Shown here: piece after piece, positions 1 through 64,000 of the stretch
Position numbering within the stretch: the stretch's first letter is position 1
How the letters are laid out: the number at the start of each line of letters is the position of its first letter
Source: Tausonia pullulans
Taxonomy: Eukaryota > Basidiomycota > Tremellomycetes > Cystofilobasidiales > Mrakiaceae
Length of the DNA: 64,000 nt
Reading direction: 5' to 3'
Assembly (NCBI GenBank): GCA_951802195.1
Contig: OX637636.1
Span: 570,501 to 634,500, forward strand
Translations under genes and position numbers: made by a program
The notes under the pieces: generated by a model
Database searches by the model: none
The model's input: only the letters and a program-made list of their open reading frames with translations
Told to the model about the DNA's origin: nothing

Positions 1-866
1 GCTCGACTACGGGGAGGGATTGGTGGGTTGTTCTTCAGTCGCCCTCTTTCTCTATCTCTATGCTGACCCTCCCTGGCTTGCACAAAGACCCCTCCGGAAC
101 GCGAAGCCAAAAGACTTGAGCTACTCTCTCGGATGCGGCGCGAGGTGCCGTCGGACCAGGTGGCGCTCTTCGCTGCCCCGATCCAGTGGGAAGGCATCAA
201 TGAGGTCTGTTCTTATGCCTTTCTCTCAGCTTTTCTGCCATGTTGACAATCGAACGCGCGCAGACGGTCACGAAGAACAAACTCGAGCCGCTCGTCCGAT
301 GCCTACTCATCAAGTACGTCGGCGAGGACGACGCCGACTTTGTCGAGCTAGCGCTCGGCTCAGTGCGCGAGCGCAAGAGCGCCAGCGAGCTCGTCGAGGC
401 TGTCGAAATGGTGCGTGTTTCTTTAGTTTTGTCCTGTCTCTCTCTTTCGCTTTTCTTCGTGTGCTGTCGTCATGGCGAAAGTGAAGAGGAATTGTCATCC
501 TCCAGAAGCGGTCCGTCGTCCTTCGCCCGACTTTCTCTTCGCAACTCCCTCGCCTTCATCCCATCCTCTCACGCGGCCTACTCAGCTCTTTATGCCTTCC
601 CACTTTGACGCTGAGTGTCGCCTCTCACATCTCTGAGGGGTTTAGCCTTCTCTCGCCAGCTCTACTCCCCCTTGTCTTTCGCTAAACCCGCTCCTCCACT
701 CGCACTTGGCTGACTGCTCAACCCTCTACTCACCCGATCACTCTTCCTTCAGGTCCTAGAAGATGACGCCCCGGCCTTCGCGACAGCGCTCTGGCGGCAG
801 GTTCTTTTCGAATCGCTCGCAGCTGATGAGGGTGTCGATACGCGGGAGGCGACGGTCGAACGGTGA
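1..866 (+). CDS. RBM25-like splicing factor, C-terminal PWI domain (5' partial)
   Basis: This is the 3' end of a gene entering from the left edge. Likely exons are 2-22, 88-204, 264-410 and 753-866 (TGA). The first encodes LDYGEGL, resembling the LDYGED run before the PWI domain of animal RBM25. The joined exons read LFAAPIQWEGINE, then KLEPLVRCLLIKYVGEDDA, then VLEDDAPAFATALWRQVLF, which align without gaps to the RBM25 C-terminal PWI domain as I remember it. PWI domains bind nucleic acid in pre-mRNA splicing factors, and RBM25 acts with U1 snRNP in splice-site choice. The intron 411-752 is long for this window. The RRM and Arg/Glu-rich parts expected upstream lie outside. The family call is firm; exon edges before 88 are less certain. 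Confidence 0.82.
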
Positions 867-1845
867 GAGGGCGGGGAGGAAGGGGAGAAAGAAAGAGGAG
901 AGAGTCAGGGGGGTCCTAGGTGAGCTCGCACCTTCAGCGCGTCGTCTCCTTGGACCCTTGCTTGCGTTCTTCCATCTCTGTCTCTTCATCTCTCTGTGTC
1001 TGCGTTTGTGTTTGTGGTCGGGGAAGGAGTGGGAATCCGGGGTTGATGGACAAGTTGCTCCTGAGGTGGCCGTGCCGTGGGATCGACCTTGTACGTCGCC
1101 GCCTCTCTTCTTCCGGCCTCCCGTAATGCAATCGATTTGTCTTTGTTGGTCTTCCCTCTGTTGGGATTGGCTAGCCTTCTTGTTTGGAATGCACTGCCCA
1201 CAAGGGAAAGGATCCCAAGCCCCTTCAGGAATTTAGAATACCTCTCAGCGACAGCGAGCGATATCTTCCAGACGTGCATTGTCAGCACAAATCCTCCCCC
1301 ATCTCACGTGCAGACGGGGGACAAGCATCTCATCGTCTTGATGAGTCGTTGCGAAAAGCTGAGAAGAAGGCGGATCCCTCCTGTGGCGCCATTTGCCGAG
1401 CCAATGGGCTCGCGAGTCACCATCTCTCTCACTCTCTGAACTCTTTCGCGGCCAGCAGAGCCGTCATAGTTTCATACCGGGGAAATCCGTCCGTTGAACT
1501 AAAGTAACTATGCGGCTGACTGGAACACGATGGAGTAGCGTGCACGCCAGATTGAAGAAAGGTGGCGTCACCACCAAGCTGGCGCGTTCTCTTTGTCTCC
1601 CTTCGCCTTCGCATCCATTGGCTTGTTCTACCGCCTTTATAGACTCCGGATGAGGCCAAGGCAGGTCGGCTAAGTAAGATAGCACTTTCTTGCAGCTCAC
1701 CCTGCTCCACTGCTCCAGGCAGGTGCTCTGGCGTGCTCTCGACTGACGATGTTGCCGTAAAGGATCGTCAGGGCCTTAAAGGATACGCCTTTTTCTCGCA
1801 CCAGACGTCAACCTATTCTTCTTTCATCCTCAACCAACAAGACAC
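867..1845. other. Intergenic, 979 bp
   Basis: This stretch is the RBM25-like 3' region followed by the promoter side of the permease gene. Open frames on both strands here are short, change frame and match nothing I recognise. A pyrimidine-rich tract lies just before the permease ATG at 1846. I see no TATA box or repeat. Confidence 0.5.
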
Positions 1846-4502
1846 ATGTCCGGCAAAGAGAAGAACGGAAGCGCCGCGGTGACGGTCAATGCTGCCGTGG
1901 CTGCCGATGACGAGCATCAGAACGTTGGAGGCGCCGCCGTCGAGGAGTATAGCCCTGTGAGCGCTCCTTTCTCGTTCATAGGGAGAAGAAGCAGGCGCGG
2001 CGCCTATCCACGCACCTGTCACCCTTCCTCCGCCCCCATCGCACAACGTCAGAGCTGACTTGTGAACATCTATTCCTCTACAGCTCGGAGAAGGATTTGG
2101 CTGGTTTAGTGTCATCTGTCTGAACATATCGCAAATGGTTCGTGGGCTCGCAAAGACCCTGGGAGCGTGCTATCGACACCAACCTTCTTTCCCTTCCTCC
2201 TCATCAGATCGGAACCGGAGTCTTCTCAACGCCCGCTACGATCTTGAAATCAGTCGGAAGTGTCGGCCTTGCTCTCATCTACTGGGTCATCGGAGCCCTC
2301 ATCGGTTGGGCCGGCCTGGCGTACTATCTGGAGGTTCGTGGCTTGGACCTCTCCCCCTCCGTCTCGCACATCTGCTGACCTTTCCATACATCTCATATCG
2401 TCGCCAATCTCGAACCGCCGTAAATTATCTGCCTCCACTACATTAGCTTGGATCATATTTCCCCAAGCGCGCCGGAGCCGAGGTCGTCTACCTCGAGCAG
2501 GCCTTCAAGAAGCCTCGCTACTTCTTCCCCGCTGCTTTCGCCGCTTCCACCGTGATCCTTTCGTTTTCCTCATCAAATTGCATAGTATTCGCCAATTACG
2601 TTTTCAAGGCCGCCGGACACACGCCCACAGATTGGCAGTCGAAGGGGGTCGCGGTGGCCGCGTACACAGTCGCCTGCATCTCCATCGTCCTCTCAACAAA
2701 ATGGTCCGGCCGGCTCTCTAACTTGCTCGCGGTCGTTAAGACAGTGGTCCTCCTCGTCATTGCGATTACTGGTCTAGTCGGTGAGTGAGGGTTCATACAG
2801 GTCTGGCATCAGGGTCTGACGGATTATCTTCGTCTTTCGATTATAAGTTCTCGGCGGCAAGACCAAGATCAAGAACCCGACAGCCAACTTCAAGAACGGC
2901 TTTGACGGCACTTCGAACAACGGGAATGCGCTCTCAACTGCTCTCACCAAGATCATCTTCTCGTTCGTTCTTCTCTGCTTCTTCACGGCGCAGTCTAGGT
3001 GGTTGACCTGCCTCTCTCTCCTTTAACAGCTACGCCGGCTGGAACAACGCCCATAATGTCCTCAACGAGGTCAAAGGGGGTACCAAAACCCTCCGTTGGG
3101 CGTCTCCCTTGGCGCTTGCCATTGTCTTCGTCCTCTACTTCTTTGCAAACATCGCCTATTTCGCGTGAGTGCTACGCCTTGTGTGTTGTATTAAATCTAG
3201 GCTAACACCTCTCTTCTCTTTCAGTGCCATCCCACTCGCGGAGCTTCGGAACTCTGGCACACTCACCGCTGCTCTCTTCTTCAAGAAAGTCTTTGGCGAG
3301 ACCGCCGGCAACGTCGTCCTGCCCATCTTGTGAGTATCCCTCGTCTCTCCAACTCCAGCCGCCTGCCGACTCACACGCACACGTTTTCCTCCAGCGTCGC
3401 CCTGTCCGCCTTTGGCAACCTTATCGCAGTTGCCACCGGGCAAGCGCGAGTTATCCGAGAGACCGCTCGTCAAGGTGTCCTCCCTTGGCCAGCGTTCTGG
3501 ACCAGCACTCGTCCGTTTAACACGCCCGCTGCCCCAATTCGTGCGTCCTGGTCTCATTCAACTCACTGGACCAAGCTAATGATGCTATTGATTCTTCAGT
3601 GCTTAAGTGGGGCCTCACCGTCTTTGTCATCCTCGCGATTCCATCGGGAGATGCATTCTCCTTCATTGTGGATTTGCAGTCGTATCCGTCGCAGATGTAC
3701 GTTGGGATGGCGAGCAACAAGTTGTTGCTACCATCCTCTTTTCCTCTAGCTGATAAGAACCCCTTCCCAGCTTCGCCCTTCTCAATGTCGTCGGTGTCTG
3801 GATCATTCGTAAGGACCGCAAAGCAGCCGGGCTTGGAAGGGGCTCCTACCAGGCCTGGAACATCGCCCTCGTCTTCTCGATCCTTGTTTCAGCCTTCCTT
3901 CTCATCATGCCGTGAGTTTCAGGCTTTAAAATATTCGAGTCAGCAACATGGTGCTCATTTTGTGTTGTCATTCCAGATGGGTCCCACCCAAGACTGGCAT
4001 CTACGGCGGCGACGTCTCGTTCTTGTGCGTCGCGGTCTCGTGTAGCCCATCATGCAGCCACGTTCTGATTCTGCATCTCAAACAGCTACGCCACCTACTG
4101 CATTGTGGGACTCGCTATCATTGGTGTCTGCTTCCTGTACTGGGCAATCTGGTTCCATCTTCTCCCCAGGTGGAAGAAGTCAGTGTCTCTCGTTTTTCCC
4201 TCAACCCATCTGTCCACCTGCTGACCCTCTCCTACAGCTTTACCTGGCGCGAAGAGATTACCATTGGCCCCAACGGCGAGGTCTCCAAATACTTTGTTCG
4301 CGTCTACCACGGCTCAGCTGCTTCCTCCGCAGACCACCTCGACTTTGGTGGAAGCTCGAGCGAAGGTGAAGACAAGGGAAGCAGCACCAAGGACGTCGAG
4401 TTGGACTACTCGCCCGATCGGTCGGCTGTGGTGCTAGACAGCGTCGAGACGGAGAATCGGCTGCATGCTGGTGGCGACGCAGCTGCTGCGCGCCGCCGTT
4501 GA
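1846..4502 (+). CDS. LAT-family amino acid permease, Mup1-like (methionine permease type)
   Basis: A multi-exon integral-membrane transporter of the APC superfamily. Exon 1 (1846-1956) encodes a polar cytosolic N-terminus. Exon 3 has the substrate-site helix IGTGVFSTPATILKSVGS, close to the GTGIF-TP run of Mup1 permeases. The next exon gives LGSYFPKRAGAEVVYLEQAF, the usual segment after TM2 in LAT transporters. Further helices include VVLLVIAITGLVG, YAGWNNAHNVLNEV, VALSAFGNLIAVATGQARV and FALLNVVGVWIIRKDR. About a dozen exons can be followed to TGA at 4500-4502. The C-terminal tail is acidic and serine-rich, as expected for a regulated plasma-membrane permease. Yeast Mup1 imports methionine with high affinity; the substrate here is inferred only from family likeness. 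Internal introns are short and several carry CTGAC-type branch sites. Confidence 0.88.
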
Positions 4503-5877
4503 TCTACATTTGGATTCCGTACCTTATTACAATTTGTTGTTGTCCTTCCATACTTGTCCTCCCATACTTGTCCCCAAAATATGTTACTTTCTCCACAGTT
4601 GCTTCCGCCTGAAAAGGTGTTTGTTATGTGGACGTCTTGCGCTCAACTTGGCCTCATGAGTCCTCCCGGGCTTAAGGTCGACAAAAGAGATGGACCACTT
4701 TTCCTGATGTGCTCGGCACCAAAATTTTGTTCACTTGGCTCGTGGTGGCGGAGGGCCACGAAAGACAGAACCACATATTGAGTAAGACCGCCTGCCTGAG
4801 GTGAAATGTGGCGTGATCAGTCCTCGGCGCGCGCGCGCGCGCCTTGCCGCTGTCCGCCTCTCACGATGACCTGCATGTCTCTGGTGTGCCCCAAGTCAGT
4901 TTGGCTGTTCTCTCCTGGATTAGATAGACACCTCCCCAAGTCTACATGGTCCGCGCCATGCAGGACTTCCAGCCTGTATATATGATCTGCCATGGCTCCC
5001 CGGAATACAGGCCGGGTCCAGAAAGACGATCTCTCGATGATGGTAGTCTCCTTCCTCCCATGGGGTCCATCGGCTGGGCATCCTCGGCCGACCATGCTTC
5101 CGTGTGGTGCACTGGTGGTCGTCGTCAGTCCCTCCGTTGCGCCGCGGCCCCTTCTGGCGGGCCCTCGCTCTCGAGGGCCGGGAGACGCTCGCCTGAGCTC
5201 TCCCCAGGCTCGCCCGCCAGGTTTCTTTTGGCCCTCGTCGTCGCAAGTTTACTCTTGCCCCCAGCCCTCTCACCTTCAAGATCCGCTAAAAGTGAAGACC
5301 CTCCTTGCCGTTCTGCCTCCTTGTCCTCCTTCTCCCCCCACCCTTCGAATCAATACACACGACGTCAGCAACAAGTCCGAACCACGGGCAAATTTGGAGG
5401 CGAGCAGGGTGGACACCCGGATGAACGCCTGCTTGTCCTACGCCTGTGGACGACGCCTCCTCTACCGGCCAGCCCTTCCCTCCGTGAGGAGAGACCCCGA
5501 CGTCGTTCAAACGCTCGTCTGCTCGACTCGGGCGGGGTAGTGTCCAGGGGGATGTAGAAAACCAGGCTGGGGACCTGTCGGAGGCAGCGGAGGAAGGAAG
5601 GACCAGGACGACGAGGGGAGAGGCTGGCCTGCAGCTTGCTAGCCAGCAAGGCCACTCGTTTCGTGCCTCTTCTTCCAGCCCCGAGGATGTCTTTGTGCTC
5701 GCTGTCCTCCTATGCTGCTCGATCGGCCGCGGCTCCTGGCTTGCTCGCTTGAAGCTGTAGCAGCGGAGGCGTCGTGTTCCTACCGCCCTTGCCCCGCTCC
5801 CCTTCCTCCCAGGCTGGTTGCCCTTCTCACGCGCCTTTTGACTTACGCTCTCTTCTTGCGCTCCTCTTTCCTCTCAG
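4503..5877. other. Intergenic plus probable first intron and leader of RPL19
   Basis: No gene is supported here. The first part is the permease 3' region, including an alternating GC tract at 4827-4842. The second part must contain the RPL19 promoter, first exon and long first intron, because the first recognisable L19 exon starts in phase 1 after an acceptor at 5877. One possible donor is the GT at 5292 following an A. That would make an intron of about 586 bp, but other donors are possible. Long open frames around 4946-5557 look like chance frames in GC-rich DNA. Confidence 0.45.
4827..4842. repeat. Alternating (GC)n tract
   Basis: A run of about eight GC dinucleotides, seen directly, in the intergenic DNA downstream of the permease. 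Such alternating purine-pyrimidine runs can adopt left-handed DNA. No function is implied. Confidence 0.8.
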
Positions 5878-6915
5878 TGGCCAAGCTCTCCGACCTCCGC
5901 ATCCAGAAGCGTCTTGCTGCCTCGGTCCTCGGCGTTGGAAAGAGGAAGAGTAAGTAGATGTAGCCTAGCCGCGTCAGCGCGCGCGCGTGGGTGCCTCTGT
6001 CTCCTCAGCGAAGGAAGAGAGAGCGCTCAGGCAAAGCGCTCTTTGCCTCGTCCGCTTCGCTGACTCTTGCCGCTGCTTTCATCTTCTCAGTCTGGCTCGA
6101 CCCCCAGGAGGCCGCCGAGATCTCGAACGCCAACTCGCGTAAGGGAGTTGCTAAGCTCATCAAGGATGGACACATGTGCGTTGGACGCTGGCGGCAGCCT
6201 CCCTCCCTCCACCGCTGCTTATCAGGGAGCTGACCCTCTTCCTCTCGCTTTTCACTCTCATAGCATCAAGAAGCCCACTGTTGTCCACTCCCGCGCTCGC
6301 ACTCGTGACCTCCTTGCCGCCAAGCGCAAGGGTCGCCACACCGGTGCCGGTGAGTCGTCTACGTTGGGCGCGAGCAGCCTTTTTCCGCCGCGCGCGGGCG
6401 AGCGTTCCTCGCTCGTCCTCCAGCCTCGCTCGCCTTCTTTCCTCTTCTTCATGTCGCTGAAACCAATTTCCCCTCCTCTCGGCTTCTAGGTAAGAGGAAG
6501 GGTACTGCCGACGCTCGTTTCCCTACGAAGGTCCAGTGGATGAGGCGCATGCGTGTCCTCCGGCGGCTGCTCAAGAAGTACCGCGACGCTGGCAAGATCG
6601 ACAAGCACCTGTGCGTTGCTCGTTTGCTCGCTCGTGAGAAGAGCGCCTTAACTTTTTAGACTGACCTCTCGCCCGCTCCTCAGCTACCACTCGCTCTACC
6701 TCAAGTCGAAGGGTAACGTCTTCAAGAACAAGCGCGTCCTCATGGAGCACATCCACAAGGCCAAGGCCGAGAAGCTCCGCACGAAGACCCTCGGCGACCA
6801 GATGGAGGCCCGTCGCGCCCGCAACAAGGCTGTCCGGGAGCGCAAGGCGATCCGGCTCGCCGAGAAGCGCGCTGGTATCCACCAGGTCGAGACCGAGGCT
6901 GCCGCCCAGGAGTAG
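5878..6915 (+). CDS. RPL19: 60S ribosomal protein L19 (eL19)
   Basis: eL19 is a large-subunit ribosomal protein that forms an intersubunit bridge through its long C-terminal helix. Exons are 5878-5949, 6091-6175, 6264-6349, 6490-6610 and 6684-6915 (TAG 6913-6915). They join to give [67 protein letters not shown] and [20 protein letters not shown], all diagnostic L19 blocks. The basic C-terminus ends in an alanine/glutamate-rich tail. The exon at 5878 begins TGGCCAAG, so the initiator ATG is apparently split, with an A contributed by an upstream exon, giving MAKLSDLR as in yeast L19. An unspliced frame from ATG 5712 also reads through, but its N-terminus looks non-native. The coordinates given omit the unlocated first exon. 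Confidence 0.93.
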
Positions 6916-7749
6916 ATTTCGTCTTTGCTCCCGACGTTGGTTGCTGTGATTCTCGATTGGATGTGTGTTGGCTCCAATCTGGGTTGTCTTGTGTGTTGCT
7001 TCGTGAGCCTGGCCATGAGTTTGGCCTCGATGGAGGAGGGCCGCATCAGGGAAAGGGCAAGTCCTTGCGAGTAGGGCGGAAAGGCAGGCAACCTCGCTCG
7101 CTCGCTCGCTCGCACCGAGGACGCCTAGTTGCTCCAGGTCATTATAGGGACGGCAATAAGAACGGCAGTGTCTGCTGCTTATGGTTGGCCGCGAGTGAGG
7201 AGGAGGCAATGAAGGCAACCAGTGGGGCCGGGGCGAGAGTTCCAAGCTCAATGGATGCGCGTGAGATGATCATGGGAGTCTCTCCACGACGTCAACAAAC
7301 GTCGTTCGGTGATTGATTGACTCAGGTAGTATAGGATCCCTTCGAGGCGACGGATATCAAGTTTCAACGACATGAAAAGCGTACACTTGGGCGAGTTGTT
7401 CGACCTCGTCAAATGCCGTGCCAACCTCGTCCTTGTTCCTCACTCCAGTTCGCCAGTTTTCGTATCGAGCTCTGGCCCCTCTTTCAGAACTTACTGTGTG
7501 TATTATGAAGAAGCTGGAGTTTCGGCAACTCAGACTAATCGGTCTTTGATGGCTGATCGTGGAATCGTGGCCTGTAGAGTATACATAGAGCACAATTGGT
7601 CCATGCGCGTAAATATCGGCAGGCATTCATCCCAGTCGAGCAGTGCACCTGGCTGGGGCCTGGCGCAGAACCTGCTGACACGTTGGGTCGGACGATCATC
7701 TCCCTTGATGAGGTGGGACAGAAGAGGGGAAAAGGAAGAACGAAGAGAG

Positions 7750-7783
<34 letters not shown>

Positions 7784-8599
7784 GGGGTGAGGATGAGAAA
7801 AGAGAGTTGGAAGGGGGAGGGGAGAGGGAGGAGATTAGGAAAACGCCAGGATCGCACCCATACGACCATCCACCCCCATCATGACTACCACATCTAGCAT
7901 CAGCCTCAACCCCCCGACCAAACCAGCCAGAGAGGTGGTCTTCATCCCACCTCAGCCACCCTACAACCCTTCTTTCTCTTGTCCGCGCGCGACCCTTCAG
8001 CGTACACCATGATCGTTAGGAACAATCTCCGACTCTCCCCTGCAATTCCACCGACGTCGCCAGCCCCAGTCTCTCCAAGGACCTCCTCGTTGCTGAACCC
8101 CCCGTTCCTGGAAAGGCGGCAGATCTGGGTGGAGAATATAATGTGAATCAAGAGGGTGGGACGGGAACGCTTTGCAATCGGCGGACAGACGATGGTGCGC
8201 AGCAGAGGCAGCTCACTAGGCAGAGGAGGGTAGACGAGCGCTGTAGCGGCAACCCGGATCTTTCGCGCGACTGAACACTCGACGATTAGATGAGGAAATT
8301 CTCCCCAGCTCGACCAGGGCAGAGGACGCAGGTGGTGGAGGCGGCGTGGTGAGGAGTGCGAGTGCGATAGTAAGGAGTGCGAGTGTAGGTCTGACATGCG
8401 GGATGGAGATAAAGAGAGATAGGTGATGAGCGGGATCGACGTCCTCAGGCGCGAAGTGGTAGAGTACCGACTTCCTAGTGCTGACCTTGCCCATCGCAGC
8501 GCATTCGTATTTGGACAGACACGGGGCTAAAGAAGAGGAAGGCGACACGCACGCATGATATAAGGGAGGGGAACTTCGGGGGGGGGGGGGGGTGGCCAT
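6916..8599. other. Gene-poor stretch with homopolymer runs
   Basis: This covers the RPL19 3' flank and then anonymous DNA. It contains a (GT)n tract running into 21 G at 7753-7787, and a 15-G run at 8578-8592. No splice-consistent gene is visible. Minus-strand frames between about 7950 and 8570 may be the eroded 3' part of the LINE described next, but I cannot align them to a domain. Confidence 0.45.
7753..7787. repeat. (GT)n followed by a 21-base G run
   Basis: A simple-sequence tract read directly: GT dinucleotides from about 7753, then an uninterrupted G run at 7767-7787. It is G-quadruplex-like and prone to length error in assembly. Confidence 0.85.
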
Positions 8600-9370
8600 G
8601 GTGGGCAGGCTGCGGAGTCGCTGACGGAGCGTGCAGTCGAGGAGCTCGAGGAGGGCGAAAATGACGGGGGCTATATGATCACCTTGCTGGACACCCGAGT
8701 AGATGAGGAACGGGTTGCTGAACTAATTGTTGATGGCGAGCTTGGTGGTTTGGGAGATCAGAGTCGAGCGCATCAAGGCGATGGATGACGTAAGGGCCAA
8801 AAGCGAAATGTTTGAAACACGGCTGGACGTAGTCTTGAGTGAGAGACCTCCTCGTACACTTTTGGAAGTCGACGAGGCAGAGGGTGCCAGGTCACTTTCC
8901 TCTGTTGTCCATGTGGATCTACAGGTGGGCGATGTTTGTGCCGGTCCATCGTCCCCGGATGAATCCCGTCTTGTCGGGAGCACCCAAGTACTCAATAATC
9001 GATCAGACGCAGACGTGGAGGGCGAGAGAGAAGATGGGGGAGTCGATATTGATGAGGGAAATCTGGCGGTAGTTGGATAAAGTCGCGCGAGCAGGCTTTC
9101 TATGAAGGAGGCAGATGTGGGCGAAGCGTGGGGAGAAGAAGAGCGTACCGCTATGGGAGGTCAAGGTTTATCGGAACAGGGATATTGGGATTAATCACTT
9201 TCCCACACAGCGGTAGGTCTCGGCGAGCAAGTCTTCAGAGCCCGGTGCACTGCTGCCTCACGCCGTGGTAATGGCGGTCACAAGTTCCTCGAGGCGAGCA
9301 CTGCCCTCATCAGAGAACTTCGTGTCGGTGAAGCGGATGATATGCTCGTGATCAGTTCGGAGAGTCGGTA
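8600..9370 (-). mobile_element. Relic of a LINE (non-LTR retrotransposon) reverse transcriptase
   Basis: On the minus strand, reading from high to low coordinates, the ordered blocks of a LINE ORF2 reverse transcriptase can be read. These are an APG-D-L-AE-Y-like block (about 9210-9248), NYRQISLINIDS (about 9042-9076), DKTGFIRGRW (about 8947-8977), CLVDFQKCTRR (about 8845-8881, the box before catalytic Asp) and SGVQQGDHIAPVIFALLE (about 8645-8701). They match the family pattern NYRPISL-N-D, QTGFI-GR, L-DF-KAYD and SGV-QGDPLSP. The blocks lie in different frames with stops between them, so the element is broken and probably old. The catalytic ADD box, endonuclease and target-site duplications were not found. 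Frames at 7950-8570 and 9370-9700 may belong to the same relic. The clade cannot be assigned by eye. Confidence 0.72.
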
Positions 9371-10013
9371 ACACATATACAACGCCCGTCATCTCCTGGT
9401 TGGATGAGCCAAGGTGGGAAGAGGGTGGCCCTAGGGCGGCTCAGAGGAAGCCTCTCCGCCTCGAGGGCGCTGATTGTGAGGTAGACGCGCCCGAACCGGA
9501 AGCCCCCGAGGAGCATGGATGCTCGAGGCCAGTGTGGCAGGTTTCGGGACGGTGAGGGGGAAGAGCCCAACAGCAGACGCGGAGGTAGGTTTATGGGCGA
9601 CGGTGACTCAAGGGGAAGAGGCGGCCGCGGGGTAGGTGGGTTGACGTGCTGATAACTTCAGGTTCGGAGATCGAGAGAAGAGGCGAGGGGGGAGATGGTG
9701 TTGGAGAAGTTTGAGTCTTCCACGACGTCTTCGGGCAATTCAGTAGGGTCAAGGATGCGGGGGCGAAGGGGCTGGAGAGGGTGGCGGGCTTTGGTAGGCG
9801 CCAAGTGCGGCAGGTTTACCACCATCACCGAACCTGCCAGATGGGAGAGAGAATCCAGCTAGATAGGGAGCGAAGGGGGACGTACAGATGTGGGCAAGAG
9901 AGGGGATGAGAGGGGATGAGAGGAAAGAATGTCCAAAACAAATTCCTTTTCGCATTGCGTGGCTGGAATAGATGTTCTCTGAGCGGCTCTTGTCGCATCA
10001 AACAGATGTTGAA

Positions 10014-10138
10014 ATTGTCACATCAAGACTCATTTTCCGAGCAACCTCGGTTCGAGTCCGGGCACTGCCTGTCAGCCTGTACGTACTAGGTACGGCGGTG
10101 TAGTATAGATGGTTAGTACACTCGGTTCTGAAGACAAT
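10014..10138 (+). other. Processing stem flanking the permuted tRNA
   Basis: ATTGTC at 10014-10019, upstream of the 3' half, is perfectly complementary to GACAAT at 10133-10138, just after the 5' half. TCA at 10030-10032 can pair with TGA at 10129-10131 (anticodon positions 35-37), leaving a TTTT bulge at 10033-10036 beside the anticodon stem. Such a helix-with-bulges arrangement is what tRNA splicing endonuclease recognises at intron borders. Here it would hold the two transcript ends together. The pairing is seen in the sequence; its role is inferred. Confidence 0.6.
10036..10131 (+). tRNA. Permuted tRNA-Gln(CTG): 3' half upstream of 5' half
   Basis: The 3' half is 10036-10070: nucleotide 38 T, anticodon-stem strand CCGAG (10037-10041), variable CAAC, T-arm CTCGG-TTCGAGT-CCGGG (10046-10062), acceptor strand CACTGCC (10063-10069), discriminator T. 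After a 23-bp spacer (10071-10093) comes the 5' half, 10094-10131: acceptor GGCGGTG, TA, D-arm GTAT-loop-GTAC (10103-10119), A, anticodon-stem strand CTCGG (10121-10125), loop TTCTGA. Swapping the halves gives a 73-nt cloverleaf with all stems paired (G-U pairs included), anticodon CTG, and a join between positions 37 and 38, the standard eukaryotic tRNA intron site. The joined loop TTCTGAT and the T discriminator match yeast tRNA-Gln(CUG) as I recall it. B box GGTTCGAGTCC (10049-10059) precedes A box TAGTATAGATGG (10101-10112), the reverse of normal order; both are good matches. A T5 run follows. Confidence 0.85.
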
Positions 10139-10140
10139 AC

Positions 10141-10145
10141 TTTTT
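10141..10145 (+). terminator. Pol III terminator after the permuted tRNA-Gln
   Basis: Five T residues directly after the 5' half and the complementary GACAAT. A T run here, after the 5' rather than the 3' half, is what a single Pol III transcript of a permuted gene would need. Confidence 0.65.
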
Positions 10146-12170
10146 GCGGTGGATTCGGGGGGATACGCGAGCCCGCCGATTGACAGCGGCAGGCCAATCA
10201 CTCTGCGCTGTCGTCCCTGCCATAGACTAGACCTCCGTGGCCTACCTTCAGAACCTCATATCACTCGAAACTGTTCAGATCGTCTTAGGCTATAAAAAGC
10301 CCTTGAGTCGACGGCAGCGTTGCTTCCAGTCGGCGCTGATGAGAGCTGGAGGTCCTTTGTCAGTGGCAGCCTGGCAGTTGACGGTGAATATCGAACCCAG
10401 GCCAAGTTCTTCACATTCAGCTGTCCAAGCCGCCACCCGTTCGAGCGTTTTTAATGCCACTTCGGAGAGGAGATAGAGGCCAGTAATGGAGCGAGAATAT
10501 AAGGAGAGGGGAAGGTTGCGAGCATGATCTCGCGTGAATACCCGTTGGATTGCCGTGACGATCTGGACATCGTTGGACACCTATATTCTCCCAAGTCCCC
10601 GGCTAAGGCCGTGGTCACAAGAGTGTGCTCGATGGCTGCCTGGGAGGAGGGCGTCGGGGAAAGGGTCGAGAGGAGGAGTGTTCAGGGAGTCGTCGTCGAT
10701 GATCATGCCAATATTCTTGAGCTCGTCGTCGTTTGGGATGACCCTTGGGTGCCATCGGCGGTCCTTGGGCAGTTGGAGGGTGCAACAACGCCCCTGGGCG
10801 CGTGCTGGGAGGCGATCGTGCGCTCTGGGCCCAGCGGCGCGACGGCTTTGGTGGGGAGGGCATGCCTTGAAGATGACCTCGTGATCCTTCCAACTTGTTG
10901 ACATCTAGAAAGAGGCGTCAGTCCCGGGCGTTCTCCTGAGTCCAGAGAGGTCAACTGACTTGGACTCGGCCCGAGAGAGCGCCGGGTACTTTGGGTTCAT
11001 ATTGGCGCTGAAAACACAACGACACCGTCTACCAGAGGCGGCCGCGCCTTCGGGACTCACTCTACGTTTCGGGCCCTTCAAAGTTCTCCAGCCAGCCCCT
11101 CTGAAAACACTTATTCTGAGTAGTGTTGAAAAGTGGATATTTGACTTATAGCCGCAACGTCGTCGAGGGGGAAGCTCAGTGGATCCCTAGTCGCACTTGA
11201 CCGTCGCGAGAGAGATCTCATGGGAAGTAGTGTCCCGAGGGACGGAGATGGCGAAGCGGTCTCCGTGATTGACAGAGGGCAGTGAGGAGGGGTGGCGGGC
11301 GGTGCTGGCGCGAGAGGAGGCGCCGAAATCGAAACCTGGTTATCGAGAGAGTCTCGTTGGTGGGCGAGGAGGGAAGAGCTCTCAGGTTGGACGGAATGAT
11401 GTCGCTACCGACAACGGTGTGCTCTCCAGCAGACGATTTCGACCTGTTTATGTGGCGGGTGGACGGGTCCGCAGGGGCGACGCAGGAGGGGTGACGGGGG
11501 CTAAGGGTGTTATTGCTGACGGGCATCTCGGGGCGTTAGGTACCACGAAAGGGCATTGTAGTCGCGTCCCAGGCGGGAAGTGCCTCGTTCGACTTGCGCT
11601 TCTTGTGAAGGGAAATTGATGCGTCGGGAGGATCTTCGGGCCATCGAGAGCCCCTAGGGAGAGGTAAGGGGAGTTTCGTGTGTCATATAGCGGGGGGTTC
11701 CAGACGACTAGATGACAAGGAAAATACCAGAGATTATGATATCATTATGTATATACAAGTCATGAGCTATATGTATGGAACGAGGTACTCCTATAGGCGA
11801 TGGTGAGTCGTAGCTAGATATAGGGGAAGCGAACATGAAAGAAGAGGTGTAAGGAAAGCAAAATATGGGTATCGACTTGATCCCATTATAAAAGGTGAAA
11901 TGTCCAAGGTACAGCGTTGATTGGAGATGACAGATGTAGGAGATAAGAGGGGACGGGGTGAGGGAGGTCTAAAAGTACATATCAAGATGACCAGCTATGT
12001 CGAGTGGTGGCTATGGTCTATGGTCTAACCATACTTCACCATCCCTGACCTGCTGTTTACCCAGGATCGATGGCGGCGTTGGCGAGAAATCGTGGCACCT
12101 AAATTTTGCTCGGCATCAAGTATCTTTGGTCTGCCTGTACCAAAGCATGTACATTTCAACTTTGCAACTC
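10146..12170. other. Gene-poor stretch between the two tRNA genes
   Basis: No gene is supported. Minus-strand frames at 10290-10580 and 10581-10904 are open for about 100 codons and could be eroded coding DNA, perhaps further LINE debris, but I cannot match them to a family. The part from about 11680 to 11990 is AT-richer than the rest of the window and contains several TATA-like strings. Confidence 0.4.
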
Positions 12171-12243
12171 GGTCCATTGGCCCAGTTGGTAAGGCGTGCC
12201 CTTCCTAAGGGTAAGATCGGCGGTTCGAACCCGTCATGGATCT
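12171..12243 (+). tRNA. tRNA-Arg(CCT), intronless
   Basis: An ordinary collinear tRNA. The acceptor GGTCCAT pairs with ATGGATC (one G-U), the D-stem GCC pairs with GGC, and the anticodon arm is TGCCC-TTCCTAA-GGGTA with anticodon CCT. The variable loop is AGATC and the T-arm is GGCGG-TTCGAAC-CCGTC. The anticodon arm resembles that of yeast tRNA-Arg(CCU). The base at the discriminator position is T, which is unusual for an arginine tRNA. A T5 terminator follows at 12262-12266. Confidence 0.85.
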
Positions 12244-12261
12244 AACGGATGTGAAATTACC

Positions 12262-12266
12262 TTTTT
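12262..12266 (+). terminator. Pol III terminator of tRNA-Arg
   Basis: A run of five T residues 18 bases after the tRNA-Arg 3' end, the usual Pol III stop signal. Confidence 0.6.
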
Positions 12267-13356
12267 GAAGGCTTGTATGTAGCCTTGATCGATTTTGGGT
12301 GGCGAAAGATGAAGACTGGATATGAGGCAGGGCAGTCCTAGGGCTCTGATGAGGCCCACACGTAAAGCGGCTGGCTCGGCTTTGGAGAGGAGTGGGTTTG
12401 ATCGTCAATGCCGCTGGGGTAGTCGAACTTCAGCTGATGGATCCGTCCTCCTGATTGCACAGTACACCGCCGGATCGCACTTTCAAGGGATATAGATTGA
12501 AGCGACGGAGCCTGATACGAAGCAGATGTTGGTCGTTCGTCCCGTTTCGTCGGATGAGCGGGGGCTATTGTTCCTCGCTCTGTCCGAAGACGTCCATCTT
12601 CTTTTCCATTATACCCACAGGCCAGGCTGAGGCCAACAATTATCCGACATGGGTCAACAGAAAGACAGGAGAGAGGAAGTGGGCGGTTTGATTGAGAAGA
12701 GTGAGGGAGATCGATGCATGAATCGATCTTCGCGCGACGGGCTGCAAGCTCTGCACATGCCTCATCACTTGTGCGAGGGCGGGAGACAGCTCGAGGGAGC
12801 TTCGACGGCATTGCCCGTCGCTCTCCCGAAGATGTCAGGGCGGGGCGCATGCGGGACTTCAGGGATGCAACCGCGGTCGTCGAATGGTCTGTTGGATTGG
12901 AGACCACGCCGGCTGGGTGTCTCCTCTTAGCCGGGAGCAATGCAGCGACGAGAGCGAGAAAAGGGGGCTCTCGTTCGCGCCCGCCGACAACGCGGGGAGG
13001 ATGGGGGAATCTGAACCGCCCCTTTTGCCCTACCTCACTGTCTCTTCGCCATCGACGAGGTCCACTGTCGACTGATATCCTTCCCTCGCCTGCCCTAGGC
13101 TGCTCCGACGCCCTCACCTCACCCTCGCCAGGCCTTCCCTCATCCTCGTCGCCCTCGGAACGCGTCCCGGCTGCCTCCTCCGTCCGCCTTCTCTCTCTCC
13201 ACCCAACCCTCCCCCGAGACAGCTCTCCTTCCGACAGCGAGGGACGACAGGCCCCGAGAGCAATCACTCCTCCCCCTTGCCCTGCACCCCCTTCCATCGT
13301 CACTCCAACAACCCTTCTCCCTCTCACCGAGAAGCAGGAGCTCACATCTAGGAGAC
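12267..13356. other. Intergenic, promoter side of the Zn2Cys6 gene
   Basis: About 1.1 kb without a supported gene. A 335-codon minus-strand frame (12338-13345) crosses it, but it is Arg/Ser/Gly-rich, lacks a recognisable domain and runs through the pyrimidine-rich leader of the downstream gene. I read it as a chance frame in GC-rich DNA. Confidence 0.5.
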
Positions 13357-16300
13357 ATGTCCAATGACAGTATCGGTGGCGGCCACCATGCTATTCCTTC
13401 TGCATTCCCTCCTCTTCCACCCCAATCGCCTCCGTCCTCCTCGTCGGCCCCGTCAGCCGTCGTCAAGTCTCTCCCGACCGCAGATGGCCAAACCAAGACC
13501 GAGCAGCCCTCCTTGCCCTCTTCGAGAGTGCCTCCCCCTCCCAAGGCGCCATCCAAGAAGGGGAAGGAAGCCAACAAGGCCGCGTCAGAGCTGAACCTGG
13601 CGTGGTGAGTGGGTGGCCGTCGTCGCTTCGTCTGACGACAAGTGACAGCTAGCTTGACGTGTTTGTGCTCAACTGTCCTCTCCCTTCCCGTTCGATTCAG
13701 CCGGACCTGTCGAAAACGCAAAGTCCGGTGAGTCGACACTGGCTGGCAAGGCGAACTAGGCAACGACGGCGACGAGCATGGGATGGACAATGCGCCTCGC
13801 CCTTATCCACCCTTGCTGTGTCGAGAGGACCACTGACAGGCGGCCCTATCTCTTGACAGATGCGACTCTGCGCGTCCCAAATGCGCCACGTGCACCCGAA
13901 GGGGGGATGTCTGCGAGTACGACGCTGAGGTGTGAGTCCGTTGGAAGAGGGTGTCTCCGGCTTGGTACGGGGCCGAGAGCCCGACCCTGACCTCGTTCAT
14001 TTTCCGTACCTGTCTGTCCCTCTCTTCCTCCGCCTAACTAACCAACGCGTCGTCCAGCCGCCGCCGCGGACCAGATATCAAGCCTCGCGCCCGAGACTCG
14101 TCCAGACTCAACGGAGGTTCTAAAGCCTCGACGGCCTCCGCCGCTGCGGCAGCCGCAGGAGGCAGCCTTCGACGGATCAACTTGAGCAGCCATCCACCCT
14201 CCTCGGGCAGCTCGTCGACAGCGCGCTCCGCTGCTGGTAGCTCTTCGTCGGGGCCCCGTCACCCTGCCGCCGCCGCTGCTGCCACAGTCTCCAGGGGATC
14301 CAACGCCGGGCTCCCTGCTCCCTCGTCGCACCAGTCGAGGGGCCTCTCTTCGACCGTCTTAACGCCCTCGGATGGCAGGGGGATGCCGCCCAACTCGCCA
14401 ATGAGGGGGGACGGCGGTGGGCCTCCGAACGACAACGGAGGCGGCGGCGATCTTCCAGGCTTCGCACCAGCACCTCATCAGGCCCTCCACCAGTGGTCGC
14501 AATGGGGGCCAACGACGCATGACGGGCTCCCCGCCGGCACATCCGGAGCAGGGCCGAGTCACAACGGTGTCAGTGGTGGTGCGATCGTGGGGCAGCTTCT
14601 TCAGCCGCAGGTGGCGAGCGTCGACCCAAGGCAGGCGTACACTCTTGCTGCGCGCCACCCGATTGAGTTTACGGGCTGGAATCAGTCGCTGGATCCTCAG
14701 GGGACCGCTTGGTACCCTGATGCTGCGGGTCAGCTAGGCGCCTGCCACCAGCCTCGATGGAACCAGCCGTCGCAGCCTGATGGCTCCTTCGACGGGCACC
14801 ACAACGGCCCGGATCTTCAGCAGCAGCCAAGGCATTCGGATCTGACCAGTCACAACTCGTCCTCAACCTCGGCGCTCTCCTGGTCCCGCGGCTACACGCC
14901 GGTTGACCCTGCCCTTCTCGCCCCAGACTCCCAAAAGCTCTTCGACGACGCCGCGTACCACCCCCGCCAGCAACAGTACCTCCAGGCCATCCCGCTCGCG
15001 CCGACGCCCTCCACAGACAGCGGCAAGACAGCGACGAACAGCGAGAGCCCCGAAAGACTCTCGTCTGAGCTTTCAAGTCTTGTCGGCCGGTCCATTGGCT
15101 CGTTCTCCGTCGACCAAGCCCAGAAGCAGATCGAGCTCGCCCTCCATGGCCTCAAGCGGAAGCGACGACTGGGCCTCACAGATCTGCTCTCTCCGGAGGA
15201 CGAGTCGGCGCTTGACACGAGCTCGCATAGCCAAGCCAAGGTTCGTCGTTCGCTCGCTCTCTTCCCTTCTCTAGTGCCATCCATTGATCACAACTCTCCC
15301 CTCAGTATCACACTTCCTGGCTCAACGCCCCAATTGCAGGCCCACCGGTCCCCTGCGCCCCTGAATTGCCAGCGGTGATCCACTGGCCCGGCCCTGCGTT
15401 CGAGCCATGGTGGGACGTCCTTGTTCGCGAACTCTCCGTCGAGTACGCTGAGCCGCCGAGTGAAGCCCGCGTCCTTGAGACAGTCATCGATTGTGTGACG
15501 AGGGTGAGCGGCCATCCGCTGCTTGGGTGCGTGTATGCACCGGCGCTCGTATGGAGTTTGAGTGTTCCAGAGAGGAGGGCAGGCTTACAGCCATCCCTCG
15601 TTTATATCGTGCGTTGTCGCCCTTGAAGCCTTAAACAGACCTTTCACTCCTGCTGACACCGTCCTCTTACCAGGTTCTCGCTCTCTCGATCCTCCTCGCA
15701 AACCCACATAGAAGTCAGGCCGGACGTGGTGACACGGGACTTTCCGGCCGACTCCTCGCCCTCCAGCTACGGTATAGCGCTGAGGGCCACCTCCGGGTCG
15801 CCGCGGAAAGGGTTGCGTCAGGGGACAAGCTCGACCTCGATCTTGTCAAGACGGCTTGCCTTATCGCTGCATTTGAGATTCAGTCTCACCCGCTTTACAA
15901 CTTTGGCCGGTTTGAACAGGCCATTCAGTGCGTTTTGGCCATCTCCTTCTTCTCGCAGGCTTCTTCTGGACTGACGATGACCACTTCATCCGCTTTAAAG
16001 CGACCTCGATGGATGGATGCTTCGCCTCTCGCGAGATCCCAACCTCGGGATGCGCGATTTCGACCCACCCGACGCCAATTCTGTCCCGCAGGTGCCCATG
16101 CACGTCGGCGAGTCCTCGCTCCCTCGCTTCCCGAAAGACGACTACGCTTCCTATGTCCTTCCGGGTACGATCGGCCCCGTGACACTGCCGAAATGGCCCA
16201 CAAGTTACGAGGATATCCATCGGGAGAGCATTCGGAGGCTTTGGTGGACGTGCTGCGATTTGACGTGCTCTTTGCAGAGATCGGTAGGTGCTGTCTGCGC

Positions 16301-17894
16301 TCAGTGATCTGGATATTTGACTGATGCTTCGCCGCCATCTTGTAGCGCTTCAACTTGCGGCTGAAGGCTCTCGAGCTCTTTGTCTTCCGCGTTGACTCGG
16401 TGAGCCCATCCTTCACATCACTCAACTTTGTTCATCACCAACCGAGTAGCCGCTCATTACCCATTATAGTATTGCGTCATGTTCCCCGCCGAGACGATCT
16501 TCCTCGAGTCACCCACCGATCATGTCTACGCGACATGCAATATTGTGGGCTTTCATTCCTTCCGGCCGAGCGAGAGTATCAGTCTTAACACCTTCATCTC
16601 TCTTTCACAGTGGGCCCTCGCATGCATCACCCAGCTCGTGCGACCCTTGCTTGTCGTTCTCTTGGGGGTTCTTCCGCTCGCTGATAGTCACATTGTTCAA
16701 CCCAGCTCTGGATGTTTGCCTTCCGGTTGCACCACCTCCACGGCGTATCACAGGCGTACAAGGACTCGGTAGCCGTCCGGGTCTGGGACGAGACATTCAA
16801 GATCGTGGGTCTCGACTCCTTTTTTATTTCGTTTTGTTTTGTTAGGAGCTAGGCTGATGCGTTCGGTGCATGTCTCAGGAATCACTCTACGGTGGCGGCG
16901 GTCTGACCGGATTCAATGTGAGCTCCGTCCAATTCTCTCTCTCACGATGAACTCCGCCTGATTCTCACGTTTCCTCCCGCCCTGCCTTCTAGATCGGTCA
17001 GCTCGGAAAGAGCCTCCCGTCCTGGCAGCAGCCGCTGGCGTCCGGCGTCCGGGCTGACCTGGGCGCTCTTGCAGGTCTTCTGTGGGCCCAGCGGGACTGG
17101 CTCGCTCTCATCCGGATGCTCGTCTCAGACGCATTCCGACGCAATGTCCCTTCTTCGCCGACGTATGTCCGATCTCCCTCCCTTGCTTGTCCAGAAGAGG
17201 TCCTCTGAAACTTTCCTTCTCCCAATCCCCCCGGCTAGACTCTCCGCCCAAGCTCTTGCTCGGTCCCTCAGCGTTAACTACCTCCGCGAGCAGGCGGCTC
17301 TCGCTCGCCAGCTCCGTACCATAGCCTGTGATGTCACACACAACTCGGCTAACGCGCCCGTCTTTTCGCGGCTTTGTGGGCACGGGACGACCATGACGAG
17401 CCAGATCATCCGGTCGGTCGCTCACACTCGCTTCCGGTCCTCGAAGAAGGCACAAGCTGACACGAAACCCCACGCAGATCCCTTGTCATTTTCAACTTTG
17501 ACCAGACGCTCTACCTCGCGCTCGAGACGATCAGGGACGAACTCCTCCCGCTCTTCTTTGACATCATTCGGCTCTACCCGTCGGAAGGTGCGATGTTACC
17601 TCCTGCATTCCTCCCCTCCCTCCTTGTGCTAACTTCCTTCCTCCCCCTCTCATCATAGGTCTTTGCCAGCTCATGCGTCTCCTCTTACCCTTCATCAACG
17701 ACGCCTCAGCCCAAGCCTCCCGTCTTGCAGGAGCCGTCCCCGATCGATTCCCCCAGGTCGTACCGGACTGGGATAGCGTGGCTCCCCTGACGAAGAGGGA
17801 GATCGAGGGTGAGATGGCAAGGAGAGCTCAGGCTGGGGCGAATGCGCAGGCGGCTGGGGCGGCGCAGCAGAAGGTTGAGGTGAGGCGGATGTGA
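13357..17894 (+). CDS. Zn2Cys6 transcription factor with fungal-specific TF domain
   Basis: A DNA-binding regulator of the Gal4 type. The first exon (13357-13604) is proline/serine-rich. Exons 13701-13727 and 13860-13931 complete the zinc cluster CRTCRKRKVRCD, then KCATCTRRGDVCEY, which is the CX2CX6C and CX2CX6C pattern. A long low-complexity exon from 14058 (Ser, Gly, Gln, His-rich) leads into a middle region with FEPWWDVLVRELSVEYAEPP and KLDLDLVKTACLIAAFEIQ. It continues with SYEDIHRESIRRLWWTCCDL, whose RR-WW run is typical of the fungal_trans ligand/regulatory domain. The C-terminus ends with an Ala/Gln-rich tail and TGA at 17892-17894. Exon edges between 15490 and 16000 are uncertain. 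The regulated pathway cannot be deduced, as no biosynthetic cluster adjoins it. It converges on the next gene with 179 bp between stops. Confidence 0.87.
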
Positions 17895-18073
17895 GATAGA
17901 GTGGTTCTGTTTCCTTATTTGATTCTTATATTCTCCTCTGTATGTCTTCTCGGGGTTCGCGTCTCGCTCTTTTTTTCTCTTTGAGCCTTCAATCTTTGGT
18001 GTCTACCTATCTTTTTCTCTTGTTTTTCTTTTCTTGTCCGATCTACGCCATGTCTTCGTTCTCTCTCCATCGA

Positions 18074-19601
18074 TCAGGCTCCCCCAGATGCCTCCGCTGC
18101 CTTCCTCTTCCGGACTTCAGCCTTGCGGTCGTCCTCAAAGTCCTGTCGGATCTTACCCCACCACACTGCGAGCCCTTGAAGGTCCTCGACCTCCTCGCCC
18201 TCCTTCGCAAGGGCGTCAACCTCCCCTTCTTCCTCCTCACCTTCCCCGTCGTCATCATCATCATCCTCAGCAGCAGATCCGGCCCCCGCCCGCTGCAGGA
18301 ATCCAGGCAAGAGCTTTGACGACCCATCTGGCGCCCGACGGAGCGTCTCGGGCAGGAGGGTCGCGAACTCGGACTGAGGCGGGTCCGACTCAGTTGGTCG
18401 GAGGATCGTCGGGCCCAGGGAGGGGAAGAGCTCGCTGATCTTCTGGCGAAGAAGGGGCGGGAAGTCGGCAGGCTAGGGATAACGGACGGACGTCGTATCA
18501 GTTGGGTGTTCGACAAGGGAGAGAGATGAGCGAGCGAGGAAGAGACACCACCGCGTACCTCCTCGCACCCAAGCCAAGTGTAAATCGCATATGATGGGAT
18601 CCCCACAAACCCAAACGCCAACGCCGTCGCCACACCCAGCGCACCAAGCGCCTTGAGCGCAACGCCTGCGGTGATGGGCGGGAGCGGCTCCTGGAGTTCG
18701 CCTGTGTCTGGGTCGATCTCGGGCTCGGGGAGTTTGTTTCGGTCGCGCCAGAGCTGGCGGAAGGCCGTGGACGGGAGGGCGACGGACTTGAGGGGGATGG
18801 AGGGAGGGGTGGAGAGTGGGCTGAAAGAGGGAGAGACGGGAGGAGGCGAGCCGGGCGTGCGAAGGGGGCGGTTCTTGGAGGGGGGGAAGAGAGGAGCGGC
18901 AGAGGAGGAGGAAGAGGTGGTTTGTGTTGAGGCCTCCGCCACCGCAGCCAACGTCGACGCGCCAACGACGGGCTGCTTCAAGGTTGGCAGACTCAGTTCC
19001 TTGGGGAGCGGCTGGCCCATCGCGCCACCCTTAGAAAGGATCGAGCTCGTCTTCACCCTCTGCGAGGAAACACCTGGGGTTCCCTGCTGAGCAGCAGCAG
19101 CAGCAGCAGCGGCGGCGAGGTGGGCCGGGATCGAGACGGCCTCCCCACGCGCAACAGCAGCAGCCGCTTCGGCAAGCTCCCTCTCCCTAGCCTGGGCGGC
19201 GACGGCCTCGGAGGCAGCGCGGATCCGGCGGACCTGGCGAACGGAGATGAGGAGACCGAGCGTGAAGAACGTCTGTGAGGGAGGGAGCCGAGGGCAGGGA
19301 AGGGTCAGTCTCCAGACGCGCGCGTCTAAGGACCACACTTCGGACCAGGGCGATGACAACGCACCCCGGCAAAACCGAGAATGTAGTATGGCGCGTTCGG
19401 GTCAAGCTCTGCCTTCTTGGCCTTCTTCTTGCGCGGCCGAGGAGGAGCGGCGGGAGCATCGCTAGCAGCGGGCGGCGCCGCGATGGCTGAAGCTGGCGTG
19501 TGGTCCACTGGTACGGGGGCAGGAGGCGTGTTCTCGGACGGGCCAGCTGCTGGAGATACTGAATTCGAGGACGACGAGGAGAAGTATGAAAGGAGGCCCA
19601 T
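18074..19601 (-). CDS. Unrecognised protein with two transmembrane segments
   Basis: Three exons: 19601-19365, 19272-18559 and 18472-18074 (TGA). The protein starts MGLLSYFSSSSS, has a Pro/Ala-rich and then Lys-rich stretch, and a first membrane segment ILGFAGTFFTLGLLISVRQV split by an intron. A long Ala/Ser/Pro-rich linker follows (including a poly-Ala run). The second segment is LGALGVATALAFGFVGIPSY. The C-terminal part is acidic with a DDDDDDGEGEEEEGE run. The two-helix layout with a basic stretch after TM1 recalls small mitochondrial proteins such as AIM11 or TMEM242, but I cannot show homology. The ATG at 19601 is chosen because it directly precedes the conserved-looking body; upstream in-frame ATGs exist. 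Confidence 0.7.
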
Positions 19602-19894
19602 GATGGTTGTTAGAAGCGGACAAGTCTCCTGGGTGTTTTCGGGCGCAAGAGCGCGTTTGGTCGCACCGGCCTCTTCTGTCTCTCTCAAGCATAGTCTGTC
19701 CATTACGTCGACACTTGCTTTATCCAAACCCGAGCTCGTTGTGCGGTCCATCTCGACGAAGCAAACGAAAATGAGCGGGAGAAAGAGACAATGGGGCTGC
19801 GGAGAACTCGCACGCTTATTGCAACGCCTGCCATAGATCATCGATTCGCAGCAGAGGTAGCTAGAGATTATAGGTTAAGTTTCACGTCTCCCTC

Positions 19895-20731
19895 TCATTG
19901 TTGTCCTCCCGCTACCTCCCGGAGGACCTTCTCGAAATTGGTGACGTCGTGCCCGAAGCGACCGAGGAAGAGGCCATCCACGCCGTCCCTGAGCTTCTCA
20001 AACAGGCCCGGCCCTGCGCTTCCCCCATACAGGATCCTCACAAGTCCCGTCCTCTTCCCACCATTGAAGCTCTCGGCCATCTTTCTCAGCTCCCTCGTGA
20101 CCGCAACAACATATTCCGCCCCAGCCGGTGCAGGCTGGCCGATCGCCCAAACAGGCTCGTACGCGAGCACGACATCGCTCTCCTCAGGGATGGCCCTGAG
20201 CAGGCTCTCCACCTGAGGCCTACACTCCTCCACGGCGCTCGCCACTCCCCTGTCCTCCCTCTCGCCGATACACACAAGAGGGACGAGCCCTGCAGCACTG
20301 ACGGCCGAGGCCTTGCGCGCGACGAGGACGTCCGTCTCGCCGAGGAGACGGCGGCGTTCGGCGTGGCCGAGCTCGACAAGGCCGACGTTGTAGTGGGAGA
20401 GGTGGGCGGGGGAGATCTCGCCTGTGAAGGGACCTGAGGCCTCCCAAAAACAGTCTTGAGCGCCGAGGATGAGCGGCGAGGGTGAAGAGGTGGACGCCGG
20501 CGTCCCGTTCGACCGGGAGGAGGAAGAGCCCCCGATACCGTTGCTAATGAGGTTTGAGACGGGGGCGATGGCGAGGAAGTCTGGAATGACAAAAACATCT
20601 ATGCCGAGGGAGGACGCCAAGTCGGCCAGCGGGAGGAGCGAAGTGCAGTAGGCAAGCGTCATGACCGGGTCGAAGTACATCTTGAGCGAGACGCCGACGA
20701 GCGGCCGGCGCGTTGTTGTTATCGAGGTCAT
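19895..20731 (-). CDS. Triosephosphate isomerase-family protein
   Basis: A single-exon frame of 278 residues. It has the TIM-barrel signature residues: GVSLKMYFD, with the Lys equivalent to TIM Lys12 near residue 17; LVELGHAERRRLLGE, with the catalytic His; VVLAYEPVWAIG, with the catalytic Glu; and RILYGGSAGPGLFEKL and GLFLGRFGHD, the phosphate-binding loops. Classical TIM interconverts dihydroxyacetone phosphate and glyceraldehyde 3-phosphate. The N-terminal SLKMYF in place of NWKMN, and an inserted Ser-rich loop after about residue 70, suggest a paralogue, perhaps acting on another sugar phosphate in a sugar or polyol catabolic pathway, rather than the glycolytic enzyme. That substrate idea is inference. 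It is the only clearly intronless gene in this intron-rich window, which might hint at horizontal acquisition or retroposition. Confidence 0.85.
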   Translation of the reverse strand: MTSITTTRRPLVGVSLKMYFDPVMTLAYCTSLLPLADLASSLGIDVFVIPDFLAIAPVSNLISNGIGGSSSSRSNGTPASTSSPSPLILGAQDCFWEASGPFTGEISPAHLSHYNVGLVELGHAERRRLLGETDVLVARKASAVSAAGLVPLVCIGEREDRGVASAVEECRPQVESLLRAIPEESDVVLAYEPVWAIGQPAPAGAEYVVAVTRELRKMAESFNGGKRTGLVRILYGGSAGPGLFEKLRDGVDGLFLGRFGHDVTNFEKVLREVAGGQQ

Positions 20732-20981
20732 ACGTCACGGGGAGATTAGGAGAAGAGTTGAGCTGGCTGCCTGAGGCGCGTTGGGGTAATGGTTGAGAGT
20801 GAAAGACCGATGGGCAAGGCAAAGACAGGGCGCGGTGCGTCGCAACTTCGGGCCGAAGCTCCGGGTGGCTCGAGGTTCGCTCAAAGCGGAAGAGCCGAGG
20901 GGTGTAGTTCACGGAACACGGAGTTCTTCACACAAGGTAGTTGATACATGATAGATTCGACCTTCACCAATTCCTCCAAAC

Positions 20982-22619
20982 TCAGCCAGAGAGCGTCCCC
21001 GGAACTGCCATCCCAGCTGGCGTCTGTCGCGCCGCAAGATCGCCGTTGAGCGTGCTCGTCTCGCTCGTGTTGACTATCCCTCGAGACTGCTGATGCTCAA
21101 CTGACGACCGTACGAGATCATCCGGCTGCGGAGGGGAGAAGAAGTTGTCCCAATGGACGATGGCGAAGCCTCCGACGCCCATGATGAGACTTCCTCCAAC
21201 GGCGTTACCCAGTCCAACGGCCTGGAAAGTAGAAGAGTTAAGATGGGTCGCAGTGATTGACGCAATTTTCAGATCGCGACTGACCGCCTGGTTGTAGAGG
21301 AGCCATGGGACGGTCGTGTCGGCGCCGTATAACATTCCGCAAGTAATGAAGAACTGCGGAAGAGGCGCAGCAGATGAACGTCAGTCCAGGACCGGGACGA
21401 AGGGGAGATGGCGCGCCTTTCCGCTTTAACGCACCTGGTTCGCAACGCTGTGCTCGAATCCTGCAAGCACAAAGCATACAGCCGGGAGCCACATGTGGAA
21501 GAACTTGCCCGCTCCATCTCGGGCGCCAAGACCGAGCCAGACACTCATGCACACTGATGTAGAAGAGCGTTTCAGTGCATGCTTCTCTTCTACCTCGACA
21601 TCACGAATTTACCGAGTGCATTTGCAGGAATTGCACGAAGGAAGAGGACCCCAAAGTTGTAGGTTCCCGCCTTGAGCGTAGCGACGCTCTGAACATAGCT
21701 CAAGTATGGCTCATGGGCAAAATACTCCGTCTGGTAGGCGAGGAAGTAAGATACGACCAGGCAGCCGGCAAAGTTGGCGATGTAGACCTGAAGGAACCAG
21801 CTGGTTAGAACCCGCTCGAGAAGCATATTGTATGAGGGACACGGACGATGAAGAGATTGCGGGCCGTTTGGAGAAGGGTCACTCGTCGATTGCAGAGACC
21901 GATCGCAAGAACCATGCAGTTGCCCGTATATCTAGTCGAGATGAGAAGAGTCGACGGAAATGAGCGCGTAACAGTACCAGGTTGACTGATGGACGCACAG
22001 TTCTCCTCCAAAGAGTAGGATCCAGTGCAGCGCGAGAGGGAACGTCAAAGCAGTCCCAATCTTGGGACTGATACAAGACGTCAACTTGCCGCGACGAAGA
22101 AGGACGAGAAAGGTAAAAGGCTACTAAAAGGCTACTCACAGAAGAGGATAGGCGGTACGCGTAGCGGCGGCGATTCCGCCTGACATGCAGTTGCCGACGA
22201 CGCCACCGATTCCCACCCAGATCCCAGCCAGAAAGCCGTAGAAGAATGTCCTCCCTATTGAGGCCTTCGCCTGGCGACATCAGAGGAATGAATCAGGTTC
22301 TGACGCTCGCAGGGCTCGAACAGGGACCAGAACGACCAACCCTCTTGATGGCAGATTGGAGTAAGATAGCGTGAACCTTCTCAGGTCCATACCACGAGCT
22401 CGTTTCGTACTCGAGCTCGGGCTTGGGCAACTGACGCGCAACCTCGTCAGGGGCGAGAGGTCCGAGGTTGCCGGCTCCTCCGTGGTTGCAGCCACAGCAA
22501 GCGCTGGATGAGCGCTGAGACGTCAAGACGGCAGGGATCTGGTCTTCGTGGTGGGTGGGGATGAATGCTGGCTTGGCTATGGACGACAGGCGGGGGATGG
22601 GTGGGACAACTGTAGACAT
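20982..22619 (-). CDS. Formate/nitrite transporter (FNT) family protein
   Basis: A multi-exon membrane channel of the FNT family, which passes small monovalent anions such as formate or nitrite across the plasma membrane. The N-terminus (ATG 22619, MSTVVPPIPRLSS) is cytosolic, with a Cys-rich CCGCNHGG run. Recognisable parts include GRTFFYGFLAGIWVGIGG and VGNCMSGGIAAATRT (first pore helices). VYIANFAGCLVVSYFLAYQT and LFLRAIPANALGKFVM correspond to the conserved F-RGI-CN-LV region. AVGLGNAVGGSLIMGVGG matches the last-helix N-x-VGG motif. The C-terminal tail is hydrophilic and stops at 20982-20984. An upstream in-frame ATG (22679) is possible. No nitrate or nitrite reductase gene lies beside it, so formate versus nitrite cannot be told from context. 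Confidence 0.86.
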
Positions 22620-22679
22620 GGCGGGTTTGGACGAGTCTAGCACCGGGGATTGGGTTGGAGGAGAAGAGAGAGCGTGCAA

Positions 22680-25562
22680 AGGGACGAGCTCTAGGCGGAC
22701 AGATATGCTGTGATAAATGCTGGACGTTGAAGGCTAGCTGGCAAAGACAACGTCCGTCTAACGACGACTTCGTCAGGCAGCTTTCTTTTCTCCGGGCCCC
22801 CCCGCCGTTTACTCTGCACATGTCCTGCGAGTGACAACGACAACTGGGGGGCAAGGTTTCTCTCCGGCTGCCCGGATCGGAACCCGGTCCCACATAGAAC
22901 TCTGTCCTGTTGAGTGCGTGCCCGCGGCAAAATGGTTGGACAGGGAGGAATGATCTCAAGATGGTGGGGTGGGCGCCGGGCAGGACCGCTTTTAGAACTC
23001 CCGTGGGGCCTCTCATTTATTCGGTCTTTCTCTCTGGGGCTCAATGCTGTAGCGAGCCGACTTTGCCTGAGCAGGCTTGTGTTGTTCAAGAAGTGAGAAG
23101 GCGAATCGAAGGAATGAGATAGGAAAAGAGAAGTTGATCATGAAACCCATGGGCATCGAGCAGAAGAGACCGCCAGATCTATCTCGACAGCGGATGATCT
23201 CTCGCCTAATACTCCTCAATTACCTGAGGCTCATGCCTGCCATATCTTCTCGATTTCCCCGACTTGCTTCGTTGGATTTTCCGCGGCCCCGAGCCACGGA
23301 AGAAGCCGAGATAGCGACCGGCCTCGGGGAGTCGGCGATTTTCCACCTCTTGCCTCCAGATTCTTCGTATAAATAGGCTTTCTCGCCAATCAAAATGATA
23401 GCAATTGTGTACCTCCTGGGGCGCAGACCTTCACGAGTGACCTCTGAGGATTATAAAGATGGTGAGTCGCCCTGTCGGCCGGCCGAGCAGAGGCAAGCAC
23501 GCGCGGCCAGTCAATTCCGCCGCTGTCATCGTTCGTTCGTCATTTGATGTGGAGGGTAGGGAGAGATGTCGGCCTTGTTCCTTTTTTCCGGAGTATGCCG
23601 AGATCGTCATTGCTGTGAAGTTCCCCCCTCTTTCCTCTTTCGGAAGGCAACAACCTGCGATTTTGTTTTGTTTTGTGTTTGCGCTTTGTCTCGGGCTGTC
23701 CATGCCCGGCTGGCTCTCTCTAGCTGTCCCACGCACAGCCTAATTGCTTGTCGAGGGCTGACATGTATAGGCGGGGCAGCTGTGGTCGGTCTTTCAGCTG
23801 GGATTCCTTTTCGCACCCTAGATCATCACGTACAGCGGTCGAGTACGCGGCATACCCGGGCGCATCTGGACTACCATTACGACTACGTTCAGAGATGCGA
23901 GAGTCTTCTTGTACCTACACTGAATCTGCCCGGACAATATTCATCCATCACATGGTTTGAACCTACAGCGTGAGGATCATGTCCTCGTTTCTGAGCGCAC
24001 ATGCCCCTTATTACCGCTAAGTCGATCAGGCGCGTCCCGCCCTCATCCTACTTGGATCCGCTGCAGTTCAAGGACTCGCCATTACCGCCACTCTCTATGT
24101 CCACTCCCCTTTGTCATCTTACCGATGTCTGGAAGGGAACATAGAAGTCGATGACACCGAAAATTTGTGCTCCGGTCTGATATCTATTTACTGGTTTTCA
24201 AGTATCTACTTCCATGTTAGGTCTGATAGCTACGGGCTGGCTCGCCAGATCAGGCAGGTGGCAGGCGTCACTCCTAGCTGACACCCACCGGAATCCCGAC
24301 TGATCTCCCTGCCTCACTGCTGGTCAGTTTTTGCCTGTCGAGGAGACAATGCCGGTGCTCGTCAAGCTGCCCGACGAGGGTTTCTTTCATCACATCGGCC
24401 CCAGCGGAGTATGGGACGCCCGCCCCGTCAGGGCTTCTGCCTAGGTAGGGGTGTGCGTGTGTCGTCTTTAGATAAAGTTGAAGGACTGATGTGTCTTCCG
24501 CGGTCCTGTCACAGATGGGAACGATCGCTGCCGTCGAGATTGAGTGCTCAATCTAGGCCATGGAGCCGGGGCTGCGCGAGGTGAGCCGGGAGGTGGAGAT
24601 GATGGGGGTTCCGTCCGTCTGAGCTCGCCGAGCTTTTCTCCTTCACAGGCCCTCAAGACTTGCGAGGAGCCCAATATGTGCGCTCGCTTTCGCCGTGTTC
24701 CCTCAAGCATAGAGCCTGCAATGCGGTTTCGGTGTTGGTGGCTGATGAGAGCCCTGCAGCCTTTCAGCTCGGCCATGGCCTTCTCGTCAATCAGTGGAAG
24801 TGGCTGATGACACTCCAAGGGCGACGACCACAACCACCTGCCGCGGTGCAGCGAGGAGCACTTCCGCTCAACCTTGCTCCTTTTCTCCTGTTGCAGCATC
24901 TTCAGTTAACCCTACCCTCCCACCCCCAGCGATCATACTCAAGCTCACCTCGGAGCCCAAGTCCCTTGACGCCAAACGTGGCGTCCTCCCTTTGCAGTTG
25001 GCGCTCGCGTACCTGCTCAAGCTCTTTCTTGCCCGTCATCAACCCGATCCCTAGGAGCTCACTCGCCTCTCGCATGCTCGAGAATGCGTCCTCCTTTCGT
25101 TCAGTATGATGTGATGCAAGGGGAGGGGAGGTCCTGGACTGGTGTCGATTCTCGCGCCCCCAGATATCAAGGCTGCTGATGTCCAGCTGACAAGCACGGG
25201 AGATGGCTCAGGTCGACTGGTTCTCACCGAGTTTCCGGGGGCAGGGCGCAATGTGTGAGTGCTGTGGGCTCTGGCGCGAGTGGAGCGTCGAGCTAACCCT
25301 TTTGGTGGTGTCCAGACGGAGAACCTCTCGAGCGGCTGGAATGAGAATAGCGGGGACATGGCATTCTAGCATGTATATTTGCGATTGAAGGCCGCTGCTG
25401 GTGGAGGAGCCGCCGGTGACGAGACTGCACGACACGCCGGAGGCCAGCGGGGCGGGCCGAGCGGCGGCATCGCCCAGAGGCGCCGCTCTCACTCGTCTCT
25501 CCTCGACCACCAGCTTCCCTTCCCTTTACCCACCCTAACACCCGATCCCTTTCTGAATCACC
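22680..25562 (+). other. 2.9-kb stretch with coding-like tracts but no assigned gene
   Basis: No protein family is recognised, yet several plus-strand tracts look coding. A TATA-like TATAAATA (23368-23375) precedes ATG 23394, whose short frame (VTSEDYKD) runs into a GTGAGT donor. An acceptor follows at about 23770 with GGAAVVGLSAG after it. Later tracts include LPVLVKLPDEGFFHHIGPSG (about 24350), SVLVADESPAAFQLGHG (about 24735), LTSEPKSLDAKRGVLPLQLA (about 24950) and DVQLTSTGDGSGRLVLTEF (about 25177). They alternate frames, and I could not chain them into one gene. This is either an intron-rich unknown gene or an eroded one. Confidence 0.35.
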
Positions 25563-27010
<1,448 letters not shown>

Positions 27011-27334
27011 ACGGTCTCCCTCTTCCATTCCTCTTTGCTATCACGTCGGACTTTCCCCTCTCCTCTTGAATGAGCTTGCTACGATGTCCTCCCCGTCTTC
27101 CTCCCTACTCCACGACGAAGAGCTCTCTTTGATGACTATATCAACCCAGATCTTGTGCAAAGGACGAGAAAAAGACGCCAAAACAAGAGGGAAGGCGGTG
27201 TTTGGTGTTTGGTGCCGGTCCCATGGATGACGTTCTACCACTTCACGCACGCGCGTTCCACCCTCGGTCTCCGTCCTTTCCGCTCAACCCCCACGAACCC
27301 CCTCCCGCCCTCTTCCCTTGCCCATTCCCCTAGC
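27011..27334. other. Short intergenic stretch between calmodulin and GH5 gene
   Basis: 324 bp holding the calmodulin 3' untranslated region and the pyrimidine-rich leader of the next gene. No other signal is recognised. Confidence 0.5.
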
Positions 27335-30205
27335 ATGTTCAACAAAGTCTCTTCCAAACTCCAAAACAAGCTCAACGACCTCAATCTCGGCTCCTCCTCA
27401 GGCGGGCAGCAGGCGCATTTCTCGTCGCTCCCTGTGCTAGGATATGATAAGGCGAGCGTGTACAGGCATCGACTTTGGAGGGGGGTAAACCTGGGTGAGT
27501 TGCTGGGAGAGGGGAGGGTGATGCGAGGTCGCGTCACTGTCGTCGTCGGAAGTCGAGCGAGGCAGCGATCTCAGGAGCGTAGGAGGAAGGCGCCGGAGGC
27601 GAGGCTTGCTGACACGCTCGACTCGCATGCTTTCAAGGCTCCTGGTTCACGCTTGAGAAGTGAGCATGCCTTCTGTCCCTCTCTCTTTCTCTTTCCCTCT
27701 GTTTGATGATCTCACACTCGGGACACAAGGTGGATCTCCTCCAAGCCATTCGAGGGCGCGTCAGGAGCGTCGGACCTTGACATTGCGTCGAGCAAGCGGT
27801 CGACTCAGGAGAAGAAGGAGACGCTCGAGCAGCACTGGGATACGTGGGTCAAGGTGTGTGTGGTTCCAAGACATGCGTGGGCGGGCGAAGAATGACGTGG
27901 ATCCTTTGATCGCGCGCGTGTGATTGTAGGAGGACGACTTTTGGAACTTGCAGTCTCGGGGGATCAACACCGGTCCGTGTCTCGCCACCCTAGCTAGCGC
28001 CAAGGGAGAAACCGAAGCTGATGTCCCAGAGACGTCCATGCAGTCCGCCTCCCAATCGGCTTCTACCATCTTGCCGGCCTCGACCGCAGGCTCCTCAAGG
28101 ACACCGAGTTTGAGGCCGTTGCCGAGGTCTACGAGGGCGCGTGGCCGAGGATCCAAAGGGCAATCCAGTGGGCGGACAAGTATGGCATTGGTGAGGAGGA
28201 GATGCTGTTCCTTCCGCGGTTTCATGGCACGCATTGACTAACGCTACTATGTTTCTTAGGTGTCCTCCTCGTCAGTCATGTCACTACGAATTTGCGCCAA
28301 TCACCTATCTGATGAATCTTGCTTTTGCGCTTCACAGGACCTTCACTCTGCTCCAGGCTGCCAGAACAACGGTCAGCTCTTCCGGTTTTCTCGAACGTCC
28401 ACGGTTGGTGTCGAGCTGAATCCTCCTCTCCCTTTAGACGACCACTCTGGAGCGTCGCACGAAGCCCGCCTCTTCAAATCCAAGAAGAGTCAAGCTCAGA
28501 CGCTTGAATGCCTCGAGGCTCTGCTCAAGGCAACCTTTCAGATTGACAATGTCGTTGGGTGCGCAAAGCTGAGCCACGTTCGAGTCTTCGCCTCCTGACA
28601 TCGTATAAACGCAGTTTTGAACTCCTTAACGAGCCCGCCCAACACGACAAGCTCAAGGGATTCCACATCGACAGCATGAACAAGCTCCGGGCTATCTGTG
28701 GACCGGAATTCCCTCTGTGAGCGAGTCTTCGACTGCGCCTCCTGAGGTCCTCGTCTGACTGGGTGCTTCGCAGGATCATCTCGGACTCATGGAACCTCTC
28801 TGGCGGAGTCCGCGACTACTTCCCAACGACAAACTTTACCGTCCTCGTGCGTCCTCCTCCTTACTCTTCATGCCCCTCGCCTGATCTGACCCCCCACGAT
28901 ACAGGATACGCACGTCTACCGCTGCTTCACCGACGGCGACCGCAAAATGTCGGCCCAGGAGCACGCGGGGAAGATCAAGTCTGACTTGGCGGGTCAGATG
29001 CAGCGTGAGGTTGGGAACCCGGCGGATGCGGGTGGGAGGGTCATCGTGAGTCGCAGCTCTGGACTTGTAGCTGAAAGGTGCTGGCTTGCTGATGTGACCT
29101 TTGCGACCAGGTCGGCGAGTGGAGTGGCGCGTTAAACCCGTAAGCAAAAGACCTCAGATTGCTCTCTCTAGCTGGACTCATCCGGACTTCTCTACCCCAG
29201 GGACTCGTTCCGCGGCGCTCAGGGCGGTGAGCAGGACGCCCAGAGGAGACAGTTTGTCCGGGCTCAGCTGGAAGTAAGTCATCTGAATCTCTCTGTCTTC
29301 GACCGACCGATGTTGACAGTTGGCTTTGGTCCTCGCAGGTCTTTGAGGCGCACACATCCGGCTGTAGGCTTGTTGTCTTTCTTGTACTCTGCAGGAGAAT
29401 TCTGATGCAATCCCCAGAGTAGACTTCTACTGGACCTACCGCAAGCAAGACGGTTGGGACGCCGGCTGTTCGTTCATCTTTCGTCTCTCTTTTCTCTCCT
29501 TTAGACTCACGCTGATCACTGCGATTCCTTACCTCTCCAGGGTGCTTCAAGGATGCCCTCCGCGCCGAAGTGTTCCCCATGTACGTCGGATTCAAGACGC
29601 GCTCCAACGGCCCCTCGAACGCCTCGCAGAACCACCTCCAGAACGCGCTCGCTCAAGCAAGGGGCGCCCATGTCAACTACTGGAACAACGCGGTCAAGGG
29701 GAGGCAGATGGAGCATTGGCGGTTCGACGATGGGTTCTCTGTCGCAGTTGGTATCAAGTCCAGGGTTGGGAGGAGTACGAGTCATGTGCACTGACTTGGT
29801 CCTTGGATGTAGTTCAACGACGCCGTTGCGTTTTTAGACTCGCAGTTCAATCTTCAGGGAGGGTTCGCCTCGGAGCTGCCTGCTGTGCGTACGAACTGCA
29901 TCGCAAAATGGGCCGTGCTGACATGGCCCCTCCCGCTTTGCAGGCTGGCGGCCAGTGGAAGGTCCGACGACGCGCCGAACACGTCTCGCAGAAGGGCGAC
30001 TCGGAATTTACGTGGATCTTTGGTGCGTCGCCTGCCTTTATTGATGACAAGGGAAGACGGGTGTCACTGAATTTCATAAACCCTAAAGAGCAAGCGTACG
30101 ACCAGGGCCTTGAGGCTGCGAAGAGGGCGTGGTCGAGCGTGAGTCTGGGCTCCTCGTCCGGTCATTCTCTTGTGTCTGATCGCCCGTTGCGTTGTACAGA
30201 CCTGA
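27335..30205 (+). CDS. GH5 family exo-beta-1,3-glucanase-like protein (no signal peptide)
   Basis: A multi-exon glycoside hydrolase of the Exg1 type (GH5, likely subfamily 9), which removes glucose from beta-1,3-glucan ends. The start of the enzyme fold reads RHRLWRGVNLG, GSWFTLEKWISSKPFEG, then RGINT. The acid/base Glu lies in FELLNEP, and the nucleophile Glu in VGEWSGA. Other blocks are GVLLDLHSAPGCQNN, VLDTHVYRCFT and WTYRKQDGWDAGW. The N-terminus (MFNKVSSKLQNKLNDLNLG) is polar and amphipathic, with no secretory signal, unlike cell-wall Exg1. A C-terminal extension follows the catalytic domain (FNDAVAFLDSQF onward). A final intron places the stop at 30203-30205 (AKRAWSST); an unspliced alternative would run to about 30261. 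It probably acts inside the cell, or is secreted unconventionally. Confidence 0.85.
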
Positions 30206-32150
30206 GTGTACATAACGAACAATTTGGATATGACTTAATAAATAATCTTCTTTTATCTTGAGATTTGATCTGCGCCTTGCATTAGGTCGGTTGGCAAAGG
30301 GTGAGCTTATCTTGAGTTGGTTGGCTTCACCCTCTCCAGTGTCGCCTTCGACATCTCAGTGAGTCCTCTTAATGCATGTCACAACATCGACGAACTCAAC
30401 CCACCAGTTCAGAGGAAGGTGGAGACCTGGCCCCTTAGTGTCGATCTCTCTCTCCAGCCCACCCACCTCCTGCGCCAATGAGCCTGGGTTCTCACAGAGA
30501 CTCCCATACTCGTGCCACCCAAGCGATGGATGCTCTTGGAGGATGCGTGACAACGGTAGAGCGGCCCCCTTTAGCCTTCCCGGTAGCTAGCTCTCACCTT
30601 GCTGTAGATAAACTCCTCAGATCGACTGTATTTTGGTCTTTGGAAGACCACATTACGAAGCCTCGTGGTTTGATCTTGAGCTCGGTAGTGCGTCAATTCC
30701 GTGCCCCGACCGGCTCGTTGACTCTCGAGCTCTCCTCGGTGCATTTTTTTTTCTCCCTGTTCCCATCTCATCTTCGACCTCCATGGCACTTATTATTACC
30801 TCCTTGTTTCACCGTAGCCCTCGGAGATGCACGCAACACAAAGAGAGCCCGGGCCGGAGCTTGTGCTGCCGTGCCCTTGCGGCCACCCATCTCATGCTCT
30901 CGCTCGTGCTCGGGCGCTACTGATGTTATGTTGCTCATGTGTAGCTGGATCATAAACTACCCGTGGGCTCGAATGCTCTGTAGCTCACTCACGCGTGCGT
31001 TTATTTCCTGTGGCTGAATCTTAAGCGAGACATGTAGATCTGAAAGCCTCAGCCCTCAAACACTTTCCTTTTAGAATTCGCCGCTACTAGCTTTCCCCCT
31101 TGTACCATGTTATTTTTGCAAGGATGTTTCTACGACGTCAACTGGCGATGAGCGGGAATTTACAGTTCATAAATAGGCCCGCCGGAACCTCCAAGCGCCC
31201 TTCTCGCTGGTTCGTCCCATCAGGTGATTCGCTCGCCTGCCATGTTCCCTCGCTGCCTTTCGGCATCAGAATGAATCTTTCTCAACCTGTTATAACACCC
31301 ATGGATCTGTGTCAGCTGACGGAGGAGAAAATGATCGTCTGAGCTGAAGAAGTCTCCAACGGGCCGTGCAGCCCGCTCGCTGTTGGCTTCGCTCGGGTGT
31401 TCTCAACGGAACGGAGGGCGGAGGCAAAGAAGCAGAGTGATAATGGAGGATATTAAATGCTCATGACAATTTTCAAATCGTTCCTTGGTCGCTGAATACT
31501 TATCGAGCTGCCGAGGCGGAGAGGCCAGGCGAGCGCAGAGATGGGAGCATCGAGGCGGTTCGAGCGAGCTCGCGACCACCACCTGTCCAACAGTTCTTTC
31601 GTCATCGCAGCAGGTTATCCACATAGGCAGAGCACAACCAGGTTACAGTCTCAATCTGTGGGTATCTATTTGCGTTCGAGAACATTTTCTTAGTCCACTC
31701 CTGTTCTCGAGTCCTCGATTGTTCCTTTCAGCTCTAGACTCCTCGCTCTTTGGCCGGGTTTATTTCTCCTCATACCGAAGCACTTACGCTAACCCCCTCG
31801 GCTTTCGTGTCAAAGTTACCCCAGACCGGGCCTCCACGGCCCTTCCCGGTCCGGCAGGAGGGGCAGCTCAGCTCTCATACAAACAAAATTCGCGCGTAGA
31901 CGCTCATAGCTCTTAAGTTAGAAGGCGAGGCCTGTGGAGCGACTTGTTTCATTATATTTCTGATACCGAAGGATGGTCCACTCCCTCCTTAGATCGTCTC
32001 TTCGACCTCGGGCCGCTGGCACCGTGCGTAGTGGACATGTCTAAGTACGGCTGATCGGATCGCGAACGAGGGTGGGTCGAAAGACTGTCTAGTGGCACTC
32101 GAATGCTACTGAACTTGCCCCTATCCTGACTTCCTCCTTCTCCTGCGATG
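30206..32150. other. Intergenic, about 1.9 kb
   Basis: This lies between the GH5 gene and the polygalacturonase promoter. Open frames are scattered and none has a splice-consistent or domain-bearing reading. I see no repeat or RNA gene. Its length suits an extended regulated promoter for the secreted pectinase, which is a guess. Confidence 0.4.
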
Positions 32151-32158
32151 TATAAAAG
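32151..32158 (+). promoter_or_regulatory. TATA box of the polygalacturonase gene
   Basis: TATAAAAG lies about 145 bp upstream of the ATG and is followed by a CT-rich initiator region (about 32175-32215). A 5'-UTR intron can be read from a GTGAGT donor near 32231 to an acceptor TTAG just before CAATCATG. A strong TATA suits a regulated, inducible secreted enzyme. Confidence 0.65.
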
Positions 32159-32296
32159 AGCTTCAGGACTGCTCCTCTCTTTCTACCCCCCACACCAACC
32201 TCATACTTTTCTCAACCTCACAGCTAAACCTTGGTGAGTTTCGCTGAATGGTCCGCTCGCCCACACTCGATCTGACCCTGTCCCCCGTTAGCAATC

Positions 32297-34928
32297 ATGC
32301 TCGCCAACATCATCTTTGCCTCTCTCGCTGGAGCGGCCATCGTCCGGGCAAGCCCTACACGCGAGAAGAGATGCACTGGGCAGATCTCGTCCATCGCGGA
32401 TGTCACGAAGTGAGTTGAAACGATCGATGGAGCTCCTGGTCGTCTCACTGAACACTTATCACTTCAGCGCCAAGACGTGCACGACGTGAGTTTTAGATGT
32501 GCTCAACATTCTCAGAATCCTGCTGACTCCTCCCATCGGCCGAGCTTAGCATCATCATCAACAGTATGGTGAGAGAGAGGCGCACTCTCGCGAGTTGACG
32601 CCCCGGCCACTGACCTACCGATGTTCTTAAACTTCAGACCGTGCCGGCTCAGACTACTCTTGACCTTACAGGTCTCCTTTCTGGTACGACCGTAACCGTT
32701 AAAGGCGATGGTAAGTGGTTCATCGTATCGCGAGACCTTTGAAAGCGTCTGAGCGAGTCGCTTGTCTCTGACTTGCTCTCATTCTCGTCCATCTTATTGT
32801 TCATTCGAACCTCCACATTAAACTTTCGGGTTTATCGATCTCGTATCTCTTAGTCAAGTGGACGGGCAAAGCAGGCACGTAATGATCGCGATTCGACCCC
32901 AAAGTTCGTGCGCGGCTTTCCTAAATGTCAAAACGCTTTTTCGCTTTTAGTCTCAGGATGGGTTGGCCCGATGTTCTCCATTGATGGAGAAGATATCACC
33001 TTCGACGGTGGAAACCATGTTTTCGACGGTCAGGGCCAGGCGTACTGGGATGGCAAGGGATCCAACGGAGGTGTCGACAAGCCCAAGTTTCTCAGGGTAT
33101 GCGGTTGGCAGATCTGCAAGCACTTCTTCTCTCTTTGGCTAACACTTTCCCTCTCTCCCATAGGTCACCTCCAGGTAAACAAACGAAGATTTGTCCCTCT
33201 GATATTCTGCATGCTGACTCGTTTCTACAGCGGCACGTTCTCCAACCTGAACGTACTCAATTCGCCGCGCCAGGGTGATTTAAACCCTTCGCCTTGCATC
33301 GGAGCCCGTCCTGATTCATACTTTTCTCTCAGTTTTCTCGATCGGCAATGACCAGACCCTTGTGCGTTCTTCTACTTTCCCTTGTATTGGTACATGGTCG
33401 CTAAGTGTGTCTCTTCCCAGGTCATCAACAACGTCAAGATCGACAACACTGGTCAGTCGACCGGTTCGAGAGGCTACAAGCGCTGGGTCGGTCAATGACC
33501 TCGCTCTTGATGTCATCTTAGCTGGCGACGCCCTTGGCTCGGACGGCAACAAGCTCGGACACAACACCGACTGCTTTGATGTTTCGGCAAGCAGCACCAC
33601 GATCCAGAACTCGTCTTGCAAGAGTGAGTCATTCGCAACCGGCGGCGCCGTCGCCGGGACGGGGGGCTGTGGACAACTCCAATACTTGCTGCAGAATTCG
33701 CTAACCCTCCCCTGTCTCTATCTCTCTTTGTCTCTCACCATCAGACCAGGACGATTGTCTTGCCATCAATTCGGGGAGCGGCATCAACTTCCTCAATAAT
33801 GTAATGCCACATCTCGCCCTTTTTTGCCTTCGATGATGCTGATTGGACTACTTTCTCCACAGGTCTGTTCAGGTGGCCACGGCATCTCGATTGGATCCAT
33901 CGCGTCCGGCAAAGCGAGTCTTCTATCTCCTCAGCTTACCCCGTCCTTTTAACGAGTCCGGACATGCTGCTGAACCCCTTTATCTCTTCAGACTGTTTCC
34001 AATGTGCTCATCAAGGGCAACACGGGTGGGTGCCGTCCTTTTGCACGCTCCATCGATTGTCTGTGGCCTTGCTGATCGGCCGCCTACGTGTGATCAGTCA
34101 CCAACTCGGACAACGGCCTCAGAATCAAAACCATATCTAAGGCCACGGACGCTTCAGTTTCCAACGTAAGTCTTTTTCCTCGAAAAATTGGGTATTGGGA
34201 GGAGGCTTGAGCCCGGCGAAGGATGAACGCCGGAGCGGGGATGCACAGCCCATTGGGCGCGTAGCTGCGTTCGGCTCTCTCCTCGCCGCCACCCTCACTC
34301 TGAGTTAGTGTTTCCGCCTCTGAATAAAGACTGATGCACTTGAACACGCTATGGACTTAAAGATTACTTACGACGGCAATCAGATTACCAATGCCTCGCA
34401 GTATGGGCTCGTCATAGAGCAAGACTACCTTAACGGAGGGCCCACTGGAACCCCTACCAATGGGTAAATACATCTCTTGCTCAAAAAATGTTTCAGATAC
34501 TGATACCTTCCTTCTCGAAGCGTGACCATCAAGGGAGTGAAGTTCAGCGGCGCAAAAACATCCATCTCTGTCACGTCGAAGGCGACTCCCGTTTACATTC
34601 TCTGCGGCTCCGCCTGCAGTGAATTTGACTTTACCCAGCTCTCTGCTACTGGTGGAGTCGAAAAAAAGGTAGTTCCTACCAGTCTCACGATCACTGGATA
34701 CACCGCGTGAGACTGTCATCGAGTCACATCGTCGCCGTCCGTTGGGCGCCGGTCGTCTTCCCTCGGTCTTTTGCCTCCTTGATTCCTTGTTTGTCGGCTT
34801 GCTTGACTCTTCAATCTAGGTGCCAGGATATTTGTTTACCTCTATGGATGGTCAAAGTAGTTTCGGAGTCTGCGGCGAAGGGCGTCGGTGTGATGGTGAC
34901 TGTTCGAATTGGTTGTCCGTCATCCTAA
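32297..34928 (+). CDS. Secreted endopolygalacturonase (GH28)
   Basis: A pectin-cleaving enzyme that hydrolyses alpha-1,4 bonds of polygalacturonate outside the cell. It starts MLANIIFASLAGAAIVRAS, a signal peptide, followed by PTREKR, a Kex2-type processing site. The mature part has the GH28 motifs in order: HNTDCFDVS (NTD), QDDCLAINSG (paired Asp), GGHGISIGS (catalytic-loop His) and LRIKT (RIK). Repeated beta-helix turns such as SGTFSNLNVLNS, IQNSSCK and TVSNVLIKGN are visible. The gene is split into more than ten small exons. The last exon, after GGVEKK, is uncertain: the frame runs to 34928, but the usual Cys-rich PG C-terminus is not clear. It is the only plant-polymer enzyme in the window, so it says little about lifestyle beyond access to pectin. 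Confidence 0.88.
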
Positions 34929-36096
34929 GGATCTGATTCTCAGTCCCCTTCTCTCGCTTCTGCGCGTCTACAGTCTCCTCTTAAACACTTCTTTCCGAAC
35001 GTGAATATATTTTCTTTGTTATATGCAGTCAGAACCGAATCAATAGGACGCACGACGCGGTCCAAGCCCGACATGCCGACAATGTCGTGTGTGTCTTCGA
35101 TGCAATCCATCCACTCTTCCTCTTCAGTTTGAGGGTAGACACTATGCTTTGACTTGGGCGGACAAGATGGGCATCTTCACGTATTCGGGGAAAGCTAGTC
35201 CTTTTCACTCTGCTCGCGATCTATTCGCCTGTCGCCACATCCACGTTACCTTGACACCCTTTGTCTCCATCTGCCTGGTCTTAACCTATTGTACGGTCTG
35301 TAAGAGTTCATCTCTCACTCTAATCCATGTTAGCTTGCGGCGCATGTTTGTTTTACTCATACTATTGGCATCTCCTACTTCCTTCAGGTTCATCGATAAG
35401 ATGCTCATCGTCTTCAACTCGCACGACATCCGATCCACATGGCTGAACTCATTCGAGTGGGCAGAACTTCTGGGCCCGAAAAGATGTCCGCCTCAAGTCT
35501 TCTTCGGCACCATGGGCGCGCCTCACGGCGTCAGCTCAGTCTGCCCCGGACGAGGATATGATGCAGGCGTCTGCCTCGACGGGAGCCCCAGCCGCTGCTA
35601 CTCCGGCGACACCACCACCTACGGCTCTTTGGCCGTCTTTCGGGCTCCCGATCTTAGTTTCTTTCACTCCTCGGGGGTTTCTCCGTCCGCTGATACCCTA
35701 ACCCAGGCCCCAGAACAAGGAGGAATTTGCAAATATGCCATTCACCCCACCTGAGCATCGTCTACAGCGAGTTTGGTGTCCTGCGCAGGCAACACGTGGG
35801 TTTCAGCGTCGCCCTCAAGTGCGTACCCCTGAGAGGCTTAAGCTCTCGCGCCAGCTTGTTGGTGTGATGGGAGATTGCAGAATTTTCCCAAGGTGTCTGC
35901 GGTCCTTGTGCAGTGCAAAAGAGACGCAGATGTGATTTGGCAAGTTGCGCAGCGAAGGCAGCGCCGCTGGCTTGAGCAGGCGGACCGACCTTCCCTCGAC
36001 CTCTCGCCTTCGCCTTCGCCTTCTCTACCCAACCAGCACAAGCTAGCCAGCCTCCCGCTCGACCTTATTCCCCAGTCAACCCTCTTCAACCCCTTT
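34929..36096. other. Intergenic with one open coding-like tract
   Basis: This mostly contains no recognised gene. The exception is the frame listed separately at 35401-35754. The last 200 bp is the CT-rich leader of the F-box gene. Confidence 0.4.
35401..35754 (+). CDS. Unrecognised open tract, possible gene fragment
   Basis: A plus-strand frame, open since about 35089, becomes coding-like from about 35401. It has C/G-ending codons and readable text such as MLIVFNSHDIRSTWLNSFEW, CPPQVFFGTMGAPHGVSS and GYDAGVCLDGSPSRCYSG. Several Cys, Gly and Trp residues suggest an extracellular domain. I do not recognise the family. It lacks a clear start, splice partners or leader, so it may be an exon of an unmodelled gene, a fragment, or chance. 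Confidence 0.25.
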   Translation: MLIVFNSHDIRSTWLNSFEWAELLGPKRCPPQVFFGTMGAPHGVSSVCPGRGYDAGVCLDGSPSRCYSGDTTTYGSLAVFRAPDLSFFHSSGVSPSADTLTQAPEQGGICKYAIHPT

Positions 36097-39000
36097 ATGC
36101 CCCTACCCCCATCCGACAGTTCCCTCTCCGATAATCAGCAAGACCACCCCAGCACCTCTTTCTTCCACCGTAACCCACCCCCTACCCACCATGACGCGTT
36201 CGTTCACCCTCTCGAGTCCGCGCCCCCGGCCGACGGCCGGGCACGAGTCCGCACGCCCAAGAAGCAGCGTGAACCCAAGATCCGACTGAACGGTGACACC
36301 TCGAGGCGGCTCCGGGATGGCGAGGCCGAGGACGCCGATGAAGAAGACGACGAGATGGATTGTCGCGTCGATCCTCGGAAGGTCGTGCAGTCATCGTGAG
36401 TGGGCCGTCCTCTCTCTCCCTTCTCCCCCTTTCCTGATATTTTCACACACCAGTGAGCTTTCGCTTACCTCTATACTCGCTCTTGTTTGTGCTAGCCCGC
36501 TCCTCAACCTGCCCTCCGAGACACTGCTCCACCTGCTCTCCTTTCTCACGCCCTCGATGCTCCTCGTCGTCAACCTCGTCTGCAGAGATCTTCAGGGTCC
36601 GGCTTTGGACGAGGCCACCTGGCGGGCCTGCTACGCCTTCAACTTTGTCGGCGACACCGCCGGGGCGGGCATTGTCCGGACGTGTCTCTTCAGTGCGGCC
36701 CGTGGAGGCGGCAAGGGCTGGAAGCGTGAGGCCATCGCAAGGGAAAAATACCTTTAGTGAGTCCCTGGCCTTTTCGGCAAGACAAGATGGAGAGGAGAGG
36801 GAGGGAGATCTGACGCTGGTAGAGTAGTCGGATGTCGCACTCCAAGTCGCCTTCGCTCCTCCACGACCCTCGACTTTCGCACGTTCATTCGCTTGCACTG
36901 GCGTACCCGCTCCCGCCGCCCAACACGCCGGCGCATCAGCTCCGAGGGCCTTCGCTCCTAAGCTCTAGCCTCCTCCATGGCATCTGCTCGAGGTCGGACC
37001 CGATGACGGGCAAGGTCACAAAGGGCTACATCGACGCTAACGGCGCTAACGGTAAGTGATCGCTGCTGCGACGAGACGACGTCAACTCATCGGTTGAATT
37101 CTCAATCCCCAGAACATCAACACGTCTGGAACGGCCACCACCTCCTTCCTCAGACTACGGCCCTCCTCCTCGCCTCGCGAGACCCGGCGACTGTCATCTG
37201 GGGCTTTGTCGATGGCCACGTCTCGCTCGTGAACATACAGTCTGGCGGAGGTCGAGGCACTACCCGCTCCTCCCGGAGCAGGGCCGTCCCTGTCCCTGCT
37301 AGCTTCGGCCATGACCGGGCGGTTTTGTGCCTCGCGGGCGGCACGGGCGGCATCTTCGCCAGCGGCGGAGAGGACGGCCGCGTCAAGCTCTGGTCGACCT
37401 CGCCACCGACGAGTGCGGCGGCGCTCTCCGCACCAAGGGACAACGTGCTCTGTTGCCTTTGGACGGGAGAGCCACCTAGGGAAACGGTCCTCGGCGCACC
37501 CGTCGACGGGATCCACCGCGTCTGCTGGGACGCTCCCTCCGGCACAATCGCCGTCGTTACTGCGAGCGGCGAGCTCCGCGTCTGGACGGGTCTCAGCGAG
37601 GAATCGGGCTGGACGCCCACCGCCTCGGCCGTCTGGCGATGCGAGGATGATCACGACAAGTTTGGCTCTGGCGTCTCGCTCGAACTCGACGTGGTCTCAA
37701 CCTCAGTCGTCTCTGTCCTCCTCCACCTCTCCTACCAGTCGACGTTCAAGAAGGTCTCGTTTGACTTTTCGGCCTCACCACCCTCGACCACGGAGCAGAC
37801 ATTTGCTCCCTCCCTCGGTTACGAGGGCGTCGAGATCACGGCCGTCCATACTTGCTTCGTCATCCCACCGCCCATCTCGCGCCCACTCTCGGTCGCCCCG
37901 ACACCCGTTTCGCCCGCGACGCCTCCTCCCGAGCTGGCGACGGCGGCTACCAAGAGCCAGGCGCCGCCGCCGACCAAGGTCTTCCGTCTCACGACGAGCA
38001 CCGTCTTTGAGGATCGGGTCGAGCGTCGCAAAGGCTCTCTCGGTCAAAGCAAGTTTGTTGTCGCTGCAGATGAGGAGGGCTGGGTTCGTATCTGGCTGTG
38101 GGGCGAATCCCCTAATGCAGGCGGCGAGCTTGTGCGCGAATGGCAGGCTGTTGACGGTCGGGTGACGGCGCTCGAGGCCTCGGGCGGGCTTGTCTGTGTG
38201 GGAAGGTGCGTAGTCGTGTCCCTTCCGCTTTACCGTCTCGTTTCTGATCTCCTCTATCCTCTTCAGCCTCGGCGGTGTCATCAAGATCTACGACCCGCTC
38301 CCTTCGCCGCCCGCCCTCCTTCGGACATTCGACGACCGCGCCGCTGGCCGCAATCTCTTCCGACACGTCGCCAACGGGGCGCTCGACCCGGCCCTCTGGC
38401 AAGTCAGCCAGATCGTTCTCGAGAGAGACCTCGTCGTCGCCGCTGTGGGGAACAAGATCCTCAGCTGGCGGATGGGGAGTGGCCGGCGGGAGCGTGAAGG
38501 CAAGAGCCCTTGGAAGGGCAAGGTCATCGGCGCGAGGTCTGGCGGTGCAGGAGGGGGTGGAAGGGCGGGAAGCCTCAAGGGTGGACCAAGTGAGTCTTTT
38601 TACCTCTCTGTCTGCGAAGAGTGGTATGCTGACCCCCGGCTTCCAGGCTACAAGGAGCTCCAATCCGAGATCTCGTCGGCTCAGTCATCGCATCAGGATG
38701 AGCAGCGCCAGGTCCGGCTTCAGATCGAGCGAGACCGCGCCAAAGCCGACAAATTCCAAGGCGAGCTCGGCCTGACGGAGGAGGAGCATCTCGCGTACGC
38801 GCTCATGCTCTCCCGCGACGAGGATGAGGCGAGGCTCAAGAGCGCGCACGAGGCAAACCCCGTGGCTTCGTCATCGACCGACTCGCCTGGGCCTGTTGTT
38901 GTTGACAGGCAAGACGCCGACGATGAGGACGAGGCACTCCGCCGCGCGCTCGAGGCGTCTCTCTTGGACGAGGGCGAGGAGCTCTCGATGGATCACTCGC

Positions 39001-39518
39001 CCCGCGAGCAAGCCGAGGAGGAGGAGGAGGACGACGACGAGGATGACGACAACTACTACTGCCGCGGCAGCCCTTCCTCCCGCCCCTACTACCCCAATTC
39101 GGCCTCCTCCTCTCCAAGCCTCCGGCCGCACTCCTGGTCTCGCGGGGGATCCTGGACCCACACCGCAGCCCACCATTCGCCCTCCCCGACGTTCGGCTCG
39201 CTGCACGACCAGACTGACTTTCCATCAATGGAGGCCTCGGCGACGTCATCTCCTCCTCTGGTCGGGAAGGGCAAGTGTATCGCTCCGGTTCCTCCTCTTT
39301 CTCAGGTTGTCAAGCTCCCCCCGCCTGCGGTTGCATGGAGCCAGATCGCGCGGGGCAAGACGTCGATGGCTCCTGCGCCTCCTGCTGTCTCGAGCGCACC
39401 GAGCTCGCTCGCAAAAAGTCTACAGCAGGGTACGGCGGCGCGCGTTCCGATGACGAGGGAGGAGCAAGAGGCCGAGGAGCTTCGGCTCGTGCTCGAGATG
39501 AGCCTCAAGGACCTGTAG
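36097..39518 (+). CDS. F-box / WD40 / UIM protein, Ufo1-like SCF substrate receptor
   Basis: A probable substrate receptor of an SCF ubiquitin ligase. The N-terminal exon (36097-36395) is acidic and basic low-complexity. The exon from 36496 holds an F-box, NLPSETLLHLLSFLTPSMLL then VCRDLQGPALDEATWRACY, which would bind Skp1. The middle holds WD-like repeats: SFGHDRAVLCLAGGTGGIF, SGGEDGRVKLWS, GTIAVVTASGELRVWTG and GWVRIWLWG. The C-terminus contains three ubiquitin-interacting-motif-like helices: LTEEEHLAYALMLSRDED, EDEALRRALEASLLDEGEE and EEAELRLVLEMSLKDL-like sequence at the very end. F-box plus WD40 plus three C-terminal UIMs is the layout of yeast Ufo1, linked to turnover of Ho and other nuclear proteins. 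Orthology is inferred from architecture only. Introns fall at about 36396, 36757, 37051, 38204 and 38590. An upstream in-frame ATG at 35875 is less likely. Confidence 0.83.
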
Positions 39519-39692
39519 CTAGCTGTAGATACAATTCAAATAGTCCGCAAAGGCACGACAGAAAGTCCGGGGCAAGAAGGGAGCAAGCAAGGGCAGAGGA
39601 AAAAAAAAACGAAATTGACAAGATTATGAAGAAAAAGAGCAAGGGGAACCCGTCCCTTAATTCTTTTTTGTTGGAAGAAAGCCCCTCCTCCT

Positions 39693-42600
39693 TCAGTCCG
39701 CGTCCCTCCCGCTCAAGCTCGCCGCTGCCAACGAGCGTGCTCTGCCCGTGAGGCCACTGAGATCCAAGAGGTCGACGCGGGACGAGTTACGGCTCGCCGA
39801 CATGGAGGCCCGGCCTGTCGCTGGAGGGGTGAGGACGCCGCCGCTCGTGGGGCAGTCGATGGAGCTCGAAACAACATGGCCAAGGGGAGCCGAACGAGAG
39901 GAAGAGGGGAAGAGCGTCTCGGGCGGGTCGTTCCAGCCCTGATGGTACGAAGAAGAGGTGCCGGGAATGGCCGATGTTACCAGGGAAGTAGAGGAAGAGG
40001 CGGCGGTGGAAGAGGAGTGAATTCCGAGGACGTCGCGCATTGGAATCAGGTGGAAGTCTGCCGACAGGCCGATGTTGGGCGAGGGCCGGCGCGGATTAAC
40101 CCGTGAGGAAGGGCCTCCTTTGGAGGAGGACAAGGACGACGGCGGCCGGGACACGGAGGAAAGGTCAACGACGGGGGGTTCACCGGTCATGTTTGGCGAT
40201 GAAGCAGAGACGTGGAGGTCCAGCGGACCGTCGGTGTCGTCCGAGGAGGACCCGCTCGACGGGTCGAGGGACGACTGCCGTGAGGAGGTGGTGGCAACGG
40301 CGCGAATGTTCGACTTGGACTTGCGAGGCGAGTTCGGCGGAGAGGGGAAGTAGAAGGAAGATGCCTTAGATTGCGACATGAACGAGCGAGAGGCGGAAGA
40401 GGAGGAAGGGACCGAGCCGCCGTCGCCGCCGTCATCGTGAATAGTGAGGACGGCTGGTGATGACGAGGTGTGTTTGAGAGTGAGGGGGCGTGACGACGCA
40501 GACGAGCCAGCGGCCGGAGAGGACGCGAACGCCGATGAGTGCCGGAGGACTACTCGACGGATTGAGTTCAAGATCGTTGAAAGGACGACACCAACGGGGC
40601 CTCCAGGGCCGCTCCTCCTTCCGCCAGAGACTGGCCGGAGTGTGGCGTTGCTGGCGAGGTAGCCGCCGCCGCCCACCTCCTCGGCCTCGAGCTCAAGGTC
40701 CTTCTTCCAGCGAGCAATCTTGCGCCCAGGGCTGGACGCACGGAGGATCGACCCACCGGCGCGACGGAACCGGGTGACAAAGAGGAAGACCACGCCGACA
40801 AGGATGAACGCATAGAGCCAGTAGCCATCGACATGTTCGCCCACACCGATGCTACCGGCGAGCCGCTCTGGGAAGGTGGCCCAGTCGCCGCCGAACGAGC
40901 TCGAGGGCGATGCGCTTGGGACGTCCTTGGAGGCCTCAATAACCATCTTGCCGAGGGTCCACGAAATGGCCGTGTCACCGACGGTGTCGACCGATTGGAA
41001 CCGGGGCCCGTGGCCGAGCCCCTTTTGTTGGGCCTTGATGGCGGCTTCACGCTCAGTATCGGCTAAGAACCCCTCCGGGGAGTCGATAAGGTCCCGGTGG
41101 CCGTTTGGATCGACGAGCCGGGGAAGGCCGATACCCTCGTGGAGAACATTGACGAGCCAGGCAGCCTTGAAGCACTGCATCTGGAGTCGAGGAATCTCGA
41201 CCTGAGGTCGCGTCGTCAGTTAAATGTATGACGAAGTCTCGATGTGCTTCTCTCCCTACTTTTGGGCCCCACTTGCCGACGTCCTTGACCTCGCCGTTGC
41301 TATCGAGGACCTCGCCATCGCCGGTGATGGGCTCCTCGTCGAGCCGGGACTGCTCATACCCGCGCTCGATCGATCTCCAGTCACGGCCGCAGAACTCAGT
41401 CGCCCGCTTCTCAAACTCGAGAAAGTCCCAGGCGCCGCCCTGGAGCAGGGGCATTTGAGTCAGCTCATGAGCTCCTTGAATAAAGAAGCGTCGGGCAGGC
41501 TTACCATGTTGAAAACGTGCTCACTCGAGTACCAGTACTCGCTAACGCCAATGAATCGCGTCTGGTCAAAGTCGATCTTGGGCGTCGGCCTGCCGTCGAA
41601 TAGACATTCGTGCGGGCCCGCAGGGCAAGGAAGATGCTTGTTGAGCAACGGTTCGAGCCCAACAAGGCACTCGGCGAACGAGCCGGTCCCCTCAAGAGCA
41701 TGCATCGAGGTCGCATGGGCGATGTCCGCTGGTGGGGAACCCTCGAGGTGGGCGAGGGGGATCTTGGGCTTCTCCTTGAGGAGGAGTGTCTTGGGGAGGC
41801 AAGGGTCAGGGATCGAGCCCTCCTCCTTCTGTGAGTGCTGGTGGCCACCCCCCTTGGCCCGCTGAAGCTCCCACTCCTCGACCTTGAGGCCGACGTATCG
41901 CTCGCGGGCTTTGTTGGTGCCGTAGCCGAGCCAAGAAGCGACAAAGACGTCGTGGGAGACCTCCTCGCCCGAGAGGAGCCGAAGGTTGACGTGCGCGAGC
42001 GAAGAGGGGTGCTTTGCCGCTTCGGCGGGCGAGGGAGAAAAGGCGATCTGGGTCGAAGCGCCGCCCATGTCAAGGAAGCCCAAAGTGTTGGCCTGGGATG
42101 AGAAAGGGTGATCGTCGAAGGATCCCGAGGCATCCGGGCTGGCGCGACCGCTGTCACCATCCGACGATGCGGGCTCACTCAAGGAGGCCGCGGTCGATGA
42201 CGATGAGGGATCGATGGTGCCGTCTGGTCCACCAAAGCCGTCCATGAGGTAGTTGACAGCCACCCAGCCCCAGAGACCCTCCTCCTCGCCAGAGATGATG
42301 CGGACGCTGCCGCCGCAAGGGCCGCCGCCCTCCCCCGGCAACGCGTCCTCTACGCGGAAGGGGTAATCCTCTCGGAGGATGTCACATGTGAGCTGGATGA
42401 TGCGGTCCGAGTGCGTCTGAGGAAGGAGCCGCATTCCCGCGGTCGCTAGCAGGTAGACAGGGGTCTGGGCGTGCAACGAGGGTGGAATGGACGCGAGCGC
42501 GTGCGAGAGGAGCGGGGCGAGGTACTCGGCGACGGCCCGGCGGGTGATGGTGGCTTCGGAAGCGAGCGTCGAGATGCCTGCGATGTGCCGCGTTAGTTCT

Positions 42601-42943
42601 CACACTCACAAGCGGGAAGTACAGAGCCGAAAGAACGACGGAGGGAAGAAGGCAAGCACAGCGACAGCGACTCACCAGGCTCAACCTTCTTCTGCCAATC
42701 GCCGTACCCCTCCCTCACGCCTCGCTCGACTCTCGGCAGTCGCCTGAGCCTTTCCCTCACTTTCTCCTTGTCGGCCTTCTCCCCCGAGACCGTCCACCGG
42801 CCGTTGTCGAGCTCGCCAGCGGCCTCCTTGCGCTCGACGCGCGGGTCGCGCCAGGCGTACAGCTGGAGGCGCGAGCCTGAGGAGCCGGCGTCGATGACGA
42901 GGCCGTACCGCTGCTGGGCGAAAGCGGCGATGGGGGGAGCCAT
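39693..42943 (-). CDS. Ynd1-like Golgi apyrase (GDA1/CD39 nucleoside phosphatase)
   Basis: A membrane-bound nucleoside di/triphosphatase. In the Golgi lumen such enzymes hydrolyse nucleoside diphosphates left by glycosylation, allowing nucleotide-sugar import. The start is MAPPIAAFAQQRYG, and all apyrase conserved regions are seen: VIDAGSSGSRLQLYAW (ACR1), LLATAGMRLLPQ (ACR2), ISGEEEGLWGWVAVNYLM (ACR3), GFLDMGGASTQIAFSPS (ACR4) and YWYSSEHVFNM with GGAWDFLEF (ACR5 region). A single C-terminal membrane helix, YWLYAFILVGVVFLFV, is followed by a long Ser-rich cytosolic tail, as in Ynd1 and not in soluble Gda1. Four exons with introns at about 42600-42680, 41455-41505 and 41200-41250. Its 3' end faces the Ufo1-like gene tail to tail with 174 bp between. 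Confidence 0.88.
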
Positions 42944-43385
42944 TCGATGGAGGGCAGGTCAAGGAGACGACGTAGAACGCGAGGGACGGGTGGATGCCAA
43001 AGTGTGGGGGAGAGCCAGGCCAGGAGAGGGAGGGGTCGTGTGTGAGGGCGTGGGAGTGGGGGTCGAGCCCAGCCTTGTCTTGACGGGTTCGTTCGTCGTC
43101 GTCCGGGTCGTCAAATGGGGGTGTATAATGAGCGCGTATCAAAGAGGGAAAGGCGTCGTAGTGGATGGCTGCTGGAGCGCCGGGGAGAGCCTCGGCGGGG
43201 CTTCGGCGGGTTGAGAAGGGTCGAGACCTCCGCTGGCAACAGAAAGTCTCAGACGGCTGCGCACCTCGCCCGCCCAAGAGAGTCCGGGAGACGCCTCCAG
43301 ATTGGATCCAAACACAAAAAGCAAGGCGCACGTCTTCATTCTCGCCGTAGAGATAAATCATGAAAGAGAGAGCGAAGGGGCGAGC
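42944..43385. other. Intergenic, apyrase promoter
   Basis: 442 bp between the stop of the acyltransferase gene and the apyrase ATG, both minus. No further signal is recognised. Confidence 0.45.
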
Positions 43386-46300
43386 TTAGTCCTCCCTCGC
43401 CGAGCTTCCATGCCGCCTCACCCCGTTGCTGGTGCTGCCCGCCGACACGTCCACCTCCCTGAGCTCGTCGGACGTCTTGTCGGGGCTCTCCTGGACCGGG
43501 GCATCGCGCTAGCAAGCAAGGGGGCGTCAGCCGGAGGAAGCCGACAAGAACGTGAGACGACCCACCTCGTCGGCCTGTACCCCACCCTCCAAGCTCTCCT
43601 TCCTGGCCCTCCTCTCCCTCAGCTGGGCCGTCCCGTCCGTCGGCCCGTCACCCGCTGACGCCTGAGTCTTGCGCGACATCTGCAAGTCAGCGTAGCTCGT
43701 TTGTTTCCCGCCGATCGACCGGGCCCTCTGCCTTTTGGGCGACATGGGCTTTCCCGCGCTCGCGGAGGCATGGTGATGGAGGATGCCGATGACCTGGGAG
43801 GGGGAGCACACGTGTGAGCGAGCGAGTGGAAACGTGATGACAAGGCGGACCGCACACCATACCCACCTGGTCATAGTCCTGATCGTCATCCGTCATGCTC
43901 TCTTCCCCGCTGTCATAAGGCGTCGCGTCGACGGACGTGCCCGTTCCGGCATCGGATCGTGCTGTCTTCCACCGGGGCTTGGAGACGCGGGACCAGCCGA
44001 AGAGGCGTTCGTCGAGCCAGTTCATGGGCTAGGGCATATACATATCAGCTTCCAAGAGAAGAAGGGAAAGAGGGAGGAAGAAAGGGAGAAGAGAGCGTAC
44101 GTGAGAAAATATGTTTTGACTGTCTAGTCCTCCGGGACCAGTAGAGCTCGACGTTGATGAGGGCGGGACGACGGCGGAGGGGTGGATACGGGATTCGTTG
44201 AAGTCCTCGTAGAGCTGGGGACCAAATTCATCTGACCGGGGGAGTTCGAGTGAGTGAGTGTCTCGGCGGCATACAAGAAGGTTGGACCGTACTGATGACG
44301 CCCGAGAGCTCCTCCGAGAGGGCGGTTCGCATCCGGCGAAGGCGCTTGATCTCAATCTCGTTGCCCGGGATAAGGTTGATGAAGAGCGGACGGAGGGACT
44401 CTGCGGCAGCGTCGTCAGCGCTGAAACAGTGCCCAGAGGAGACGAAGCGTACACCTACTGAGCACGTCCATCGCGGCTTCGCCAAACTTGAGGGCTGACA
44501 TGGCGCCGAAGGGGAGCCCGAGGAAGACGTAGACGGGCATCCAATGGCGGACGCCAGAAGGAGCGTCCCAGCGGTAGGCGAGATACGTAGCGAGGATGGC
44601 GTAGAAGAGATAGAGGACGGGCGTAGCGGCGAGGGAGACAAGGACCTTCCCTGGAGGGGGTGAAGGTGCGTCAGAGGGAGAAGACCTTTGAGACAAAGAG
44701 AGCAGTCGCACAAGTCGCGAGGACGTCACGGGCGGCAATTTTGACGGTCGAGGCAGCAAGGGCCTCTAGAGAAGCGGAGAAGCGTCAGCAGCTGGGAGAG
44801 ACAGACAGACAGGCGAAAACGCACCCTTGGCCTTGCGATGCGAGATAATCTTAGCGGGGATAAAAATGGGAGCCTGCGAGGAGCAGCGGTTCAGCCTCCA
44901 GTCAAATACAGGAGCAAAAAAGATCAACGCACATGGAGGATGACTCCTGGAAGAGCGAGCACGCTCCACGCGAGGAGCAGAGCGAGACGGTAGACAAGCA
45001 GCGCAAGCGAGCGCACGCCGGACCGCGTGGCGCGGTCGACCTGGTGGTCGCGAAGGCCGAGGTCGCGAAGCCGACGGTTGTAGCGAATGATATTCTCGCG
45101 AAGCTGGATGACCTTGGGCTCGTTTTGCTGATGCAAATAGCCGTCAAAGAGTGAAAAGGGGATGGAAGGAAGCAACAACAGGGCGTACGTAATGGAGGTA
45201 GCCTTCGATGAACCGCTTGTTGAGCTCGACGGTCTGTCCCAAGGTCAGGTACTGCCCAGGCGTCTTGTAGAGGCGACGACCAGCTTGGATGACCTGGGGG
45301 GATTTGTTAGCCTGGAATAGCAACAGGAGCGAGCAAGGTCCTCACCATGAGCGTCTCGTAATCCGGTGCCCGGAGGGTGACCGTCTTGAGGCCGTCGTAG
45401 ATGATCTCAAGCAACTTGCCGCAGGCCTCACGCTTCTCTTTGCCGCCGAGGCCAAACTCATCAACGAGCTCTCGAGGGACGGAGATCGGGGCGCCAAACT
45501 CGACGACGGCGCGGGAGCGGAACTTGTGCGGGTGAAAGTAGGACAGCCCGACGGGGACGATCTGGACCTTGAGAGAGGGGTCGGAAGACATTGCTCCGAG
45601 GGCCCTGGAAGACAAGGGGTGGGTTTGGATTAGATTCGAGCAAGGAAGAGAGGGAGAGGAAGCCACTTGCATGATGGTGACTCCGATCTTGAGAGGGAGG
45701 AGCTCAGTGCGGTCGTGGCTTCCACCTGGTGAACCAGGGCAAGCATCAGCGCGTGAGAAGCCTCACCTTACTATCAGTCGAGAACAGTGCTCACCTTCCG
45801 GGAAGATGCCGACGCAGTCACCGTCCTTGAGCCTCCGGTAGACGGCGCCGTACATCTCGTGCTGGTCGATGTGCGGGAGGGCCTTGTACGCAAGCCCCTC
45901 GCCGCCCGAAGCGTTCATCGCGAGCCGGATCTTGCTCGAGCCAGGGACGGACGTCCGCTCGTCCTTTCCAGCGATGTGGAGCTCCTTCTTGAGCCGGAGC
46001 TCGGAGTCTGAGACGATGCTCTCAACGGCCGCCGAGGCAAACCCGAGAGCCTTGCCGAACTGGATCGTGCTGTTAGGTTTGAACTGCTCGGTGAACTTGG
46101 TGCCGCCGAGGCCGAGGACAATGCAGTCGTCCGTCGGGTGTAAGTTGACCTTGCCGAGACCCGTAATGGCCAAGTCGGCGGCGCGAGACACGGGGACTTT
46201 GAAGAAGAGGGAGCTTAGTGACGAGGACAGCAAGAGGAGGAAAGTGGGGAGACCCACTGGACTCCATGGCGCGCGCTGCGGTACCAATGATGGCACGTTG

Positions 46301-46958
46301 CATACTCTAGGAAGGGTGCGAAGGGGACTGAGGTTAGCTGGAGAACGAGAGAGTGAAGGAGTGAACGACTCGCCTTGGCCGCCGTCAAAAAGGCGACATG
46401 CCGACCAGTTTCCTTCAGGACTTCAGACGAGAGTAGGAGTGGATCAAGAAACTGGATGAAGCAGAGAGTTAGCCTGTCATCAGGAGGAGTGGGCGAGGTG
46501 ATCTTTCTCTCTCTCTGTGCTCTCTTATGCGACGCGACGCGGACCATGCGGACTTCGCCTCACACCTCCCTCGCCCCTGTGTCCCTCTGGCCCAGTCACA
46601 GGATGGGGCGAGCCACGAGAGAGCAGGCGAGGAAATCTCCTGACACGCGGTCCAGAAGCATCGGGATGCACGCGATCGCGCGATGGAGGGAAGCAGGGAG
46701 ATCGAGAGATCACGAGAGCCTCGTCGTACCGACCTGGTTATGGTGGGGCGCGCCGACGAAGAGGACGGGTCCTGTCCGGGGGATGTGGAAGGCTCCACGA
46801 GGGCGGATCTCGCGGAAGAAGAGGTTGATGACGATGCGCCCTGAAGGCACGAGAGGGAGGGTTAGCGACGAGAGTTCGGGGACGCGAAGAAGAGGACAAG
46901 ACGAACAGAAGGCGAGGGCAAACTCGTAAAGGGAAAGATCGTAGAACCAGTATGGCAT
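43386..46958 (-). CDS. Glycerol-3-phosphate O-acyltransferase, SCT1/GPT2 type
   Basis: This enzyme makes lysophosphatidic acid from glycerol 3-phosphate and acyl-CoA in the ER membrane, the first step of phospholipid and storage-lipid synthesis. The start is MPYWFYDLSLYEFALAFC. IVINLFFREIRPRGAFHIP and PHHNQFLDPLLL follow, the latter being the HX4D catalytic motif with a fungal-GPAT context. FPEG at an exon end joins GSHDRTELLPLKIG, the acyl-acceptor motif. C-terminal membrane segments include LVYRLALLLAWSVLALPGVI, LAATPVLYLFYAILATYLAY and WMPVYVFLGLPFGAMSAL. A Ser/Asp-rich cytosolic tail (SGEESMTDDDQDYDQV) ends REVDVSAG and then stops at 43386-43388. The tail looks like a phosphorylation site cluster, as known for Sct1. 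It is divergent from the PWWP-like gene, with 534 bp between the starts. About fourteen exons. Confidence 0.9.
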
Positions 46959-47492
46959 GCCGGGCGAACAGAGATAGAAAGGTGGGGGGGGAGGGGGGCC
47001 GACGGCCGATAGCTGGTGGTCGTTGATGGGCGCCGAGCTGAGAGACAGAGGACAAGGAAGAGGTGGGGTGGGGAAGGTCGCGAGCTGGAGAGAGCCCCGG
47101 GTCGAACAGGCCGGAACCGGGAACCGGCCGCCACGGCTCCGCAGCAAGTGCTCACATTGTGACATCTCTGATCGGTCCTCTCTTCATATTATGGCCAGGG
47201 ACCCTGGGTGAGGCCATCGCAGGCCGTACGGTCTTCAGGAGCAAACGCACGCCACCATCAAGGGCGGTTCGATCTGTCAGGCGCGCTGCCCAACGGCCGT
47301 TTTTCTAGCCATCTGACCATCTCCGACATGTGGATCTGTTTCTTCTGAAGGCGAGCCTCAGGTACGGCGAACTTTGAGCCCCTGGCGACGAGGAGATTGT
47401 CGTCGAAAGGAAGGCGCGTCCCGGCGCGTCGCGTTCCGTCCCCTCCTTCGACCTCATCTCTCCCACTCTGGCCCATCATCCCACTCTTCGAC
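46959..47492. other. Divergent promoter region
   Basis: 534 bp separate the acyltransferase ATG (minus) and the chosen ATG of the PWWP-like gene (plus). It holds a G-rich run near 46982-46996 and no clear TATA. An earlier in-frame ATG at 47397 would shorten the gap. Confidence 0.45.
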
Positions 47493-50400
47493 ATGGTCTC
47501 CTCCCGGCCTAAGCGACTTTCGGCCACTAAAATGGCCTCCTCCACGTATCTTGACCCCTCCAGCTCAGCCGCGGAGGACGAGGACCTTGGGCACGATGAA
47601 AGCGACGACGATAACAAGTCGCGCCGCCCGAAGAGGGCGTCCTCCCGTCGAGCGGGCTCATCTCCCCCAAAGTCGACAAACACCGCAAGACGCATCGCTG
47701 CCTCCTCCAACAAGTCAGTAAACGTATCGCCATCCCGGAGCGAAGCGCCGAAAACCGGCAGCCCCGGCCTGCAGGCCAACGATGACGATGATGCGACGAC
47801 GATGCGAGAGGCGACTGCCTCCTCCTCGTCGCTCCCCAAGCGGAGCTTAGTAGCCTTTCCGACGGATTCGGAGCCCGACAGGAAGAAGAAGAGGGCAGCT
47901 CCAGTATTAGCTGCCGCCGTTGTTCGTCCGCGCTCCGCCACGACCACGACCACCTCCACCGCCGCATCCTCCTCCTCCCGCATCCTTGCCAGCAACCGGA
48001 GGAACACGCTCTCCCGTGTCAGCACCTCCTCCCCCTCCTTCCTCTCTGAATTATCTGGAGCCGACGAACGGGCTCAGCGCGTCTTCACGTCCTCCCCTAA
48101 GCGGCCGAGAAACGCGTCGTCGTCGTTCGCCCTCCCCGCCACAGGGAACAAACGCTTCGCGCTCGCCTCGACTACGGGCTCGCCCTCGGCTCGGACGCGG
48201 ACTCTTGTTCGGTCGTCGAGCTTGACGTTCCCGTTCCAGAGGTCGTCCCAGGACTCGCCACCGGGAAAGACCGCTGTGTGGGTCGCTCGGAAGCTGACGC
48301 GCATCGTCTGGGCGCGACTCGATCTGTCGGGCGACAAGGTGGCGGATGAAGAGGAAACGGATGGATTCTGGTGGCCAGCTTGGGTGAGCGCGATATTTGT
48401 ACTAAACAGGAGGGAACAGGTGGCTGATCCTTGGATTCCCTTCCATCAGCGCGTCACGTCCGACGGAGATCTCATCAAGAAGGACGCATCATGCTCGGTC
48501 CAGCTCTTCCAGGCTGAGCCAGGGACCCTTACAGATCTCAAGTATCGAGGGTAAGCAAAGCTAGCTAGTGGCTCGCGGCCCCTGCCTCTTTCTTCTCTCA
48601 TCGTAGTTGCTTACCTCCGATCCTTCACTTCATAGTACAAAGCACACTATCACCTCCCTCTCAGCAGCCAAGATCCTCACCTTTTTCGTTCCCTCAACCG
48701 GTGTCCCTCGGTTTACGAGCAAGACGTACGCTCTTCCGCGACAGCTCTCTTCCGCCACTGCCGATTCCGTCCCATCTCCCGCATCGCCACCTCCGTCTTT
48801 CGCCGCAGACTTTGAGGCCGTTGTCCGGATTGCGAGGCAGGAGATGCAGCGCATCGAGCGGGCGGAACTTGATGATAGCAGCGATTCGGATGGCGGCCTC
48901 GACGACTCGGGCGCGATGGTCTCGACGTGGAAGGGCAAGGGCAAGGGCAAGGGCAAGAGGTTGCAAGAGAAGAATCACAGCGATGAGGAGAAAAGCGACG
49001 TGTTGTTCGGGATCAGGGCGAGAAGGGAAGTAGCGAGCAAGTGGCTCGACAGCGATGTTGACGAGTGAGTGCAGTCTTGTGCGGCTTCTATACCTCCCTG
49101 TCGGCCGCTGATTTCCTTCCCATTGTACCCAAGTGATGAACTTCCCTCATACAAACCAGGAGACCACGTCTTTCTTCGCTGGCGGAAACAGTGGTGGGGT
49201 GGGATCGTCCGCGGGGCGCCTTGTGTCCGAGTGGACAGCAAGAAGAAAAAATCCGGCGTCGACCGTGTCATCTCCTGCGAGATGGTCGGTGAGTCGAGGG
49301 CCAAGGATTTTCAAGAGCGGGATATCGTGCCGAGAGCGCAGCTTTGGACGAAGGACTGCGAAGTACGTCGTTGGCTCTCTTCTCTTTCCTGTTTCCATCC
49401 GATTGACCAATTTATTATAGCCCTGGGGTGTCTTTACAACCGAAAGGATCAACGACTTCGGTCTCACCGCCTCTCAGCGTCCGAAGACGCCTTCTCCCTC
49501 CTCAGACGACCCCGACCACCAGGCTTTCGACGACCTTGACCTCCCCTCGCAGATCCTTCGCACCCGACCAACGCTCGCCCGCCTAATCCGGGGCGAGTAC
49601 CCTCCTGCCGTCAAGGCTCACCGCGAGTTCACGACAACCTCGGCAGGGAAGAGGGTCGACATCTCGCAGATGGCGGCAGTTGTCGTGGATGAGGAGGACG
49701 TTGGCGAGCTGGGCGGACAGCAGATGTTGGGCAAGGGTGCGTACGGTGCGTTCTCAGAGGAGACGGTCGAAACATACTTGCTTCCGGAGCTGGGGAGGTG
49801 GCTCTTTGGGAGGGCGAGCGTCAGCGGATGGAGTGGCGAGGAGGTGGAGGTACGTCTTCCTTGTGAGCGCGAAATCGTCGGCTCAAGCTGACCTCTGGTG
49901 CTTGTTCGTTTCTAGCAGCAAGCTCTCCCCAAGGGCGACAAAGCATTCGAAGCTATGTCGCAGACCCTTAAGCGGCAGTACATCCAGGACATTCTTCTCC
50001 CACACCTCCTCATAGAGATCATCGTCCTCTCCAACGGCCTGCGCTCGCTGCCCTTAAGCGACGCGCCATCTCCCTCGTCTGACCAGGAGACCCGCCCCGC
50101 CTCCTCCATTCCTCACTACCCCTTCGACCCTTCTTTCGAGTTCCCCTCGCCCGAGGACTACGGCCTCTCAATGACGGCAGAGGACCTCGTCCGCGAGCTC
50201 ATGATCTACAAGCATGCAGCGCACCTCTTTTCGATTGAGCGGACGTCCCCATTCGCATGGGTCCAGTCAGAGCACGAGGAGCGCATGCGAAGACTCCTCT
50301 CGGCGGTCTCAAGGCTCAAGCGGGAGGTAAAGATCATGGAAGAGGAAAGGCGGTACGAGGATAGCGATCAGAGAAGGCGGAGGGAGAGGAAGACGAGCGA

Positions 50401-50620
50401 ATTGGAGAAGATCGAGGATGCTGTGAGCGATGCGAGGAGGGCGGAGAGGACGGCGAGGGTTGGTGAAGAAGGCCATGGCGAGGGGGATGAGGACGATGAG
50501 GACGCTGGCATCGGTTGTGGAGGTGTTCGGGAGAGGAAGGAGAAACTCAGGGTCGAGGAACTAAGCTTCGATGAGCGGGGGTCGAAGACGCTTGATGGGG
50601 TGAAACTTAGATTAAAGTGA
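47493..50620 (+). CDS. Nuclear protein with PWWP/Tudor-like domain, function unknown
   Basis: A large basic protein. The first 280 residues are Ser/Arg/Lys-rich and disordered, with several PKR and KRP-type nuclear localisation runs (RPKRLSATK, DRKKKRAA). Then IVWARLDLSGDK and GFWWPAW give the V-W-A-R and WWPA elements of a PWWP-like chromatin-reader fold, with the intron just after. Further along, YKPGDHVFLRWRKQWWGGIV looks like a Tudor/SH3-type beta barrel. The C-terminal third is helical, with a predicted coiled coil (RRLLSAVSRLKREVKIMEEE) and acidic GEGDEDDEDAG. It ends KTLDGVKLRLK. The fungal-specific family is not recognised; a chromatin or DNA-repair role is a guess. Its stop lies only 54 bp from the opposing RING gene's stop. 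Confidence 0.72.
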
Positions 50621-50674
50621 ATCCCAAGTCGTTCCCACTTGGTCAAACAACAAGTAATCATGGGGGACAGCTAG

Positions 50675-53583
50675 CTATACCACGAGCGGCTCGCGCGCGA
50701 CAGATACCTCTTCCTCGGCACGCGAGACGACTACGTCGGCCCGGCAAATGGGGCAATTGCGGTGGTCGTTGAGCCAGCCCTCGAGGCACGTCTTGTGCAG
50801 AAAGTGGCGGCACGGCATGTGCATTATGAGCTCGTGCGACTCGTACTGGCGGTAGCAAAGTCAGCTAAGGACAAGCAACCCAGGCAACGACACTCACATC
50901 GTCTAGGCAGATTCCGCAGCGACCATCGACCGTATTCCCCTTGCCGGCGCCACTGCTAACGACATCCCGATAACTCTCCACGTTAAGCCCTTCGACAACC
51001 CACCGAGGCGTTCCCGCCGGTCGTCCTGGCCCAATCCGCGCCCCGAGCGAAACGAGCCCCTCATACGAGGTGTCGAGCTCGGCGTCCGAAATGTAGTCCG
51101 AAAAAGGGAACGCGTACGGAGGGGCCGCCGCTCCCGAGGAGAGGTTGAGTCGAGGGTCGAGCCACGGATCCGAGCCGCCAGGGACGAGCGGGACGAAGCC
51201 GGCGGCGGTGGAGGTGGCTGGGGAAGACCCGCTGTTATCGGCAACCAGGGAGCGGTAGAGCGCGTCGAGGGCAGCCAGTCTGTGCAAGGGGTACTGCCAG
51301 GGCGTGGAGGTCGATGACGACGACGGAGGAGGCAGCGAGGAGAAGGAAGGGGGAGGAGGGGGCGGATCACGAACGGACGCCCTGTCGCCAATGTCGAAGG
51401 CGTTGGCGCCGAGTTCAGTGGCGCGGAGCCGGTCTCGCCGGGTCGAGATGCGGGCGAGCGTCTGAATGAGCGACGACGACGGCTCGAGGCCGAGGTCAGC
51501 GTTCTCGCCAGAACCGTCGGCATCGTCATCGTGTGTGCCGCGGACAAGTGAGGAGGGCTGGCGGATCTGAAGCAATCGCCGGCGGTCGCGCTCCGTGAGG
51601 CCGGTGCCGGGCTGTCGGGTGAAAGTCAGTTTCTGAGTCTAGACATAGGCAGCAAGCCAACTCACGAAATCAAGCTCCGACGGCTGCGCCTGACGGCCTT
51701 GCTCCCTTCTTCGTTGCCGTTGCTCGGTCGGCGAGGGCAATGGTGGAAGAACACGCGACTGGTCCTCGGTGTGTCGTGGAGTGGAAGAAGAAGAGGGCAC
51801 CACCGTCGAGCCTGACCGTCTCGCATGAGTGGCCTCCTCCCACATCCAGCCGGGTAGGTTGTCTTGCCGGTCCGGGACCGAGTTGCTTTCGGGGAAGGAT
51901 CGACTGTTCGAGTCAAACCTCCGGCCGATGCTCCCCGAGCTGAGCATGATTGGCAGCCGACTGGATGTTGGGGGTAGCGGCGGTTGTTCGGAGTGAGAAA
52001 AGAGCCGTCCCTCGTAGTCGGCGGCATCAGAGGGAGAGGCGAGAGAGTTGTCGTCTTCGTCGGACGAGTCTGAGCCAAATGCCAAGGGTGCACCTCGAGA
52101 AGAGGGGGCCGGCGGTCGACCTTGGAGCGAGAGTGGCCGGGATAGGGAGATCGGCCGGGACTGTCCCTCTTCATCCTCGGCGACCTGCCAACCCTCCCGC
52201 CTCCTCATGCTTCCTCCCTCCTGGTGGTGGCGCTCCGACGAGGCACGCACGTCTTGGTACGAATCGATGAGCCGTTGAAGGTGTCCAGCACCGCGGCCGA
52301 CGAACGACGTGAGCTCGCTAGGGCGGGGCAAAGGAGAGGGGAGAAAAGTGCTGGACATTCTGGAGAGCGATGATGCTGTCGGCTCTAAGAAGGAAGGTCG
52401 TGGGCGGGAGGGTGGAGAATCTGAGGGACGGTCAAGATAGGGTCAGTCCATTACTTCGAGCTCGCTTTAACCGCGGTCCCAACTAACTGGAAGATGCTGC
52501 TGTTGACGCTCGAGATTGAAGGCCGACGGCGTGATCGGTCTGGTCATATCGGCTTCGACCGCTAACGGAACTCTGCGAGGGATGCGACGACGTATCCGTC
52601 GTCTCGGAGAGGAGATCCGGCGTGATGCCGAGCCACCTCTCGTTTGCAGCCCTTGAGGGACCTCGCATCCTTCCGGTGGAATCGAGTGCGCCTGGCCGAC
52701 GAGCCGAGAGGAGCACGGCTGCTCGGGGGCGAGGCGAGCTTGGCGGTTCAGTGGCCGGGGGAAGCTGGGCCGGATGGTGCTGGTCCACGCCGCCGCGTCC
52801 GCCTTCGCGGCTAAAATACGAGAGCGAGAACTCGCTTGGGGGTGCCTCACTGAGAAGCAACGGTGGAGGAACGGCGGTGGTGTTGCGAACGAGCTGTGGG
52901 CGTCGGCGTCGTAGCGAGGGAGGCGACTGGCCGGTCCCGCTCCCGCTAGCCTCATCGTCCGCCGAGGGACGCCGGGCCGCGCCCTCTGGTAGTAACAGAC
53001 GAGTAAGAAAAATCAGCTATGTCCGTGTTCATGCGGAAGACAATGCCCCGGACTCACCGTTACCAGGCTGGGGAAGGCGGCGGCGACGCGAGTGGCTGCT
53101 GCTGACTCCCTCGGTGGTCCCAGGCTGTTCGATGGAAACCATCGCCTCTGCGTCCTCTCTTACCGTCTGTCTTGATCGATGCCGCTTAGCTCGGGCCTCG
53201 CCTGAAGCAATAGGCCTGCTCTGATGTGTGCTGCCTTCGAGGCCCTCGTCGATGTCTTCGTCGTTGTCTTCGTCGTTAGCATCGCCATAGGAGTGGCGGC
53301 CGGGTGGGGCGGCGTCGGCCCAAGCCGAGGAGGACAAGCTGACTTCTGCCTCGCTGGCCCAGGGCGGGCTATGCTGTTCCAGTCGACCTCGAGAGACGTT
53401 GGAGGACGAGGAAGACGGTTCAGCCGACGAGGAGGGCGAGTGAGATCGTTTGCGGGAGGTGGCGGGGCTGTGAGTGGAGGCGGATGCAGATGGAGGCGCG
53501 GGTCGCGTGAATCCCGATGGGGTTGGGGAGCGCGAGGAGTGGAAGAGCACTGGGGCGAAGAGAGTGGTCGGGCTGGAGGCCAT
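50675..53583 (-). CDS. RING-H2 finger protein, probable E3 ubiquitin ligase
   Basis: The protein carries a C-terminal RING-H2 domain split by an intron: RCGICLDD, then HMPCRHFLHKTCLEGW, then NCPICRADVVV, giving the C-X2-C, C-X-H-X2-H and C-X2-C ligands. RING-H2 domains recruit E2 enzymes for ubiquitin transfer. The rest is long and low in complexity (Ser, Pro, Arg, Asp-rich), starting MASSPTTLFAPVLFHSS at 53583. A helix-like stretch LTERDRRRLLQIRQPSS and the segment YPLHRLAALDALYRSLV precede the RING. The layout of long disordered N-terminus plus terminal RING-H2 resembles quality-control ligases such as San1, but homology is not shown. I join 53583-53060, 52990-52490, 52370-51670 and the rest as one gene; splitting into two genes is possible. 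Confidence 0.75.
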
Positions 53584-53812
53584 CGTGGCTGAGCTGGGCT
53601 ACCGATGGCGTTGAGGGTCGTGGTGGTCGTGGAGGGTGAGGGAAGGGAGGGTAGACGCAAGCCGGCGAGGCCCGAGGCGCCTCGTCTCACTGCCCGGTGC
53701 GCATAGATCCAGGTCATCCGTCTGATATTCTTTCTCTCTTTCTTCTAGCATCACTTCGTGAATCATCATACATCCGTCGAGTAAGAGCAGCCATCTACCA
53801 CGGGTGCAGGCC

Positions 53813-56023
53813 TCAAGCAAAGTACTGCAAGAACAAATCGCGATCAGCCCGTGACAACGCCACCTACTCGCCCCCCGACTGCGACGACTCACAAACTGGT
53901 CGTTCTTCTTTTTCGACTGGACCTCGAGGATACCGCTGTAAAAGTGCTCGTGGTCGAGAACCTTGGCCCCGCTCCGGAGGGCGTTCATGCCGGCCTCGAC
54001 GCAAACGGCCTTGAGCTGGGCGCCGTTGAACTCTGGGCAAGCGGGAGATAGTTGAGGAGGTCAGCAGCGAGCGGAGCAAGCAAGACAGCGAGGACGCCCA
54101 CGAACCGTCCGTGCTGGCAGCGAGCTCCTTGAAGTTGACGCCAGGCCCAACGTTCATCTTGCGCGAGTGAATTTCGAGAATCCGCGCCCGGGCGTCCTCC
54201 TTGGGAAGCGGGAACTCAATCTTGCGGTCGAGTCGCCCCGATCGGAGAAGCGCCGGGTCGAGGATGTCGATCCGGTTCGTCGCCGCGATGACCTTGATCC
54301 GCTCGTCCGAGCCAAAGCCGTCGAGCTGGTTGAGGAGTTCAAGCATCGTCCGCTGGACCTCGCGGTCACCGGACTTGTCCGAATCGAACCGCTTCGTGCC
54401 GATGGCGTCGAGCTCGTCAATGAAGATGATGGCGGGCGCCTTCTCCTTGGCGAGCTCGAACGCGTCCCGGACGAGCTTGGCGCCGTCTCCGATAAACATC
54501 TGGAAGGCACGGAGTCAGTAGGGAGCGAGGGAAACGAGAGGCGAGTACCCACCTGGACAAGCGAAGGGCCAGCGAGCTTGAGGTAGCAGGCGTTGGTCTG
54601 GAGCAAGGGCATGTTAGTTGGGGCTTGTGTGGGAGACAGCACCGACGGGCACACACCTGAGCAGCGCACACACGAGCCAAGAGCGTCTTGCCCGTCCCTG
54701 AAGAGGAGGAGGGGTGAGCGGAGAACGAGGAAGAAACGCGTGGAAGGGACGCCTTACCTGGCGGACCATACATAAGAGCGCCCTTGGGAGGCTTGATACC
54801 GAGCGTCTTGAACTTGTCAGCCTGCTGCATCGGCAGGACGCTGAAGTGAGGGATTAGCATGCATCAGATGGAAGAGAGAGGGGGAAACGAGACGAACATG
54901 GCCTCGACGAGCTCCTCGATCTGCTTGTCCAGTCCTCCGATGTCGGTGTACGTCCCCGTCGGCCGCTCCTCGACCTCCATCGCCTTGACTCTCGAGTCGT
55001 ACTCTGTCAAGGGCGGTCGTCAGACGCGTCCTCGCGCATAAGACGCGAAGAGACGAGACATACCAGCAGGGAGCGTGTCGAGGATGAGGTATGAATCCTT
55101 GTTCACACCAATAAGGTCTCCCGGCTTAAGCTTCTCCGAGGGAACCAGGCCAACAAGCGGGAGGAAGACGGTCTGGTGGAGACGTGTCATCGTCAGCGTG
55201 CGGCTTCCTCTCCGCTTCCTCTCGCGCGCTGTCCCTCGACTCACCTGACGCGTCGACGTCTTGATGACAGCCGATTTGCCTGATCGCTTCGAGTCCTCGT
55301 TGACGGCCGCGCCCTCTTCCTCCTCATCGTCCGCGTTCACGTCCAGGATCTGAGAGAGAGGAAAGGAGGGGGACGCGTCAGTCTCACGACTCGCTCTGTC
55401 ATCGCGCCCTCTCCTCCCTCGTCCCGGGTCCTGCGCTCCCAGGACTATAACTCGGCACTCTAACGCACCTCGACGACATTTCCGACGAGATAGGGAAGGA
55501 CCTTGTTCCTGCGAAGGACACGCAATCTATCTCAGCACGCCGGACGACAAGCGCAGGAGGGGGGGGGGGGGGCTTAGGGAGGGAAGGAGAGGGGACGCAC
55601 TGCTTGATCTTCTGCTTGTTGTCCGTGATCTTCTCGAGCATCTGAAAGAAAAGGCAAGTGAGTGATGGCCGATAAACTGGCAGGAGAAGAGAGTGTAAGG
55701 GCAACTCACCATGGCCTTCTCGTGACCGAGCCTCATCGACTCCGACTTCATCACCTGCAGGAATCCGAAGCGTTAGCTTTGCGGCTTTCGCTACACACTC
55801 GAAGACCTAGGGGGTCACCCACCTTGATGTCGTTCTCGATGAGCCGGGCCTTAACCTTGATCTCGTCCGGCGTCGATTGGAGAACGTCCTGGGGGATGTC
55901 GGACCAGTCCTCGACGGGTTCGGCAGGTGGAGACGGAGGGGGTGCAGTGGACGACGACGGCGCGTCCATGGGGACGTCGGTGTCTGCAAGGAGCGGGGTC
56001 GATGAGGAAGGGTTGTCGGACAT
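53813..56023 (-). CDS. RPT5: 26S proteasome regulatory ATPase Rpt5
   Basis: An AAA+ subunit of the proteasome base that unfolds and threads substrates. The start is [20 protein letters not shown], followed by a coiled coil ([29 protein letters not shown]) and an OB fold ([30 protein letters not shown]). The ATPase domain follows: [20 protein letters not shown], Walker [19 protein letters not shown] (split by an intron), [20 protein letters not shown], Walker [19 protein letters not shown], sensor [20 protein letters not shown] and arginine finger LDRKIEFP. The C-terminus reads KKKNDQF then YFA, so it ends in the HbYX-like tail that docks into the 20S core. About eleven exons. The family match is near complete. 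Confidence 0.96.
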
Positions 56024-56374
56024 GACTGATGGTGAGGGGGGGGAGAGGGGATAGGTGAGGGTTGAGGGCTGAGGGGAGGATGCCGCACGAGCGAACGAGG
56101 GAGGAGTGCGGAGCGTGGAGGTCGCGCGGCTTGGCTTCGTCACTGCTCGCTTGGCCCCTGACAACGGTCGCCTCCCACGACACTCTCATTGACTCGTGAG
56201 AGGAAGTGGATGCATGTTTTCTTGAAAGCGCATTCTTTCAACAGCGAGGGTACAGGCGGACGTGGAAGCGCGCGCGTGAGGTCATCCGATCGTGATTAGG
56301 CCAAGGGGGAGCAGCGAGGCATACAAGCAAGCAACAAGAGGGAAGGAGCAGCAAAACAAAGATCGACCAACACA
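56024..56374. other. Intergenic, Rpt5 promoter
   Basis: 351 bp between the Rpt5 ATG and the stop of the F-box-like gene (both minus). No PACE-type proteasome element was recognised on a quick reading. Confidence 0.4.
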
Positions 56375-58043
56375 TCATGCTGTCTTCCTTGCCTCCATGC
56401 GGACACCGATCAGCCCGCCGAAGAGCCGGAGATCCGTCTGTCGCTGCCAATGCTCTGGAGGCGCAGCGGGCAGATCGCCGCTCTCGACGGCCTCCTTGAC
56501 CTCCTCTGCCTGAACGGCCGGCCAAAGCCGCTCATCCTCGACGCTGCCCAAGACGACCTCGCCTGAGAGGCCGCCGAGGGCCCAGATCTCGACCTTGGCA
56601 AAGAGCTCGTCGTCCGAGGCGACAAGGTCGACGAGCCGCTGCGAGAAGGATGTTGCAGGGTCGGCCTGGCCTACATAAGGCAACCGGGGCTCGGCAGTGA
56701 TGCGAGGGAGGTAGATGATGCTGAGGGAGAGAATCAGCGATCAGTTGAGAGGAGGGAAGCTGGGGGAAAAAAAACTCACAGGTGAGCATACGCCCGCAGC
56801 GGCTCCGAAAGAAAAAGCTCGGGCGGGATGAGCGGCTCGCGCAGCGCAGGGATGTATCGGATCGAGAGCGTCTTGACGGACGCGCCGACGAGCGAGGTGA
56901 TCTCATTGAAAAGTTCCAGCGTTGGTGTCTGAAGGGCGATTCCGAGCTGGGTGGGTTGGAGCTCAGCAAGGTGCTGGCGAGAGGTCGAATTGGTGCATAT
57001 ATCGAGTGGAAGACCGAGCGAGAGGAGATTGAGAGGCCTGGAGCGGACGGGGATGAGCTGGAGGCCGAAGGCAAAGGGTAACGGGACCGCGCTGAAGGGG
57101 TCGGAAGGCGAGGACGGGTACGTGGGCAGAATCGAGAGCGAGATGACATTCTTGAGGCCCGGGTGACGGATGATGCGGTCTAGGTAGGGTTGTCAGTGTA
57201 TGGCTGAGAGAGTCGATCGCTGATGCCACTCACGAAGATCATCGGGTGTTGTGAAGCCGTCGAGGAGACTGAGGCTTTGGATGAAGGAGGCAAAGTGGAA
57301 GTCGGGGTCCTCCATCATGGAAACTGGGGTTGGAGGGGTTGAACACTCAGTGGGCAGATCATCAGGGGGAGGGGAGGAGAGAGACGGCTTCACGTAAGTT
57401 GTGGTAGCTGCCAGCAGCGAGTCAGTGAGGAATCCGCTGAGGGAACGGGGCTGTCCCACTTACGAAGTGAAGCCGCCGACGACCGTGTCCCTCCACAGCC
57501 CGGGTCGGAGGATTGCCCACCACTCTCGCGAGACCCTGAGCCAGCGCCAGCTTGAGATCGGGTACCCATTGGCGCTTCTATGCTCGCCGACGACCGACAT
57601 GTAGTGCGGGTTCGACGGGTTGAGCGGCGATCTCCGCTGGAGCGCCGAGAACTGAGCCTGCGTGAGTGGCCGCGCCGGGTGAATGAGGATTGGCGGGGGA
57701 AGAATGAGACTGAATCCAGCGTTCAGAGATGAGCTCTCGGCGCTTGGTGAGAAGGAAAGAGGACCCGGGACGAGAAAGGGAGCAAAGGAGGGAGGGATCC
57801 GAGAGTGGACACGCACCTTCGGGACTCTTCAAGTGCCATGAGCACAATCAATTCGCGTAGCTCGAAGGGGAGCTGGCCTAGCGGGAAGCCCTTGGCGTTC
57901 GTGAAGACCTTGGATCCGATCTGGAACGAGATACTGGACGAGTCGCCCTGGAGCGCGTTCGAGACGCCGATGCCTGCGGAGCTCTCGTCAACGGGGGCCT
58001 CGCGCGAGTGCTGATGGGGCCTCACCGAGATTGGTTGTGGCAT
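56375..58043 (-). CDS. F-box-like domain protein, substrate unknown
   Basis: The N-terminus MPQPISVRPHQHSREAP leads to FPLGQLPFELRELIVLMALE, which has the L-LP-EL-E-I spacing of an F-box. It is followed by YPISSWRWLRVSREWWAIL and LWRDTVVGGFTS, the usual second half (L-V-R-W). The C-terminal part has leucine-containing strands such as GLKNVISLSILPTY, LELFNEITSLVGASVKTLSI and VEIWALGGLSG, suggesting irregular leucine-rich repeats. Such proteins usually recruit substrates to SCF ligases. This type of lineage-specific F-box protein is common in basidiomycetes, and I know of no named orthologue. It shares a 168-bp divergent promoter with the small mitochondrial gene. Confidence 0.65.
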
Positions 58044-58211
58044 CCAGGATCAGTGGGAGGAGGAGTGGGACGAGGAAGGCCATGAGGTCGGTGTGTGGTG
58101 CTGGTGGTCATCGTCGGAGGGAAGACAAGGGTCTTCGTCGATGACGTCTCCCTCCCTCAATCCTCTCAGTCGTTTGTTTCCCAGCAACATCCACCATCGA
58201 CCATCACCACC

Positions 58212-58653
58212 ATGCACGCCCTTCGTCTCACCTGCGCTAGCCTCGCTCTCCGGCCGGCAGCCGCCCATTTCTCGCTCTCCTCCGCCCGCGGTTTCGCCGA
58301 CAAGCAGGACCCCAACCCGCAGCGGTCGAGACAAGGCGAAGAGGAGGGCATCAAAGTGCGGCCAGCCCAGAGCCTTCGTCTTGATCTCTCTCGCTGACGT
58401 CTCTTTCTCAGACCGACGACGTCGCAGCTACCGACGCCGCCTTCAAAAGGGGCTCGCCAAACCCGGCCCAGGCGAAGCAAGAGGTTGCGCGAGAGGTGAG
58501 AGCGAGCGCGCGTCTCTCGTTCGTGATGCTCTCTCGCTGACCCGCCTCCATCGCCAGTCGGGCGACTCGATGCAGCCGACAGCCGCCAATGAGACGGCTT
58601 CCAAGCCCGAGGGCTCCCAGCAGGAGCAGAGCCCGGCGGCCAACAAGAAATAG
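58212..58653 (+). CDS. Small mitochondrial protein, function unknown
   Basis: Three exons, 58212-58355, 58412-58495 and 58558-58653, encode about 107 residues with consistent phases. The N-terminus MHALRLTCASLALRPAAAH is Arg/Ala/Leu-rich without acids, followed by SSARGFADKQ, a typical mitochondrial presequence with an R-G-F cleavage-like site. The rest is polar: DAAFKRGSPNPAQAKQEVA, then a Gln/Glu/Ser/Pro-rich tail ending NKK. The short F-K-G-x-x-NP-x-x-A run may be a conserved core. No membrane segment is seen. I do not recognise the family; it is probably a matrix or intermembrane-space accessory protein. Confidence 0.7.
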
Positions 58654-59600
58654 TGGAGCAGGTGATCGTATGTCCCTCTCGAACGGATGTTCGAGCCGGG
58701 GAGATCTGCATACGATACGGGCATGATGGGGGCGTTGCTTGTTAGGATTGGCCCAAGGGTTAAGGGCTAAGGTGCCAGTAGTGAAGTGGAACTGAGGTGG
58801 TGGAGGTACCTTGGGTTCGCTTCGAAATCTTGGGTAGGTTTGTCGGGTCTAAATGATGGTCAGGATGCAGAACAAATTCTGCGATGACTCGAGAGTTTTA
58901 TGGATGAGGTGGCGTGTCCGCAAGGTATTGACAGGCGACTGGAGACAGATTGACTGAGAAAGCAATGGCAATACACAGAGGAAGCCCGTTTGATTATTGG
59001 CACATACGGATATAGCAAGTGTGTAGGACTATCCAAAATGTATTTTATTGAAGCCCGAGAACGAGGACACCCACGCTGAAAACCAAGAACGCTGATGGCC
59101 GTCGCCGGCTGAGCAGGAGCACCTTCGGCGATTCGAGATCTCTCACTTCTGACTGGCTTGCTCTTTCAGAGTCCCGTATACATTCGCCTCCAACACGTCA
59201 GTCCTTAGCCGGATCTCGCCTGACCCCATTGAGACAGATCATGAGGTCTCAGAAAATCAAATGTCGCTCGTCAGAGATGCAAGAAAACGGTCCACGCCGT
59301 CCACATCGCAACGTCGCAAAACACGGCGACGACACCGCCGCTATCTTCTCGCTTAGGCCCTTGCCTCTGTCGTCGCCAGTGCCTTCGATGCCATCTGGCA
59401 AGCTGTGCGCCCTTATATATGCGGCCAGAACGCCGTCGTCCCTGGCCTCATCCCTGGCCACTCTTGCCTCAACGCCTCACACCTCGCATGTCGGGCCGTC
59501 GCTCGCGATTCGCCAAGTGCACCTTGCCCGCCCCGGCTGACCGGCCGTTCGTTCCAAGTTCAGAGTCCAATCACTAATCCAGTTCCGATATCCATGAGCT
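58654..59600. other. Convergent intergenic stretch, about 950 bp
   Basis: This lies between two genes that face each other tail to tail (58653 plus, 59601 minus). It is somewhat AT-richer at 58840-59060. A 103-codon frame at 59229-59540 is not supported by splice signals or a domain. Confidence 0.45.
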
Positions 59601-60105
59601 CTATTCCGGATCGTCATACGTGCTCGGCACCGGGACCCTCTCCCGGTTGGGGACTGGGGGTTCGAGAGAGGGGAAGGGCATCAGCGTTGATGTTCGGTTC
59701 GTCGTCCCTCAGCAGGCCAAAGAACCCCACGGTTCACGTCGTCACAACTCACGTTGATACTGGCTCGGGTAGTCGACCTTCTCGTTCACCTGGATGCCAC
59801 GGACGTACTCGTACGCGGGCTTGACGCCGAGAGCGTAGATAGGGCCTGACGTGCCGGGCCGGATCAGCCTGCGCGCTCGCACCGACGGGTCAAGAAGCGA
59901 GGGAGCGCGACCGACCGGAGAAGCCAAAGATGAGGGACCACGTGTACGAAGGGTACTCGTGGAGCCAGTATTGCTGGAGGGGGGAGAGAGGAGCAGACGC
60001 GTCCTGGTCAGCCAGGGGGCAGGCGGTCGACCGGACCGAGCAAGCGAGCGGAGGGGGACGAACCGAGACCCTGAGCGGGTGGCGGAAGAAGTTAAGGGTG
60101 GCCAT
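59601..60105 (-). CDS. Mitochondrial complex I 9.5-kDa-type (NDUFA3-like) subunit
   Basis: A small gene of four exons: 60105-60070, 59973-59916, 59845-59751 and 59653-59601 (TAG). They join in phase to about 80 residues: MATLNFFRHPLR, QYWLHEYPSYTWSLIFGFSG, PIYALGVKPAYEYVRGIQV, then YPSQYQLPNRERVPVPSTYD. One membrane helix (YTWSLIFGFSGPIYAL) is present. The pattern matches, from memory, the fungal NADH:ubiquinone oxidoreductase 9.5-kDa subunit: F-x-x-P near the N-terminus, a HE-P-x-WS membrane start, G-x-x-GP, and C-terminal YP-PNR-R-P-D. This accessory subunit sits in the membrane arm of complex I. Its presence implies a respiratory chain with complex I, unlike Saccharomyces. It is divergent from NOG2. 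Confidence 0.75.
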
Positions 60106-60534
60106 GGCCGAGCCTGATGAGAGAGCGGAGGGATGTGAGTTGCAGTCGGCCGAGCGGGCGACCGGCGGAGGGACGGACGAGAAGAGAGGGGAGACGGGCG
60201 GACGACGAGGAGAGGGAGAGAGAGCAAAGGGCTGGCCAGCTGGAGGACTCGGGCGACCGGCGCGGCCAGCCGCCTTGGTCTTCCCACGGGTCGCCCAGCC
60301 CCCCGCCCGTCTCTCGCCTCGTCCTCGGGCGTTCTCGTCGCGCGGGACGAGTCGGTGGAGGAGCGGCCCGTGCGCGCCCGTTCGAATTCTCCCTAGAGAG
60401 GCGAACATTTCCCACCTCTTGACGTCCTTACTCCTCGCCCTCTCTTCCTTCCCAGCCAGAGCAGGACACAGCTCCCTTCTCCCTGCCCCCCCCGTCCCCC
60501 CAACCCTTCCTCCCCCACCCCAACTCTCCTCACG
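60106..60534. other. Divergent promoter region between complex I subunit and NOG2
   Basis: 429 bp, with runs of C at 60487-60499 just upstream of the NOG2 ATG. The GC-rich frames crossing it on both strands are Arg/Ala/Pro-rich and not credible proteins. No TATA box is seen. Confidence 0.45.
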
Positions 60535-63467
60535 ATGGCGCCTACGACCAAGGGAGCCGGCAAGAACGGCGTGACCGGCACGAAGAAGAAGCGCGGAGGC
60601 GACACCGGAGAGTTCACGCTCAAGCGCGTTAAGGGTCCGTCCCCTCCTCCGGCTTTTGCCTGCCAGCAGGGGCTCGCGCTGGGATGGAGGTGCAGCCATA
60701 CTGACGGCCGATGGGCATCGTGTGCGGTTGATGGGCACTCTCAGGAGAGAACTTCTACGTCGACGCCAAGGGCGCGCGCAAGAAGAAGCTCCTCAACGGC
60801 GGCAAGGCAGTCCGCGACCGGGACGGCAAGATCACCGAGGCCGCCGCCTTCCAGAAGGGCGAGGAGGATGCTCCGAATGGACGCGTCCAGGCTGACAAGC
60901 GCTGGTTCGGTACGTATTCAGTCAGCACGCGTTGGACGATGGGCGTGGCGCGGTGTGCCTCGCCACCACCGTCGCGCGTCGTCGGCGCTTCTCAGTTTCC
61001 GTAGCCCGGTTGCTGACTGGCAAGTCGTCCATTCATGTCCTGCGTCTGGTCTTAGGCAACACGCGTGTCATCTCACAATCGGCACTCGACCACTTCCGGA
61101 CGTCCATGAGCAACCACGTGAAGGACCCGTACTCGGTCCTTCTTAAGCGCAACAAGCTCCCTATGAGCCTGCTTGAGACCGAGGGCAAGGGTTCTGAGGG
61201 CAAAGTGCGTTTATATCTTTCTGTCAACTTTGCTTGTGGTGTATCGTGCACAGTGGGACGTGTCGGGCTGATTCCGGGCTGACCGTCGTCTTTCGCCGCA
61301 CCGACAGCGTCCCCACATCGTCGAGACCGAGCCCTTCCACGACACTTTCGGAACCAAGGCTCAGCGCAAGCGACCTACCCTCGATGTCGGCTCGTTCGCG
61401 GAGCTTGGAGCCGTCCCCATTCGTGATGACATTGCCGAGAGCATCGACCCAACGACGGACAAGCTCTTCAAAGAGGCCGACCCGAATGATCCCCGCAATC
61501 TTGGTCGCGAGCGGATCTACAACAAGGGAACGTCCCGCCGTATTTGGGGAGAGCTCTACAAGGTTCTCGACTCGTCCGATGTTGTCATCCACGTCCTCGA
61601 CGCGCGTGACCCGATGGGCACGATGTGCAAACCCGTCCTCGACTTCCTCAAGAAGGAGAAGGCCCACAAAGGCGTTGTCTTTGTTCTCAACAAGGTTGAT
61701 CTTGTCCCCACCTGGGTCACCGTGAGTCTTTCGCTGTTTACTCTTGCCTAGTGGTGGATACGTGCATACATTTTGACTGACCGTTGCGCTCTCGCGTTGT
61801 CTTCTGCTGTCAGGCTCGTTGGGTGAAGCACCTCTCCAAGCTCGCTCCGACGCTCGCCTTCCACGCTTCGATCAACAACTCCTTCGGAAAAGGTTCCCTC
61901 ATCCAACTCCTTCGCCAGTTTTCCGTCCTTCACTCGGACAAGAAGCAGATCTCGGTCGGCTTCATCGGCTACCCGAACGTTGGCAAGTCGAGCATCATCA
62001 ACACGCTCAAGAAGAAGAAGGTCTGCACTGTCGCGCCCATCCCGGGAGAGACCAAGGTACGTCATTTCCTTTGCTTCCTGGATCCTTCGGTGGCGCGCGA
62101 TTTTGCTGACGAGCAACTTCATTCGTACGTATCAGGTTTGGCAGTACATCACTCTTATGCGCCGCATCTACCTCATCGACTGCCCTGGAATCGTCCCCGT
62201 CTCTTCCAAGGATTCGGACACCGCGACCGTCCTCAAGGGTGTCGTTCGTGTCGAGAACCTAGCGACGCCCTCGGAGCACATTCCGGCCCTCCTTGAACGC
62301 GTCCGCGGCGAGTACCTCGAGCGGACCTACGGCGTCGAGCACAAGCCCGAGGGCTGGCACGGTCTTGCTGCTGCTGAAGAGCTCCTTGGTACGATTGCCA
62401 AGAAGACTGGAAAGCTCCTTAAGGGTGGTGAGCCCTCTATTGAGGCGGCTGCCAAGATGGTCTTGAACGACTGGATCCGCGGAAAGTGAGTCGTGTGGTG
62501 GTGTTCGTGCATAGATGCTCGGATCGTAGCTGATCCAACCCCTTCTCTTAGGATCCCCTTCTTTGCTCCTCCTCCCGAGAAGGAGGTCAAGGAAGTCGCC
62601 AAGCCCCTCACCCTCGCCCTCCCTGATGCCGCCGAGAACGCCGTTGGCCTCCAGTCCAAGGCTTCTGCCTCGGCCGCTGCCGAGGAGGAAAACGCTGAGG
62701 AGGATGACTCGGCTTCCGTCCAGGACTCGGAAGCCTCGGATCAGTTCCAGTCGCTCCTCGGCTCCAAGAAGGTCAAGGGTGTCGACCAGCCGCTGCGCAA
62801 GATCGTCGTCATGAACAAGTTCCTCTCGGAAGACTCGCGTAAGGGCGACGATGGCGAGTGGGAGGAGGAGTCCCTTGGCCTTGGTGGAGAGCCCGCGGAA
62901 GAGGACGATTCGGACAACGAAGACGAGGATGAAGACGAAGACGAGGATGAGGAGGACGCCGAGGAGGAGATGACTTGGGAGGAAATGATGGCTGGCGGAG
63001 CCGCGCTCGAGAAGAAGGAGAAGGGCAAGGGCAAAGGCCCCATCGCTCTGTCTGCTACCGACGATGAGGACGAGGACGATGACGACGAGGCTTCTGCTTC
63101 TGCCTCTGGTGCGTCTCGCTCCCCTTTACCCCTTTCGGCGTCAACCTCAGCTGACGACAGAGCCTATCTTTCCCTTTCAGACCGCCCTGTCCCGTCCCCG
63201 AAGCGCCGCCGCCCGATTCTCGACGATGACGAGGTCGACCCTTCCCCCGTCCGGCCGTCCAAGGCCAAGCGAATGACGACTTTGAAGAAAAAGGCCGAGA
63301 CATACTACACGCACGCCAACGTCAAAAACAAAAACCAGGACAAGGCCGCCCGGAACGAACTCAAGGCCGAGGGTGGAGGACGCGCTCGGGCGGGCAAGCG
63401 GGGTGGACCGACGAGCGGCAACAGGAAGGCTGGAGGCAACAAGGGCCAGAAGCCTGGTCGCAAGTAG
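60535..63467 (+). CDS. NOG2: Nucleolar GTP-binding protein 2 (Nog2/GNL2)
   Basis: A GTPase needed for late nuclear maturation and export of the 60S subunit. The start is [20 protein letters not shown], then [20 protein letters not shown] and [14 protein letters not shown], the Nog2 N-terminal signature. The GTPase domain has permuted motif order as in the YlqF/YawG class: LDARDPMG, then [10 protein letters not shown] (G4), then [20 protein letters not shown] (G1), PIPGETK (G2), and LIDCPGIV (G3). The helical region [16 protein letters not shown] follows. The C-terminus is acidic ([16 protein letters not shown]) and then Lys/Arg-rich, ending [13 protein letters not shown]. Seven introns, including one before [11 protein letters not shown]. 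Its role matches L19 in this window (60S), but there is no operon-like link. Confidence 0.96.
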
Positions 63468-63596
63468 ACTCTCCTTTCGTCTCCCTCTCTCTCGGTTTCT
63501 GGTGGTTGGTTGTACGAGTACAGACGTGATGATCATGACCCTTAGACTTCCCAAATTCGGTCTCTCCTTCGAGACGCGTGCGTATCACCTGCAGCG

Positions 63597-64000
63597 TCAC
63601 TGCCTCGCCGCTTGAACCTCTGTCCTGTCCAGCAACCGCCTAAGACTCCGCACCTTCTCCTCATCCACCCTCCATCGGCCAAACTCGTTTCCCCCACCGA
63701 CTCCCATGCCCATGCCTTCGCGCCGCAGCTTCATCGGGCCGTCCGACCAGCTCGAACACGAAGCGTGGACCTCTTTCACCCTCGCCTGACGGAGCAGTGT
63801 CAGGAGGGATGCCTCGCCGTTTTTCGGCACTGCGCCGCGCGGCGTCAGCTGAAGCGAGCGAGCGTTGATGCCGGATGCTGGAAGGAGACGAAGGGGCGGG
63901 GTTGAGTAACTTGCTTTGTCGCCGCTGTCGACATATCTGGTAAGCTCCAGGAAGGTTCCGATCCCTCTGGCGAGGGTGGGTGCCAGGCCGCTACAACTCC
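63597..64000 (-). CDS. Possible 3' end of a gene continuing beyond the right edge
   Basis: The minus strand from about 63845 to the TGA at 63597-63599 reads open with coding-like text: NGEASLLTLLRQARVKEVHA, then GGNEFGRWRVDEEKVRSLRR and LLDRTEVQAARQ. Possible acceptors (CAG) lie near 63847 and 63867. Upstream to the edge, another short open piece, SLPDMSTAATKQ, precedes a GT. No family is recognised. It would converge on NOG2 with 129 bp between stops, a spacing normal for this window. Confidence 0.4.
   Translation of the reverse strand, partial: SCSGLAPTLARGIGTFLELTRYVDSGDKASYSTPPLRLLPASGINARSLQLTPRGAVPKNGEASLLTLLRQARVKEVHASCSSWSDGPMKLRREGMGMGVGGGNEFGRWRVDEEKVRSLRRLLDRTEVQAARQ

Follow-up and report, generated by a model that had tools for sequence, protein, structure and literature searches.

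A circularly permuted tRNA-Gln(CTG) gene, recognized by direct reading of the sequence, occupies positions 10036-10131 on the forward strand of the window, the whole stretch of 64,000 nucleotides analysed here (C17:570501-634500). It is one of 21 loci of the same kind in its own assembly, and we hold with high confidence that these are functional type II (37/38) permuted genes for cytosolic tRNA-Gln(CUG), which would mature by circular processing. A Golgi apyrase-like protein encoded in the window has its best named match in Mrakia frigida, and the other named matches listed are from basidiomycetes. By its protein matches the host belongs to Basidiomycota, perhaps to Tremellomycetes.

The permuted gene in the window

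Within the window the 3' half of the tRNA comes first and the 5' half follows it on the same strand. The features of the locus, read from the sequence unless another basis is given, are as follows.

10014..10035, + strand: leader, in which ATTGTC (10014-10019) is able to pair with GACAAT of the trailer (10134-10139) in the predicted fold
10036..10070, + strand: 3' half of tRNA-Gln(CTG), from position 38 to the discriminator T73 (sequence, match to covariance model R1, 21-copy alignment)
10037-10041, + strand: 3' strand of the anticodon stem, within the 3' half
10046-10062, + strand: T arm, within the 3' half
10049..10059, + strand: GGTTCGAGTCC, which we take to be the B box, upstream of the A box here
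10063-10069, + strand: 3' strand of the acceptor stem, followed by the discriminator T73 at 10070
10071..10093, + strand: intervening spacer of 23 nt
10094..10131, + strand: 5' half of tRNA-Gln(CTG), positions 1-37 (sequence, match to R1, 21-copy alignment)
10094-10100, + strand: 5' strand of the acceptor stem
10101..10112, + strand: TAGTATAGATGG, presumably the A box
10103-10119, + strand: D arm
10121-10125, + strand: 5' strand of the anticodon stem, with the anticodon CTG at 10128-10130 and A37 at 10131
10132..10140, + strand: trailer, from the 5' half to the terminator
10141..10145, + strand: run of five T, a likely Pol III terminator (T-run count over the 21 copies)

The 3' half reads T38-CCGAG-CAAC-CTCGG-TTCGAGT-CCGGG-CACTGCC-T73 (10036-10070) and the 5' half reads GGCGGTG-TA-D arm-A-CTCGG-TTCTGA (10094-10131). 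When the halves are swapped, the acceptor stem (GGCGGTG/CACTGCC), the anticodon stem (CTCGG/CCGAG) and the D and T stems all form, the anticodon loop becomes TTCTGAT and the discriminator is T. The result is a complete tRNA in which the conserved U8, A14, G15:C48, GG18-19, U33, TTC54-56 and A58 are present, according to position rules taken in part from PMC3978253. An earlier note on this DNA gave the same coordinates and stems, the same loop and discriminator and the same T run, and its interpretation of the locus as a circularly permuted tRNA-Gln(CTG) gene in a fungus is supported.

Searches of the whole window with ARAGORN, also with introns allowed, and with Rfam at the gathering threshold each reported a single gene, the ordinary tRNA-Arg(CCT) at 12171-12243. 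Since neither program reported the permuted gene, such genes are easily missed. A covariance model of permuted class-I tRNAs (R1) matched 10036-10131 at 63.9 bits, with the next window match at 19.4, although the match is partly by construction given that the 12 rows of the model include the window gene minus one D-loop base. Scanning of 249,368 unique bases of the 23.86 Mb genome (approximately 1%) with R1, the kind of permuted-tRNA-aware search that the earlier note had called for, picked out 21 Gln genes at 61.8-74.3 bits with all remaining matches at or below 33.5 bits. Within this 1%, and for class-I tRNAs with a 37/38 junction, no other permuted isotype was present. The permuted order was likewise absent from viral_contigs and genome_contigs, collections of viruses, bacteria and archaea that have no bearing on other fungi.

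Two other gene classes were tried for this locus and rejected. In the ordinary intron-containing class the 5' half lies upstream of the 3' half, an order that is reversed in the window, and a re-joined query was never matched contiguously. In the split, trans-spliced class the halves lie at separate loci, whereas here they are only 4-46 nt apart in all 21 cases.

Twenty-one copies and the conservation of the folded tRNA

The assembly (G000) comprises 23,855,473 bases in 21 contigs, and a search with the window copy returned 21 matches on seven of these (nine on C18, three each on C11 and C12, two each on C16 and C17, and one each on C1 and C14). The order of 3' half, spacer and 5' half on one strand is kept at 21/21 loci. 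Spacer lengths of 4, 5, 7, 8 (four copies), 11, 23, 24, 29 (nine copies) and 46 nt (two copies) fall within the 1-74 nt range of type II permuted genes (PMC3978253). A run of at least four T starts 8-18 nt past the 5' half in every copy, and a four-T run is found in none of the 21 spacers. In the 21-copy alignment, one column of which was shifted by the aligner in one row, 64 of the 73 tRNA positions are identical throughout, and eight of the nine that vary belong to four compensated pairs. A37 and T38 at the junction are invariant. The earlier note had judged the match too complete for chance and had raised an assembly artefact as an alternative; with 20 further copies, 21 on seven contigs in all, neither chance nor one error of assembly can account for the locus.

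The placement of the copies also bears on how the halves could be brought together. Two C18 copies that share a strand and lie less than 1 kb apart (208368 and 209233) would suit an ordinary order restored through a long intron, running from the 5' half of one copy to the 3' half of the next. This is contradicted for copies that have no partner, C1 and C14 holding one copy each and the two C17 copies lying on opposite strands, and each 5' half is followed within 18 nt by the start of a T run, leaving a long intron with practically no chance. Separate transcripts, or halves of different loci, could instead be joined in trans as a split tRNA, which would often give a correct product given that the halves are near-identical between loci. 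However, the acceptor strands match each other in type at 21/21 loci, the shortest spacers, at 4-5 nt, could not accommodate separate promoters, the spacers contain no four-T run, and the search described below yielded no orphan halves among 42 matches. Joining in trans is very improbable, and a single permuted transcript per locus is the preferred reading.

Selection on the folded tRNA is visible in full pairing, in three versions of the acceptor stem linked by double changes, and in the varying spacers around which the tRNA is kept. In the permuted cloverleaf of 21 pairs, the 14 distinct rows among the 21 copies are paired in 294/294 cells. The acceptor stem is GGCGGTG/CACTGCC at 15 loci, GGTTGCA/TGCGACC at five and GGTGGCA/TGCTACC at one. 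Both sides of a pair are changed in 15 cells, at four acceptor pairs, which because the copies are related represent few events (at least two stem changes). The paired percentage, the number of double-change cells and the covariation score were reached in 0/500 shuffles, while the number of double-change pairs was reached in 132/500 and that of further pair types in 499/500. Structures slid by 1-3 columns were at most 43.2% paired. Among 12 hand-chosen representatives (66 pairs, a few of them still related, such as the window copy and L002), mean ungapped identity was 94.3% for the tRNA parts, 26.6% for approximately 60 nt upstream and 24.7% for 20-70 nt downstream, the flanking values being near chance.

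Flanks are shared within the C18 group, within the C11 copies and within the C16 copies as longer blocks, some near-identical, and part of the copy number is therefore due to recent duplication. Several comparisons between C18 copies show a shared block that starts only approximately 0-12 nt before the gene and ends 16 nt after it, which is about the expected transcription unit. The nine C18 copies, of which many share flanks and near-identical blocks, and the longer blocks of C11 and C16 would also fit a set of non-functional repeats of tRNA origin, either SINE-like or debris of recombination, dispersed in permuted order. Against such repeats stand the contrast between tRNA parts and flanks among the 12 representatives, the three acceptor stems that keep full pairing through double changes, the retention of T runs in all copies and the failure to find an ordinary Gln(CTG) gene that could take over, and together these make non-functional repeats quite improbable. 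The box motifs might alternatively be kept for TFIIIC binding or a boundary function and not for a tRNA. Both the B box and the A box are intact, and a TFIIIC B-block domain is encoded as a weak partial match (28.7 bits) to a family that also matches 4 of 14 prokaryote controls. However, conservation extends beyond the boxes to the anticodon arm and its loop, to the discriminator T and to the acceptor stem with its compensated changes, and conservation for the boxes alone is extremely improbable. Functional permuted tRNA genes remain the preferred reading.

Several features of the surrounding DNA were observed in passing. The nine permuted genes of C18 lie at C18:73-220 kb (L002, L009, L010, L011 and L012) in repeated blocks in both orientations, some of them 100% identical, accompanied by intron-bearing Tyr and Ala genes called by ARAGORN. 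Beside permuted Gln genes in the same region, ARAGORN called a tRNA-SeC(TCA) with an intron at L009:1627-1713 and L011:2576-2662, each more likely a miscalled intron-bearing Ser-type tRNA. A 274-nt segment, 79.6% alike, lies downstream of two otherwise unrelated copies, L022 and L064, at approximately 370-640 nt past the permuted gene on the L022 side. Other tRNA genes occur in repeated cassettes, for example Leu-Lys-Asn-Glu-Ala, on C6:685-1021 kb (L044-L051, L084) and C2 (L038/L039), in both orientations and a few hundred bases apart.

The search for glutamine genes in ordinary order

When the re-joined 73-nt tRNA was used as a DNA query against its own assembly, 42 matches were obtained, consisting of 21 5' halves and 21 3' halves, with 0/42 contiguous and no orphan halves. 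The 5' half-matches end at query base 38 in 20 of 21 cases and at base 40 in one (two chance bases), and the 3' half-matches begin at base 39 in 21/21, so that the break is 37/38 in tRNA numbering. Together with the invariant A37 and T38, this bears out the join proposed in the earlier note. That note had set against its own reading the possible presence of several ordinary tRNA-Gln(CTG) genes elsewhere; none appeared in this search, which scores the best candidates only and skips very common words, and which a clearly different Gln(CTG) gene could escape.

Pattern searches gave a similar picture. With three mismatches allowed, the D-arm pattern returned 21 exact matches and two at three mismatches, against one in the reversed control, and a yeast-like Gln D arm returned three against 18 in the control. 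Allowing either C or T at position 34, the contiguous anticodon arm CTCGGTTYTGATCCGAG was absent at zero or one mismatch and gave nine matches at two mismatches against six in the control. The pattern GTACACTCGGTTTTGA with three mismatches gave at least 62+56 matches against at least 49+51 in the control, and 21 of those listed are the permuted Gln genes. Four GTACACTCGGTTTTGA sites were inspected by eye and rejected as tRNA, since they look like coding or retroelement sequence. Two of the four come from one repeat found at least nine times among the matches listed (at L101, L102 and seven or more other places), which by eye encodes a zinc-knuckle-like stretch and is probably a retroelement.

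ARAGORN found many tRNAs but no nuclear Gln gene in the fetched loci, a small and biased sample, and an RF00005 search of the assembly scored the best 63 of 897 candidates. A guessed Gln(TTG) query gave zero first-look candidates, a weak result as the tool seems to need long exact words. A nuclear Gln(TTG) gene is expected and was not located with these queries, and the search for ordinary Gln genes is for that reason not exhaustive. One Gln(TTG) was seen on C21 (18,821 bases), a very compact contig, at 5625-5698 of L100 (C21:1-8000 of 18821); it is among 14 tRNA genes called in these first 8 kb. C21 carries cob and other mitochondrial-type genes, by eye, and is probably mitochondrial; its cytochrome b is 52-67% identical to 120 listed matches, of which the named ones are from Basidiomycota except for one Penicillium entry.

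An ordinary-order Gln(CTG) gene is thus apparently absent, and most or all of the nuclear-encoded tRNA-Gln(CUG) probably comes from the permuted family. It is also likely, though well short of certain, that no ordinary gene is left beside the permuted form, in which case all cytosolic tRNA-Gln(CUG) would come from the 21 genes by way of an RNA circle, with Pol III acting on boxes in B-before-A order. Much of CAG decoding would then depend on 21 dispersed permuted genes.

Proposed expression and processing, and relation to known permuted systems

Expression would begin with a linear Pol III precursor of leader, 3' half, spacer, 5' half and trailer, ending at the T run. This precursor is predicted to fold as a cloverleaf with its ends in the anticodon loop and its acceptor stem closed by the spacer. 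The tRNA splicing endonuclease would cut after position 37 and before position 38, and tRNA ligase would join A37 to U38 to give a circle that retains the spacer until end-processing. RNase P and tRNase Z would remove the spacer and CCA would then be added. A precedent for such a pathway in permuted tRNAs is given by Soma 2014 (PMC3978253). The splicing endonuclease domain PF01974 is encoded as two partial matches and the tRNA ligase CPD domain PF08302 as one match; transcription, the action of the enzymes, the circle and the decoding of CAG are inferred.

Upstream promoter motifs show nothing consistent over the 21 copies, with a TATA within 80 nt upstream in 1/21, an A-box-like site within 120 nt upstream in 2/21, and, over the same 80 nt, no instance of any of five AT motifs in 13/21. 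Leaders paired with their own trailers no better than with those of other copies (p 0.106, 13 representatives). A bulge-helix-bulge at the junction would call for a short helix at the 3' cut, which has at least four pairs in 5/13 leaders and a single pair in another 5/13, the window copy included. Its total exceeded that of shuffled leaders (p 0.0032) in a post hoc test on leaders that are not all independent, and it is no proof of processing because five typed-in ordinary introns (three of them Lys) score only 1-2 on the same measure. Of 19 distinct precursors, 18 fold more stably without constraint than when the cloverleaf is enforced, and in the remaining one the two folds are equally stable.

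Among the papers listed in literature searches, none by its title and abstract opening reports a fungal permuted tRNA, most subscription papers and bioRxiv preprints being outside the scope of that search, and no paper on a missing Gln gene in basidiomycetes was found. We know of no earlier permuted tRNA outside photosynthetic eukaryotes and archaea, and the present family, if true, would be the first. According to PMC3978253, permuted genes are tied to algal or archaeal traits, among them tRNA transcription driven by TATA elements and splicing endonucleases of the broad kind. Such a family in a fungus, placed at the canonical intron site, would mean that fungal splicing machinery is able to take an essential tRNA through a circle, and would offer a setting near laboratory yeasts for the origin of permuted genes, transcription from inverted boxes and the role of circular tRNA.

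The permuted genes set out by Soma (PMC3978253) number 34, in six algae and one archaeon, with most eukaryotes described as without them. The closest is the Gln(CTG) gene of Cyanidioschyzon merolae, a type II gene with a 37/38 junction and a 31-bp spacer (Soma 2014, PMC3978253, Table 1), which shares with the present genes the isoacceptor, junction, spacer range, downstream T run and absence of an intron in the halves. In contrast, the host here is a basidiomycete with 21 genes and an acceptor stem in three versions. Most copies here lack an upstream TATA-like element, a feature described for the majority of C. merolae genes although not defining, and where this genome has the weak B-block match, C. 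merolae is said to be without identified TFC1 and TFC3 homologues (PMC3978253). Type II genes of prasinophytes and the Bigelowiella nucleomorph also place the 3' half first with a short spacer, and the 37/38 junction recurs in nearly all green-lineage entries of the same paper, but the green-lineage and nucleomorph entries given there are Ser, Leu, Cys, Arg, Asn and initiator Met genes, not Gln, and belong to photosynthetic lineages. The permuted genes of Auxenochlorella, described in 2025 (PMC12636532), have the same half order and a short spacer, again in a photosynthetic host. Those of Thermofilum pendens share the half order but are type IV genes of an archaeon with a 59/60 T-loop junction and an encoded CCA (PMC3978253), and permuted tRNAs also come up, for archaea, in the paper on tRNAscan-SE 2.0 (PMC8450103).

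Nearer at hand, ordinary intron-containing tRNA genes of the same genome (Lys, Asp, Leu, Ser, Met and Tyr) share the interruption in the anticodon loop beside the anticodon but differ in half order; they are a plausible source of the permuted form through tandem duplication and loss of the outer halves, following the model in PMC3978253. The 21 copies show the testable defining features of type II permuted tRNA genes. On the sequence evidence the family is real and very probably functional, a known kind of gene in an unexpected lineage. To our knowledge the occurrence in the fungal kingdom, the number of genes, the three acceptor stems with compensating changes and the apparent lack of an ordinary gene beside them are new.
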